Source: Bacteroidota bacterium (GTDB lineage: Bacteria; Bacteroidota; Bacteroidia; Bacteroidales; JAAAOM01). Taken from it: a stretch of 64,000 nucleotides of DNA. Below the pieces are notes generated by a model that saw only the letters and a program-made list of their open reading frames with translations, ran no database searches and was not told the DNA's origin. The DNA lies in the NCBI GenBank assembly GCA_009908855.1, contig JAAAOM010000046.1, forward strand, positions 1 to 64,000, written 5' to 3'. The translations under genes were made by a program, and so were the position numbers. The stretch's first letter is position 1. Each line of letters opens with the position of its first letter. Of this stretch, positions 1 to 64,000 are shown piece after piece.

Positions 1-116
1 GTCGCCTGCTTCCTCAGGAGCCGGATTTACAAAATGCAGCTTAATAGAAAATGGAAAACATAAAATACTGAAATACTAATACTTAGCATGTGAAGTCAAC
101 TCATACCTGGCTGAAA

Positions 117-893
117 TCATGTGATTTGAACACAAGTGCGAAACTTTAATAAATTATAGTTCATGCCCACGTTGAACTGGAATTCGTTTCCAAAGCGATA
201 GCTTTGGGTTTGATTGTATTCATTGTTCGTCCCGGAATAGCGATATGTGATAACCGATGCCAGTCCAAAGTTGGGCCATATCAAATTGTCTTTTTGGAAA
301 TAGCTCCAGAATATACCGTCCCAGGAACCTGAACCAGGCTGCATATCGGCTGCCAATGTCAGTCCTTGTTGATTGGTATAATCTGTTCTGCCGGTTGGGA
401 ATTTCGGTCCGGCACCTATTACCCAACTGGTGGTTGGGTACTTTACCGGATCGAACAACCGATACTTGAGCAGTAGTACCATATCCCCCAATCCATTGAC
501 TGCGGTAAAATCTGTATTTCCCTGATATGTCTGAATCGATCGTGTTTGCCGTATGTAAGGGATAACACCTGCAACGGAAAAACGGTTGCTTAAACCATAG
601 TTGAGTTCCAGGATGGCGGATTGGGTGGTTCGGGTACGGGTTTGTTCATCCAGCACTTCCGACACATTTACCAAATCGTCCAGCCTGTTATAATCGTAAG
701 TTAGCAATGCCTGTAAAGAACGATTTTCAGCCGTACCCAATCCCAAACTTCCACCCAGGGGTACACCCCCTGAGCAGCATGTCTGGGCAAAGGATTGGTA
801 GGAGACAAAGGACATCAATAATCCCAAGATCCAAACCAGCCATTTGGCTTTACTTTTGAGGCGATAATTTGCTGATACGGTATTCATGGTCAT
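117..893 (-). CDS. Predicted outer-membrane/transporter-like beta-barrel protein with signal peptide
   Basis: 258 aa ORF; N-terminal hydrophobic signal (WLVWILGLLMSFVSYQSFAQ) followed by CCSGGVPLGGS and alternating barrel-like segments. Confidence 0.6.
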   Translation of the reverse strand: MTMNTVSANYRLKSKAKWLVWILGLLMSFVSYQSFAQTCCSGGVPLGGSLGLGTAENRSLQALLTYDYNRLDDLVNVSEVLDEQTRTRTTQSAILELNYGLSNRFSVAGVIPYIRQTRSIQTYQGNTDFTAVNGLGDMVLLLKYRLFDPVKYPTTSWVIGAGPKFPTGRTDYTNQQGLTLAADMQPGSGSWDGIFWSYFQKDNLIWPNFGLASVITYRYSGTNNEYNQTQSYRFGNEFQFNVGMNYNLLKFRTCVQIT

Positions 894-1068
894 ATTTAGT
901 TAGGTCCTGTCTTTGAATAAGATCTGTTATTATTGAAATACTGAGTCCTGGTATGTAGTTATCTCTTGTTTAAACCATTAAGGCATTAAGGAGCATTAAG
1001 ATTTGTGGATGCGTGATAAATTTAACCAGCTCTTAATGTCTCTTAACTTCAGCCTTCGGCGGACAGTC

Positions 1069-1479
1069 TTAATGGTTTTGTTTTTTTGTCACATATGCCA
1101 TTGCATCAGCCAACTCCTCATTTGAGCTTGCAACGCTGATTTGTTTAATCAACTTTTTATTATCCGCATCAAAGAAATAAGCCACACCGGTAGCGTTATT
1201 GTTGGCCATAGCCTCGTGCAAACCAAGTTCTTTTAATTGTTTGGCAGAAGCCTGCTTGGTCTCATCATTGGTAACATCATTTATTACAAATTGGATAGCT
1301 CCATCTTTATTGTTTTCCATAAAAGCAGCTTTGGCTCTTTCTCCATGTTTCTTGCATGTCGGGCACCATTCGGCATGGTTTATCACAGCAATTACTTTTG
1401 CACTGGGTTGGGCTATTGCTGATACCATCATGAAAGTAAACAGAGCTAAACCGATGAACATTGTTTTCGTTGTTTTCAT
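1069..1479 (-). CDS. Secreted thioredoxin-like protein (CPTC motif); likely true start at the internal Met of the 1069..1737 ORF
   Basis: Internal signal peptide MKTTKTMFIGLALFTFMMVSAIAQ, then HAEWCPTCKKHG redox motif. Confidence 0.65.
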   Translation of the reverse strand: MKTTKTMFIGLALFTFMMVSAIAQPSAKVIAVINHAEWCPTCKKHGERAKAAFMENNKDGAIQFVINDVTNDETKQASAKQLKELGLHEAMANNNATGVAYFFDADNKKLIKQISVASSNEELADAMAYVTKKQNH

Positions 1480-1737
1480 TTTTTTTGTTTTAAAAGTTTT
1501 TTTAGTGACAATCGTACCTGGAGGAATATCTCCGGTTAAATCAGAAATATCTGAAAAGACTTCTCTTATTGTGGAGTCGCCCGATATACCATCCGGTCCG
1601 CTATGGGGAAAATCCCCCGTAGCACTTTTAATAAAATTCGTTGCCTGATCCAGGTCGGTTTGTGTTACGGTAATTGGTGTGGGGTCATCTTCATTTTCAC
1701 AACCGGCAAGCACAATGGCTGCCAATACAATGATCAT
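1480..1737 (-). pseudogene. Lipoprotein N-terminal remnant fused in frame to the thioredoxin-like ORF
   Basis: Lipobox-like start MIIVLAAIVLAGCENEDDPTP; short domain then reads into a second signal peptide. Confidence 0.4.
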
Positions 1738-1979
1738 TGCAATTTGCTTAAAGCTGATTTTTTTTCATAGTTAAAATTTTTGGTTAACAATTAGTTGATT
1801 CGGATCAACTTAAAGCGTCGCTGTTTATACCTGTTCCTGACAAAAATTTAAAAATTTTGAGAGAGTTGATTATAAGTTTTAGAAAATGAGATTAATACAA
1901 GAGGCGCTGTCAGGAAAGAAGTTCTATGGCGACAATAAGCAACAACAAAAAGTTATTATTAATTTTTAAATAAGAAAAT

Positions 1980-2420
1980 ATGAAAGCAATTGAATTTTAC
2001 GAAAAGTCGAGAGACAAATTGAATCAATTAAAGGACATTCCATTACTTTTCGTACGTCTCATCCTGGCATACGGATTTTACGAACCGACCAAAATGAAAT
2101 GGAGCAATATAGCAGGCATTGCTGAATGGTTCGGAAGTATGAACTATCCATTCCCACTGCTCAACGCTTATTTGGCAGCTACTACCGAAGCCCTGGGTGT
2201 TGTTTTGCTACTTTTGGGACTGGGCACCCGGATTATTTCCATACCACTCATGATTACGATGTTGGTAGCCATTTTTACAGTTCATTTAGGTAATGGTTTT
2301 GCTGCCGGAGACAATGGCTTTGAGATACCTTTGTATTACTTGTTAATGCTGCTGGTACTTTTAACTCAGGGTGCGGGTAAAATAAGTGTTGATGCGTTGA
2401 TTGACCGAAAAAGGTCGTAA
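1980..2420 (+). CDS. DoxX family membrane protein
   Basis: 146 aa, four hydrophobic helices, DoxX-like pattern (VRLILAYGFYEPTKMKW..., EALGVVLLLLGLGTR). Confidence 0.75.
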   Translation: MKAIEFYEKSRDKLNQLKDIPLLFVRLILAYGFYEPTKMKWSNIAGIAEWFGSMNYPFPLLNAYLAATTEALGVVLLLLGLGTRIISIPLMITMLVAIFTVHLGNGFAAGDNGFEIPLYYLLMLLVLLTQGAGKISVDALIDRKRS

Positions 2421-2502
2421 TCCTCCATCTATACTAATTGTATTTTTAAAGTTGTATTGATCGATTTACAAAATGATCTTTCAAATTTCCTGGCCAATAC
2501 AA

Positions 2503-2542
2503 CATTTGTCATGCCATAAAAAATTTAATGGCATGACAAATG
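2503..2542 (+). terminator. Perfect 15-bp inverted repeat with 10-nt loop downstream of doxX, probable terminator/3' hairpin
   Basis: CATTTGTCATGCCAT-AAAAAATTTA-ATGGCATGACAAATG; no T-tract follows. Confidence 0.5.
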
Positions 2543-2595
2543 GCTATTACAGCGTGTTAAAAAAAACATAAAAACAAATAATTGAGCACTTCTGA

Positions 2596-2638
2596 TTTGG
2601 AATTTTTATAAAATCCATACCTTCGAAAGTTGAAGGTA
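2596..2638 (+). promoter_or_regulatory. Bacteroidetes-type promoter (TTTG-N18-TACCTTCG) overlapped by an inverted repeat TACCTTC-N7-GAAGGTA
   Basis: TTTG at 2596-2599; -7-like TACCTTCG from 2618; IR arms 2618-2624 and 2632-2638. Confidence 0.4.
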
Positions 2639-2644
2639 ATGCAC

Positions 2645-3037
2645 ATGTCAAAGCTAAAATCCATATTGTTGCTTACAGCCATGGGAATTATACTCTTCCC
2701 GTGGAAAATGATATGTATTGCCCACCCTTTCGGGCATGATCACCATCACCATGAAGGACCGAGTCCTTGTGAGTTAAGAGAACAGGTTGCCGGGACAGGT
2801 CCAGTTTATTTACCCCCCATGGATTGCAAACATATTGATGATGCTACCGACGAATTTAAACAACCGGAGAAAGAACAAATAAAACCATCCGTACAAACGC
2901 TTGCAATTGTTCTGGTAACCTTTGATCTTGTTAGGACGGATTATCAGCAAGTACCTGTTCAAATTCCACCGGAACCCCGATGCCGGTCAGCTCCGGTAAT
3001 TATATCCAATCCACTTCGCGGCCCTCCATCTGTTTAA
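2645..3037 (+). CDS. Small His-rich exported protein, likely heavy-metal-efflux associated
   Basis: N-terminal hydrophobic segment, HPFGHDHHHHEG metal-binding-like motif; followed by an RND-efflux fragment. Confidence 0.5.
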   Translation: MSKLKSILLLTAMGIILFPWKMICIAHPFGHDHHHHEGPSPCELREQVAGTGPVYLPPMDCKHIDDATDEFKQPEKEQIKPSVQTLAIVLVTFDLVRTDYQQVPVQIPPEPRCRSAPVIISNPLRGPPSV

Positions 3038-3310
3038 TTCCTAATTGTAAGGAAACGGGATTGTAGTATTCTATTTGTACCAGTGTATAACATTGATCTT
3101 ATCTCACTCGGTGAGCTACGTCTATCGCACCGTTTTCTTTCATTCCAATAATTACATGTATCTCTTACACAATGTATTATCGAGATGATAATACACCATG
3201 TGTTTCGCACGTGAACGTGCTGCAGTATGTCATGCAGCACTGAGTATGTTGCTTATGATATGGCAAAAAGAGCACGCGTACTTTAATGTGGAATTAAACA
3301 AAATAATAAT

Positions 3311-3472
3311 ATGATCAAATTATCATTCCGAAACCCTTACCTGATACTGGTATTTGCGTTAGCGATTGCGGTATTGGCGGGGGTGTTGATCCCCAGGATG
3401 CCGGTGGACATCCTGCCGCAATTCAAAAAATCCGCCATGCAGATCCTTACCCTTTATCACAATCTTGATTAA
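3311..3472 (+). pseudogene. Truncated N-terminus of an RND heavy-metal/multidrug efflux pump (CusA/CzcA/AcrB type)
   Basis: Translation MIKLSFRNPYLILVFALAIAVLAGVLIPRMPVDILPQFKKSAMQILTLYHNLD*, the typical RND first helix and 'P.DILPQF' then premature stop at residue 53. Confidence 0.75.
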
Positions 3473-3580
3473 TTACCAAATTGAAAATGTCAAAGTAAAT
3501 TATATGAAGATATATTAAAGTGTAAAAACAAAAAGGAGATAAAGAAATACCAGAATTTCCGCAGGTATTTTTATTATATT

Positions 3581-3600
3581 TGTTCGTAAATAAACGAACA
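3581..3600 (+). promoter_or_regulatory. Inverted-repeat operator 1 for ArsR (TGTTCGT-N6-ACGAACA)
   Basis: Perfect 7-bp arms, 6-nt spacer, overlaps the -7 box TATATTTG (3575-3582), just upstream of arsR ATG at 3603. Confidence 0.75.
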
Positions 3601-3602
3601 TA

Positions 3603-3902
3603 ATGTCGGAAGTACAGATCATAACCGAAGAACAAAAAAAAGCAGCCCGCTATGCAAAAGCCATGGGACATCCTATTCGAATATATGTATTAAACTTACT
3701 TTCGAAGCAAAGTTGTTGCTACAGCGGTGATCTGACAGATGAACTTCCGGTTGCCAAATCTACACTCTCCCAACACCTAAAAGAACTGAAAGAAGCCGGT
3801 TTAATACAAGGTGAAATAGAAGCCCCAAAAATTAAATACTGCCTGAATAAAGACAATTGGGAAGAAGCCAAAAAGCTGCTGTCTAACATGTTTGACTCGT
3901 AG
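3603..3902 (+). CDS. arsR: ArsR/SmtB family winged-helix metalloregulator
   Basis: 99 aa; AKSTLSQHLKELKEAGLIQGEIEAPKIKYCLN HTH/wing; vicinal Cys (SCCY) preceding the HTH. Confidence 0.85.
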   Translation: MSEVQIITEEQKKAARYAKAMGHPIRIYVLNLLSKQSCCYSGDLTDELPVAKSTLSQHLKELKEAGLIQGEIEAPKIKYCLNKDNWEEAKKLLSNMFDS

Positions 3903-3918
3903 ATTTTTTTTGCTTCCT

Positions 3919-3940
3919 TAGTTCGTAGTTTTACGAACTA
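3919..3940 (+). promoter_or_regulatory. Inverted-repeat operator 2 (TAGTTCGT-N6-ACGAACTA)
   Basis: 8-bp perfect arms, 6-nt spacer, upstream of the thioredoxin-like arsE gene. Confidence 0.75.
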
Positions 3941-3973
3941 CGAATATTGAATGTCATTATAAAAAAAAGACAA

Positions 3974-4213
3974 ATGGAAATAAAAGTTCTGGGTACCGGA
4001 TGCCCCAAATGCAAAACACTGGAAAAAGCCACACGTGACGTGGTGCAGGAACTGAAACTCCAGGTCGATATCGTTAAAGAAGAAGATATTATGAAAATTA
4101 TGGGATACGGTGTGATGCATACACCCGGACTGGTCATTAACGAAAAAGTGGTTTTTTCGGGTCGTGTACCATCCAAAGAGGAGATCAAAAAAATAATCAC
4201 GCAAAACCAATAA
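3974..4213 (+). CDS. arsE: Small thioredoxin-fold redox protein (ArsE-like)
   Basis: MEIKVLGTGCPKCKTLEKATRDVV, CPKC motif; followed by ArsF- and ArsG-like genes. ATG at 3974 preferred over TTG at 3947. Confidence 0.65.
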   Translation: MEIKVLGTGCPKCKTLEKATRDVVQELKLQVDIVKEEDIMKIMGYGVMHTPGLVINEKVVFSGRVPSKEEIKKIITQNQ

Positions 4214-4216
4214 ATT

Positions 4217-4621
4217 ATGAGGACGATAAAAATATTGTTTTTCCTGTTCCTGGCGTTAAGCATGAATTTGGCCTGTTCCGCACAAATCGGCGAAAATAAA
4301 GACGTGAAAACCAAATCAACTGACAGGGTAGAGGTTTATTATTTCCATTTTGACCGCCGCTGTATGACTTGCCGGTCGGTTGAAAATACAGCACGGGTAG
4401 CAGTGTCGGAAATGAACAACAACGAAGTCAATTTTTCAGCCTATAATCTGGATAAGGCTGAAGGACAACAAAAAGGGGAAGAAATTGGCATTGCAGGCCA
4501 AACATTAATAATTGTCAGTGGTGATACCCAAATTAATATTACCAATGAAGGCTTTATGAACGCGCGTAATCCTGAGAAGCTAAAGCAAATGATTCAAGAT
4601 AAGATTGATCCGTTGTTGTAA
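4217..4621 (+). CDS. arsF: ArsF-family protein (nitrophenyl compound nitroreductase subunit ArsF type)
   Basis: Exported 134 aa; VEVYYFHFDRRCMTCRSVENTARVAV pattern; operon position between arsE and arsG. Confidence 0.7.
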   Translation: MRTIKILFFLFLALSMNLACSAQIGENKDVKTKSTDRVEVYYFHFDRRCMTCRSVENTARVAVSEMNNNEVNFSAYNLDKAEGQQKGEEIGIAGQTLIIVSGDTQINITNEGFMNARNPEKLKQMIQDKIDPLL

Positions 4622-4624
4622 GTT

Positions 4625-5323
4625 ATGGAAGCATTTTTGACGCAACTGATAAGCAATAGTTCATTACCCTTTGTGTCAGCATTTGTGCTCGGGTTGATGA
4701 CGGCTATCAGTCCGTGCCCGCTGGCTACAAATATAACAGCGATTGGTTTTATCAGCAAAGATGTTGAGCACCAAAAGAAAGTATTCATCAATGGTATGGT
4801 TTATACCTTGGGCCGGGCCTTGTCTTATACGCTGCTGGCGGTGGTTATTTCCATCGGTGCCGATCAGTTTAGGATTTCAGGTTGGTTTCAGCAATACGGT
4901 GAAAAAATCATTGGTCCGATGTTGATTGTCATTGGTTTATTGATGTTCGATGTACTCAAGATTAAATTCCCGGGCATGAATACTTTAACCGAACGATTCC
5001 AAAACGGTACCAATAGCTATTTGGAAGTTTTGTTACTGGGAATTTTGTTTGCGTTGGCTTTCTGCCCGTACAGTGGTGTACTGTATTTTGGTATGCTCGT
5101 ACCTATGACTATTAATAGTGCCTCCGGACTTTATCTGCCTTTGATATTTGCGATAGCAACAGGTATACCGGTCATCATTTTTGCCTGGTTGCTGGCTTAT
5201 ACAGTCTCAGGGGTAGGAAAACTGTACAACCGGCTTAAGACTTTTGAAATTTGGTTCAGAAGGGTGATAGCAGCCCTGTTCATCGGGGTCGGTATTTACT
5301 ATATAACCATCATTTATTTTTAG
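4625..5323 (+). CDS. arsG: ArsG-family aromatic organoarsenical efflux permease (CcdA/DsbD-TM-like)
   Basis: 232 aa polytopic protein; SPCPLATNITAIGFISKDV and AFCPYSGVLYFGMLVP motifs; operon context. Confidence 0.7.
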   Translation: MEAFLTQLISNSSLPFVSAFVLGLMTAISPCPLATNITAIGFISKDVEHQKKVFINGMVYTLGRALSYTLLAVVISIGADQFRISGWFQQYGEKIIGPMLIVIGLLMFDVLKIKFPGMNTLTERFQNGTNSYLEVLLLGILFALAFCPYSGVLYFGMLVPMTINSASGLYLPLIFAIATGIPVIIFAWLLAYTVSGVGKLYNRLKTFEIWFRRVIAALFIGVGIYYITIIYF

Positions 5324-5342
5324 TAAAAAATTTACCCCTATT

Positions 5343-5360
5343 GTTCGTATAATAACGAAC
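5343..5360 (+). promoter_or_regulatory. Inverted-repeat operator 3 (GTTCGT-N6-ACGAAC)
   Basis: Same arms and spacer length as operators 1 and 2, upstream of the permease gene. Confidence 0.7.
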
Positions 5361-5411
5361 TGAAGATAGTTTTTGGCATTCTATGAGCGATTAAACATTC
5401 AAATCAACGTT

Positions 5412-6728
5412 ATGGACTGGAAAAAAGAAATAAAAATATTAACGTGGATCATCGTGGCCTTTGTTTTTGCTTTCTTCATGCCGGTTGAAAGTTCCCGCTT
5501 CAAGGAAGCCATCATGGCCATGTTCGATCTTACCAAATGGTACGCGCAGGAACACGTGATATTGTGCCTGTTGCCCGCCTTTTTCATTGCCGGTGTAATT
5601 GCGGTATTTGTAAGTCAGGGTTCGGTAATGAAGTACTTCGGTGCCAAAGCTAATAAATGGCTGGCTTATTCCATTGCATCGGTTTCCGGGACTATTCTGG
5701 CGGTGTGCAGTTGCACCATTTTGCCGCTGTTCTCGAGTATTCATAAGCGTGGGGCTGGATTGGGCCCGGCCATAGCTTTTCTCTATTCCGGACCGGCTAT
5801 TAATATCCTGGCCATCATTCTTACCGCCCGTATTCTTGGATTTGAGATGGGCATAGCGAGGATCATCGGGGCTGTGGTATTTGCCGTGGTGATCGGATCA
5901 ATCATGTCCCTGATCTATCGCAAAGAAGAAAAAGCCAAAAAAGAAGAACAATTGAACTTCCCGGAGACATCCGAGAAAAGACCCATGTGGCAAACTTCAC
6001 TACATTTCTTTACGCTGGTACTAATCCTGGTATTCGCCAATTGGGGCAAACCGTCCGGTGATATTACCAGCGGTGGCTGGTACTGGATATGGGCCCATAA
6101 ATGGTATATCACTTCAGCTTTCGCGCTGATTTTGGTGTTCTCGCTAATCCGTATTCTCAAGATCAAATGGTGGCATGTATTGCTGGCTACACTGGCCACG
6201 GCACTATCAGCATTTATAAGCACCTCGCCTTTAATCCCGATGGTGGTGGGAATTATCGGAGTCAGCGTCATTACCCTATTGGACAAGAATGACCCGGATA
6301 ATAGAGAATGGACTTTGTCGTCATGGGATTTTACCAAGCAGATTATGCCCTTACTGTCCATTGGTGTTCTTGCTGCCGGTTTTCTGTTGGGTTCTACGCA
6401 TGACAATACGGCTATGGCAGGCATTATTCCCAATCAGTGGGTGGCCGACCTGGTAGGTGGCAATTCGTTGTTCTCCAATTTTTTTGCCTCTATCGTAGGG
6501 GCTTTTATGTACTTTGCCACTCTAACGGAAGTGCCCATACTGCAAGGGTTAATTTCAGCAGGTATGGGCAAAGGTCCTGCATTGGCTTTGTTGTTGGCAG
6601 GTCCTTCTTTGTCGTTGCCCAATATACTGGTAATCCGCGGAGTGATAGGAATACAAAAAACCCTGATCTATGTTTTGCTGGTGGTGGTGATGGCTACAGT
6701 TAGCGGGTTACTATATGGGGCGTTGTAA
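5412..6728 (+). CDS. arsP: ArsP_1-type permease (DUF318 family), probable organoarsenical efflux
   Basis: Polytopic; SVSGTILAVCSCTILPLFSSIHKRGAGLGPAIAFLYSGPAINILAI and ATLTEVPILQGLISAGMGKGPALALLLAGPSLSLPNILVI signatures; ATG at 5412 preferred. Confidence 0.75.
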   Translation: MDWKKEIKILTWIIVAFVFAFFMPVESSRFKEAIMAMFDLTKWYAQEHVILCLLPAFFIAGVIAVFVSQGSVMKYFGAKANKWLAYSIASVSGTILAVCSCTILPLFSSIHKRGAGLGPAIAFLYSGPAINILAIILTARILGFEMGIARIIGAVVFAVVIGSIMSLIYRKEEKAKKEEQLNFPETSEKRPMWQTSLHFFTLVLILVFANWGKPSGDITSGGWYWIWAHKWYITSAFALILVFSLIRILKIKWWHVLLATLATALSAFISTSPLIPMVVGIIGVSVITLLDKNDPDNREWTLSSWDFTKQIMPLLSIGVLAAGFLLGSTHDNTAMAGIIPNQWVADLVGGNSLFSNFFASIVGAFMYFATLTEVPILQGLISAGMGKGPALALLLAGPSLSLPNILVIRGVIGIQKTLIYVLLVVVMATVSGLLYGAL

Positions 6729-6740
6729 AAAATAGGAGGT

Positions 6741-6881
6741 ATTAATACGGAAATTAGTTTATTTAAATCAATAATAGCCTGTCCGGATTGTGGTTTTCAA
6801 AAAGAAGAAATCATGCCCGAAGATGCATGCCAGTTCTTTTATGAGTGTGAGTTTGAGTGTAAGTCTCGAAGGACAAATTAG
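6741..6881 (+). pseudogene. Truncated GDCCVxC-domain-type Cys-rich small protein
   Basis: Frame reads IIACPDCGFQKEEIMPEDACQFFYECE then diverges exactly where the 161-bp repeat begins; no ATG, TAG stop. Confidence 0.6.
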
Positions 6882-7253
6882 TGCGAATAGTTCTTACTCA
6901 AAACTCACACTCCAACTCACACTAATTTGTGAAAGAGATAGTTACTATCAAAAGACACCATGAAATCCGCATTTATGGGAAGGAATTAGTGATTAAATGA
7001 GTACAGTGTGAGTTTGGGTTTGAGAACAGCGGGACAAATTAGTGTGAATAGTTCTTACTGAAGACTCACACTCTAACTCACACTAATTTGTGAAAGAGAT
7101 AGTTACTATCAAAAGACACCATGAAATCCGCATTTATGGGAAGGAATTAGTGATTAAATGAGTACAGTGTGAGTTTGGGTTTGAGAACAGAGGGACAAAT
7201 TAGTGTGAATAGTTCTTACTGAAGACTCACACTCTAACTCACACTAATTTGTG
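6845..7253. repeat. Tandem repeat, period 161 bp, about 2.5 copies (starts 6845, 7006, 7167), with internal inverted arms
   Basis: Units start GTGTGAGTTTG(A/G)G; copies 2 and 3 near-identical until the tRNA 3' end; arms ACAAATTAGTGTGA / TCACACTAATTTGT. Confidence 0.9.
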
Positions 7254-7324
7254 ATCCCGGGAGGACTCGAACCCCCACCATAAGAACCGGAATCTTACGT
7301 TCTATCCAGTTAAACTACGGGACC
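7252..7324 (-). tRNA. tRNA-Arg (anticodon CCG)
   Basis: GGTCCCG...CGGGATC acceptor pairing, anticodon arm TAAGA-TTCCGGT-TCTTA, T-arm GGGGG-TTCGAGT-CCTCC. Confidence 0.85.
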
Positions 7325-7406
7325 ATAATTGAGCGGGTGCAAAAATAAGGAAATATTTTTTGTTTAACGTATTGCGTTGATACATTTAGCCCAAAATAAT
7401 CAGCCC

Positions 7407-8933
7407 TTAATCCACATTATCATGCAAATACGGATTCCGGTCGCTTAATCTGACTTTCCTCCCGCTTTCTTCGTCCTCGTCCTCATCATCTTCCAGGGTG
7501 AATTTGGAAATCTTTAATTCCTGCGAATGTTTTACATCATTTTGCACGTTTACCTGGCGGCGTATATAGGCAGGTTCGTTTTCCAACTCATCAATATTCA
7601 GCTTATTATCGGGTGTTTTATAGCGCAATTCTTTATAGGTTTCCTGGGCCTTTTTGATGCTGTGCAGCTTATTTTCGTCTTTGTTTTTAGCCGTTTTGTT
7701 ATTTTTCTCACGTGATTGAATATATTCATTGGCCATATCATTTTCACGTTCTGCCCGCAGGTCGAACTCAATGGTACGCTGGGAAACCATAAATTCATCT
7801 TTTGCCTCTTTTTCATCTTCATGCTGCGAAGCATCCTTAACCTGGAAATCACCTTTGGTTTGAATATTGTTCGGTTGTTTTTTTAATGATGATTTCATTT
7901 CGCGCTGTTCTTCCAGCGACACTTTATTTTTTTGTTTTTTGCGTGCAAACAACTCCGGAATTGAGCTGGCTTCAAAACCGGTTGCAATAACCGTAACACA
8001 TATTGAATCGCCCAGGTTATCGTCGGTACCGTTGCCCCAAATCAGATCGGCGTCACCGGCCAGGTCCTGCACATAGTCATTGATGTCGGATATTTCATCC
8101 ATGGTTATTTCGCTGTTACCGGATGTGATATTCAGCAGGATATTCTGCGCCCCTTTTATGTCGTTGTTATTCAGTAATGGCGATGACAATGCTTCCTTCA
8201 CGGCCTTCATGGCCCGGTCATCGTCCTGGGCATAGGCCGAGCCCATGATGGCCACACCACTGTTTTGCATGACCGTTTCCACATCGGCAAAATCGACGTT
8301 GATATAGCCGGGCAAGGTAATAATTTCAGCAATTCCCTTGGCTGCAATGGCCAACACATCATCGGCTTTTGAAAAGGCTTCAGAGAGTTTTAAATCGCCG
8401 TACATCTCACGTATTTTCTCATTGTTGATTACCAGTAACGAATCAACGTGCTGCTCAATCTCTGCCAGTCCTTCAATGGCCTGATTGATTCTCCGTTGGC
8501 CTTCATACCGAAAAGGAATAGTTACAATCGCTACGGTTAATATACCCAGTTCTTTGGCTGCCTTAGCGATAACCGGTGCAGCTCCTGTTCCTGTGCCACC
8601 CCCCATTCCGGCAGTAATAAATACCATTTTGGTATTGTGGGAGAGAATCTCAATCACATCATCCAGATTTTCGATGGCAGCCTGTTTACCTACCTCGGGT
8701 TTATTACCGGCGCCTCTGCCTTCGGTTAATGAGGAGCCGAGCTGTATTTTAACGGGCACCGGACTTTTCTCAAGTGCCTGCCCATCGGTATTACAAACAG
8801 CAAAATCCACGTCCCGGATACCAAGTTCACACATGTGATTAACCGCGTTTCCACCGCCTCCGCCAACACCAATTACTTTGATGATGGAAGATTTATTTTT
8901 GGGTAAATCAAAGGGCATTATCTCTTCAACCAT
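7407..8933 (-). CDS. ftsZ: Cell division GTPase FtsZ
   Basis: IKVIGVGGGGGNAVNHM, GGGTGTGAAPVIA tubulin signature. Confidence 0.97.
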   Translation of the reverse strand: MVEEIMPFDLPKNKSSIIKVIGVGGGGGNAVNHMCELGIRDVDFAVCNTDGQALEKSPVPVKIQLGSSLTEGRGAGNKPEVGKQAAIENLDDVIEILSHNTKMVFITAGMGGGTGTGAAPVIAKAAKELGILTVAIVTIPFRYEGQRRINQAIEGLAEIEQHVDSLLVINNEKIREMYGDLKLSEAFSKADDVLAIAAKGIAEIITLPGYINVDFADVETVMQNSGVAIMGSAYAQDDDRAMKAVKEALSSPLLNNNDIKGAQNILLNITSGNSEITMDEISDINDYVQDLAGDADLIWGNGTDDNLGDSICVTVIATGFEASSIPELFARKKQKNKVSLEEQREMKSSLKKQPNNIQTKGDFQVKDASQHEDEKEAKDEFMVSQRTIEFDLRAERENDMANEYIQSREKNNKTAKNKDENKLHSIKKAQETYKELRYKTPDNKLNIDELENEPAYIRRQVNVQNDVKHSQELKISKFTLEDDEDEDEESGRKVRLSDRNPYLHDNVD

Positions 8934-8963
8934 AGCTATTTTTTTTAATCGTTTGTATTCAGC

Positions 8964-10301
8964 TTACATACTGGCATCTCTTTCCTCAAAAATATCGGTA
9001 ATTGTTTTTTTCAGGGAATCGAGTATATTCTTACGCTGCTTAGTTTCTGTTGATTTATCGCTGTTTTCGTCTTCTTCTTTTTCGGGTTGTTCATTGTTGT
9101 CAACAGGTTGTTTTTCCTGTTTTTGCTCGCTACGCTGATTGTCCTGCAGGTATTCCAGTCCTTTTAACAGCAGTCCTACACTGGTAGAATACATGGGCTG
9201 ATTGATCTCCTCAACCGAGTCGCTTGCCAAATGTTCATGCGGAAATCCGATGCGCACATCCATGCCCACCCTGAATTTCATGAGCTGTGATAGATGCTTG
9301 AGCATAGACCCACCGCCGGTTATTACAATACCTGCACTTAGTTTGTCCATATAATCGGAGTTTTCGATCTCAAACATAACGGCGTCAATTATCTCTTCCA
9401 TTCTCGACTGGATAATATAGGCCAGGCTTTTGAATGAGATTTCTTTGGGCTCTCTGCCGCTTATGCCGGGGATGGTCACCACTTTATCTTCAGGAGCCAG
9501 GTCTCCCAGGGCAGAACCGAATTGTGTTTTCAGCGATTCGGCCTGACGCAACAAAATGGAACAACCTTCTTTTATATCTTTGGTGATCACATTGCCACCA
9601 AAAGGAATCACTGCTGTATGACGTATGATATTATCGTAATAAACGGCTACATCAGTTGTTCCGCCACCAATATCGATCAGGGCTACTCCCGCTTCCTTCT
9701 CATCTTCAGTCAGTACCGCCTCCGCCGATGCCAGTGGTTCCAATACCAGGCTGTTCACTTTCAGTCCCACGCGGTTAATACAACGCGTGATATTTTTGGC
9801 CGAAGCGATTTGTCCGATCACAATGTGAAAATTACCTTCCAGGCGGCGGCCCGACATGCCAATGGGATTCTTTACACCGGTTTCATTATCAACAATAAAA
9901 CTTTGCGGGAGTACATGAATAATTTCCTCGCCAATATCCACGGGGATTTTGTACATGTCGGCAATCAGGTTTTTAATATCTTCATGCTTGATCTCAATGT
10001 CCGTGGATTCCCGATTGATATATCCGCGATTTTTGATGCTTCGGATATGTTGGCCTGCGATACCAACGAATACATCAGAAAATAAAACCTCAGACTGATC
10101 CTGCACATCCTGCACCGTTCGGGCAATGGCATTAACGGTTTCTTCAATATTGAGTACCACACCACGTTTTACACCTTTGGAGGGGGTTTTGCTCATACCC
10201 ATTATCTTCAGTTTCCCGTTCTCGTTAATTTGACCTACTGTAGCAACAATCTTTGTTGTTCCTATGTCGATGGCTGCTATGAATTTATCCTTTATATGCA
10301 T
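8964..10301 (-). CDS. ftsA: Cell division protein FtsA
   Basis: AAIDIGTTKIVATVG; actin-like motifs; adjacent to ftsZ. Confidence 0.95.
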   Translation of the reverse strand: MHIKDKFIAAIDIGTTKIVATVGQINENGKLKIMGMSKTPSKGVKRGVVLNIEETVNAIARTVQDVQDQSEVLFSDVFVGIAGQHIRSIKNRGYINRESTDIEIKHEDIKNLIADMYKIPVDIGEEIIHVLPQSFIVDNETGVKNPIGMSGRRLEGNFHIVIGQIASAKNITRCINRVGLKVNSLVLEPLASAEAVLTEDEKEAGVALIDIGGGTTDVAVYYDNIIRHTAVIPFGGNVITKDIKEGCSILLRQAESLKTQFGSALGDLAPEDKVVTIPGISGREPKEISFKSLAYIIQSRMEEIIDAVMFEIENSDYMDKLSAGIVITGGGSMLKHLSQLMKFRVGMDVRIGFPHEHLASDSVEEINQPMYSTSVGLLLKGLEYLQDNQRSEQKQEKQPVDNNEQPEKEEDENSDKSTETKQRKNILDSLKKTITDIFEERDASM

Positions 10302-10322
10302 GAGTATGGTGTATTTATTATT

Positions 10323-11105
10323 TCAAGATTCTGAACAAATTATTTGATTGTCATATTTGAGATTAATCCGCAAATATTTATTCCATCCTATATTATTAAA
10401 ACCTTTCAGGTATAATACTTTAAGTTTTTTGAATTTTTGCTGAAAGTTATCAACAGTGCCCAGCTCAATAATATGAGGCCCAATGCGGGGTATAATCTCG
10501 AATTCGTTGTTATGGGCGGCATATATTTGAACAATCTGAGACTGCCAGAAATCGTCATACGCAACGAATTTGGCCAGCTTATATGCGTCCACCAATGCTT
10601 TGGATGCATTGGGCAATTCGGTAATATGGACACCGGAATGAGGTTCTATGTCATCGGGTATTTGTCCGTTGATAACTAAAATATGTGCTGTATACCTTGT
10701 ACTGATGGGTAAAATTCTGCCATCTTTATCGATGTAAAAACTATTACCCGCCTGATTAATCACCCGTACCATCGGATCGCGTTGTACCAATTCAATGGTC
10801 AGGTTACCATGCGATGATTTATAGGCTTCGGCACTCAGCACATAAGGTTGTTGCTCAAAAAACAGTTCCAGATGATGCGTATTAATTTCATTCATGGGTG
10901 TACCCGGTAAACTAAGCTGATTGGCCTGGATTAGTTTTTGCAGATCATCAAGATGCAGGAATCGATGTTTCATGCTGTCATTAATGACAATATCCACATC
11001 CCTGCAATTAACAAGCGCTGATTTGTCTGACACGAAGCCCAGGCTGAAGAACAGATAGGCTGCCAGCAATAATGTACCTGCTATGGTTTTGATCTTATTG
11101 TTCAT
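10323..11105 (-). CDS. ftsQ: Cell division protein FtsQ/DivIB
   Basis: Single TM, POTRA-like region, synteny murC-ftsQ-ftsA. Confidence 0.8.
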   Translation of the reverse strand: MNNKIKTIAGTLLLAAYLFFSLGFVSDKSALVNCRDVDIVINDSMKHRFLHLDDLQKLIQANQLSLPGTPMNEINTHHLELFFEQQPYVLSAEAYKSSHGNLTIELVQRDPMVRVINQAGNSFYIDKDGRILPISTRYTAHILVINGQIPDDIEPHSGVHITELPNASKALVDAYKLAKFVAYDDFWQSQIVQIYAAHNNEFEIIPRIGPHIIELGTVDNFQQKFKKLKVLYLKGFNNIGWNKYLRINLKYDNQIICSES

Positions 11106-12483
11106 GTTGTTGTAATAATATATTTCTGATGGGTTCCACTTCCTTGTCTATATCCCCGGCACCTAGTGTTAACAATATATTTAATTGTTTGCGCTCTTTT
11201 ATTTCTTCCACCAAATCAGTTTTGGCTATTAGTTTTTTATGTTCGAGACTTACTTTATTTAATATCAGTTGCGATGTTACCCCAGGAATGGGTAATTCAC
11301 GAGCCGGATAAATATCCAGAAGGATCAGATCATCAAGCAAAGACAAGCTTTCGGCGAACCCATCTGCAAAATCGCGTGTACGTGAGTATAAATGGGGTTG
11401 AAAAATACCGGTTATATGCCGTCCGGGATAAAGCGCACGAACCGATTTGATGATAGCCTCCAATTCTTTTGGATGGTGTGCATAGTCGTCAATAAAAACC
11501 AACTGATCGGTATTGATCTGATAATCGAACCGTCTCCGGATACCCTCGAAACCCCGGAAGTTTTTTTCAATTTCTGTTGCAGGAACTCCCGCCAGAGTTG
11601 CGGCAGCCACGGCAGCCACTGCATTTTCCACATTTACAAGTCCTTTTAATTCCAGGCTTATGTTTTTTACCGTTGATTCAGGTGTTTGCACACCAAATGT
11701 ATAGGTTCCCTGATGTAAGCTGATAGTAAGCGCATAAAAATCTGCTTTTTCATTATTTAAGCTGTAGGTGTACTGTTTAACCTGTTCATTTTGCAATTTG
11801 AGATCAAGGCCATATTTATGCAGTAATATGCCGCCGGGTACGATCTGATTTACAAACTGATTGAATGAATCGTGCATGAAATTTTTGCCGCCATATATAT
11901 CCAGGTGATCGGGGTCCATGGCTGTAACTATTCCCAACCATGGATGAAGCTGCAGGAATGAACGGTCGTATTCATCGGCCTCGACAACTACAAGGTCACT
12001 GCTTTTGGATACAATGAAATTGCTATTAAAATTTTTCACAATGCCACCCAGGAAGGCGCTGCAGTCTTTCTGTGATGTATGAAGCAGATAGGCAATCATG
12101 GATGAAACGGTTGTTTTACCATGTGTTCCGGCCACGGCAATGCCTTTTTTGTCCATTAATATGGCACCCAGTATTTGCGAACGTTTTTTAACCTCAAAAC
12201 GATTATTTTGTAAATAATTCAACTCCTTATGCGTTTTGGGAATGGCCGGTGTGTAAATTACCAATGTTTGGTCAGGGTTTTTAAAAGATGCAGGAATTTT
12301 ATGTATATCATCGGTAAAATGAATATCCATACCTTCTTTTTTCAATTCTTTTGTTAGTTGGGTATCCACGCGATCGTAGCCGGCAATATTTTTGCCCAAT
12401 GTTTTGAAATAGCGTGCCAGGGCGCTCATGCCGATTCCGCCGATGCCAATAAAATAGATATTATGGAATTTATCTGTATTCAC
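11095..12483 (-). CDS. murC: UDP-N-acetylmuramate--L-alanine ligase
   Basis: YFIGIGGIGMSALARYF, AGTHGKTTVSSM. Confidence 0.96.
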   Translation of the reverse strand: MNTDKFHNIYFIGIGGIGMSALARYFKTLGKNIAGYDRVDTQLTKELKKEGMDIHFTDDIHKIPASFKNPDQTLVIYTPAIPKTHKELNYLQNNRFEVKKRSQILGAILMDKKGIAVAGTHGKTTVSSMIAYLLHTSQKDCSAFLGGIVKNFNSNFIVSKSSDLVVVEADEYDRSFLQLHPWLGIVTAMDPDHLDIYGGKNFMHDSFNQFVNQIVPGGILLHKYGLDLKLQNEQVKQYTYSLNNEKADFYALTISLHQGTYTFGVQTPESTVKNISLELKGLVNVENAVAAVAAATLAGVPATEIEKNFRGFEGIRRRFDYQINTDQLVFIDDYAHHPKELEAIIKSVRALYPGRHITGIFQPHLYSRTRDFADGFAESLSLLDDLILLDIYPARELPIPGVTSQLILNKVSLEHKKLIAKTDLVEEIKERKQLNILLTLGAGDIDKEVEPIRNILLQQHEQ

Positions 12484-13586
12484 TACTTCAGCACTTTATA
12501 AATTTCATCTACAATGTCTTTGGCGGCATCGGGTTTTCCCATTTTGCCGCAGTTTATTGCCAATTCATCGCGCATATCTTTGTTTGCTAATAATGCTTCA
12601 ATTTGGGGTAACAGTTTTTCTTTTGCTTCAGGGTCTTTCACCATGATGGCAGCCTTTTGGTTCACCAGGGCTTGTGCATTTTTGGTCTGATGATCTTCAG
12701 CCACATTGGGCGAAGGAATGAGCACACAGGCCTTACCCAATGCCTGTAGCTCTGATATTGTCCCGGCACCTGCACGGGAAACCACAATGGATGAGATATG
12801 GTAGGCCAGGTCCATGCGGGCAATGAAATCGCATATTTTCAGATTTTGATGCGCTGTTTTTTGTGCCATTGCGCCTGCCTGTTCAAAATACAGCTTACCG
12901 GTCTGCCAAATAATATGGGCATTTAGCTGTGCCAGTTTTTCCAGGTTATGCAATACCGCTTCGTTTATTGAACGGGCTCCCAAACTGCCACCCAGGATTA
13001 ATACCACCGGGATTTCATTGGGTATATCAAAATGTTTACGCGCTTCAATTTTATTGATGTCATAGAGAATATCCTGTCGTATCGGGTTACCGGTGATCAC
13101 AATTTTATCTTTTGGGAAATATTTTTCCATGTTGCTATAAGCCACGCAAATCACTTTTGCTTTTTGTGCCAACAATTTGTTGGTAACACCGGCATACGAG
13201 TTCTGTTCCTGCAAAACAGTTGGTATTCCTTTGCTGTTAGCCATTCTGAGCACCGGTCCGCTGGCATACCCGCCAACACCAATTGCCACATCGGGTTTGA
13301 AACGGGAAATTATTTTTTTTGCTTTTCTGAGGCTTTTGAACAATTTATAAATAACCACCAGGTTTTTAAGAGTTATTTTACGTTGGAAACCTGCTACGGG
13401 TAGGCCCACTATTTCATATCCGGCAGCCGGCACACGATCCATTTCCATCCGGTTGGCCGCACCCACAAACAATATCTCTGTTTCGGGCTCGCGTTTACGG
13501 AGCTCGTTGGCAATGGATATGGCCGGGAATATGTGGCCACCTGTACCACCTCCGCTAATGATTATTTTCTTTGCTTGCCTACTCAT
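12483..13586 (-). CDS. murG: UDP-GlcNAc--(pyrophosphoryl-undecaprenol) N-acetylglucosaminyltransferase
   Basis: ISGGGTGGHIFPAISIA; GGSLGARSINEAV. Confidence 0.96.
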   Translation of the reverse strand: MSRQAKKIIISGGGTGGHIFPAISIANELRKREPETEILFVGAANRMEMDRVPAAGYEIVGLPVAGFQRKITLKNLVVIYKLFKSLRKAKKIISRFKPDVAIGVGGYASGPVLRMANSKGIPTVLQEQNSYAGVTNKLLAQKAKVICVAYSNMEKYFPKDKIVITGNPIRQDILYDINKIEARKHFDIPNEIPVVLILGGSLGARSINEAVLHNLEKLAQLNAHIIWQTGKLYFEQAGAMAQKTAHQNLKICDFIARMDLAYHISSIVVSRAGAGTISELQALGKACVLIPSPNVAEDHQTKNAQALVNQKAAIMVKDPEAKEKLLPQIEALLANKDMRDELAINCGKMGKPDAAKDIVDEIYKVLK

Positions 13587-14724
13587 TGTCGGTATTTTCT
13601 TGTTCGTTTATTCCCCAACTGGTACTTAATATCATACCTAATGCAATGCAGGTGAACATCACTGATGTCCCGCCCATGCTTACCAATGGCAGCGTTTGTC
13701 CGGTAACAGGCAGCAGATTCACGGCAACGGCCATATTGGTCATGGCCTGGAAAACCAGGAGCATGGTAAGCCCCATGGCCAGGAAGGCCGGAAAAGTTCG
13801 GTTGCTTTTTCTAACTATCATCCCTGCCCTGAACAACAGATACAGGTACAGCAGCATAACAAACAGACCGCCTAGGAGCCCGTATTCTTCGAGTATGATG
13901 GCATAAATAAAATCGGAGTAGGGATGGGGTAAAAAATTCCGTTGTGTACTCTTGCCTGGACCTTTACCGATGACACCACCTGTTGCAATGGCTATTTTGG
14001 ATTGTTCTGCCTGGTAATTTTCTTCGCTCTCACCGGAGACATAACTTTCGATTCGGTTTTTCCAGGTACCTATGCGGCCTTCACGATTGGTTGAGAGAGC
14101 CACAACAATAAATACGCCTAATAGCACAGCAGCAATCCCGTTTAATGCAACCAAATATTTAACACTTACCCGCCCTACAAACATGAGTATCATGGATGTA
14201 CCAAAAAGCAATATAGCTGTTGAAAAGTCGGCAGGCAGAATAAGCAGGCATATAAGCACAACCGGGATTATGATGGGTAAGAATGCGGATGAATATTCCT
14301 TTATCTGATGTTGTTTTTGGGATAATATTCGGGCCAGATACATCATGAGCGCAAGCTTGGCAAAATCGGATGTCTGGAATGTAAGACCGATGCCCGGAAG
14401 GGTAAGCCAACGGGACGCTTCATTTACACTGGTTCCCATTAATAATGTTACCAATAATAGGGGTACGGCCAGGTAGATAAACAGTTGAGATATCCTTGAG
14501 AAATATTTATAGGGTATCTGATGTATGATGAACACAATGGTAAGTCCCAGAAATAAATAGAAACCATGCTTTAGAATATAATAGGTTGTATCACCCTGCT
14601 GGTAGCGGTATGCCAATGTCCCTGTCGAGCTGTAAACAGCCAGCAGAGAGATCAGGGAAAGTAAAAGTATTACCATCCAGATGATCTTATCGCCTCTAAA
14701 ATATTTGCGAATGGTTTCAAACAT
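13579..14724 (-). CDS. ftsW: FtsW/RodA/SpoVE family lipid II polymerase
   Basis: SEDS polytopic pattern, LLPVTGQTLPLVSMGGTS. Confidence 0.93.
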   Translation of the reverse strand: MFETIRKYFRGDKIIWMVILLLSLISLLAVYSSTGTLAYRYQQGDTTYYILKHGFYLFLGLTIVFIIHQIPYKYFSRISQLFIYLAVPLLLVTLLMGTSVNEASRWLTLPGIGLTFQTSDFAKLALMMYLARILSQKQHQIKEYSSAFLPIIIPVVLICLLILPADFSTAILLFGTSMILMFVGRVSVKYLVALNGIAAVLLGVFIVVALSTNREGRIGTWKNRIESYVSGESEENYQAEQSKIAIATGGVIGKGPGKSTQRNFLPHPYSDFIYAIILEEYGLLGGLFVMLLYLYLLFRAGMIVRKSNRTFPAFLAMGLTMLLVFQAMTNMAVAVNLLPVTGQTLPLVSMGGTSVMFTCIALGMILSTSWGINEQENTDNE

Positions 14725-14744
14725 ATCAGGAATATAAAATCATA

Positions 14745-16085
14745 TTATAACTGTCTTACACAATCTTTAAATTGTCTGCCCCGGTCTTCGTAATTTTCAA
14801 AAAGGTCAAAGCTGGCGCAAGCTGGTGAAAGTAGCACTACATCACCCTTTTGCCCTAATTTGTAGGCTTCACTTACGGCCTCTTTCATGGTGTTGGCATC
14901 AATAATTGTGGTTATTCTGCCGTCAAAAGCTTTTTTAATTTTAGCATTGTTTTTACCCAGGCAAATAATGGCTTTTACTTTTTTGGAAACCAATTCGTTT
15001 AACATGGCATAGTCATTGCCTTTGTCTACGCCACCGGCAATCCATATTATGGGATTGGTAATGGATTCAAGTGCATACCAGGTTGAATTGATATTGGTGG
15101 CTTTTGAATCATTAATAAATTCCATGCCGTGCACTTTGATGAACCGTTCCAGGCGATGTTCAACACCCATAAAATCGGCCAGGCTTTCGCGTATCACTTT
15201 TTTCCGGATTCGCAGGATGTTTCCGGCAATGCCGGCTGCCATTGAGTTGTAAGTATTATGGCGTCCCTTCAGGGCCAGTTCGTCGAGTGACATGGAAAAG
15301 TCGACCTCGTCGAATTCAATTTTCATGGTATTGTCCTGAACATAAGCGCCCTCCTGTTTCTTATCGCCCATTGTAAAGCCTAACTGGCGGGCTTTGGTTA
15401 CAATTCTTTCCAACTCGGTAATGGTGATCTGATCATCGGAACAATAAATAAAAAACTCATCTTGTGTCAGGTTATTGGTTATTCTGAATTTTGAATCGAT
15501 ATAATCCTGCATGGTCAGATAGCGGTCAAGATGATCGGGTGTAATATTAAGCAGGATGGCAATATCGGCTTTGAAATCCTGCATGTGATCGAGCTGAAAG
15601 CTGCTAAGTTCCAGTACATAATAATCGTAGTGTTGAGTAGCCACCTGCATGGCAAAACTTTTACCCACATTTCCTGCCATTCCTGCGTTTAAACCGGCTT
15701 TTCTGAGCATGTGATGGATGAGCGAGGTGGTGGTGGTTTTGCCGTTACTACCGGTTATGCATATTTTTTTGGCTTTTGTATATCGGGCTGCAAATTCAAT
15801 TTCAGAGATTACAGGTATTTGTTTTTTATTGATCTGCTTAAGAATTTCTACCCAATCGGGTACACCCGGGCTCTTAATAATCTCATTGGCATTCAGTATA
15901 TGTCTTTGTGTATGTTGTTCTTCTTCAAAAGGGATCTCGTATTTATGCAATATTTCTTTGTAATAGGGTTTGATTTTGCCTCCGTCGGAAACAAAAACAT
16001 CGAAATCCTGTATTTTGGCAAGTACAGCGGCACCTGTTCCGCTTTCTCCTGCACCGATAATAACTATTCGTTTTCTTTTTTCCAT
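14745..16085 (-). CDS. murD: UDP-N-acetylmuramoylalanine--D-glutamate ligase
   Basis: ITGSNGKTTTTSLIHHML; LLSPACASFDLFENYEDRG. Confidence 0.95.
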   Translation of the reverse strand: MEKRKRIVIIGAGESGTGAAVLAKIQDFDVFVSDGGKIKPYYKEILHKYEIPFEEEQHTQRHILNANEIIKSPGVPDWVEILKQINKKQIPVISEIEFAARYTKAKKICITGSNGKTTTTSLIHHMLRKAGLNAGMAGNVGKSFAMQVATQHYDYYVLELSSFQLDHMQDFKADIAILLNITPDHLDRYLTMQDYIDSKFRITNNLTQDEFFIYCSDDQITITELERIVTKARQLGFTMGDKKQEGAYVQDNTMKIEFDEVDFSMSLDELALKGRHNTYNSMAAGIAGNILRIRKKVIRESLADFMGVEHRLERFIKVHGMEFINDSKATNINSTWYALESITNPIIWIAGGVDKGNDYAMLNELVSKKVKAIICLGKNNAKIKKAFDGRITTIIDANTMKEAVSEAYKLGQKGDVVLLSPACASFDLFENYEDRGRQFKDCVRQL

Positions 16086-16088
16086 GTG

Positions 16089-17336
16089 CTATCTGATTTT
16101 TAGTGTGACAATGGTTACTACTGCCAGCAGGATACCAATAATCCAAAAACGGGTTACGATTTTGGGTTCAGGATATCCTTTAACCTGGTAATGATGGTGT
16201 AAAGGAGCCATTTTAAATATGCGCCTGCCTTCACCAAATTTTCGTTTTGTATATTTGAAATATCCCACCTGCATCATAACTGACAGGCTTTCGACCAGAA
16301 AGATGCCGCATAAAATGGGAATCAATAATTCTTTGCGTATGAGAACCGAATAAACGGCAATAATCCCACCGATTGAAAGGCTTCCGGTATCACCCATGAA
16401 TACTTGTGCAGGATAGGAATTATACCACAGAAAGCCGATCAGCGCTCCGATTACGGCGCTCATAAACACCACCAGCTCACCGGTATGAGGGATATACATG
16501 ATACTCAGGTAGTCGGCGAATATAAAGTTACCCGAGAGGTATGCCAGCACGCCCAGGGTAATTCCCATAGAGGCCGATGTTCCTGCGGCCAGTCCGTCAA
16601 GGCCATCGGTCATATTGGCCCCGTTTGATACGGCGGTAACTATGATGATCACTGCAAATATCACGACTATCCACGCCCTGTCTTTTGCCTTGCTGTCCAT
16701 AAACCAGAGGAGTTTTGAATAGTCGAATTCGTTATTCTTGAAGAACGGAATATTTACTTTGGTTGATTTAATATCGCGGGTAATAAATATTTCTTTGAAT
16801 TCTCCTTCTTCAACCACTACTTTTTTGATGGGTTGGCTGTTTTCGTCCAATACTTTTTCACGGATAACAATATCAGGGTGAAAGTAAATGACGGCGCCCA
16901 CAAATAAACCAAGCATTACCTGGCCCAGTATTTTTAACTTACCTTCCAGCCCTTTTTTATTTTTCTTAAAAACTTTGATGTAATCATCGGCAAATCCTAC
17001 CAAACCAAGCCAGATGGTGGTAACCAGCATAAGGATGATGTAAATATTTAGCAATTCACCAAATAACAGGGCTGGTATAAGAATAGAACCCAGGATAATT
17101 AATCCACCCATAGTGGGAGTACCTTTTTTTTGCATTTGGCCTTCGAGTCCTAAATCCCTGATTGACTCACCAATTTGTGCTTTTTGAAGGATGCGGATGA
17201 TTTTTTTTCCGAACAGGGCTGATATGAGCAATGAGGTAATAATAGCCATAGCCGAGCGGAATGAGAGATACTGAAAAAGTCCGGCCCCCGGCAGGTCATA
17301 AGCTTCATGAAGGTATGTAAATAAATAATAAAGCAT
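16089..17336 (-). CDS. mraY: Phospho-N-acetylmuramoyl-pentapeptide transferase
   Basis: [54 protein letters not shown]. Confidence 0.97.
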
Positions 17337-17340
17337 ATTA

Positions 17341-18795
17341 TTATAGGTTTAAACAAGCTTGTAAAATTTCTTTATCATCAAAAGGATACCGCGTTCCTTT
17401 AACTTCCTGGTATGTTTCATGCCCTTTACCTGCCACCAATACTATATCGCCCTGTTGAGCCAGCATGCATGCTGTATGTATGGCTTCTTTTCGGTTGGCA
17501 ATGGCAATCACCCTTGCTGTGTATTCAGCCGGGACCCCTTTGCGCATGTCATTGATAATTTCTTCGGGGTCTTCGTCCCTGGGATTATCCGATGTAAGTA
17601 TTACTTTGGTACTGTTTATTACCGAAACTTTGGCCATGTCAGGGCGTTTTGCCTTATCACGATTACCTCCTGCACCAATTACGGTTATTAGTTGTTTACT
17701 GCCATTTCTGATCTGGTTGATGGTGTTAAGCACATTCAATAAAGCGTCTGGTGTATGCGCATAATCAATAATCCCGGTTACCCCGTTTTCGTTTTTGAAA
17801 TATTCGAGTCGGCCTCTTACCGGGTCCAGCAAACTGATATTTTTAAGCACTTCCTGCTCGGGTTGACCAAGCTCCAATGCGCAACCATAAACGGCCAACA
17901 CATTATAAGCATTAAACAGGCCTGCAAATTTTGTCCATAGTTCGTGTCCGCCTATTGACAGTAGCATTCCGTCGAAATGATTCTCCATAATCCTGAGCTT
18001 GTAATCGGATATGGATCTGAGACTGTATGTTTTTTTCCCGGCCCGGGTATTTTGCAGCATCACCCTTCCGTTTTTATCGTCTGTATTGGACAGTGCAAAT
18101 GCAGTTTCCGGCAGGTGATCAAAGAACATCTTTTTGGCTTCAAGGTATTCTCTGAATGTATGGTGATAATCCAAATGATCATGTGTGATGTTGGTAAATA
18201 TGCCACCACGGAATGTAAGGCCGGCGATGCGTTGTTGATGAATGGCATGCGAACTCACTTCCATAAAACAGAATTCACAACCTTTGACGGCCATATCGTT
18301 TAACAGGCGATTGATTTGTATGGCGTCGGGGGTGGTATGCGTGGCGTCAACGATCGTTCCGTCGATCAAATTTTCAACAGTGGATAATAATCCGGATTTA
18401 TAGCCCAACTTTTGGAAAAGGTTATACAATAAGGTGACTACGGTTGTTTTGCCATTGGTACCGGTTACACCCACCAATTTTATTTTTCCTGACGGGTTAT
18501 CATAGTAGTTGGATGCTGCAGTTCCAAGTGCTTTTTTGGCATCTTCCACCTGTATATAGGTGATGTTTCCATGATTCCGGGCTGGTAAATTTTCACATAA
18601 AACAGCATCCGCACCCTGCGCAATGGTTTTATCGATGAAATCGTGTCCATCGACCTGGGTACCACGGGTAGCTATAAACAGGCATTTTTCCTTAACCTCG
18701 CGTGAATCAAAGGTAATTTGGCCAATGGGTATATTTTCCCGGCCAATGATTTTCACCGGCTCAATACCTTGTAATATGTCGGATAATCTTTTCAT
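17341..18795 (-). CDS. murE: UDP-MurNAc-tripeptide synthetase
   Basis: [31 protein letters not shown]. Confidence 0.95.
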
Positions 18796-18796
18796 G

Positions 18797-20905
18797 TCAG
18801 CCTGTAAAACTCATTTCAAGGGTGATTACCTGACCTTCTTTCACACGTGTACCCGGTAGAATGGACTGAGCACGAACGCTGCCACGGCCATTTACATGTA
18901 CTTTCAACCCGGCTGATTCCAGCAGATAGAGAGCATCTTTTAATCCCATTTCCACTACATTGGGTACCAGATTTTCAACTGTTTCCCGGGTTTTGAGCTC
19001 TACTTTATGGTCCATTTTAAAGGTTGAGACCCAGTTGGATGAGGTATTGTCATTTACTTCAATGTTTAATCCTTTCAGTGCATTTACAGTTTCACCCCGA
19101 ATACCGCTTTTGGAGAAGGGGATTTCGGGCTCCTCGGGTTTTTCTTTCAATGCCTGCTGTAAGTTGAAATTGGTAGCATAGGCTTTTTTGGCGATCTCCA
19201 GGAATACGGGTCCAGCCACCAAATTGCCGTAGTATACCGATTTGGAAGGTGAGTTGATAACCACCATGCAGGAGTATTTGGGATCATCAGCCGGGAAATA
19301 ACCTACAAACGATGCCTGATAGCTCATTTCCTTATCACTGTTGGCGTAGTTAACCTGGGCTGTACCGGTTTTGCCGGCAATTTTTATGTGCGTATCATTC
19401 AGGTTATTGGCGCTTCCGTGCGCTACCACCCCTTTTAACATGGTTTGTGCTTTTTTAAGGGTAGGGCGTGAGGAAATAGATGGTGTAATTACTTCGGTTC
19501 CATACTTCTCAACTGTTTCGCCATGCATGCGCAGTTCTTTTGCAAAAACAGGCTTCACCATCTTACCGTTGTTGGCAATAGCATTGTAGAAAGTAAGCAG
19601 CTGTAACGGCGTAATACGAACCTCATAGCCATGTGACATCATGGCAAGCGAAATACCTGACCAGTATTTACTTTTGGGATACTTGATATATGGATTTCCT
19701 TCGCCCTTTATTTCAACACCTAGTTTTTCATTCAAGTTCATGCGATACAGGCGATTCACAAAATCCGCCTCGTTGTTGCCGTAATGCTCGGTTACCATTT
19801 TGGCCATGGCCACATTGGAGGAATATTCAATAGCCTCACGAACCGTTATTTTGCCGTAACCGCCTTTATCCCAGTTACTGTCGCGAATTTTTTTATCGTA
19901 TAACTGGTATACACCGTTTTTGGTGTCAATGGTGTCATCTAAATCAACATGGCTATCTTCCAGCAACGCCATGATTACGGGTAGTTTAAATGTAGAGCCC
20001 GGCTCTGAGCTCTCACCAATGGCATAGTTGTATAATTCGCGGTATTGGTCGTCTGAATCTTTTTGAAGGTTAACAATGGCTTTTACATGGCCGGTTTTTA
20101 CTTCCATCATGATGGCTGTACCGTGATGTGCGTTGTGAAGCATTAATTGTCTGCGCAAAGCGCTTTCGGCTACATCCTGCAAATTAATATTGATGGTGGT
20201 AACCACATCGTACCCATCTTTGGGTTCTACCTCGTTATTATTCCCCACGGGCATCCAAACGCCGCCTGATAAGCGTTGCATTAACCGTATTCCTTCCGTA
20301 CCGGCCAGTTCCTGGTCGTAGGCGCCTTCGAGGCCAACAATGTTACCTGGCTCACTGAGGTAACCAATGGTTCTTGAGGCCAGGCTGTAATGCGGCTTAA
20401 TACGTTTGTTTTCCTGCAGGTAAATGAATCCGCCGGTAAAACGTCCTTCGCGGTAAATGGGGAAAGACATAAGTTTTTGAAGCTCCAGATGATTCACATT
20501 TCGTTCTATCAGATAAAAACGTTCACCCTTTTTACGGGCATTTACCAGTTCCCTTTTGTAGGCTTGCGGGGTTTTATCGTTAAATAAACCGGAAAGGCAT
20601 AATGCCAGTGAATCGATTTTGCCGTAAAAAAGATCATCGGTGAGCCCATCGCTTCGCAGGTCCATGCGAATCTCGTAGCTGGGTACTGAGCTGGCTAATA
20701 ACCGTTTGCCGTCATCAGCCAGTATATCGCCCCTGTTGGAAGGGATACGAATATCTTTTAAGCTGATATGACTGGCTTTCTCCTCCCATTTTTCCTTTTG
20801 AAGGAACTGGATGGTTACAATCCGGATAAGGATAAGCACGGCCATGATTAACATGCTCACGTACACGGCGGCAAAACGCCATAATATGTCTTTTTTAATG
20901 GACAT
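18797..20905 (-). CDS. ftsI: Penicillin-binding protein 2/3 (FtsI-like transpeptidase) with C-terminal PASTA domain
   Basis: SSEPGSTFK active site, SSN, KTGTAQVN; C-terminal VPNVVEMGLKDALYLLESAGLKV PASTA-like. Confidence 0.93.
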   Translation of the reverse strand: MSIKKDILWRFAAVYVSMLIMAVLILIRIVTIQFLQKEKWEEKASHISLKDIRIPSNRGDILADDGKRLLASSVPSYEIRMDLRSDGLTDDLFYGKIDSLALCLSGLFNDKTPQAYKRELVNARKKGERFYLIERNVNHLELQKLMSFPIYREGRFTGGFIYLQENKRIKPHYSLASRTIGYLSEPGNIVGLEGAYDQELAGTEGIRLMQRLSGGVWMPVGNNNEVEPKDGYDVVTTININLQDVAESALRRQLMLHNAHHGTAIMMEVKTGHVKAIVNLQKDSDDQYRELYNYAIGESSEPGSTFKLPVIMALLEDSHVDLDDTIDTKNGVYQLYDKKIRDSNWDKGGYGKITVREAIEYSSNVAMAKMVTEHYGNNEADFVNRLYRMNLNEKLGVEIKGEGNPYIKYPKSKYWSGISLAMMSHGYEVRITPLQLLTFYNAIANNGKMVKPVFAKELRMHGETVEKYGTEVITPSISSRPTLKKAQTMLKGVVAHGSANNLNDTHIKIAGKTGTAQVNYANSDKEMSYQASFVGYFPADDPKYSCMVVINSPSKSVYYGNLVAGPVFLEIAKKAYATNFNLQQALKEKPEEPEIPFSKSGIRGETVNALKGLNIEVNDNTSSNWVSTFKMDHKVELKTRETVENLVPNVVEMGLKDALYLLESAGLKVHVNGRGSVRAQSILPGTRVKEGQVITLEMSFTG

Positions 20906-21297
20906 TAATAATCGTCTAAATCTTCAATTACTATTTTTTTGGGTGGCTCGAAGGATTCTTCAAGTCCCAGGTTATATTCGTTGGACATGCGCAGGATTTG
21001 CGATTGCTTGCTTTTGTACATAAGCTCGGCTGCGGTGGTGATATATTCCGAGCGTAAATCGCGCATTTCCTGCTCCATCTCGGTTGTTTTGCGAATCACT
21101 TTTTCAGCATGATAGCGATTCCCGATGTACAAAATGCCCAAAAACGTCAGAAATAAAATAAATGGCAGTTGTTTAACCACATTTTGGCGGGTGAGCACAC
21201 TGCCATCAATGATATCCCGAAATGATCCTTTGCGGCTTTTCGCTTTCGGAATCTGTTTTTCCTCTTCAAATTCTATGGTCTCTTTCTCTTCAATCAT
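20905..21297 (-). CDS. FtsL-like small division protein
   Basis: Short single-TM protein located between rsmH and ftsI. Confidence 0.75.
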   Translation of the reverse strand: MIEEKETIEFEEEKQIPKAKSRKGSFRDIIDGSVLTRQNVVKQLPFILFLTFLGILYIGNRYHAEKVIRKTTEMEQEMRDLRSEYITTAAELMYKSKQSQILRMSNEYNLGLEESFEPPKKIVIEDLDDY

Positions 21298-22211
21298 GCC
21301 GTCACTTTTTCAGCAATGCGCAAACGAGCGCTTCTTGCGCGGTTATTTATTTTTATTTCTTCCTCTCCAGGGGTAATAATTTTTTTGTTGACGGGTTTTA
21401 AGGGGGTGTAAAACCGGCCGTACACATCTTTTTGCGGGGGGTGGTCGAAGCTACCCCAACGGATATAGTTTTTTACAAGCCTGTCTTCGAGCGAGTGATA
21501 ACTGATCACAACCAGTCGTCCGCCGGGAACCAAATATTGTTCGGCTTGCCTGAGCAATTCTTTAAGATTGTGGATTTCACGATTCACTTCAATGCGAAGT
21601 GCCTGAAACACCTGTGCCAAAAACTGATTTTCTTTGTTTTTGGGAATTAATTTATGCAGGCTGTTTTGCAGGTCGGATGTGGTATGAAATGGCTTTTTTT
21701 CACGATCACTTACTATGGTGCGAGCCAACATAAGTGCATTTTTGAGTTCCCCGTAATGCTTAAACAGATAGTTGAGTTGCGCTTCGGTATAGCTATTCAG
21801 GATTTCTTTGGCCGTTAACTTGCTTTCGCGATTCATGCGCATGTCCAGTTCGGCGTCCTTGCGGAATGAAAATCCTCTTTCTGAACTATCAAAATGATGC
21901 GATGAAACACCCAGATCGGCTAATACGCCATGGATTTGGGAGATATTGTGGTAGCGCAGAAAATGCTTTAAAAACCTGAAGTTGTGGCCCACAAACAGAA
22001 AATGCCTGTCATTAAAAAGATTTGCAACTGCTTCTGTATCCTGATCGAAAGCCACTAGTTTACCTTTCTTTAAATGGTTGATTATTTCTTTGGAATGACC
22101 GCCACCACCGTAAGTAGCATCCACATAAATACCATCGGGATCAATGTTAAGTCCTTCAATGCTTTCTTGCAGAAGCACCGGCTGATGATATGCTGTGTTT
22201 TTGCTTTGCAT
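21294..22211 (-). CDS. rsmH: 16S rRNA (cytosine1402-N4)-methyltransferase
   Basis: HQPVLLQESIEGLNI, YVDATYGGGGHSKEII, VISYHSLEDRLVKNY. Confidence 0.96.
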   Translation of the reverse strand: MQSKNTAYHQPVLLQESIEGLNIDPDGIYVDATYGGGGHSKEIINHLKKGKLVAFDQDTEAVANLFNDRHFLFVGHNFRFLKHFLRYHNISQIHGVLADLGVSSHHFDSSERGFSFRKDAELDMRMNRESKLTAKEILNSYTEAQLNYLFKHYGELKNALMLARTIVSDREKKPFHTTSDLQNSLHKLIPKNKENQFLAQVFQALRIEVNREIHNLKELLRQAEQYLVPGGRLVVISYHSLEDRLVKNYIRWGSFDHPPQKDVYGRFYTPLKPVNKKIITPGEEEIKINNRARSARLRIAEKVTA

Positions 22212-22663
22212 TATTCTTTGCCACCCAGAATTTTATTGGCTAAATCAGCAAATTCATCCTCATCATTTCCTAAGGACTCATAATCGGCTTTGGCCCAGAC
22301 TTCAATTTTGTTGAATTGTCCGGCCAGCACCACCTCATTGACATCGCCAATTTCGCTATGCAAACGCTTCGGTATTAACAGCCTGTTGTTAGCATCCAGG
22401 GCCAGCTCGGCTGTACCTTTAAAAAACTCCCGTAAGAACCGGTTGTGTTCCTTGTTATAAGGGTTGGTTTGTTGTTTTATGAGTTCGTTTTGCCTTTCCC
22501 ATTCTTCAAGTGTGTAGAGTACCAGGCATTTCTCATAAATGTCTTTTTTTATCACAAACTTGTCCGGATGCTCCCCGGTGATCTGCTTTTTAAAGGCAGA
22601 CGGAAAAGTGATGCGGCCTTTCGCATCAATTTTACACTGGTAGTCTCCTATGAAGTTTGTCAT
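22211..22663 (-). CDS. mraZ: Transcriptional regulator MraZ
   Basis: MTNFIGDYQCKIDAKGRITFPSAFKKQ; the ORF upstream of 22663 is an in-frame extension over the MraZ boxes. Confidence 0.92.
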   Translation of the reverse strand: MTNFIGDYQCKIDAKGRITFPSAFKKQITGEHPDKFVIKKDIYEKCLVLYTLEEWERQNELIKQQTNPYNKEHNRFLREFFKGTAELALDANNRLLIPKRLHSEIGDVNEVVLAGQFNKIEVWAKADYESLGNDEDEFADLANKILGGKE

Positions 22664-22708
22664 AAACAGGCGCTTACATAATAATAATGTAAAATTAATA
22701 CATTTTTT

Positions 22709-22743
22709 ACCACTAGCAACCACTTTCACCCACTTTTTACCAT
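22709..22743 (-). promoter_or_regulatory. MraZ-box direct repeats upstream of mraZ
   Basis: On minus strand GTGGG-N5-GTGGT-N5-GTGGT (plus-strand CCCAC/ACCAC at 22729, 22719, 22709; degenerate ACCAT at 22739), period exactly 10 bp. Confidence 0.8.
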
Positions 22744-22802
22744 TTTGTTCATAACTTTTTACTGGGGGAATAAAAATTTTAGTAATTATGCACGATTTCA
22801 AG

Positions 22803-22817
22803 GTGGGGTGAAGTGGG
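22803..22817 (+). promoter_or_regulatory. Plus-strand MraZ-like box pair facing the divergent acyltransferase gene
   Basis: GTGGG at 22803 and 22813 (10-bp period), opposite orientation to the mraZ cluster. Confidence 0.35.
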
Positions 22818-22889
22818 GGAGAAGGTTCACATTGTGGAAACCACTAAACCTTTCGTATCTTATAACAGGAATTTATGGTATAAACGTTT

Positions 22890-23717
22890 ATGAGCAGGCA
22901 GGTTGATATTCAAAAAGTATTTACTGATAAGAACCCCAAACTGGCCAGGCGGTTGCCGGGCTTTGTGTATGCTTATCTGCGCCGGATTGCCCATGAAGGT
23001 TATCTGAACCGGATACTGGATGAACATGGCCATAAAGACGGGATTGAATTTGTGCATGCAGTTATTAAAGAATTTGAAATAAAGCTGGAAGTAGCAGGGG
23101 AAGAGAATCTGCCAAAAGACGGACGGTATATATTTGCATCGAATCATCCGCTGGGGGGTTTTGACGGACTATTATTAATGCATATCATGGATCGGCATTA
23201 CGGCGATTATAAATTTTTGGTGAATGATATATTATATAATATCCCTCAATTGCGCCCTTTGTTTATTCCGCTTAATAAGCATGGCAAACAGAATAGTGAT
23301 TTTGCCCGGATGCTGGATGATACGCTAAAAAGTGATGCCCAGGTACTAACTTTTCCCGCGGGGTTGGTTTCGCGGCGTATTAAAGGGCAGATTGTAGATT
23401 TAGAATGGAAAAAGAGTTTTATTCAAAAAGCCGTTCAATACGAGCGGGATATCATTCCGGTATTTGTAACAGGCAGGAATTCAGGTTTTTTCTATAATTT
23501 CGCCAATGTAAGGAAGGCGCTGGGAATTAAAGCCAATATCGAGATGCTTTACTTGGTAGACGAGACCTATAAACATCGAAAAAAAAATATTAAGGTTATA
23601 TTTGGCAAACCCATATCTCACCATAAATTTACTAAAGTGAAAAATTATAAAGAGTGGGCCAAATGGGTGAAGGAGCAGGTTTATTTATTGAATGGGGTGA
23701 AATCGATTCCATTATAG
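22890..23717 (+). CDS. PlsC-like 1-acyl-glycerol-3-phosphate/O-acyltransferase (GlsA-like)
   Basis: SNHPLGGFDG acyltransferase motif; next to a GNAT-type lipid N-acyltransferase. Confidence 0.75.
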   Translation: MSRQVDIQKVFTDKNPKLARRLPGFVYAYLRRIAHEGYLNRILDEHGHKDGIEFVHAVIKEFEIKLEVAGEENLPKDGRYIFASNHPLGGFDGLLLMHIMDRHYGDYKFLVNDILYNIPQLRPLFIPLNKHGKQNSDFARMLDDTLKSDAQVLTFPAGLVSRRIKGQIVDLEWKKSFIQKAVQYERDIIPVFVTGRNSGFFYNFANVRKALGIKANIEMLYLVDETYKHRKKNIKVIFGKPISHHKFTKVKNYKEWAKWVKEQVYLLNGVKSIPL

Positions 23718-23847
23718 GCAGTAAAGAAAATAATTTTATAAATTTGCGAACTTTAGCCCAAAAAAAGCAGGTAGTATGGCGAACATTTTATCTGCTTTTT
23801 TATTCTATTTGTTAAAGGCATTAAAAAAGGGAATTAAGTTTACGCAA

Positions 23848-24840
23848 ATGAAAGAAATAATACCCGCTGTCGACCGAGAAACCATACAACAGGAGTTAAC
23901 CAAAGACAAGTTTCTGCGTTACACTAACTATGGTGGTAATGAGCTGTATATTGTCGATTACCACAATTCCCCCAATTTAATGCAGGAAATAGGCCGGTTG
24001 CGTGAAATCTCTTTTCGTTCTGCAGGTGGCGGTACCGGTAAAGAAATTGATATCGATGAATTTGACACCTGCAAAAATCCCTATCAACAACTCATTGTCT
24101 GGGATCCTGAAATTAAGGAGATTCTCGGAGGCTATCGTTATTTTATATGCACTGATTTATCGTGCATTGTTGATGGCGAGGTACATCTTTCCACATCAGA
24201 AATATTTCGGGTTTCTCAAAAATTTACGGATCAATATTTGCCCCATATGATTGAATTGGGGCGTTCATTCGTGCAACCACAATACCAAAGCACCAATTTA
24301 CGAAGCAAAGGGTTGTATGCGCTGGATAATTTATGGGACGGGTTGGGTGCGATTTGGATTAACCACCCTGATATTCGTTATTTCTTTGGAAAAGTAACCA
24401 TGTACAAAAGTTATAACGAAGAAGCCCGAAACATGATATTGTATTTCCTGGATAAGTATTTTGGCGATCCTGATAAGCTAATCACTCCGCTTTATCCGTT
24501 GGATATTGAAATTAACCGGGAAAAGTTTGAAAGCATATTTACGGGCAACGACCTGAAGGAAGACCAAAAGATATTGTCGCAACAGGTGAGAGCGCGTGGA
24601 GAGAATATCCCGCCGCTCATTAATGCCTATATGAACCTTTCTCCTACCATGAAATGTTTTGGCACCAGTACCAACCCTTTTTTCGGAGATGTTGAAGAAA
24701 CAGCCATAATGATTACCGCGGCTGATTTTTACCAATCCAAAACCGAACGTCATGTTAATTCATATCTGGATGAATTAAGGTCAAAAGGTATTCAGCTGCT
24801 GCCGGGCATGAAAAGGGAAAACACCAATGAGGAAGAATAA
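23848..24840 (+). CDS. GNAT/hemolysin-like N-acyltransferase (OlsB/GlsB-like); ORF opens at 23776
   Basis: IGRLREISFRSAGGGTGKEIDIDEFD pattern; adjacency with PlsC-like gene. Confidence 0.7.
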   Translation: MKEIIPAVDRETIQQELTKDKFLRYTNYGGNELYIVDYHNSPNLMQEIGRLREISFRSAGGGTGKEIDIDEFDTCKNPYQQLIVWDPEIKEILGGYRYFICTDLSCIVDGEVHLSTSEIFRVSQKFTDQYLPHMIELGRSFVQPQYQSTNLRSKGLYALDNLWDGLGAIWINHPDIRYFFGKVTMYKSYNEEARNMILYFLDKYFGDPDKLITPLYPLDIEINREKFESIFTGNDLKEDQKILSQQVRARGENIPPLINAYMNLSPTMKCFGTSTNPFFGDVEETAIMITAADFYQSKTERHVNSYLDELRSKGIQLLPGMKRENTNEEE

Positions 24841-24843
24841 ATT

Positions 24844-26742
24844 TTAATAAGCCCTGATATTTTTCCCTTCTATAAAATTGATAAATGAATTGGTAACTAC
24901 TTTATTACCTCCCGGTGTGGGGTAATTGCCGGTAAAATACCAATCTCCCTTATCGTTCGGACAAGCCTTGTGTAAATTTTCGATGCTTTGATAAACCAGT
25001 TTCACCTCTGCTTTGATATCAGGTGTTTTAAGCATATCTGCTATTTTGTCTGATATTTCCTGAGCAGTAAATGGTTTATAGATTTCTTTTACATAATTTA
25101 TAATTTCTTCTTTGGGCTTACCCTGTTGGGCCTTGCATTTATTATACACATCGTTAATCACACCCGACTGATTGGTCTCGCGAAGCAATTCAATAGCCGC
25201 TCTAAATGCAATAAAATCACCCAATTTGGCCATGTCAATACCGTAACAGTCGGGATACCGTATTTGCGGAGACGAGGATATGATCACAATGCGTTTGGGT
25301 TCCAATCGGTCGAGGATACGGATGATGCTATACTTAAGGGTCGTTCCGCGTACAATTGAATCGTCGATAATTGCCAGGTTATCAACACCTTTATTAATAG
25401 TGTCATAGGTTACATCGTACACATGGCCCACCAGGTCATCTCGTCCGTTATCTTCTGAGATAAACGTGCGCAGTTTAATGTCTTTCAATGCAATTTTCTC
25501 TACGCGTGGCCGCATATCTATGATTGCCTCGATTTCTTTTTCGGTAGGATTTTTTAGGGCGGCCAGTTGTTTTTTCTTTTGTTCTTTCAGGTACGTTTCT
25601 GCTCCCTTCACCATACCATAATAAGCTGTTTCGGCGGTGTTAGGGATAAAGGAGAAAACGGTGTTTTTTAGATCGTAATCAACAGCTTTTAGAATATCAG
25701 GTGTTAGCAGTTCGCCCAGCATTTTGCGTTCGCGGTAGATAAATGCATCGCTGCCCCTTGAAAAATATATGCGTTCGAAGGCACAGGCATGTCTTTCTTT
25801 GGGCTCACGAACGGTGTCTATTTTAATTTCGCCATTTTGTTTCATTACAATGGCGTTACCGGGGGGTAATTCATGCACCTGGTCTGTTTTTACGTTAAGC
25901 ACGGTTTGAATAACCGGACGTTCGGAGGCTACAACGGCAATTTCATCGTCGTAGTAATAATATGCAGGACGTATCCCCCATGGGTCTCGCATCACAAAGG
26001 CATCGCCATGTCCCAGCATACCGGCAATGGTGTAGCCCCCGTCCCATTTTTTACTGGATTCGGCCAATACCCCGTGCACATCCAGGTTTTCAGCAATTTT
26101 TTTGGTAATCTCTACATTTTCCAGTCCCTGTGCTTTGTATTTGTCGAATTCTTTTTGCACTTCTTCATCCAGGAAATGGCCTACATTTTCGAGTACTGTA
26201 ACGGTGTCTGAAAAATCTTTCGGATGTTGCCCGAGCTCAACCAGGTGGTCGAAAATCTCTTTTACATTGGTCATGTTAAAATTACCGGATAACACCAGGT
26301 TTCTGGTTTTCCAGTTATTCTGGCGCAGTACCGGATGCACATTTTCTATCTTATTTTTACCGAAAGTACCATATCTCAGATGCCCCAGGTAAATTTCTCC
26401 GGCAAATGAAATGTTATCTTTTGCCCATTTGGGGTCTTTCAGTAAGGAAGGATTTTTGGCTTCTGCTTTGTCAAAACTTTCGTAGATAGTTTTAAAAATA
26501 TCTTCAATGGCATTTTTGGCAATGGACCGGTAGCGGTGGATGTATTTATTACCAGGGGGTAAATCAATTTTAAGGCACACAACACCGGCACCGTCCTGAC
26601 CACGATTGTGTTGCTTTTCCATAAGCAGGTATAGCTTCTGTAACCCGTAACGCCATGTGCCATATTTTAACTGGTAATACTCCAAAGGCTTCCGAAGCCT
26701 TATCATTGCTACTCCACACTCGTGTTTTATCTCTTCGGTCAT
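24844..26742 (-). CDS. Amidophosphoribosyltransferase-like class II glutamine amidotransferase
   Basis: ECGVAMI N-terminus, YLGHLRYGTFG, DDSIVRGTTLK PRPP motif. Confidence 0.85.
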   Translation of the reverse strand: MTEEIKHECGVAMIRLRKPLEYYQLKYGTWRYGLQKLYLLMEKQHNRGQDGAGVVCLKIDLPPGNKYIHRYRSIAKNAIEDIFKTIYESFDKAEAKNPSLLKDPKWAKDNISFAGEIYLGHLRYGTFGKNKIENVHPVLRQNNWKTRNLVLSGNFNMTNVKEIFDHLVELGQHPKDFSDTVTVLENVGHFLDEEVQKEFDKYKAQGLENVEITKKIAENLDVHGVLAESSKKWDGGYTIAGMLGHGDAFVMRDPWGIRPAYYYYDDEIAVVASERPVIQTVLNVKTDQVHELPPGNAIVMKQNGEIKIDTVREPKERHACAFERIYFSRGSDAFIYRERKMLGELLTPDILKAVDYDLKNTVFSFIPNTAETAYYGMVKGAETYLKEQKKKQLAALKNPTEKEIEAIIDMRPRVEKIALKDIKLRTFISEDNGRDDLVGHVYDVTYDTINKGVDNLAIIDDSIVRGTTLKYSIIRILDRLEPKRIVIISSSPQIRYPDCYGIDMAKLGDFIAFRAAIELLRETNQSGVINDVYNKCKAQQGKPKEEIINYVKEIYKPFTAQEISDKIADMLKTPDIKAEVKLVYQSIENLHKACPNDKGDWYFTGNYPTPGGNKVVTNSFINFIEGKNIRAY

Positions 26743-26769
26743 CCTGTCAATCTATAATTATAACTCAAA

Positions 26770-27222
26770 TTACTCTTCTGGTAAATTAAAATAATAGGGT
26801 ACGATGTAGGCATCTTCCGGGAAGATATGGGAAATTTTCTCCAGGAATTTTTGTGCATCCGATTTTATGTAAAATTTCCCGACATATACCCTCCACCAGG
26901 GTGAATCGGGCTCCAGATATACTTCTGTATCGTCAAAATGGTTGATAAATTTTGATCTGGCTTCAATGGCTTTTTCGCGGGCGCCCTGGCCTGATTCGGA
27001 AAATATATTGATACGATAGCCGCGAAATCCTTTTGAATCGGATCGATACTCGGAGTATAGTTCAGTTACTTTTCTGATTTGGTAGTCCTGATAAATATGA
27101 ATTTCACCTTCTCCTGGTTGGGGTTTTTCTAAATGACTGAAAAAATCCTGTGCGAACGCACTGCATAAAGCGATTATGGATAATAATAATGTTACAGCCG
27201 GTTTTCTTGTTAACATTTGCAA
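26770..27222 (-). CDS. SPOR-domain-containing exported protein
   Basis: Signal peptide; GYRINIFSESGQGAREKAIEARSKF...VYVGKF..SDAQKFLEKI. Confidence 0.75.
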   Translation of the reverse strand: MQMLTRKPAVTLLLSIIALCSAFAQDFFSHLEKPQPGEGEIHIYQDYQIRKVTELYSEYRSDSKGFRGYRINIFSESGQGAREKAIEARSKFINHFDDTEVYLEPDSPWWRVYVGKFYIKSDAQKFLEKISHIFPEDAYIVPYYFNLPEE

Positions 27223-27281
27223 TATTAAATTTCAGTGCAAAAATAGTTAAATTTTGAAGGAATAGAAGTGTTGTTGATATC

Positions 27282-27728
27282 TTAAAATTGAACGGTCTTT
27301 TCTTCAAGAACACGAATTTGCTTTTTCCATAAAAAGGAATGCGCTTTCAGGGTTCCTTCAACTTTTAAATGTGCTTGTCCGTTTTCACGCATAGCCATGA
27401 ACATGGAGGCGCCGGTTAATATGTTGGCCAATCGTATTTGTACATTCACAGGGTAAGTGGCTTTGGTTTTGCGCATGATCTTTACTGCTTCATTGGCTTG
27501 TAACCGACCCAGGTATCGATCGTTGGCGAAAACTTTTAAATCCAGCGCATCAATGGTAAAGCTCATTTTATTGGGGTTGTCAATCTCAAGCTCCATAAAA
27601 ACCTGCGCTGCATTGTCTTTGAATCCTTTAAACTCAACTTTTTTGATGTCGGTAAGTTCTACTTCGGTGAAATTATTGCAGGACGATAAAAGAAAAATAA
27701 AACTGATAAAAATGAAAATCTGCCTCAT
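27282..27728 (-). CDS. LEA/WHy-like lipoprotein
   Basis: Lipobox LLSSC; ELEIDNPNKMSFTIDALDLKVFANDRYLGRL. Confidence 0.6.
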   Translation of the reverse strand: MRQIFIFISFIFLLSSCNNFTEVELTDIKKVEFKGFKDNAAQVFMELEIDNPNKMSFTIDALDLKVFANDRYLGRLQANEAVKIMRKTKATYPVNVQIRLANILTGASMFMAMRENGQAHLKVEGTLKAHSFLWKKQIRVLEEKTVQF

Positions 27729-27732
27729 GCTA

Positions 27733-30282
27733 TTAAAAATTAATTCTGTACAAAGCCATAAAAGCGGCTACATTTTGTTGGTATACCCGGTCGTATTGTC
27801 CTGTATCGGTATCAAAATAAACGTCAAATACATTTTTATGTTGCGTTAAATTTCCCAGATCAAGTGCCCATTCCTGAGAAAAATTTTTGTTGTTCTGCTT
27901 GAATCCAATACGAAAATCGAGCCTGAAATAATCCTTTGACTGTCGTGAATAACTCTTATCGCGGTTATATATATCTTCATCTCTTGCTTCCAGCTCCTGC
28001 CAGTTGTCATGTACCGGGGTGTATCTTTTACCGCCTCCCCAAACCGTTCTAATATCTAAGGTTATACGGTTGCTATTACCGATCTCAAATTCATATCCTC
28101 CCAACATGTTTACCACAAAATTTGTATTGAAAATGGTATTGTGTGCTAAGTTGTTTGAACCGGTATAGGTTGATTCGAACAGGGAACCGGTAAGTAACAT
28201 ATAGTAATTGTTGCTCAAAAATTTTTCGATGGTTAATTCGGCACCATAGTTTTCTCCGGTTCCGGTGTTTTCCAGGCTATCCATCAGGGAAATGAAAAAA
28301 TTCACTCCTTCATTGAGCACTGAATAGTTGGAGGTTTGTTGCTCCACCGGCACATTGGACAGGTCCTGGTAATAAGTTTCCAGCTTGATACGCCAATGGG
28401 GGGCCGGCAGATAATCATATCCGGCCACATAATGCTGACTATAAATGAAATCGAGGTTTTTATTGGTTTTAATAATTGTATTGCTTTTTTCATCGTTGCT
28501 TCTTACAAAGTAAAGCATGCGGGGCGGTAGTTGACTATGCCACCCATAGCCCAGGCTAAAGGCATGTTTTTGTGCGAATTTCCAACGCAGACTGGCACGT
28601 GGTTCCAGCACCTTTGTCTGGTTATATCCCAGGTGCATATAATTTAAACCCAGGTTCATGGATACATCATCTGTAAATTTATGCAGCCACTGGCCATAAA
28701 TGCGATAGAGCTGAAGCATCTCTTCCTGATCCAGTGTTTTGAATCTTTTAACCGTATGTGTTGAGTCATTTGAATCGTAATGCGCTGTGTCAACTATTTC
28801 CTGGTATGACAGGTTGTAATGATCGTAATAAAAACCAGCCTGGATAATATTTTTGGCGTTGGTTTTATATTTAAGATGAGATGCCAGTGTGGTTTTCCAC
28901 TCACGATAGGTGTTGTCAACAGCCGGAAAGCTGAATTCATTTTCGAGCGTATAATTACCGGCGTCCTCCTGCTGCCAGTAAAACTGATACCGGTCAATGT
29001 CAACACCGCTTGATGATATTTGGGATGAAAGCGTGGTGCGCAGGCTTGTTTTTTTGTTGAAATAATATTTATGTGTCAATCCGGTCGTAATTAAATCAGA
29101 CCCGTAATCGGTGCTTTGCTCGGCGCTGGAATAGGTATTGTTTTCTGTACTTTCCGGCTCACGCGAAGGCTGGAAATCAATATTACTTTTACCCATTATA
29201 CCGAACAATGAAAAATTTCCGATATTATCAGTCGGCAGATCCAATTTAAAGGAGAGGTCCTGGTAGTAAGGAATGGCATCACCGGTTCCGGTGGGTAGGC
29301 CAATGTCATGCATCAATGCCAGGGTTGAATACCGGTAATTAGCCAGGTACGAAGCGCTTTTTCCTTTTAGAAAAGGGCCTTCCACGCCGGCCTCGAAACC
29401 ATTTAACCCGACCTGCGCAACATATTCTCGTTTTTGGCTGTTACCTGAACGCATGCGCAAATCAAATGCCCCGGCCAGGGCATTGGAGAATTCGGCAGGG
29501 AAGGCGCCGGTATAAAAGTCGGAATTGGCAAGCAGGTTGTTATTGAGCATACCAATAGGCCCGCCGGTTGTTCCGAGTTGTCCAAAATGGTTAGGATTGG
29601 GTATGGCTATACCATCCAACCGCCAAAGCAATCCCATGGGTGAATTGCCGCGTATGATAATATCGTTTCGTGAATCATTTTGGCTGGTAACACCGGCATA
29701 GTTGGAAACCAGTCGAGCCACATCACCCAGGCTGCCGGCAAATCGCTCAGTCTCTTCAACTGTAAAGGATCGCGCACCTACCAGGGCCATTTCATTGATG
29801 GGGCGTTCTTTTTCGGTGTACGATTTAATCACTACTTCATCCAGTTGTTCTACACGCTCTTCCAGCTCCACGCGCAGGAACAATTCTTTGCCCGAGCTAA
29901 GCAGCACATCACTACGCAGGGTTTCTTTATAGCCCAGGTAACGAAACCGCAATGTATGTCTGCCTACGGGTACATCTTCCAGTATAAAATTACCCGCTCC
30001 GTTGGTTACAACACCCTTATAATCGGGTATGGAGAGTAGTTCAACAGTAGCGCCAATGAGCGGCACTTTGGTGTCCTGATCAATTACCACACCCCGTATG
30101 TTCTGAGTGATTGCCGTTTGTTGGGAAAAACCCTGTATGGCTAATAAAAAGAATAAAACGGTAACAATTAATTTTCCGACACAATGATTATTAAATAACA
30201 TTACGGTTAATGATTGATTTGCGGGTGGAAAGTTAAGAAAATAGTCTTGTTTTAATACATCTTTAACAAGCAGGTAATTCAA
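27733..30282 (-). CDS. TonB-dependent receptor with carboxypeptidase-like regulatory domain
   Basis: GVVIDQDTKVPLIGATVELL..., plug NDIIIRGNSPMGLLWRLDGI; 849 aa barrel. Confidence 0.9.
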   Translation of the reverse strand: MNYLLVKDVLKQDYFLNFPPANQSLTVMLFNNHCVGKLIVTVLFFLLAIQGFSQQTAITQNIRGVVIDQDTKVPLIGATVELLSIPDYKGVVTNGAGNFILEDVPVGRHTLRFRYLGYKETLRSDVLLSSGKELFLRVELEERVEQLDEVVIKSYTEKERPINEMALVGARSFTVEETERFAGSLGDVARLVSNYAGVTSQNDSRNDIIIRGNSPMGLLWRLDGIAIPNPNHFGQLGTTGGPIGMLNNNLLANSDFYTGAFPAEFSNALAGAFDLRMRSGNSQKREYVAQVGLNGFEAGVEGPFLKGKSASYLANYRYSTLALMHDIGLPTGTGDAIPYYQDLSFKLDLPTDNIGNFSLFGIMGKSNIDFQPSREPESTENNTYSSAEQSTDYGSDLITTGLTHKYYFNKKTSLRTTLSSQISSSGVDIDRYQFYWQQEDAGNYTLENEFSFPAVDNTYREWKTTLASHLKYKTNAKNIIQAGFYYDHYNLSYQEIVDTAHYDSNDSTHTVKRFKTLDQEEMLQLYRIYGQWLHKFTDDVSMNLGLNYMHLGYNQTKVLEPRASLRWKFAQKHAFSLGYGWHSQLPPRMLYFVRSNDEKSNTIIKTNKNLDFIYSQHYVAGYDYLPAPHWRIKLETYYQDLSNVPVEQQTSNYSVLNEGVNFFISLMDSLENTGTGENYGAELTIEKFLSNNYYMLLTGSLFESTYTGSNNLAHNTIFNTNFVVNMLGGYEFEIGNSNRITLDIRTVWGGGKRYTPVHDNWQELEARDEDIYNRDKSYSRQSKDYFRLDFRIGFKQNNKNFSQEWALDLGNLTQHKNVFDVYFDTDTGQYDRVYQQNVAAFMALYRINF

Positions 30283-30318
30283 TATACTTATTATTGGAAC
30301 AGGCTGGAATGATTGAAA

Positions 30319-30585
30319 TTAATGCACTGATTTTGATATTTCCGTCGGATATTCCGGGAAATAACTTTCAATGACCGTCAGGTTAAAAGTCTTCATGATC
30401 ATTGTATTTGGTTCGCGTTTTAGTAAGAATTTGAAGGAGCGATGCACCAATTCGGTCTTATCTATTTTACCGCCGGTGAGCTTCAGGTGGTATTCATCTG
30501 CAACGGTTACTTCATGCGTGGTTGATGGACTCCCTTCTACGGTTACTTTAAAAAGATTCTCGTCTATCGGTGTTACTTGTACCAT
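30319..30585 (-). CDS. Conserved hypothetical 88-aa protein
   Basis: Intact ORF with normal codon usage; no family recognised. Confidence 0.5.
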   Translation of the reverse strand: MVQVTPIDENLFKVTVEGSPSTTHEVTVADEYHLKLTGGKIDKTELVHRSFKFLLKREPNTMIMKTFNLTVIESYFPEYPTEISKSVH

Positions 30586-30686
30586 ATTTTTTTTATGCGA
30601 AAGAAAAGAAATTCAGTTGGGAAAGTCAAGCCCGTGTTTTCAGGAATCCTTGCTTCATTTCTGTCATATCATGTGTGATTCAATTT

Positions 30687-31514
30687 CTAATGGCCATCAT
30701 GTAAAGGAATGACACCATATTTCCCACGATTGCTCATAAATGCCCGGGGCGGTGCGCCGGCAAAGTTTCTGAACTCTCTAATAAAGTGTGATTGATCAGC
30801 AAAACCCAGTTCATAACCGGCTTGTGTGAGACTGGTATGGCCTGCCTGCATGTATTTTTGGATAGCATTGAAACGAGCCAGCCGGATGTATTCTTTGGTA
30901 GTGATCCCATAACGCTTCTTAAATTCCCGTTGTAACTGTCGTGCACTAATGGGGATATATTCATTGAGGATATTTAGATTCAGCATTCCGTTATATTGGC
31001 GTATTAATTCCATGGCTTTTTGGGTATAATCAAAATGCTTTTGGAAGTCGTTTAGCTTTTTTAACATGAATTGATTGGCCATGTTAACCCTGTCTTGTAT
31101 GGTTGCCGCATCCCGGATGCGACTGCAGAAATCCTTGAATTTTTTGCCAAGAACACTGGTGCTGTCCTCATAAGTTGCTAAAAATTCCGATGGCGATATA
31201 CCAAAAATATTCGAAATGCCCTCTGGATAAAACCGGATGCCAAAAACCTTTACCAGCTCTTTGAAATGAACCTCGTATGGTTTTGTATACATCCCGATAA
31301 TGGTGAAATCAGGTGAGTTTTTCCACTCCAATTGATCGGTGGTTAATGCACAATGATAGTGGGTTATATGAATGATCAGCTCAATATATCCATTAGGCAA
31401 TATGGATTGCACAAAATGCTGTTCCCTGTTCCGGTTGAATTCGCCCGTCCAATAGGATTGGATATATTTATCGACAGCCGGGGCTGGTTTGTATTCTGAT
31501 AAAACAATGTGCAT
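30687..31514 (-). CDS. AraC-family transcriptional regulator
   Basis: ISARQLQREFKKRYGITTKEYIRLARFN...GYELGFADQSHFIREFRNFAG. Confidence 0.9.
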   Translation of the reverse strand: MHIVLSEYKPAPAVDKYIQSYWTGEFNRNREQHFVQSILPNGYIELIIHITHYHCALTTDQLEWKNSPDFTIIGMYTKPYEVHFKELVKVFGIRFYPEGISNIFGISPSEFLATYEDSTSVLGKKFKDFCSRIRDAATIQDRVNMANQFMLKKLNDFQKHFDYTQKAMELIRQYNGMLNLNILNEYIPISARQLQREFKKRYGITTKEYIRLARFNAIQKYMQAGHTSLTQAGYELGFADQSHFIREFRNFAGAPPRAFMSNRGKYGVIPLHDGH

Positions 31515-31532
31515 AGTTATTACAATACCGAT

Positions 31533-31949
31533 TTACAGCTGAGCCGTATCAACTACATTTGTATGTAAAGGTAGCCAATCTTTATCAAAGGTAGCCACGA
31601 TGTTATTGACACCACCAAAAACGCCCAGGATTCTGGCTTTTGTTGATCCGATATTTTTGAAATCATGGGGCACCATTTCAGGGACAAGCACGATTTCGCC
31701 TTTTCGCACCTCCCCTTTTTCCTGGCCAATGGTAGCTTCCAGATGTCCGTCCAAAATTACCAACAGCTCTTCGGCAGAGTCGGTATGGCTGCCCAGGTTA
31801 TCGCCCGGTTCAATCTCAAAATACACCGTGGCCAATTGTTTCGATCCATGCGCTCCTATTAACGGGAAAGTGGCTTTGCAGTGTTGTTTGGCATCATTCA
31901 CTGCTGTTAACTCATTGAGTTCAATGTTGTTTAAACTTGCTGTTGTCAT
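31533..31949 (-). CDS. Cupin-domain protein
   Basis: PGDNLGSHTDSAEELLVILDGHLEATIG...LVPEMVPHDFKN; start MTTASLNN at 31949 preferred. Confidence 0.8.
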   Translation of the reverse strand: MTTASLNNIELNELTAVNDAKQHCKATFPLIGAHGSKQLATVYFEIEPGDNLGSHTDSAEELLVILDGHLEATIGQEKGEVRKGEIVLVPEMVPHDFKNIGSTKARILGVFGGVNNIVATFDKDWLPLHTNVVDTAQL

Positions 31950-32236
31950 TGTTTTAATTTTTAGTGAATTATTATGCTGACAAAAGTATGGCGTGGCCAA
32001 TCCGAAAAATTGAATAAAAACGACATTTTGCATACCGGGGTTTTTATGTATTATATTATGTATAGCCTTAATCATTCATTCGCTTATTTACACAAAGTTT
32101 TTACTTTTGCATTCATTATGGAATAAGGGTATTGATGATTCAATCGGTTCATTGGCAGGGATTGTACTTAAAGCATGTATAATATCCCTGCGAACTTTGG
32201 GTTTATATGGATCATTTAGCTGAAACAATTTACACA

Positions 32237-34900
32237 ATGGAATATAATTTCACGGCCATAGAGCAAAAGTGGCAACAGTTCTGGGAAAAGAATAAAACAT
32301 TTAAAACATCTGACGATACCAGCAGGAAAAAATATTACATCCTGGATATGTTCCCGTATCCTTCCGGTGCAGGATTACATGTGGGCCATCCGGAGGGGTA
32401 CACGGCAACCGATATTGTAAGCCGTTACAAGCGTATGAAAGGATTTAATGTGTTGCACCCCATGGGTTGGGATGCATTCGGACTGCCGGCCGAGCAGTAT
32501 GCCATCCAAACAGGTACACATCCTGCCGTAACCACACAAAAAAATTGTGATAATTTCCGTCGTCAGATCAAGTCACTCGGGCTGAGCTATGACTGGGACC
32601 GTGAAATCAATACGACAGATCCCCGCTATTTCAAATGGACTCAATGGATATTCATTCAGTTATATAACACCTGGTTTGATGAGCAACAACAAAAAGGCCG
32701 CCCGATAAGCGAGCTAAAAGTACCGGATAACTACAAATCACAGGGGTTTGACAATAAAAATGCCTACATCGATGCCAAACGACTGGCCTATTATGACAAT
32801 GCCCAGGTATGGTGGTGCGAAAACTGCAAAATAGTTTGTGCCAATGAAGAAGTACTGACTGACGGAACACACGAAAAATGTGGTTACCAGGTTGTTAAAA
32901 AAAACCTGAAGCAATGGATGTTACGTATTCCGCATTACGCCGAAAGGTTGTTGGACGGACTGGAAGGATTGGATTGGCCGGAGGGTGTAAAAGACATGCA
33001 AAAAAACTGGATTGGCCGTTCAACAGGCGCCGAAGTGCATTTTCCGTTGGCGGGTTCCGACAAATCGATAGAGGTATACACCACCCGTCCTGATACCCTT
33101 TTCGGTGCCACTTACATGGTGCTGGCTCCCGAGCATGAATTGGTGAATGAAATTACCACCCCGGAGCATCGACAAACCGTATCAGAATATACCCGGGCAG
33201 CTTCTCTTAAATCGGAGCTGGACCGTACTGAGCTGGCCAAAGAAAAAACCGGTGTTTTTACCGGCAGCTATGCCATTAATCCATTAACCAATCAACAAAT
33301 ACCTGTTTGGGTGGCCGATTATGTGCTTACCGGTTATGGAACCGGTGCTATTATGGCCGTTCCCGCTCATGATACACGCGATTTCGATTTTGCCAAAACA
33401 TTCGGCTTACCCGTGGTTTGCATTCTTGACCCGGAACAGAACACCGACAATGAATCACGGCAAAAAATTCTGGAAGGCAATATGTGCTGGCCCGAGGATG
33501 GCCAATACATCAATTCAGCCAACCCTGACAAGGGGATTGATATTAACGGACTGAACAAAGAAAATGGCATCCAAAAAATAGTTGAATGGCTGGAGCAACA
33601 GCAAATCGGGAAAGCCAAAATAAACTATAAACTGCGCGATTGGCTATTCAGCCGTCAACGTTATTGGGGAGAACCATTCCCGGTGATCCACTGGGAAGAT
33701 GGCGAAATAACCATGCTCAATGAGAATGACCTGCCCCTTGAACTTCCTGAATTAGACAAGTATGAACCGGGCGCCAATGGTGAATCACCCCTGGCAAATG
33801 CCGATGAATGGCTTATTGTTACCGATAAGAACGGACGAAAAGGAAGGCGTGAAACCAATACCATGCCGCAATGGGCGGGGTCATGCTGGTACTACCTCCG
33901 TTATATCGATCCGGCAAACAATGAGGCTCCCTTTAACAAGGCTAAAGAAAACTATTGGATGCCGGTGGACCTGTACATTGGCGGTGCCGAACATGCGGTT
34001 TTACACCTGTTATACAGCCGTTTTTGGCATAAGGTGCTCTACGACCTGGGTATAGTTTCAACCGATGAGCCTTTTCAAAAATTATATAACCAGGGTATGA
34101 TCCTGGCCTTTGCCTATGAAACATCAACCGGTGCTAAAGTGGCAACCGACATGGTGGAGGAAAAGGAGGGAAAATTTTACCATATCGAAAACGGCGAAGA
34201 AGTGCAGCAAATCGTTGCCAAAATGTCAAAATCGTTAAAAAACGTAGTAAACCCCGACGATGTTGTGGAACGATATGGCGCTGATTCGTTACGGCTCTAC
34301 GAAATGTTTATGGGCCCGCTGGATGCCACAAAACCCTGGGCTGACCAGGGTGTAAAAGGGGTATTCGGTTTCCTGGGCAGGGTATATCGATTCTTTGCAA
34401 ACCTTGATAATATTAATGGCCACAACAAGGAAGATGCAGAGGTATTGAAACTGCTGCATCAAACCATTATTAAAGTTGAATCGGATATTGAGAATCTGAA
34501 ATTCAATACAGCCATCTCGGCATTGATGGTTTTTACAAATTTAGCCATCAAAAAAGGCAAGGTATGCAAGGAAACCGCTGAGTTGTTTACCCAAATACTC
34601 AGTCCGTTTGCGCCACATTTGGGTGAAGAGCTGTGGAATTTATACGGCCATACCGGTAGTATTACCTATGAGCCATGGCCTATAGCCAATCCTGAATTCC
34701 TAAAGGAAGATACTTTTGAGTATCCCGTATCTTTTAACGGCAAAATGCGCTTTAAACTTGAATTGCCCATAGATATGCCGGTCAATGAAATTGAACAGGA
34801 GGTATTGAACAATCCCAGGTCAGAAAAATGGATGGAGCAAAAAACCGTCCGTAAAATAATTGTTGTACCCAAAAAGATTATCAATGTGGTTGTTTCATAG
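32237..34900 (+). CDS. leuS: Leucyl-tRNA synthetase
   Basis: [36 protein letters not shown]. Confidence 0.97.
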
Positions 34901-34931
34901 TTGTTGTTGCATCCCGAAAATCCAATGGTAA

Positions 34932-36215
34932 ATGAAAATAGTACGCTTCATCATCAGTTTGCTGGTAATTGCTCTTGTGGGCGCCGCCCTCTATTACTTT
35001 ATTTACAAGGATGAACTGAAAAACCCTGGTGAAATTACAATAACCGCGAGTTCAGACTCCATTCTTTCGCCAAAAGACCCGCCACTTGAATACGGTATAC
35101 CCATCGATTCGTTTTTTATCGTGCGTCAGCAAGTGAAGCGCAACCAGTTCTTAAGTCATATTCTTTCGGCTTATCATATTGATCTTTCTGCCGTAGATAA
35201 AATTGTAAAGCGCTCGGATGGTATTTTTGATTTTCGGAAAATAAAATATGGCAATCAGTTTACTTTTTTCCTGCAAAAAGACAGTTCAAGAAAAGTAAAA
35301 TATGTAGTGTATGAACATTCACCCATCGATTATGTGCGCATTTCGTTAAACGACAGTATTACGATCGAACGCCTTGAGAAAGAAATAAAAATTGTCGATA
35401 AAAAAGCAAGCGGCACCATTGAATCTTCATTGTGGAATACCATGATCAATTCGGATGTGAACCCGATGCTTGCCATTGAACTATCGGAGATATATGCCTG
35501 GTCGATCGATTTTTTCGGGCTGCAGGAAGGCGACAGTTTTAATGTGGTGTATGAAGAGCAATTTGTGGATACATTGAGTATTGGGCTGGGTAATATAAAA
35601 ACCGCTTATTTTAAGCATGCGGGTAATGACTTCTATGCCATTCCTTTTGAACAGGACAGTGTAATTAGTTTTTACGACCTGGAGGGCAATAGTTTACGCA
35701 AGGCCTTCCTGAAAGCGCCATTGCGATTTTCACGCATCAGCTCCCGTTTTTCGCATTCAAGATTACATCCCATATTAAAAATCAGGCGTCCTCATCATGG
35801 CGTAGACTATGCAGCCCCGGGCGGAACACCGGTAATGGCTATTGGCGATGGTATGGTCATTAAAAAAGGTTATTATGGTGGTGCCGGTAATATGTTGAAA
35901 ATCAAGCATAACGGCGTTTACACAACCGCTTATTTGCATCTCAGCGGGTATGGCAAGGGCATTGAAATTGGCAGATATGTAAAACAAGGCGATATTATTG
36001 GCTATGTAGGCAGCACAGGATTATCTACCGGCCCTCATCTCGATTTTCGCTTTTATAAGCATGGCGCACCTATCGATCCGCTTAAAGTTGAAGCGCCACC
36101 TGTTGAACCTGTTCATGAAAGTAACCTGGCTGCATTTGATTCCGTGAAAACATACTATCACGATCTTTTAAATAAAGATATGAAACCGGCTGCAAGTTTA
36201 ACTGCTTCAAAATAA
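34932..36215 (+). CDS. M23-family metallopeptidase
   Basis: HHGVDYAAPGGTPVMAIGDGMV; GLSTGPHLDFRFYKHGAPIDP. Confidence 0.9.
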   Translation: MKIVRFIISLLVIALVGAALYYFIYKDELKNPGEITITASSDSILSPKDPPLEYGIPIDSFFIVRQQVKRNQFLSHILSAYHIDLSAVDKIVKRSDGIFDFRKIKYGNQFTFFLQKDSSRKVKYVVYEHSPIDYVRISLNDSITIERLEKEIKIVDKKASGTIESSLWNTMINSDVNPMLAIELSEIYAWSIDFFGLQEGDSFNVVYEEQFVDTLSIGLGNIKTAYFKHAGNDFYAIPFEQDSVISFYDLEGNSLRKAFLKAPLRFSRISSRFSHSRLHPILKIRRPHHGVDYAAPGGTPVMAIGDGMVIKKGYYGGAGNMLKIKHNGVYTTAYLHLSGYGKGIEIGRYVKQGDIIGYVGSTGLSTGPHLDFRFYKHGAPIDPLKVEAPPVEPVHESNLAAFDSVKTYYHDLLNKDMKPAASLTASK

Positions 36216-36247
36216 TTATCTTCGGGGAAATATGTCTGGCTAAATCT

Positions 36248-36922
36248 ATGAAAAAAGGAATTCTTATTGGCTTAATCATAATAGGCTTGTATGCCTGCTC
36301 ACCTGTATATTTGCCTAATCATATCAATACACCTTTGTTAACCCGACAAGGTGAGCTGAATGCCAATCTAAATGTAGGCATCAGCGGTTTTAACCCACAA
36401 ATCAGTTATGCCATTACCGATCAGCTAAGTGTAATGGCGAATGGTAGCTTTGTTTCTTTTCAGAACGATGGCAATACATACCCTTATCGACTGATTGATT
36501 TGGCCCTGGGCTATAACAAACCAATTTGGAATAACGGAATATTTGAGACCTATACCGGTTTTAGCAATGGCCAATCGTATGGTACATTTTTTTACGACCA
36601 GTCTCCCGATAATGATGCCGTTGATTATAAAGCAAACATTCAACGATTATTTCTGCAGCCAGCCTTCGGTTTTCGTTCACAGGTTTTTGATATGGTATTG
36701 GCCAATCGCCTGATTTTGCATAAGGTAAGAGCAAATGGTCAATATTTTTACGACGGGTTTACCGAACCGGTGCTGAACATGAAATTGGGTTACAAAGCCG
36801 TTAAACTAACCGGGCAGTTTGGGTTGTCAATTCCATTATCTACCAATGTAAGTTATAGTTGGGTTCCTTACATATTCTATATTGGTTTGCAAGTAAAGTT
36901 GTTTAAAGATTATAAGAAGTAA
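36248..36922 (+). CDS. Hypothetical outer-membrane-like lipoprotein
   Basis: Lipobox-like GLYACSPVYLPNH; beta-rich sequence. Confidence 0.55.
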   Translation: MKKGILIGLIIIGLYACSPVYLPNHINTPLLTRQGELNANLNVGISGFNPQISYAITDQLSVMANGSFVSFQNDGNTYPYRLIDLALGYNKPIWNNGIFETYTGFSNGQSYGTFFYDQSPDNDAVDYKANIQRLFLQPAFGFRSQVFDMVLANRLILHKVRANGQYFYDGFTEPVLNMKLGYKAVKLTGQFGLSIPLSTNVSYSWVPYIFYIGLQVKLFKDYKK

Positions 36923-37062
36923 GTCTTATGGGAAGTAAATAGCACGGACGAATGAGGAAAAGACCGGATAAACTACCCATGAAATCCGAATGAGACCAGT
37001 AACTCTTATATTGAGTATTTGTGGCAAAAACACAAAAAATAAGTTATAAACCACTAAACGGG

Positions 37063-37647
37063 TTACTTTTTCTTATTTAAAATAAGACTCTCAACCACTT
37101 TGGGATAACAATCATATTCGAGTTGATGAACACGACTGGCCAATGATTCCGGATTATCATCAGGCAATACCGCGCACTTTTTCTGAAAAATGACCTCACC
37201 CCTGTCGTATTCATTGTTAACGTAATGTACGGTAATACCCGTTTCGGTTTCATTATTATCGAGCACTGCCTGATGCACATATTGGCCATACATACCCTTC
37301 CCGCCATATTTCGGCAATAAAGACGGATGAATATTCACGATCCTGCCCGGAAATGCCTTAATAAGATATGACGGCACCAGCCACAAAAACCCGGCCAATA
37401 CAATCCAGTCGATATGCTGATTTTGTAATACCCCCGGTATATATTTCTCATCACGAAACATGGTTTTATTGAACACAATACAAGGCACATCCAGTTTTTT
37501 GGCCCTTTCAATAACACCGGCATCAGGCTTGTTTGTTAAAATCAAAGCAACCCGTATACTTTCATGATTACTAAAATAATTTACCAGGTTTTCGGCATTC
37601 GTTCCCGATCCCGAGGCAAAAACAGCTACCTTGTTAATATTCTGCAT
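37063..37647 (-). CDS. purN: Phosphoribosylglycinamide formyltransferase
   Basis: VAVFASGSGTNAENLV; NIHPSLLPKYGGKGMYG. Confidence 0.93.
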   Translation of the reverse strand: MQNINKVAVFASGSGTNAENLVNYFSNHESIRVALILTNKPDAGVIERAKKLDVPCIVFNKTMFRDEKYIPGVLQNQHIDWIVLAGFLWLVPSYLIKAFPGRIVNIHPSLLPKYGGKGMYGQYVHQAVLDNNETETGITVHYVNNEYDRGEVIFQKKCAVLPDDNPESLASRVHQLEYDCYPKVVESLILNKKK

Positions 37648-37805
37648 GTTAAAGGTTTAATTATATTTAGAAAACGTAAAATAAACATCAAATGAAGCTA
37701 AAAAAATTAGATGTAAAACAATTTTTTTTGTTTGTTTTTTTTCAATTATTGCATTTCTTTGCACAGTTATTTTTTAAAACCAAGTATTAATTAAAATTAA
37801 GAATT

Positions 37806-38042
37806 ATGTCTGACATTGCATCAAGAGTTAAAGCAATCATTGTTGATAAACTGGGTGTAGACGAAAGCGAAGTTACTCCAGAGGCTAGCTTCACAAATGA
37901 TTTGGGTGCAGACTCTCTTGACACCGTTGAGTTAATCATGGAATTCGAAAAAGAATTCAACATTGGTATTCCTGACGATCAGGCCGAAAATATTGGCTCA
38001 GTTGGAGAGGCCATCAAGTACATCGAAGAGAATGTAAAGTAA
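37806..38042 (+). CDS. acpP: Acyl carrier protein
   Basis: [17 protein letters not shown]. Confidence 0.97.
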
Positions 38043-38064
38043 ATTTTGTTTAAACTTTATTCTT

Positions 38065-39315
38065 ATGCAGTTGAGACGAGTAGTAGTTACAGGGCTGGGC
38101 ACCTTAACACCAATTGGAAATACAAAGGACGATTTTCAAAAAAAATTATTTGAAGGAGTAAGTGGAGCCAATCTTATTACTCGTTTTGATGCTTCTAACT
38201 TCAAAACAAAATTTGCTTGCGAATTAAAAGATTTTAATCCTGCCGATTACATGGACCGCAAGGAAGCCCGTAAGTTCGATCGCTATACGCAAATGGCTAT
38301 GGTATGTGCTGACGAAGCTGTTCAGGATGCCGGTATCGACACGTCATCGATTGATCAGGATCGCTATGGCGTGATTTGGGGATCGGGTATCGGAGGTATA
38401 GAAAGCTTTGAAGAAGAAGTAAAGAATTATGTAACAGGGGATGGAACACCGCGTTTCAACCCCTTCTTTATTACTAAAATGATCTCAGATATGGCCGGCG
38501 GTTATATATCCATTAAGTACGGATTTCGCGGGCCCAATTTTACTACCGTGGCGGCATGTGCATCTTCTTCAGTAGCTTTAATTGATGCATTAACGTATAT
38601 TCGGCTTAATAAGGCTGATGTGATGCTGGCCGGCGGTTCAGAAGCAAGTGTTACAGTATCCAGCGTAGGTGGGTTTAATGCCATGAAAGCACTTTCAACC
38701 AATAACGACGACTACAAAAGGGCATCAAGACCATTCGATAAAACTCGAGACGGTTTCGTGGTGGGGGAAGGAGCAGGTTGCCTCGTATTGGAAGAGCTTG
38801 AACATGCCAAAAAACGTGGTGCAACAATTTATGCTGAGATTGTAGGGGGAGGGCTGTCTGCCGATGCTTACCATATCACAGCACCGCATCCCGAAGGTAT
38901 TGGTGCTGCCAATGTTATGAAGTCAGCCCTTCAGGATGCTCAAATTAATAAGGAGGATGTGGATTACGTAAACGTACATGGCACTTCCACACCAGCCGGC
39001 GATATTGCCGAAATTAAAGCCATTCAGCGATTGTTTGAAGACCATGCCTTTAATTTAAATATCAGCGCAACCAAATCAATGACAGGTCACCTGTTAGGTG
39101 CTGCCGGGGCAATTGAATCAATTGCTACTATTTTTGCTGTTAAAAACAACATGATTCCCCCAACCATCAATCATGAACATCACGACGACGAAATTGACAG
39201 CAAGTTAAACCTGACCCTTAACCAGGCGCAAGAACGTGAAGTGAATTATGGAATATGTAATACCTTCGGATTTGGTGGCCATAATACCTGTGTTGTTGTA
39301 AAGAAATACACATAA
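38065..39315 (+). CDS. fabF: Beta-ketoacyl-ACP synthase II
   Basis: VVTGLGTLTPIGN; VAACASSSVALID; HGTSTPAGD; KSMTGHLLGAAGA. Confidence 0.96.
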   Translation: MQLRRVVVTGLGTLTPIGNTKDDFQKKLFEGVSGANLITRFDASNFKTKFACELKDFNPADYMDRKEARKFDRYTQMAMVCADEAVQDAGIDTSSIDQDRYGVIWGSGIGGIESFEEEVKNYVTGDGTPRFNPFFITKMISDMAGGYISIKYGFRGPNFTTVAACASSSVALIDALTYIRLNKADVMLAGGSEASVTVSSVGGFNAMKALSTNNDDYKRASRPFDKTRDGFVVGEGAGCLVLEELEHAKKRGATIYAEIVGGGLSADAYHITAPHPEGIGAANVMKSALQDAQINKEDVDYVNVHGTSTPAGDIAEIKAIQRLFEDHAFNLNISATKSMTGHLLGAAGAIESIATIFAVKNNMIPPTINHEHHDDEIDSKLNLTLNQAQEREVNYGICNTFGFGGHNTCVVVKKYT

Positions 39316-39322
39316 TAGTTTT

Positions 39323-40057
39323 GTGCTAAATAATTATAAAAAAAATAAGGAGCTATTATTACCTCCTGACAGAAAGTTTGTTAAAATACTGAAAACAATA
39401 CTGGGATTTCGACCCGGAAGAATTGATTATTACCATAAAGCATTCATCCATAAATCGGCCACCAAAATTTACCCGACAGGTCAGTCAATAAACAATGAAC
39501 GACTTGAATACCTGGGTGATGCCATTCTCGACGCCATTATTGCCGAATATCTTTTTGATAAATTTCCCTTTCGCGACGAGGGGTTTTTAACCCAAATGCG
39601 CTCGAAAATCGTTAATCGGGAAAATCTCAATTTCCTGGCCCTTAAACTGGGTATTAACCAACTGGTAATTTCCAATACTGCTAACAGCATACATAAATTT
39701 ATATACGGCGATGCCCTGGAAGCGTTAATAGGGGCACTTTACATCGATAAAGGATACCGCAGAACCAAAAAGGTTGTAATCAATCGGATCATTAAAGATC
39801 ATATTAATGTAAAAAAACTTATTTCCCTCGAAACCGATTTCAAAAGCCGTATTATTGAATGGGGACAAAAAAACAAAACGTTGGTTAACTTTGAAAGTGC
39901 CGGGCAGCCTGATGAAAATAATAAAAACCATATTACCTTTATCTCCCATTTATTTATTGGCGATGAATTAAAAGGACAAGGTGTGGGGTATACCAAAAAG
40001 GAAGCCGAGCAGAATGCATCCAAACAGGCCATCGAACATTTAATTATAAAAGAGTAA
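39323..40057 (+). CDS. rnc: Ribonuclease III
   Basis: NERLEYLGDAILDAI; C-terminal dsRBD; GTG start. Confidence 0.93.
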   Translation: MLNNYKKNKELLLPPDRKFVKILKTILGFRPGRIDYYHKAFIHKSATKIYPTGQSINNERLEYLGDAILDAIIAEYLFDKFPFRDEGFLTQMRSKIVNRENLNFLALKLGINQLVISNTANSIHKFIYGDALEALIGALYIDKGYRRTKKVVINRIIKDHINVKKLISLETDFKSRIIEWGQKNKTLVNFESAGQPDENNKNHITFISHLFIGDELKGQGVGYTKKEAEQNASKQAIEHLIIKE

Positions 40058-40059
40058 CC

Positions 40060-40491
40060 TTGAAAAAAAAAGTTGTTAAACTTCAGGATACTAACGCATA
40101 CGATAATTATCTACTCATAGGCATTTCCTCTCATGAAAATGACTACCGGGTATCCTGGACGCTTAACATCCACCTGGGACTCAAATTGGCAAAATCACAA
40201 AATATCACCATCCCATTACCTAAATTCGATGATGTTCGTTCGTTCAGTTGTTACCGCTATTATGACGATAACAACATGAATCAGTTCATGCTCATTGCCA
40301 ACACGTCAGAGCAGGGTTATTTATTTCCCGAATATAAAAACATTGATTTTGTACTGAAAATTTCCGGCGAAGCCGAACTCCCTTTGGCCAGTGATATGCT
40401 GAATGTGTTAAAACCGTTGGATATAATTGCTCTTGCTTTTGAAATACCCTTGGGCCATGCCAAAAATGAAAAATATCTGTTGTGGGATTAA
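40060..40491 (+). CDS. IPExxxVDY-family protein
   Basis: 143 aa, TTG start; directly after rnc; YRVSWTLNIHLGLKLAK, YLFPEYKNIDFVLKISGE. Confidence 0.7.
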   Translation: MKKKVVKLQDTNAYDNYLLIGISSHENDYRVSWTLNIHLGLKLAKSQNITIPLPKFDDVRSFSCYRYYDDNNMNQFMLIANTSEQGYLFPEYKNIDFVLKISGEAELPLASDMLNVLKPLDIIALAFEIPLGHAKNEKYLLWD

Positions 40492-40633
40492 TTGGATATT
40501 TGGAAATTTAGGTTGGCCAAAAACGAATCGGTTCCTGAAAATTAATTTTTTATGCTGTCTGCAACTATCTGACTATTGTTAAAGATTGTTAAACATACAG
40601 TGGGTTAACAACTTAGCACCGTATATTTGTATT

Positions 40634-42205
40634 ATGAGTAAACGAATTTTGTGGGTGTTGGCATTTTTTATCGGCGGGGCTATGGTCGCCCTGATAATTG
40701 TACAATATTACTGGATTCAAAATGCCATTGAGGTAAAGGACAAACAATTCGGTCAGCATATAAACCGTATGCTAACCAATGTTAGCTACGAAATAGAAAA
40801 ACAGGAAACGGTTTCACAGGTACTCGACGAGCTAAAACCATTAAGATTAAATCGCAGAAATCAATCAAACGGAACGTATTATCGGTTTGATACCCTTATT
40901 ACCGATTCCAATCGTCATTTTTCGTTGCATCAAAATATTTCCGTATTTCATAACGGGGAATCATCTTCCAAAGTTAAGTACTATACCATATTTGGTAATG
41001 ATACCTTTGTAAAGCCCTTAGCTCAGCGTCAGGGCAATCAGCAGTTCGATTCCATATTTCCGGATGATTCAACCGTTGATTTATCCGAAGCATATTACAA
41101 TCAACTCCTTGAACGACGCCAATTTGTAGACGATGTGGTAAACCGCATGTTTAGTTTCGAGCGTGATATTACCGAACGTATTAAACCAGAGGTGGTTGAA
41201 AAAGCCATTCAGCAAACATTTAACGACCGCGGTATTGATCTTGATTTTGAGTATGCCGTAACCAGGAATTACAATGAAATTGCTTTCCATTCGGAGCACT
41301 TTAAGCGGAGTGATAAGATTGACTACTTTAAGACACGGTTGTTTACCGATGATTTTATTTCCAGTAACAATTTTTTGTATGTGTATTTTCCTGATAAAAA
41401 GAATTTTCTCTTTAAATCGCTCGGTTTTATGTCTACTTCATCCATAATTCTTACATTAATTGTTATTATCAGTTTTGTGGTGTCATTGCTGATCATTTTT
41501 CGACAGAAAAAATTGTCTGAAATTAAGAATGATTTCATCAGCAATATGACCCATGAATTAAAAACACCCATATCCACCATTTCGCTTGCCACACAAATGC
41601 TTCAGGATCAATCAATCCCGGTTGAATCGAAAAATGTACCCAATATATCGGGCATTATTGCCGATGAAAGCAAAAGGCTTGGTTACCAGGTTGAAAAAGT
41701 TCTTCAAATGGCCACACTGGACAAAGGAAAACTTAAATTCCGGTTAAAAGATATGGATGTACACGAAATCATTCAATCGGCCACCAGGAATTTCTCCATA
41801 CAATTGAAAAATAGGAACGGTGATATTAAAACCTTGCTAAATGCAGATCATACCAGTATTAATGGCGATGCTGTACATATCACTAATGTTTTTTCAAACC
41901 TGATCGATAATGCCATTAAATACTCACCTGATGCACCGGATATAACTATTACAACGGAAAATAAAAACGGCTATATTATTATTGCCGTAAACGACAAGGG
42001 ACTGGGTATAAGCAAGGATAACCAAAAACGCATTTTTGAAAAATTCTATCGTGTTCCAACCGGCAACTTGCACAATGTAAAGGGTTTTGGGCTCGGTCTA
42101 AGCTATGTAAAAATGATTGTGGAAATGCATAAGGGACATATAAAAATTGATAGTGAACTAAATAAAGGAACTACGATATTTATATCTTTACCCATTAAAC
42201 ACTAA
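40634..42205 (+). CDS. Sensor histidine kinase
   Basis: FISNMTHELKTPISTI H-box, GLGLSYVKMIVE; start at 40634 preferred because TATATTTG (40622-40629) overlaps the longer ORF. Confidence 0.9.
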   Translation: MSKRILWVLAFFIGGAMVALIIVQYYWIQNAIEVKDKQFGQHINRMLTNVSYEIEKQETVSQVLDELKPLRLNRRNQSNGTYYRFDTLITDSNRHFSLHQNISVFHNGESSSKVKYYTIFGNDTFVKPLAQRQGNQQFDSIFPDDSTVDLSEAYYNQLLERRQFVDDVVNRMFSFERDITERIKPEVVEKAIQQTFNDRGIDLDFEYAVTRNYNEIAFHSEHFKRSDKIDYFKTRLFTDDFISSNNFLYVYFPDKKNFLFKSLGFMSTSSIILTLIVIISFVVSLLIIFRQKKLSEIKNDFISNMTHELKTPISTISLATQMLQDQSIPVESKNVPNISGIIADESKRLGYQVEKVLQMATLDKGKLKFRLKDMDVHEIIQSATRNFSIQLKNRNGDIKTLLNADHTSINGDAVHITNVFSNLIDNAIKYSPDAPDITITTENKNGYIIIAVNDKGLGISKDNQKRIFEKFYRVPTGNLHNVKGFGLGLSYVKMIVEMHKGHIKIDSELNKGTTIFISLPIKH

Positions 42206-42208
42206 GAA

Positions 42209-42913
42209 ATGGTAAAAACAAATATCCTGTTAGCCGAAGATGACGAGAATTTGGGCATGCTGTTAAAAGAATATTTAAAAGCCAAGAACTTTGAAACCGC
42301 CTGGCATACCGATGGTGAAAAAGCTTTTAAAAGCTATATGAATAACCATTTCGATCTTTGCATCCTCGACATAATGATGCCTGTAAAGGATGGCCTTACG
42401 CTGGCAAAGGAAATAAGGGCCATTAATGACAAAGTACCGATTATTTTCCTCACCGCCAAATCGATGAAGGAAGATGTGCTCGAAGGATTTAAAGCAGGTG
42501 CCGACGACTATATCAGTAAGCCATTTAGTATGGAGGAATTGTTGTATAGAATTGAGGCCATCCTGCGCCGAACGCAAAATTCAGATCAAAAAAACAGAAA
42601 ATCATTTGATTTGGGTAACTATCATTTCGATGCCGTTAAACAACTCCTGTCTATCAATGATAAGGAATTTAAACTCACAACCAAGGAATCGGAACTGCTG
42701 AAACTTTTGTGCCTGAATAAAAACAATGTGCTGGAGCGTAATTTTGCCCTCAAAACCATTTGGGTTGACGACAATTATTTCAATGCGCGAAGCATGGATG
42801 TTTACATTGCCAAACTTCGTAAACTTTTAAAGGAAGACCCGAATATTCAAATTCTGAATATTCATGGCCGAGGATTTAGGCTGATCGATGAATCCCAAAA
42901 TCAGGATTCATAA
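42209..42913 (+). CDS. OmpR/PhoB-type response regulator
   Basis: ILLAEDDENLGMLL...DLCILDIMMPVKDG; C-terminal wHTH. Confidence 0.93.
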   Translation: MVKTNILLAEDDENLGMLLKEYLKAKNFETAWHTDGEKAFKSYMNNHFDLCILDIMMPVKDGLTLAKEIRAINDKVPIIFLTAKSMKEDVLEGFKAGADDYISKPFSMEELLYRIEAILRRTQNSDQKNRKSFDLGNYHFDAVKQLLSINDKEFKLTTKESELLKLLCLNKNNVLERNFALKTIWVDDNYFNARSMDVYIAKLRKLLKEDPNIQILNIHGRGFRLIDESQNQDS

Positions 42914-43047
42914 TTCATCATTTTTTTTAATTAAACGCTTATTTATTATTTTTGAAATTGTTATTTGCCCTGAATACAAAGGACATTAACAATTCCCGGC
43001 ATGGTTGGGAAATATATAATATATAAGTAAATAAAATTCAACAGGAT

Positions 43048-43788
43048 ATGTCAGGTCATAGTAAATGGTCCACCATAAAAAGGAAAAAGGGAGCTTTAGA
43101 CGCCAGGAAAGGCAAGATATTTTCACGACTGGTTAAGGAAATCCAGATTGCTGCTAAGGAAGGTGGTCCCGATCCCGAAACAAATCCGAAACTTCGACTG
43201 GCCATACAAAACGCCCGGGGTGAGAACATGCCCAAGGACAATATTGAAAGAGCCATAAATAAAAGTAAAGAATCGGCCGATTTACAGGAAGTGACTTTTG
43301 AAGGTTACGGACCCAACGGTGTAGCCATATTTGTGGAATGCCTGACAGATAATAATCAAAGAACTGTGGGTATGGTTCGCTCGGTATTTAATAAAAAAGG
43401 AGGAAACATGGGAACCAACGGGTCGTTGAGTTTTATTTTCGATCGCAAAGGCGTGTTTAACGTAAAAAAAGGCAATATTAATCGTGAAGAGTTTGAGCTC
43501 GAAGTTATTGATGCCGGTATTGAGGATATTGCTGAAGAAGAAGAAATGTATGTGCTTACTTGTCCGTTGGAAGCATTTGGCGATGTGCAAAAAAAACTCG
43601 ACGAACTGGAAGTGGAAGTAGAAAATGCATCATTGCAGCGTATTCCTAATAGCACCACACCATTAAGTGTACCTGAGGCGCAAAAAATATTAAAGATGAT
43701 AGAAGACTTCGAGGAGCTGGATGATGTACAAAATGTATTTCATAATCTGGAGATGACCGATGAATTAATGATGGCATTGAATGAATAG
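43048..43788 (+). CDS. YebC/PmpR-family transcriptional regulator
   Basis: MSGHSKWSTIKRKKGALDARKGKIFSRLVKEI. Confidence 0.95.
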   Translation: MSGHSKWSTIKRKKGALDARKGKIFSRLVKEIQIAAKEGGPDPETNPKLRLAIQNARGENMPKDNIERAINKSKESADLQEVTFEGYGPNGVAIFVECLTDNNQRTVGMVRSVFNKKGGNMGTNGSLSFIFDRKGVFNVKKGNINREEFELEVIDAGIEDIAEEEEMYVLTCPLEAFGDVQKKLDELEVEVENASLQRIPNSTTPLSVPEAQKILKMIEDFEELDDVQNVFHNLEMTDELMMALNE

Positions 43789-43826
43789 TGCTATTGTGAA
43801 ATAATTATTAGTAAGTTGGATTTATA

Positions 43827-43854
43827 AAACGCGCACCACTGTGGGTACGCGTTT
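43827..43854. terminator. Intergenic hairpin between convergent genes
   Basis: AAACGCG...CGCGTTT arms. Confidence 0.5.
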
Positions 43855-43887
43855 CAAGAGGTAATAGCGTTCGGATCAATAATATAT

Positions 43888-45552
43888 TTATCCCCTAAGT
43901 ATCTTCATAGCCTCCGTATCCAGGGCATCAGTCATAAACGGAATACCCGTAATCTCCTCGGTTTCACGGTTCGACGTAATTAAATCGTTGCGTGAGATAT
44001 CCGACAAGCTAAATTTACGTGCTCCTGCCATAAATTGCTGTAAACCGGCTGCCAATTTATCAGCATAGCCGTACATAGCAATAGCCCCGAATGGTATGTT
44101 TTTCATCTCATCTTCACCTACTATATTCTTAACCGTTTCCCATTCGCAAAATATCTCATCAGGGAATTTACCGTATTCAGTAACTGAATTCGGAAGCTGT
44201 TCCCAGTGACCATTAATACCGGCTTTACGGTCAGGATAAAACACACCTTCAATGTTGCTCCCCAGGAATCCGGCAATCATGGGTGCACGGCCCAGGCATA
44301 CAAGTTTGGTATATGGCGCTCCCAGTGCAATGGCTTTAAACAGATGATCCTCACGGGCAAAACCACCTGCAAATGAGATATCCGGTACTTTCATGCCTTT
44401 CTCTTCCAGTATTTTACAATACTGATATGCTTTGGCATGGAGCGCAACAGAAGGAATACCCCAGTGTTGCATCATATTCCAAGGACTCATACCGGTTCCG
44501 CCACCGGCTCCGTCAATGGTTAAAAGGTCCAGCCCGGCATCTGCTGAGAATCGTATGGCCATGGCCAGATTTTCCATACCGTAAGCGCCGGTTTTTAGTG
44601 TGATTCGTTTAAAACCTAATTTGCGCAAGTAAGCTACCGATTCCATAAAATCATTTCGTACTTCATCAACCGACTGGATGTCAGTGGCTCCCAAACGACT
44701 ATGACGGGCAAATGAGGTGATGGCACGTTTTTCAAATCGACGAATAACCACCGGGTCTAACGGATCGGGATCAACAATGTATCCGCGTTCTTTTAAAAAT
44801 TGCGCGTATTCAAGACTGTTCACTTGTATCTCGCCTCCGATATCTTTGGCGCCTTGACCCCATTTAAGCTCAAGTATTACATCGTTGCCATATTTTTCAA
44901 TCAGGTATTCAGCGACTCCGTTACGTGTATCTTCCACATTCATTTGAATAATAATGGCGCCATAACCATCGTAATAACGTTTGAAGTATTCGATGCGTCG
45001 CTCCAGCTCCGGGGCTTTTATAATTTTACCATGCTTAATTTCCGATTGCTGGTCGATGCCAACCACGTTTTCACCTACAACAATCGGAAAACCTGCCAAT
45101 GCAGCACCAACGGCAAAGGAAGGCCAGTATTTTGCGGCAATAAAGGTTGAACCCAGCGCACCAGTCATGATCGGAACCCGGCATTTGGTCTTGATCTCGT
45201 TACCGAAGGATGTTTCAACATTCACATTCGTAAAAATACAATCATCAGGATTATGGGTCATATTATTGGTTATTCCGGATGAACCGTACGCATAACCCTG
45301 TATACGCAATGCGTGATAACCGATTCCCAGCGATGTTACATGATTACCGCCTGAGGTTGAATCTCCAAATCGCCTGGGATATAACATTTTTCGTCCTTCC
45401 AGACAAGATAGCCAGGTTTCGCATTTACCTTTACAATTCGAATCACATAGGGTACATAAACCCGATTCACAGGGCACACCCCTGTTTACTGCTCCAAGAG
45501 CATCATTATTCTTTATCCACTGTTGCATAATAGTTGTTTTATAGTTATACAT
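43888..45552 (-). CDS. FMN-binding glutamate-synthase-family protein with N-terminal Cys-rich segment
   Basis: LTIDGAGGGTGMSPWNMMQHWGIPS; N-terminal CESGLCTLCDSNCKGKCETWLSC. Confidence 0.8.
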   Translation of the reverse strand: MYNYKTTIMQQWIKNNDALGAVNRGVPCESGLCTLCDSNCKGKCETWLSCLEGRKMLYPRRFGDSTSGGNHVTSLGIGYHALRIQGYAYGSSGITNNMTHNPDDCIFTNVNVETSFGNEIKTKCRVPIMTGALGSTFIAAKYWPSFAVGAALAGFPIVVGENVVGIDQQSEIKHGKIIKAPELERRIEYFKRYYDGYGAIIIQMNVEDTRNGVAEYLIEKYGNDVILELKWGQGAKDIGGEIQVNSLEYAQFLKERGYIVDPDPLDPVVIRRFEKRAITSFARHSRLGATDIQSVDEVRNDFMESVAYLRKLGFKRITLKTGAYGMENLAMAIRFSADAGLDLLTIDGAGGGTGMSPWNMMQHWGIPSVALHAKAYQYCKILEEKGMKVPDISFAGGFAREDHLFKAIALGAPYTKLVCLGRAPMIAGFLGSNIEGVFYPDRKAGINGHWEQLPNSVTEYGKFPDEIFCEWETVKNIVGEDEMKNIPFGAIAMYGYADKLAAGLQQFMAGARKFSLSDISRNDLITSNRETEEITGIPFMTDALDTEAMKILRG

Positions 45553-45666
45553 TCAATCAGCATAAATATACACTTAATATCTGCTGATATGTGCATTAGC
45601 CTCTATTAATCCGGTAATTTATATTCTATCTAATTAGTGAATAGCAATTGTAAGCATTATTTCAGA

Positions 45667-45798
45667 ATGACAGCAGTCAGAAAAATTCGTTTATTGAACG
45701 GGCCCAAACAGAACTACATGCACTTACGCAAAAAAATAATACATTTCCTGAAACTGTCAGGATATTCAACCAACGAATTGTATAAATATGGAATTTAA
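45667..45798 (+). CDS. Possible 43-aa small protein or gene remnant
   Basis: MTAVRKIRLLNGPKQNYMHLRKKIIHFLKLSGYSTNELYKYGI*; not in supplied ORF track. Confidence 0.25.
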   Translation: MTAVRKIRLLNGPKQNYMHLRKKIIHFLKLSGYSTNELYKYGI

Positions 45799-45853
45799 GT
45801 ATAACCGTTTATTTATGTATGGTAAAAGTTAAGTTAAAATAATCCAAATACAT

Positions 45854-45883
45854 TTTGTAGTTCTAATATTATCTATATATTTG
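45854..45883 (+). promoter_or_regulatory. Bacteroidetes-type promoter of leu operon (TTTG-N18-TATATTTG)
   Basis: TTTG 45854-45857; TATATTTG 45876-45883; leader ATG 16 nt downstream. Confidence 0.7.
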
Positions 45884-45898
45884 CATCCAATTACAGAT

Positions 45899-45967
45899 AT
45901 GAAAAAGTACATATTCCATACTATCCTCACTATTATTCTGATTGGTATTCTGGGAATACGCAAGTGA
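45899..45967 (+). CDS. leu operon leader peptide (22 aa: 7 Ile, 3 Leu)
   Basis: MKKYIFHTILTIILIGILGIRK*; nested in alternative RNA hairpins ending in a terminator. Confidence 0.8.
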   Translation: MKKYIFHTILTIILIGILGIRK

Positions 45968-46037
45968 GAATGGTATGGAATAAAGTATTCTGAATAAATA
46001 GTTAAGCCATTCTCACGTTAAAGGGAATGGCTTTTTT
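45912..46037 (+). promoter_or_regulatory. Transcription attenuator (1:2 pause, 2:3 antiterminator, 3:4 terminator)
   Basis: 45912-45930 pairs 45964-45982 (17 WC + 1 GU of 19); 45964-45973 GTGAGAATGG pairs 46007-46016 CCATTCTCAC; terminator AGCCATTC 46005-46012 / GAATGGCT 46025-46032 followed by T6. Confidence 0.85.
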
Positions 46038-46096
46038 AATTTAAAAAAAACATAGAATAAAGTGTATAAACTGTTAAACCACAAAAACAATAAGTT

Positions 46097-47593
46097 ATGA
46101 GCGAAAAGTTGTACATTTTCGACACCACCTTGCGGGACGGTGAACAGGTCCCCGGCTGCCAGTTAAATACCTTAGAAAAAATTGAGGTAGCAAAGGCGCT
46201 TGAAGAGCTGGGTGTTGATATTATCGAAGCGGGCTTCCCGGTTAGTAGTCCCGGCGATTTTAACTCGGTAATGGAAATATCGAAAGCGGTGAGCGAGCCC
46301 GTAATTTGTGGCCTCACACGTGCAGTTGAAAAAGATATTGAAGTGGCTGCTGATTCGCTCAAATACGCCAAAAGAAAAAGGATACATACCGGAATTGGCA
46401 CTTCCGAATTTCATATTAAATATAAATTTAATTCCACGCAGGAAAAAATTATTGAACGAGCTGCGGCTGCCGTTAAATATGCCCGAAAATTTGTGGAAGA
46501 TGTTGAATTCTATGCCGAGGATGCCGGTCGTACCGACAATGAATACCTGGCCCGGGTTATAGAGGCTGTAGTGGCCGCCGGAGCAACAACCATCAATATT
46601 CCGGATACCACCGGTTATACCTTGCCTGAGGAATACGGTGCCAAGATCCGCTATTTGAAGGAAAATGTAAAAGGCATTGATAAAGCCATACTTTCCACCC
46701 ATTGCCATAACGATTTGGGTATGGCTACGGCAAACTCAATAATGGGCGTGCTAAACGGTGCACGCCAGGTAGAGGTAACCATCAACGGAATTGGTGAACG
46801 GGCCGGTAACACCTCATTGGAAGAGGTGGTAATGGCTTTCCGTAGCCGTCAGCATTTAAACATTGACACAGGCATAAATACAAAACATATTTCTAAAACA
46901 AGCCGTTTGGTTTCATCGCTTATGAATATGCCTGTACAGCCTAACAAGGCCATTGTGGGGCGAAATGCCTTTGCTCATTCATCAGGAATCCACCAGGACG
47001 GGGTGTTGAAAAATCGGGAAAATTACGAGATCATCAATCCCGAAGATGTTGGCATTTTCGAATCCACCATCAGTCTTACAGCACGGAGCGGAAGAGCAGC
47101 CCTTAAACACCGTTTGAAAATTATGGGCTATGATTTTGAGGGCGAAGAATTGGATGCCTTGTATCAGCAGTTTTTGGATATTGCCGATAAGAAAAAAGAT
47201 GTGAACGAAGAAGACCTTCAAATACTTGTAGGTCGGAAAAAAGTGAAAGACAAGCAGGATATTAAACTCCATTCATTGCAAATAATATGCGGTAAATCTA
47301 CTGTTCCGGTTGCCACGGTTGGGTTGGATTTTAATGGCGATGTGTTTTATAACACTTCCGAAGGAAACGGTCCCATCGATGCAGCTTTCAAAGCAGTGAA
47401 AAACCTTACCCATAAAAACTTCAAACTGGAAGAATTCCTGGTACAAGCCATTACCCGTGGTACTGACGATACCGGCAAAGTACACGTGCAACTGGAAAGC
47501 CAGGGACGGATATACTACGGATTCTCCGGGAATACTGACATTTCAACAGCAGCTGTTGAGGCTTTGGTTGACGGAATAAATAAAATTGTTTAA
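46097..47593 (+). CDS. leuA: 2-isopropylmalate synthase
   Basis: [31 protein letters not shown]; regulatory C-terminus. Confidence 0.94.
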
Positions 47594-47610
47594 CATAAAT
47601 ATTTACAAAA

Positions 47611-49038
47611 TTGGCTGGAAAAACACTTTTCGACAAGGTATGGGACTCTCATGTAGTCTCTGAGATTGAAGGCGGGCCAAGCGTGTTATATATTGACCGC
47701 CATTTAATACACGAGGTAACAAGCCCACAGGCATTCGCAGGGCTCGATAAAAGGGGTATAAACGTATTGAGGCCTGAAAATACTATTGCAACGCCCGACC
47801 ACAATGTACCCACATTAGATCAACATTTGCCTATTAAAGATTATTTGTCAAGCTTTCAGGTAAATAAGCTCACCGAAAATACCGAAAAACACGGAATAAC
47901 CCTATTTGGCCTCAACACACCCAACCAGGGTATTGTGCACGTAGTGGGTCCCGAGCAGGGGCTTACACAACCGGGCATGACCATTGTTTGCGGTGATAGC
48001 CACACCTCAACACACGGTGCTTTTGGAAGCGTAGCCTTTGGCATTGGCACCAGTGAGGTCGAAATGGTATTGGCTACACAATGTATCCTACAGCCCAAGC
48101 CTAAGAGTATGCGCATTAATGTGGAGGGTGAATTAAAACCCGGTGTAACATCGAAAGATATCATTCTTTATATCATTTCACAAATCACGGCCAGCGGTGG
48201 TACTGGTTATTTCATCGAATATGCCGGGTCAGCCATTCGCAGCCTGAGCATGGAAGGACGCATGACCATCTGTAACATGAGTATCGAATCAGGAGCCCGC
48301 GGTGGATTAATTGCTCCGGATGATACCACCTTCAAATACATGAAAGGCCGCAAGTATGCCCCTGAAGGTGCGGATTTTGACAAAGCCGTGGCGTACTGGA
48401 AATCACTGCGTACCGATGATGACGCTGAATTTGATAAAGAAATCCATTTCAGGGCAGAAGATATTGAACCCATGATCACCTACGGTACAAACCCGGGTAT
48501 GGGAACGGGTATCACGCAGTATATTCCCAGGGAAGATGAAATTGAACCATCCAATCTGAAATCTTTCCGGAAATCAATGCAGTACATGGGTTTTAATGCA
48601 GGAGATAAACTCATTGGCAAATCCATTGATTATGTATTTGTGGGAAGTTGTACCAATGGCCGTATTGAAGACCTGCGTGAATTCGCACATTATGTAAAAG
48701 GCCTCAAAAAAGCCAATAATGTAACAGCGTGGATCGTTCCCGGTTCAAAACAGGTAGAAAAACAAGCCATTGAAGAAGGAATAGTTGAAATACTGGAAGA
48801 AGCCGGGTTTGAATTACGTCAACCTGGTTGCTCGGCTTGCCTGGCTATGAATGACGATAAAATTCCCGAAGGAAAAGTGGCTGTTTCTACATCCAACCGG
48901 AATTTTGAAGGGCGACAAGGTCCAGGCGCCCGCACCATGTTGGCCAGTCCGTTTACAGCGGCAGCTGTGGCCATAACCGGCGAAATAGCTGATCCTCGAC
49001 AAGTTTTTGGAATTCTTGAACCTGAAAAAGCAATGTAA
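47611..49038 (+). CDS. leuC: 3-isopropylmalate dehydratase large subunit
   Basis: [28 protein letters not shown] start. Confidence 0.95.
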
Positions 49039-49040
49039 TT

Positions 49041-49649
49041 ATGGCAATAGATAAATTCACTACAATAACCGCAACAGCCGTACCGGTGCCTTATGAAAAT
49101 ATCGATACAGATCAGATCATCCCTGCACGTTTCCTGAAAGCCACTACACGTGATGGATTTGGTGAGAACCTATTCAGGGATTGGCGATATGACAAAGACA
49201 ACAACCCTAAAAAGGATTTCGAACTCAACAATACCAAATATTCAGGCCCCATATTGGTTGGGGGTAAGAATTTTGGCAGCGGGTCCAGCCGTGAGCATGC
49301 CGCCTGGGCTATACATGACTATGGCTTTAAGGTTGTGGTATCAAGTTTTTTTGCGGACATATTCAAAAATAACTCACTGAATAATGGGTTATTACCCGTT
49401 CAGATTTCAGAAGAATTTCTGGAAAAGATTTTCTCAGCCATAGATAAAGACCCTAAGGCGCAGTTTAAAGTTGATCTGGAAAATCAGGAAATCAGCATAA
49501 TGTCAACCGGCGAAAAGGAAAAATTCGATATCAATCCTTATAAAAAAGAATGCTTAATCAATGGTTATGACGACATTGATTACCTGCTAAGCATGAAAGA
49601 CAAAATAGAAGCGTTTGAAAAAACAAGGGTTAAGCCTTATACTTATTAA
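49041..49649 (+). CDS. leuD: 3-isopropylmalate dehydratase small subunit
   Basis: [26 protein letters not shown]. Confidence 0.95.
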
Positions 49650-49700
49650 TTCAATGAATTCAGAACACAACCTTTTCAGTGTTGTAAAAATAAAAGATAT

Positions 49701-51230
49701 ATGACAGTAACCATCATGGATACAACCCTCAGGGACGGGGAACAGACCAATGGCGTTTCCTTTACGGCTGCCGAGAAACTGAGCATGGCCAAGTTATTGC
49801 TTGAAGACCTGAGGGTTGATCGTATTGAAGTAGCCTCGGCACGTGTTTCGGAAGGAGAGTTTCAGGGCGCGGAGAAAATTATTTCATGGGCCAGAGAACA
49901 TGGATATGAAGACCGCGTTGAAATCCTCGGCTTTGTCGATGGTAAGGCTTCATTGGACTGGATAAATAATGCCGGCGGGAAGGTCATTAATTTACTAACC
50001 AAAGGTTCTTTAAACCATGTAACCAATCAGTTGCGTAAAACACCGGAGGAACACCTGGCTGACATCAAAAAATCAATCGCTTATGCGCAGGAACTGGGCA
50101 TAAAAGTGAATATGTATATGGAAGATTGGTCGAATGGCATGCGCAATTCACCTGATTATGTGTTTCAGATGCTTGACGGCCTGAAAGATGAAGCCATTGA
50201 GCATTTCATGCTGCCTGATACACTGGGCATACTGAATCATAGGGAGGCGTACGATTTTTGCAACCAGATTTTGGAAAAATATCCGCGTCTTACTTTCGAT
50301 TTCCATGCTCATAATGACTATGATCTGGCCACTGCCAATACGTTTGAAGCATTAAAGGCCGGTGTGCGTTGTGTGCATACTACGGTAAACGGACTTGGCG
50401 AAAGAGCTGGCAATGTGCCGCTTTCAAGTGTGATTGGTATTGTTCATGACCATTTAAACCTGGAAATGAATGTGGACGAAGAACAACTTTATAAGGTGAG
50501 TAAGTTGGTTGAATCGTTCTCAGGTATTCGTATCCCACAGAATAAACCCATTATTGGGGAGCATGTGTTTACACAAACCGCAGGTATTCATGCCGACGGT
50601 GACTCCAAGCGCAATTTGTATTTTAACGATCTTATGCCTGAACGCTTCGGTCGCAAACGCATTTATGCCCTGGGTAAAACCTCGGGCAAGGCCAATATCC
50701 AAAAGAACCTGGAGGAGCTGGGTATTGAGCTTGACTCTGAAGACATGAAAAAAGTAACCGAACGTGTGATTGAACTGGGTGATAAGAAAGAAGTAGTTAC
50801 ACCTGAAGACCTTCCTTACATTATTTCCGATATTCTGAAAACAGAAAAGGTAAACCAGGAAATCAATATCAAAAACTACTCGCTTTCAGTAGCCGAAGGA
50901 CTGAAATCGGTTGCAACACTGAGCATGGAAATCAGTGGCAAGACCTATGAAGAAACCGCATCGGGTGATGGACAGTACGATGCCTTCATGAAAGCGGTCT
51001 GGAAAATTTACGACCGGCTGAAGAAAAAACATCCGGTGCTTGTGGACTATGTGGTTACCATACCTCCCGGTGGCAAAACCGATGCTCTGGTGCAATCAGT
51101 CATTACCTGGGAATATGGTAAGCAGTTTAAAACCCGCGGACTGGATTCCGACCAGAATGTGGCAGCTATTAAAGCCACCATTAAAATGTTAAACATCATT
51201 GAAAGCGACGAATTTAAAAATTATAAGTAA
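49701..51230 (+). CDS. Alpha-isopropylmalate/citramalate synthase family protein
   Basis: [32 protein letters not shown]; LeuA-dimer-like C-terminus; second synthase paralog within leu operon. Confidence 0.85.
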   Translation: MTVTIMDTTLRDGEQTNGVSFTAAEKLSMAKLLLEDLRVDRIEVASARVSEGEFQGAEKIISWAREHGYEDRVEILGFVDGKASLDWINNAGGKVINLLTKGSLNHVTNQLRKTPEEHLADIKKSIAYAQELGIKVNMYMEDWSNGMRNSPDYVFQMLDGLKDEAIEHFMLPDTLGILNHREAYDFCNQILEKYPRLTFDFHAHNDYDLATANTFEALKAGVRCVHTTVNGLGERAGNVPLSSVIGIVHDHLNLEMNVDEEQLYKVSKLVESFSGIRIPQNKPIIGEHVFTQTAGIHADGDSKRNLYFNDLMPERFGRKRIYALGKTSGKANIQKNLEELGIELDSEDMKKVTERVIELGDKKEVVTPEDLPYIISDILKTEKVNQEINIKNYSLSVAEGLKSVATLSMEISGKTYEETASGDGQYDAFMKAVWKIYDRLKKKHPVLVDYVVTIPPGGKTDALVQSVITWEYGKQFKTRGLDSDQNVAAIKATIKMLNIIESDEFKNYK

Positions 51231-51264
51231 TACGCATTAATCAACAAAAAACACTTTTTACCTA

Positions 51265-52329
51265 ATGAAATATATGATCGCAACCCTTCCGGGTGACGGA
51301 ATAGGCCTTGAAATAACAGAACAGGCCATAAAAGTATTAAAAGCCATCGGCGATACGTTTAATCATGAATTTACTTTCGAACATGCACCTGTAGGGGCAA
51401 CAGCTATTGATAAAACAGGTAATCCATACCCGGTTGAAACACATGACCTGTGTATAAAATCAGATGCCGTATTATTTGGTGCCATTGGCGACCCAAAATA
51501 CGATAACGACCCCAAAGCGAAAGTTCGACCCGAACAAGGTCTGCTAGCTATGAGAAAAAAACTGGGTTTGTATGCCAATATCCGTCCGGTAAAAACATTT
51601 CCTTCGTTAATCCATAAATCCCCCCTGCGCAGGGATTTGGTTGAAGGAGCTGATTTTATTGTGATTCGCGAACTGACCGGTGGTATCTATTTTGGTGAAC
51701 CGCGTGGTCGTTCCGAGAATCAGGATACCGCTTTTGACACCTGCGTGTACAACAAAGAAGAAATAGAAAGAATTACCAGACTGGCTTTTGAATATGCCGG
51801 TAAAAGAAGGAAAAAACTAACAGCGGTGGATAAGGCCAATGTCCTGGCTACTTCCCGTTTATGGCGTGAAACAGTTCAGGACCTGGCAGGTGATTATGCC
51901 GATATTGAACTGGAATATATGTTCGTGGACAATGCCGCCATGCAAATTATACAATGGCCTAAAAATTTTGATGTGATGGTTACGGAGAATATGTTCGGTG
52001 ATATCCTGTCAGATGAGGCCAGTGTGATTAGTGGCTCGCTGGGATTGCTGCCTTCAGCTTCAATCGGGCTGCACACCTCAGTTTTTGAACCCATTCATGG
52101 CTCTTATCCACAGGCAGCCGGAAAAAATATTGCCAATCCCCTGGCTACCATTTTATCGGCCGCTATGTTACTCGAATCGCTTGATCTGCTGAAAGAGGCA
52201 GAAGCTGTACAAAAAGCTGTAGATGCTTCCATGGACCAAAATATAGTGACCCGGGATATTGCCGAAGATAATGCATCCACCACCTCAGAAGTTGGTGACT
52301 GGATTGCTAATTACATCGCAAAACAATAA
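51265..52329 (+). CDS. leuB: 3-isopropylmalate dehydrogenase
   Basis: [50 protein letters not shown]. Confidence 0.96.
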
Positions 52330-52333
52330 TATT

Positions 52334-52426
52334 ATGACAATCAAATGCATCTATACAACTATTATTAGCTGGTTCCTGTCATTTCAACATCAAAGAGCCG
52401 GATTGTTGTGTGGTGTGTGTTATTAA
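52334..52426 (+). CDS. Putative 30-aa leader peptide / small ORF
   Basis: MTIKCIYTTIISWFLSFQHQRAGLLCGVCY*; followed 24 nt later by a Rho-independent terminator and then a DMT transporter. Confidence 0.45.
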   Translation: MTIKCIYTTIISWFLSFQHQRAGLLCGVCY

Positions 52427-52449
52427 TGACAAAGCATTCCAAACTATTG

Positions 52450-52482
52450 AAAGCCTCTTGAGATTATTTAAGGGGCTTTTTT
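52450..52482 (+). terminator. Rho-independent terminator (leu operon end and/or attenuator of downstream DMT gene)
   Basis: AAAGCCTCTT / AAGGGGCTTT stem (one GU), T-run. Confidence 0.75.
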
Positions 52483-52564
52483 AGTAATGTTAACCCGGCC
52501 ATACGATTGCCCTGGCTTGCTTTGTAAAAGCGGTCGGTTTTGGTATAGACAGAAAAATACATAC

Positions 52565-53473
52565 ATGAAAACAATAACTTTTGACCGCGAAATGGTCAAA
52601 GCCTCATTAATAGGCTTGTTGGGCATCATTTTATTTTCATCCAAAGCGGTATTAGTGAAATATATTTATCAGTTTGATGTGGATGCTATATCGCTGCTAT
52701 TAATGAGGCTGTTGTTTGCATTGCCGTTTTATGTTGTCATTGGATTAGTTCATTGGCGAAAAAACAAGAATTTAAAATATAAACCCGTGGAATTTCTGCC
52801 ATTGGTTGTGTTGGGAATTATGGGATACTATATGGCCAGTTTTCTTGATTTTACCGGGTTACAATATATCTCAGCCAGCATGGAACGGTTGATTTTGTTC
52901 GTTTATCCAACCTTGGTACTCATCCTCACCCGCATTGTTTATAAAACAATAATTACACCGCAGCAATTGTTAGCCATATTACTTACTTATACTGGTATAT
53001 TCATTGCTTTTTCACAAGGTGCAGGTGGGCAAAAATTGGATAGGCAGTTTTTGACAGGGGCGCTATTCATTTTTTCCAGTGCATTAACCTACGCATACTA
53101 CTTAATGGAAAGCGGCAGATATATTCCCAAATTCGGGCCGGTTTTATTCACCTCTTTTGCTATGGTTATATCCTGTATTTGTGTAATTGTTCATTATATA
53201 ATTGCAGGTAAACCGGACGTATTTTCATTTCCTGCACCGGTTTATGTAAGCGCCTTGTGCATGGCCGTATTTTCGACCGTGGCCCCTTCCTTTTTAATCT
53301 CTGAAGCCATTCGCAGGATTGGTTCTTCTAACTTATCAATTCTTGGTAGCTTTGGACCAATTGCTACGATCATCCTGGCTTATATCTTTTTGAATGAGAC
53401 CATCACTACGGCCCAAATGGCAGGAACAGCTGTGGTGATCAGTGGGGTGATGATTATTAATCTGAAGAAATAA
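52565..53473 (+). CDS. DMT/EamA-family transporter
   Basis: 10-TM pattern, LLLMRLLFALPFY..., C-terminal FGPIATIILAYIFLNETIT. Confidence 0.85.
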   Translation: MKTITFDREMVKASLIGLLGIILFSSKAVLVKYIYQFDVDAISLLLMRLLFALPFYVVIGLVHWRKNKNLKYKPVEFLPLVVLGIMGYYMASFLDFTGLQYISASMERLILFVYPTLVLILTRIVYKTIITPQQLLAILLTYTGIFIAFSQGAGGQKLDRQFLTGALFIFSSALTYAYYLMESGRYIPKFGPVLFTSFAMVISCICVIVHYIIAGKPDVFSFPAPVYVSALCMAVFSTVAPSFLISEAIRRIGSSNLSILGSFGPIATIILAYIFLNETITTAQMAGTAVVISGVMIINLKK

Positions 53474-53602
53474 TCAACGCTTGTGATGATAAATTAATTT
53501 GTAATAAGCATTCGGATAATAGGTTTATATTGCTAATCGGGGATATGAAAAATATGATTATTATTTCTAAATTCGGCAAGAAAATCATAAACCATTTCTG
53601 CC

Positions 53603-54055
53603 ATGAGTATATCTACACAAATAAACGACGATTTAAAAACAGCCATGAAGGCGAAAGATAAAGATTCGCTCGAAGCTTTACGTTCAGTTAAATCAGCCCT
53701 GCATTTGGCAAAAACAGAGAAAGGACAAGATTACCAACTGACGGATGAAGAAGAATTAAAAGTGCTTCAGAAACTGCACAAGCAACGCAAGGATGCTGCC
53801 GATGTTTACAAATCACAAAACCGTGATGACCTGTACATTAAAGAAATGACCGAGGCACAGGTAATAGAACGATATTTACCTGAACCCATGAGTGAGGAGG
53901 AATTAACCAGGCAATTGGAAGGGATAATTACCAGGGTAGGGGCGGGTTCGCCGCAGGAAATGGGGAAAGTAATGGGCGTGGCTACCAAAGAATTGGCGGG
54001 TAAGGCCGATGGTAAAACCATCTCATCAAAAGTAAAAGAGTTGCTAAACCGATAA
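53603..54055 (+). CDS. GatB/YqeY domain-containing protein
   Basis: DDLKTAMKAKDKDSLEALRSVKSAL; C-terminal VMGVATKELAGKADGKTISSKVKELL. Confidence 0.9.
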   Translation: MSISTQINDDLKTAMKAKDKDSLEALRSVKSALHLAKTEKGQDYQLTDEEELKVLQKLHKQRKDAADVYKSQNRDDLYIKEMTEAQVIERYLPEPMSEEELTRQLEGIITRVGAGSPQEMGKVMGVATKELAGKADGKTISSKVKELLNR

Positions 54056-54061
54056 ATAATC

Positions 54062-54091
54062 AAAAAAGGCGCTTTTTTAAGCGCCTTTTTT
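54062..54091. terminator. Bidirectional terminator between convergent genes
   Basis: AAAAAAGGCGC-TTTTTTAA-GCGCCTTTTTT. Confidence 0.85.
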
Positions 54092-54109
54092 TAATTACAT
54101 TTTCTTTAT

Positions 54110-54757
54110 TTAAGGGAGTATAAAGATTGCTCCAAAATTAATGCTGCTAATACCGAAATTGAAACCAAAGTCTGAGTTTATATCTTCCTGTTCAACTTCC
54201 TCTGCTCCGACAAAAGTAGTAGTTGTAGTTTTATTTCTATCAAAGGATACGCTGCCAACACTTGCCTCAAGTATAAAACTTTCGGTCAATGCATAAGAAA
54301 TGGCAGGCATCAAATAAATCTCGAAACTACTGCCTTCGGGGCCGTCATTACTTTGGCCACCTGATTCTACTTTGCTTCTGGAAAGACCAAAACCTAAACC
54401 GCCTTCGGCAAAAACCTTAAAATCACCACCGTTTATCACATAATACCTTGCAAATGGGTTAAATGAAAAGGAGTTGTTTACTGAAAAATCATCACTATCC
54501 TCTGCATCTATTGTTTTTTGGCGATTGAAATTAACTCCGGCACCAAACGCAATATCCTCAGTCAAAAAAATTCCAAATTTAGGATTCAAGCCTAACGTGT
54601 TTGTTTTGTCATCTTCATTGGTTGTACTGCCGACAGTGGTTTCTCCCCGGTCTAAATTGGCATAAATACTTCCACCCAAAAATAATTCCTGGGCATTAAC
54701 TGCTAATGATAGCATACTCGCCATTAGAATGAATAATAGTTGTCTCATTGTTTTCAT
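54110..54757 (-). CDS. Outer-membrane beta-barrel protein
   Basis: Signal peptide MRQLLFILMASMLSLAVNAQ; OmpA-like/PF13505-type barrel pattern. Confidence 0.75.
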   Translation of the reverse strand: MKTMRQLLFILMASMLSLAVNAQELFLGGSIYANLDRGETTVGSTTNEDDKTNTLGLNPKFGIFLTEDIAFGAGVNFNRQKTIDAEDSDDFSVNNSFSFNPFARYYVINGGDFKVFAEGGLGFGLSRSKVESGGQSNDGPEGSSFEIYLMPAISYALTESFILEASVGSVSFDRNKTTTTTFVGAEEVEQEDINSDFGFNFGISSINFGAIFILP

Positions 54758-55055
54758 TGGTTTTCACATTTAAGTTTTGCTTACTCTTAGGTTTTTCAGC
54801 TTCCACCATATTTGTTAATAATAGTTTAGTCAAATGTACAGTTTATTTAAAAATGGCAAATTAAATTATTACTGCCAATTATGAAAGATGTTTGTTCTAA
54901 AAATAGCTTATAAATACCAAATCATCTTTTTGGTAAGTTAATCCTGACATTAATAACATCATTCATAAAAATGATATTTTGTTCTTTAATACAATACGGG
55001 TTTCCTGAGGTATTCAAAAAAAACTCTATTTTCTCATATCTATATATGTTGCAAA

Positions 55056-55140
55056 CAAAAAACCCCTTTAAAAAACAAGGGTTGTTTTGGAAATAATATA
55101 ATTTAATCATAATTTTACCATTGAATAAAGGGGGTTTTTG
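55056..55140 (+). promoter_or_regulatory. Long-range inverted repeat in glnN 5' region
   Basis: CAAAAAACCCCTTTA (55056-55070) vs TAAAGGGGGTTTTTG (55126-55140), 14/15 complementary; inner AAAACAA-GGG-TTGTTTT (55072-55088). Confidence 0.4.
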
Positions 55141-55162
55141 TAAAAAAATAGTTTTTTCAGAT

Positions 55163-57352
55163 ATGATCACAATTCGGGCACAGGCATTAGAAAAAGTATT
55201 ACAACGGCAACCTTATCAGGAAACTGAAAAAAAGATAAATATTACCGGGTTATTTGGCAAATATGTGTTCGATCGGCAAAAAATGCAGCAATACCTTTCC
55301 GGACAAGCCTTTTTGGAGGTAATGGATGCCATTGAAAACGGCACAAGGATAAATCATAAAATGGCCGATCAGGTAGCCGTTGGCATGAAAGCCTGGGCCT
55401 TAAAAATGGGAGCAACTCATTACACACATTGGTTCCACCCCTTAACTGAAGGAACTGCTGAAAAACACGATTCATTTACCCAATTTAGTCCCGAAGGCCA
55501 TGTGATCGAAAAATTTTCCGGTGAATTACTTACCCAACAGGAACCGGATTCTTCTGAACTGTCCGGGGGCGGATTGCGTAATACGTTCGAAGCCCGGGGA
55601 TATACCGCATGGGACCCTTCCTCACCTGCATTTATTATTGATAATACCCTGAGTATTCCCACTATATTTATATCATTTACAGGTGAGGCACTTGACTACA
55701 AGACGCCTCTGTTAAAATCGTTGCATATATTGGATCAGGCGGCCACTGGTGTTTGTCAAATGGTTGATAAGGAAGTAACCAATGTGCGTGCCATGTTGGG
55801 TTGGGAGCAGGAATACTACCTGGTAGATGAGGCCTTGTATTTTGCCCGGCCTGATTTAGGTCTGACTGAGCGTACCCTGATGGGACATACATCTGCCCGT
55901 GAGCATCAATTGGCAAATAACTATTTCAGTTCTATCCCTTCACGGGTATTTACATTTATGCGCGATTTTGAAAAAGAAGCCTATAAATTGGGAATACCCA
56001 TAAAAACACATCATAACGAAGTTGCACCCAATCAGTTTGAAGTAGCTTCATTGCATGAAGAATGCAATCTTTCTGTTGATCATAATCTGTTATTGATGGA
56101 TATCATGAAACGTGTCGCATACAGGCATGCATTTCGCGTGGTATTTCATGAAAAGCCGTTCAAAGGTGTTCATGGCTCCGGCAAACACAACAACTGGTCG
56201 CTGGCTACCAATACAGGTGTAAACTTGCTTGCTCCGGGAGATAAACCCAAATCTAACCTACTGTTTCTTACCTTTTTATTGAATGTTGTAATGGCCGTTT
56301 ATAAAAACCAGGATTTATTCCGGGCCAGTATCGCTTCATCGGGTAATGTTGAAAGACTGGGAGTCTCAGAAGCCCCACCGGTCATTGTCTCTGTTTTTAT
56401 CGGTTCACAGCTTTCGGCCATATTGGCGGAAATTGAAAACCGGGTTACCAATAATAAAATGACTCCTGATGAAAAAACGGAACTAAAACTGGATATTGGA
56501 AAAATACCGGAGATATTGACAGACAATACTGACCACAATCGAACTTCACCCTTTGCCTTCACGGGTAATCGTTTAGAGTTACGAGCAGTTGGTTCATCAG
56601 CCAATTGTGCTTCGCCGATGATAGTTCTCAATACAGCCATTGCCGATCAATTGATTCAGTTTACAAAGGAGGTGGATAACATCATTGACAAAGGGGTGAA
56701 AAAAGATGAAGCGATACTACGGATACTGCGTAATTATATCATTGAATCAAAACCCATTCGGTACGAAGGGAATAATTACACCAGTGAATGGATTGAGGAG
56801 GCCAGGCAACGCAAGCTGTCCAATATCCCGAATGTAGTAGATGCAATTAATGCTTATAAGAATAAAAATACCATCGCATTATTTAAACGCAGCAATGTTT
56901 TTACTGACAACGAGGTAATAGACCGTACCGATATCAAACTAGAGAATTATGTGCGAAAAATAGTAACGGAATCAAAAGTATTGGGCGATCTGGCCATCAA
57001 TCACATAGTGCCGGTTGCCATTGATTATCAATCACGACTCATCGAAAATGTGCAGGGATTACGATCGCTGTTTTCGGGCGCAAAACTGAATGAGTTAACA
57101 GAAGCACGGATGGAGTTGATTGTGGATATCTCCGGACATATTGCGGCCATTAAATCGAAAGTAACCTCCATGTCTGATGCACGCAAAAAAGCCGAAACCG
57201 AAGCAGATGTATTCAAAAGAGCCCGGTATTTTTCATTGCAGGTTTTTCCTTTTTTGAATGATATACGGTTTCATATCGATAAGCTGGAATTAGTGGTGGA
57301 TGATAAAATATGGCCGCTGCCAAAATACAGGGAATTGCTTTTTTCCCGATAA
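55163..57352 (+). CDS. glnN: Glutamine synthetase type III
   Basis: FEARGYTAWDPSSPAFI; HHNEVAPNQFE; GVHGSGKHNNWS. Confidence 0.93.
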   Translation: MITIRAQALEKVLQRQPYQETEKKINITGLFGKYVFDRQKMQQYLSGQAFLEVMDAIENGTRINHKMADQVAVGMKAWALKMGATHYTHWFHPLTEGTAEKHDSFTQFSPEGHVIEKFSGELLTQQEPDSSELSGGGLRNTFEARGYTAWDPSSPAFIIDNTLSIPTIFISFTGEALDYKTPLLKSLHILDQAATGVCQMVDKEVTNVRAMLGWEQEYYLVDEALYFARPDLGLTERTLMGHTSAREHQLANNYFSSIPSRVFTFMRDFEKEAYKLGIPIKTHHNEVAPNQFEVASLHEECNLSVDHNLLLMDIMKRVAYRHAFRVVFHEKPFKGVHGSGKHNNWSLATNTGVNLLAPGDKPKSNLLFLTFLLNVVMAVYKNQDLFRASIASSGNVERLGVSEAPPVIVSVFIGSQLSAILAEIENRVTNNKMTPDEKTELKLDIGKIPEILTDNTDHNRTSPFAFTGNRLELRAVGSSANCASPMIVLNTAIADQLIQFTKEVDNIIDKGVKKDEAILRILRNYIIESKPIRYEGNNYTSEWIEEARQRKLSNIPNVVDAINAYKNKNTIALFKRSNVFTDNEVIDRTDIKLENYVRKIVTESKVLGDLAINHIVPVAIDYQSRLIENVQGLRSLFSGAKLNELTEARMELIVDISGHIAAIKSKVTSMSDARKKAETEADVFKRARYFSLQVFPFLNDIRFHIDKLELVVDDKIWPLPKYRELLFSR

Positions 57353-57411
57353 TTAGGAAAAATGATAACGGGTTCGACACATATAATATAAACCATTAAA
57401 AGAGAATAGTT

Positions 57412-58824
57412 ATGACGCCAAAAGAATTTCTTGACTTCGCAAAAAAGAACGGCGCTGTTTTCATGGACCTGAAATTTGTTGATCTGTTAGGTACCTGGCA
57501 GCATTGTACGTATCCTGTTGACACAATAGACGAAAGCATATTTGAAGAAGGACTGGGTTTTGATGGTTCATCCATCAGGGGATGGCAGGACATCAATATG
57601 TCGGATATGATTGCCATTCCGGATCCCACAACCGCTATGATGGATCCTTTTTTTGAACAACCTACAATTAGTGTAATTGCCGATATATATGATCCGGTAA
57701 CACGACAGCCTTATGGGAAAGACCCCCGTAATGTTACCCTGCGCGGCGTTGAATATCTGAAAAAAGTGGGTGTTGCTGACCAGGTGTTCATCGGCCCGGA
57801 GCCTGAGTTCTTCATCTTTGATGAGGTACGTTACGAACAAACCCAAAACATGGGTTTTTACAAAATTGATTCTGTTGAAGGAGCCTGGAACACCAACCGC
57901 ATTGAAGAACCAAATCTCGGTTTTAAACCCGGCTATAAAGGCGGTTATTTTCCGGTGAGCCCTACCGATACTTATCACGATTTACGCGGTGAAATGGTGC
58001 GATACATGATGCAGGCAGGGATAACCGTTGAAGCACATCACCACGAGGTTGCCACCGGTGGTCAAAGTGAAATTGACATGAAATATGAGGATTTGCTTAA
58101 AATGGCCGATCAGTTTATGTGGTATAAATACATTATCAAGAATGTAGCCCGGATGCATGGCAAATCGGCAACATTTATGCCCAAACCCATTGTTGAAGAC
58201 AATGGCAGTGGCATGCACACGCACTTTTCATTATGGAAAGACGGTCAAAACCTTTTTGCAGGCAATGGATATGCCGGCCTATCGGAAATGGGTATCCATG
58301 CCATTGGTGGTGTGTTGAAACATGCTCCGGCACTGCTGGCCTTTGCCGCGCCTACATCAAATTCATACCGCCGCCTGGTGCCTGGTTATGAAGCTCCGGT
58401 GAACCTTGTGTACTCAGCACGTAATCGCTCGGCGGCCATTCGAATTCCTATGTATTCCAATAATCCGAAAGCCAAACGATTCGAGTTCCGTTGTCCCGAT
58501 CCGACAGCCAATGGTTATCTGGCCTGGACTGCCATGCTGATGGCTGTGCTCGATGGTATTGAAAACAAAATAGAGCCTGGTAAACCACTGGACAAAAATA
58601 TATATGAGCTCACTGAAAGGGAAAAAAGGCGCATTCGATCCGTTCCCGGTTCATTGCACGATTCGCTCAGCGCCCTTGAACGTGATCATGATTTTTTAAC
58701 TAAGGGAGGTGTTTTTTCTGATGATCTGATAAAATCATACATCAGTTACAAACGAGAAAACGAATTGATGGAACTGGCCATACGCACACACCCGTATGAA
58801 TTTTATCTTTACTATGACAATTAA
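57412..58824 (+). CDS. glnA: Glutamine synthetase type I
   Basis: FVDLLGTWQHCTYPV, GFDGSSIRGWQ, EAHHHEVATGGQSEID, NGSGMHTHFSLWKDG. Confidence 0.96.
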   Translation: MTPKEFLDFAKKNGAVFMDLKFVDLLGTWQHCTYPVDTIDESIFEEGLGFDGSSIRGWQDINMSDMIAIPDPTTAMMDPFFEQPTISVIADIYDPVTRQPYGKDPRNVTLRGVEYLKKVGVADQVFIGPEPEFFIFDEVRYEQTQNMGFYKIDSVEGAWNTNRIEEPNLGFKPGYKGGYFPVSPTDTYHDLRGEMVRYMMQAGITVEAHHHEVATGGQSEIDMKYEDLLKMADQFMWYKYIIKNVARMHGKSATFMPKPIVEDNGSGMHTHFSLWKDGQNLFAGNGYAGLSEMGIHAIGGVLKHAPALLAFAAPTSNSYRRLVPGYEAPVNLVYSARNRSAAIRIPMYSNNPKAKRFEFRCPDPTANGYLAWTAMLMAVLDGIENKIEPGKPLDKNIYELTEREKRRIRSVPGSLHDSLSALERDHDFLTKGGVFSDDLIKSYISYKRENELMELAIRTHPYEFYLYYDN

Positions 58825-58870
58825 ATGAAAGATTTTCTCTTTCTCTCAATCAATTGTTATGCCTTTGTAA

Positions 58871-58907
58871 GAAAGCCTGCTGCTCTGCGTGCAGGCTTTC
58901 GTTTTTT
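58871..58907 (+). terminator. Rho-independent terminator downstream of glnA
   Basis: GAAAGCCTGC / GCAGGCTTTC 10-bp stem then T6. Confidence 0.85.
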
Positions 58908-59139
58908 TCACCACCTGCATAAATGCTATAATAAGCCGGTCTTGAGCGCTTTGGAAAACATGTTGCCATATACTTTAAAATCAATTTATCGCTATTTTAA
59001 AATAACTTACAAGTGTAATGAAACACAGGTACACAGTAGTTTTATAATTTTTGTGGATTACTTATGAGCTAAAAACTGGTTTATATGTGTATAATGCCTT
59101 ATTATTGCCGTTTGTTTGAAAAGTATAGGATGTTGGTAA

Positions 59140-60432
59140 ATGTATAAACAGCTAATAATACATATTTCATTTGTCGGGGTTACCCTTTTTCTTGCCTTAT
59201 CAGGTAAGAATCGTATGCATGACAATAAGGACATGACAACGGTACAATTCAAGGCGCCTGTTCAAAACACACATATACGGGAAGTTGCAAGTCGTTTTGA
59301 AACTTTCTTTTCATCACAGGTAGCTGAAAACACACCGGGGGCAGCGGTGGTAATTGTGAAAGACACCAATATAATTCTTTTAAAACCTTATGGTGTTAAG
59401 AAATTTGGGACCCATGATTCGGTGGATATTCGCACTTCTTTTCGGCTTGCCTCGGTATCAAAAGGATTTGCCGGAGTGCTTACCGGTATAATGGTGGGGG
59501 ATAGTGCTTTTGGTTTAAATGACAGGGTTACCAATTATCTTCCCGATTTGGTATTGAAAGACACCGCTTCCACTACTAAACTGAACATTGAACATTTATT
59601 GACACATACAACCGGTCTTGTTCCGCATGCTTATGATAATTTAATTGAAGCCAATATATCACTCGATGATATTATTCCACGACTGAATGAAGTAGATATT
59701 TGTTGCGAACCAGGGGCATACTATGGGTATCAGAATGTGGTTTTTAGTATTGTTGAAAAAGTTATGGAAGCATCTTATGGCAAGACTTATTGTGATCTGA
59801 TACATGAAAAATTATTTCGGCCATTGGATATGCAACAGGCTTCATGTGATTACAATAATTTTATGAGCAATCCGAACAAAGCCGAACCACATTTAGGCAG
59901 AAGCGGGAACTGGAGAATGGTAGCCATTGAACCTGATTACTATCATGTATTGCCGGCTGCCGGTGTGAATGCAAGCGTTAGTGATTTGTCTAAATGGCTA
60001 ATGGCCTTGTTGGGCAATCAATCTGATGTTATTGATCCTGAAGCATTGGAACTTGCCTTTGCGCCCCGCGTGAATACTCCTTTAAAGTATGCCTACACAA
60101 GACATTGGAAAAATATTGGCGAAAAACATTACGGATTGGGTTGGCGAATTTATAATTATTACAAGAAAAAAATAATTTACCATGGAGGCTATGTCAAGGG
60201 CTATCGTGCCGAAATTGCCATTTGCCCGCAAGAGGATATTGGCATTGCCGTCATGACCAATGCACCTTGTCGACTGATTAATCAGAGTATACCAACTTTT
60301 TTTGATATGTATTTTGATCATGAAGAAACAGCGTCAATAAAACGTTATGCTGGTGATACTTTCCGGGAACCGGATAAAATGGGAGATATATTGGAAAACC
60401 TGACACCATTCACGGATACAAGTAAGCGTTAA
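59140..60432 (+). CDS. Serine hydrolase, beta-lactamase (class C/DD-peptidase) family
   Basis: FRLASVSKGFAG SxxK, YGYQN, HGGYVKGYRA. Confidence 0.85.
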   Translation: MYKQLIIHISFVGVTLFLALSGKNRMHDNKDMTTVQFKAPVQNTHIREVASRFETFFSSQVAENTPGAAVVIVKDTNIILLKPYGVKKFGTHDSVDIRTSFRLASVSKGFAGVLTGIMVGDSAFGLNDRVTNYLPDLVLKDTASTTKLNIEHLLTHTTGLVPHAYDNLIEANISLDDIIPRLNEVDICCEPGAYYGYQNVVFSIVEKVMEASYGKTYCDLIHEKLFRPLDMQQASCDYNNFMSNPNKAEPHLGRSGNWRMVAIEPDYYHVLPAAGVNASVSDLSKWLMALLGNQSDVIDPEALELAFAPRVNTPLKYAYTRHWKNIGEKHYGLGWRIYNYYKKKIIYHGGYVKGYRAEIAICPQEDIGIAVMTNAPCRLINQSIPTFFDMYFDHEETASIKRYAGDTFREPDKMGDILENLTPFTDTSKR

Positions 60433-60541
60433 TATTTCAACCGTAATAAATTAGATATAATCGCTCAATATGCTACATTACCATAATATTTAACTGTTCG
60501 GTAGTAACCATATTCAATTATTATCGTAATAGAATAAGAAT

Positions 60542-60670
60542 TGTGAGACGCCAACATTAAATTTTTATGAAAAAGAAAGCAAGGAACACATCAAAGGTTT
60601 CCAAAATCAAGCATCGGGTTATAAAATTCCTGTTGATTTATCCAAAATTGTTACTACACTAAATTATTAA
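60542..60670 (+). pseudogene. Possible C-terminal gene remnant
   Basis: Frame reads CETPTLNFYEKESKEHIKGFQNQASGYKIPVDLSKIVTTLNY*, protein-like but no start. Confidence 0.3.
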
Positions 60671-60686
60671 ATCAATTTTCATGTAG

Positions 60687-61199
60687 TTAATTATCTGTGA
60701 TAATAGCATTCAAATATTCTTCAAGTTTGGTGTATCCCTGTTGGTTGCAATTATTGGAATCGAATTCACCCGGGTCGCAATCAAATAAACCTTCATATTT
60801 ATTCGGGATACCATCATTATCAGTGTCATCTGGCGAAATGCCCTGTTCAGGATCCGGATAACCCCCTGCATCTTCAGGTGAGTTTTTGTAACCTTCCGGT
60901 CCTTGGTTAAGCCTGTTGAATGCATCATTAACTATACGTGCATCAACTGTATCTCTAATTGGCCAACGGGCGCCTACTTCGTCTTTAATGCTATTTAACA
61001 AGTCCTGGGCCGGGATAATAACATTCCTGTCAGTAAATTCGGTAAATATGGGTTTTGAAACAATATCATCTTTACCGTCAGCAACCATTATAGTTTGATC
61101 TTTTGAGCCATCTGGATTAAGCTGATAAGAGAGATTACCCGACATATAAACATATCCTGAATCATGTTTAATTACGGGGGGGCTATCTATATTATTCAT
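60687..61199 (-). pseudogene. C-terminal remnant of a pectate-lyase-type exported protein
   Basis: GARWPIRDTVDARIVNDAFN..., DDTDNDGIPNKYE..., GYTKLEEYLN typical PL C-terminus; lacks N-terminal signal/catalytic domain. Confidence 0.6.
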
Positions 61200-61566
61200 T
61201 TGTGAATCTTAGAGGGAAGGTCAGGCGCGATATAACCAAATGCCTGAACATATCCTGATCAATTGCATTAAATCCAATATGATCAAAGATTTTACCGAAG
61301 ATTAGTTCCGGATCAACCGTACGAATATTTGAATTAGTAAGGATAGAGAAGGCTTCTTCAACTGCTTTATCTTTTTCAGTTATAAATAATCTCTGGGGTT
61401 TAGAAAGAAAATCCTTTTCTTGTTCAGCCAACAACTTGAGTCGGTCAATTTCCTGCCGTGTTGTGGCAGAACCAAACGATTTCACAACCTTATACTGCCC
61501 TCTTGACTTACTAATTAACTGAATACTAATACTTCCGGAGGCATTCTTTTTTGATCTTACATACAT
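61192..61566 (-). mobile_element. Truncated N-terminus of IS1634/IS4-like transposase
   Basis: MYVRSKKNASGSISIQLISKSRGQYKVVKSFGSATTRQEIDRLKLLAEQ...FRHLVISRL; ends at residue 124 where lyase sequence begins. Confidence 0.65.
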
Positions 61567-61579
61567 GAGTTATTTTCTT

Positions 61580-61636
61580 GGGACACCCAAATTTACAATA
61601 CATATACTGAATATCAAATACTTACATGGGTGTCCC
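61580..61636. repeat. Inverted repeat GGGACACCCA ... TGGGTGTCCC upstream of the transposase remnant
   Basis: Perfect 10-bp arms 61580-61589 and 61627-61636. Confidence 0.6.
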
Positions 61637-61839
61637 GTAAAAATGCGGAAAACAGGAAAAAATCAACTGAATGTAACGGTAGAAAAAAAATCAGTTGGAA
61701 TTGTAAATGTCAGTTTCTCATCCAATGATTAGTTAGTGGTACGTGTGAAATTTATTGCATGATTTACACTTACATCAATACTATCGTTTCCCGGTTTCTG
61801 TTTCTGCTTCTTTTGTATATCTACCTATCATTCCATCAA

Positions 61840-62556
61840 TTAGTTTCGGAAAGAAACTTTTTTCAATAATGGTTTTTTTAGTATTTCCACGAGATAAGCC
61901 GAGAAGCTAATTTTTTCATTCACCACAACAGGTCCTTTTACAAAATATAAAAGTCCGTAAGTAAATACCTGGAACATACCAAACAGTGCTGAAAATAGTA
62001 ATATATGCCTTAACATATAGGGATCGTTAATGGCTACCCAAAATTCATGAATCAACCGGAATGGTTGAGTAAAAACCTCCCAACTGTTCCATCTGAAGAA
62101 GCGCCCGACATAAATACCAAGTCCGCTTAAACCAGTCATACCAAATATAACAAACCATGATACGCGGCCGGTGAAAAAACGAACCAGCAGAGCATGTATA
62201 TTGTAAATGGAAAATAGACCGAATAACAACCCTGAAAGGCTGAATGAGAAGATCAGCAAGATGTCGTACCATAATATAGTCCCCGGATCATTCAAATGAA
62301 TAAAATCGGTAATGATATAGGCCGAATTGGGCAGAAAAAGAATCCACAAAAAGGCTGTGCCAATCATAAGTCCATTTTTCTGCTCATAATACCTGACGGC
62401 CTGTTTGGAAAATATGTAGGGCAACCAAGCCAACAATAAGTTCCAGATTAAATAGGCATGTGTTAAATCCAGGGTATAAATAATCCTTGCCATTACCATT
62501 AATACTGAAAATAGGGCCAGGGCGTATAATAGTCTTCTCTCTTTATCGGCCATCAC
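61840..62556 (-). CDS. DUF1361-domain membrane protein
   Basis: Polytopic; LIWNLLLAWLPYIFS, LWILFLPNSAYIITDFIHL. Confidence 0.8.
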   Translation of the reverse strand: MMADKERRLLYALALFSVLMVMARIIYTLDLTHAYLIWNLLLAWLPYIFSKQAVRYYEQKNGLMIGTAFLWILFLPNSAYIITDFIHLNDPGTILWYDILLIFSFSLSGLLFGLFSIYNIHALLVRFFTGRVSWFVIFGMTGLSGLGIYVGRFFRWNSWEVFTQPFRLIHEFWVAINDPYMLRHILLFSALFGMFQVFTYGLLYFVKGPVVVNEKISFSAYLVEILKKPLLKKVSFRN

Positions 62557-62731
62557 TATATAACTGCATTTTTTGTTGGTTTATTAAAATCGTTGCTTCA
62601 TAAACGCAAAGAACTTTATTTATTGGGATATGTGCTATAAAAAAATGTTAATTCTCGAATAAATTACATGAATGGAGTATATCTATAAAGTAATGGAGGA
62701 TAGTAAGAAAGGAAAATCAACGCTCCATATT

Positions 62732-64000
62732 CTAATCTTTCATGCCTACCAGTCTTTTAATTTCATTCAGCTTATTGAGGGCATCAACCGGTGTTAAGTT
62801 ATTCACGTCCAGCTTAACGATTTCGTCACGTATCTGTTTGAGCACCGGGTCATCGAGTTGGAAAAAGCTTAACTGAAAACCTTCTCTTTTTTCTGCCAGG
62901 TTACCAATGGGTTTTGATAGTTGCTGTCCCTGTCTGGAATTTTCAAGCTCACTCAGTACTTCATTGGCACGTGCCACCACACTTTTGGGCATACCAGCCA
63001 TACGTGCAACATGAATTCCAAAACTATGCTCACTGCCACCGGGTGTGAGTTTACGCAGAAAAATAATTTTGTCTTCCAGTTCTTTTATGGTAACATTAAA
63101 GTTTTTGACCCGGGGGTATTGACTTTGCATTTCATTCAGTTCGTGGTAATGGGTGGCAAAAAGTGTTTTTGCTTTGGCGGAGGGGTGTTCATGTATATAT
63201 TCAACCATTGCCCAGGCAATGGAGATACCGTCGTAAGTGCTGGTGCCCCGGCCAATTTCATCGAGCAAAACCAGGCTGCGGTTTGATAGATTATTAAGTA
63301 TACTGGCTGCTTCATGCATTTCCACCATAAAGGTAGACTCACCCAGCGAAATATTATCGGAAGCACCTACACGTGTAAATATTTTATCAACCCATCCAAT
63401 ACTGGCCGTTTCAGCTGGTACAAAGGAACCCGTTTGGGCCATTAACACAATTAGTGCTGTTTGGCGTAACAAGGCTGATTTACCAGCCATATTCGGACCG
63501 GTTATGATAATTACCTGCTGGTTTACATTGTCCAGCATTACGTCATTTGGCACATACGGCTGATCGAGCGGCAATTGTTTTTCGATCACCGGATGTCGGC
63601 CTTGTTTAATATTTATTTGATCCGATTCATTGATGTCGGGTCGTATGTATTTATTTTCCAGTGCTATCTTTGCAAAAGACAGCAAACAATCGATCTTGGC
63701 CAGAAGCGAAGCGTTTAACTGGATGGCTTGCAGGAAATCAAAAAGGCTCAATACCAGATCGTTGAACAATCGTGTTTCCAATTGCAAAATTTTTTCTTCG
63801 GCTCCCAGAATTTTGGCTTCATATTCTTTTAACTCCTCGGTAATATATCTTTCAGCGCTCACCAGGGTTTGTTTCCGAATCCACTCATTCGGTACTTTGT
63901 CTTTATGGGTATTACGTACCTCAATGTAGTATCCAAATACATTGTTATAGCTCACCTTTAATGAGGGAATACCGGTTTTTTCTGATTCACGTTGTTGCAA
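62732..64000 (-). CDS. mutS: DNA mismatch repair protein MutS (partial; 5' part outside window)
   Basis: [52 protein letters not shown]. Confidence 0.96.

Follow-up and report, generated by a model that had tools for sequence, protein, structure and literature searches.

In enterobacteria, the leu operon (leuL; Rfam family Leu_leader) and the ilv operons are controlled by attenuators in which a leader peptide with branched-chain residues is combined with competing antiterminator and terminator structures. Leader-peptide control of such genes also occurs outside the Proteobacteria and in another phylum than ours: in Staphylococcus aureus, a leucine-rich attenuator peptide is reported for the branched-chain operon (PMC5794164). 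For the Bacteroidetes, a study of Flavobacterium psychrophilum mentions "strong clues" for leader-peptide attenuators before amino-acid biosynthesis operons (PMC9723704). This is a single sentence of its main text, which gives no leuA model, covariation or codon specificity; the phylum and the inferred mechanism are common to that case and to ours. There are also general remarks on leader-peptide attenuation in B. thetaiotaomicron (PMC7366714), and the Bacteroid-trp motif (RF01692) is a candidate cis-regulatory RNA of Bacteroidetes (PMC2864571). In the main texts of the openly accessible literature, we found no description of a Bacteroidetes leu/ilv attenuator family beyond these three papers.

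We analyzed a window of 64,000 nucleotides from a Bacteroidales genome (contig JAAAOM010000046.1, positions 1 to 64,000). The first-pass annotation of this DNA had proposed a classical attenuator before the leu operon, and we conclude that the element is very probably a ribosome-mediated transcription attenuator whose signal is the level of charged tRNA for Ile and Leu. It resembles the enterobacterial leu and ilv attenuators in the branched-chain residues of its leader, in the preference of its family for the rare Leu codon CUA, in its competing antiterminator and terminator, and in the predicted use of ribosome position as the switch. Unlike them, the Bacteroidales leuA leader combines Ile with Leu and has hardly any Val, and Rfam detects no sequence relation between the two; the phylum and the type of promoter also differ, and the operon includes a citramalate synthase-like gene. 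A search of the window and its relatives against Rfam gave no leader family (Leu_leader, His_leader, Bacteroid-trp, or T-box) at the gathering score, and the best leader-type match was to His_leader, with 21.5 bits against a gathering score of 49. Neither the window nor the related loci that were scanned, trpE loci included, matched Bacteroid-trp. The mechanism is classical; the Bacteroidales version has no Rfam entry.

The leader upstream of leuA

The features of the leader, all on the forward strand, are:

45854-45883 (+): Bacteroidota-type promoter, TTTG-N18-TATATTTG (pattern match)
45899-45967 (+): leader peptide ORF MKKYIFHTILTIILIGILGIRK, 22 codons with 7 Ile and 3 Leu (from the sequence; an Ile/Leu-rich leader is in the same place in about 68 relatives)
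45912-45930 (+): segment 1, which pairs with segment 2 (protector; 17 Watson-Crick and 1 GU pair of 19)
45923-45943 (+): main control codons, Ile-Leu-Thr-Ile-Ile-Leu-Ile (codons 9-15; from the ribosome-mask scan)
45964-45982 (+): segment 2, the 5' arm of the antiterminator (core 45964-45973) and the 3' arm of helix 1:2
46004-46038 (+): intrinsic terminator (segments 3:4) with T6 (scan match; -15.3 kcal/mol)
46007-46016 (+): segment 3, common to the antiterminator and the terminator, the exact complement of 45964-45973

The promoter and the leader ORF lie at the bases where they had been proposed, with TTTG at 45854-45857, 18 nucleotides, TATATTTG at 45876-45883, and a gap of 15 nt from the box to the ATG. 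The TTTG-N18-TATATTTG pattern has 5 matches in this 3.35 Mb genome. Among the relatives, 55 of 68 have a TANNTTTG box in the 60 nt that precede the leader ORF, as compared to 5 for the reversed pattern. The short ORF, which is predicted to be translated, carries codons for the amino acids of the pathway, and in the window its stop codon falls within segment 2.

The three pairings that the first-pass annotation had drawn from the letters were borne out. The leader as a whole folds far more stably than shuffled sequences do (z = -6.1, 0 of 200). Segments 1 and 2 form, in the window, the strongest such duplex among 68 loci (z = -7.7). The core of segment 2, GTGAGAATGG, and the bases 46007-46016 are exact reverse complements of each other, so that the 2:3 pairing is perfect over 10 bases; in the window this duplex reaches -18.9 kcal/mol (z = -4.2, 0 of 200 shuffles). 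Segment 3 also lies within the terminator, whose stem the scan places at 46004-46033, followed by the T run, so the antiterminator and the terminator are mutually exclusive. There are 3 terminator-like sites in this kilobase, versus 0.5 expected. The intrinsic terminator lies between the leader ORF and the first structural gene, and it is not the end of the upstream gene (43888-45552) because that gene is on the other strand. (The upstream gene encodes a protein of 554 amino acids that resembles, on visual inspection, a glutamate synthase domain; it matched none of the NCBIfam models.)

Conservation and control codons among relatives

We compared about 110 leuA loci, largely from Bacteroidales; at the level of the family, the genome set consists of this genome only. 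A terminator and an Ile/Leu-rich leader ORF are found 5' of leuA in about 70 of these, with the ORFs chosen partly by their Ile/Leu/Val content. Across about 68 relatives, Ile and Leu make up 0.45 of the leader in frame versus 0.24 and 0.08 in the other two frames. Duplex 2:3 exceeds shuffled sequences in strength (median z = -3.0, n = 70). In an alignment of 64 sequences, helix 2:3 has double changes in 10 of 14 pairs and helix 3:4 in 11 of 13. Helix 2:3 has 40 covarying cells, as compared to 11.7 ± 2.9 in shuffles, which ignore relatedness, and to at most 17 in slid controls, which retain it; the corresponding numbers for helix 3:4 are 59, 14.1 ± 3.1, and at most 18. Covariation and a conserved leader ORF had been set beforehand as the test that could overturn the proposal, and both are present across Bacteroidales, as are the control codons, the antiterminator, and the terminator. 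The predicted attenuator architecture is conserved across the order, with a related set elsewhere in Bacteroidota; locus L058 is one that shows the anatomy of the window leader.

Helix 1:2 is different. The first-pass annotation had included it as a part of the attenuator, and in the window it is real and very strong, but in most relatives it is weak (median z = -1.0; 19 of 68 loci at 5/100 or better). A general protector helix is not supported across the relatives: a strong helix 1:2 seems largely particular to this genome and outside the conserved core.

The Ile and Leu codons keep a fixed position relative to the RNA arm. In 68 leaders, the share of Ile/Leu among codons that start 18-20 nt before segment 2 is 0.86, falling to 0.75 at 15-17 nt, 0.45 at 12-14 nt, and 0.13 at 9-11 nt, and the Ile/Leu codons end 12-16 nt ahead of segment 2, in most leaders at 13-16 nt. 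A ribosome covers about 12-15 nt of mRNA ahead of its A site, and the spacing matches this reach. In the control zone of the leuA leaders, Ile and Leu account for 0.31 and 0.33 of the codons; Val is nearly absent, even though the ORF picker gave Val the same weight as Ile and Leu. CTA, which is the rarest Leu codon of the leuA coding sequence (2.3%), makes up 35.7% of control-zone Leu codons. The window leader itself uses CTC and CTG and not the rare CTA.

We trained a covariance model (R1) on leuA leaders only and searched the order and the phylum with it. A second match in the same genome (L149, G000:C9:132313-132422) lies 5' of ilvD-ilvB-ilvN-ilvC. Its leader is Val-rich, reads MNFSLVSVILFVVVVLLPQ from an internal ATG, and has the same type of promoter as the leuA leader. 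Within the order, all 19 of the matches away from leuA that we fetched precede ilvD or ilvB. Val occupies 59 of 203 control-zone codons (29%) in 17 ilv leaders versus 7 of 816 (0.9%) in leuA leaders (Fisher 5e-37, with sequences that are not independent). The amino acids encoded in the leader thus go with the downstream pathway. Strict matches within 400 nt of leuA occur in 33 of the order's 73 genomes with leuA, a count that is not independent, since some of the training loci belong to these genomes. The 40 without one count against the proposal; six of them have a match about 5 kb upstream, where the head of an ilvDBNC-leu operon would be expected to lie, and in the other 34 a strict match was found at neither position.

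Outside the order, the matches include ilvE, ilvN-like, ilvA, and trpE leaders, mixed with ordinary terminators. Two of the trpE leaders (L174 and L182) contain three or four Trp codons in a row and have no Rfam Bacteroid-trp match. Weak matches in distant genomes (L173, L181, and L183-L185) lie behind gene ends and look like ordinary gene-end terminators; these were set aside. Six loci among the relatives (L150, L151, L152, L153, L154, and L186) have two units in series, each with a leader ORF and a terminator, about 130-170 nt apart, and these precede ilvB, ilvN-like, ilvE, or ilvD genes. L153 has an additional terminator upstream and possibly a third unit. The tandem attenuators of Salmonella mgtCBR likewise have two leader ORFs in series (PMC3641672), but mgtCBR is not a branched-chain operon, and the window has a single unit.

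Ribosome position and the downstream operon

We folded the leaders with the ribosome as a mask of assumed footprint length, at the stage when segment 3 has been transcribed and segment 4 has not. On average over 68 loci, the computed probability of the antiterminator is 0.90 when the stalled ribosome sits on the last Ile/Leu codon and 0.01 when the ribosome is at the stop codon; without a ribosome, the probability is 0.33. With the stall, it exceeds 0.5 in 67 of the 68 loci; at the stop codon, the antiterminator is favored in 1 of 68. The values for the window are 0.999, 0, and 0.0002, which agrees with the earlier proposal that a stall on the Ile codons would favor 2:3. In silico, then, and with the assumed footprint, the position of the ribosome decides which helix forms. 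When the A site is scanned along the window leader, codons 3-16 free segment 2 and the antiterminator forms, while codons 17-23 do not; the full-length terminator loses most with the A site on codons 10, 11, or 13, and loses in part on codons 12 and 14. In equilibrium folding of the full-length leader with ribosome masks, the terminator is dominant in most loci even with a stalled ribosome. The switch would therefore have to be kinetic (co-transcriptional) and to depend on timing during transcription, as in classical attenuators.

The genes downstream are:

46097-47593 (+): leuA, 2-isopropylmalate synthase (NCBIfam NF002086, 730 bits, cut-off 532; TIGR00973, 679 bits, cut-off 599)
47611-49038 (+): leuC (TIGR00170, 674 bits, cut-off 560)
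49041-49649 (+): leuD (TIGR00171, 210 bits, cut-off 116)
49701-51230 (+): citramalate synthase-like (cimA-like) gene (best model NF042433 CimA, 672 bits, below its cut-off of 950; next best model 348)
51265-52329 (+): leuB (TIGR00169, 469 bits, cut-off 353)

The leuACD genes expected behind the attenuator are there, but the operon is larger than had been proposed, as it also includes the cimA-like gene and leuB. Citramalate synthase, together with LeuBCD, leads to 2-oxobutyrate, which is a precursor of Ile, so the operon would contribute to the synthesis of Ile as well as of Leu. This offers a reason for the presence of Ile codons besides Leu codons in the leader. Furthermore, a search for Thr_dehydrat_C (PF00585), which forms the C-terminus of regulated threonine deaminase, found no match in this genome (90% complete) or in 179 of the order's 198 genomes. 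This fits a citramalate route to Ile, although a threonine deaminase that lacks PF00585 could also be present. Directly 3' of leuB is a gene for an EamA-type transporter-like protein (52487-53470, + strand), which matched amino-acid exporter models below their cut-offs.

Alternative explanations and the proposed mechanism

The leader ORF might instead encode a functional hydrophobic small protein, such as a membrane peptide or a type I toxin, with a terminator that just ends its transcript. A hydrophobic peptide in a unit with a promoter and a terminator of its own would suit this explanation, but we consider it highly improbable: the Ile and Leu codons are fixed in position relative to the RNA arm and not to the ends of the peptide; Val is avoided before leuA and plentiful before ilvD, a difference that insertion into a membrane does not call for; the rare codon CTA is enriched; and the antiterminator covaries. 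It is scarcely credible that the leader senses a metabolite or a protein (as a riboswitch, a T-box, or the target of an RNA-binding protein) and that the ORF is incidental. A structured leader 5' of a biosynthetic operon would be expected of such an RNA, but no Rfam family reaches its threshold in the window or the relatives, the in-frame codons track the pathway, and without a ribosome the window leader folds towards termination.

A narrower version of attenuation, in which Leu alone or Ile alone is the signal and the other codons are passengers, seems rather unlikely to us. With their similar frequencies in the control zone, either amino acid could dominate; the family's preference for CTA would point to Leu, and the Ile-Ile pair at the most effective stall site in the window would point to Ile. 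However, both amino acids are conserved in nearly all leaders, the cimA-like gene with leuBCD would serve Ile too, and the distribution of Thr_dehydrat_C in this genome and in the order also speaks against a single signal.

We favor attenuation by both Ile and Leu. The anatomy, conservation, covariation, codon identity, and spacing come from sequence analysis and the effect of ribosome position from computation; from these we infer readthrough that would depend on starvation. The leader would be transcribed by RNA polymerase and its 22-codon ORF translated by a ribosome at the same time. When Ile and Leu are plentiful, the ribosome would reach the stop codon within segment 2; segment 2 would be covered, or paired again with segment 1, so that 3:4 forms and transcription terminates around 46038. 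A shortage of Ile or Leu would make the ribosome stall on codons 9-15 and cover segment 1, which leaves segment 2 free to pair with segment 3 while segment 4 has yet to be transcribed. Formation of the terminator would then be blocked, and leuA-leuC-leuD-cimA-like-leuB would be transcribed. Without a ribosome, helix 1:2 would form in this genome and the terminator would prevail.

More broadly, Bacteroidota probably have a conserved and uncatalogued class of attenuators, in which one scaffold is re-coded for each operon (Ile and Leu before leuA-cimA; Ile, Leu, and Val before ilvDBNC; Ile-rich before ilvE, ilvN, or ilvA), some lineages have two in series, and a single leu leader reads the supply of both Ile and Leu. 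The covariance model finds unannotated leader peptides before branched-chain operons. For a phylum that includes abundant gut bacteria and in which few attenuators are documented, the leader described here offers a concrete anatomy of amino-acid control that can be put to the test, and it suggests that coupling between translation and transcription is used for regulation in Bacteroidota.
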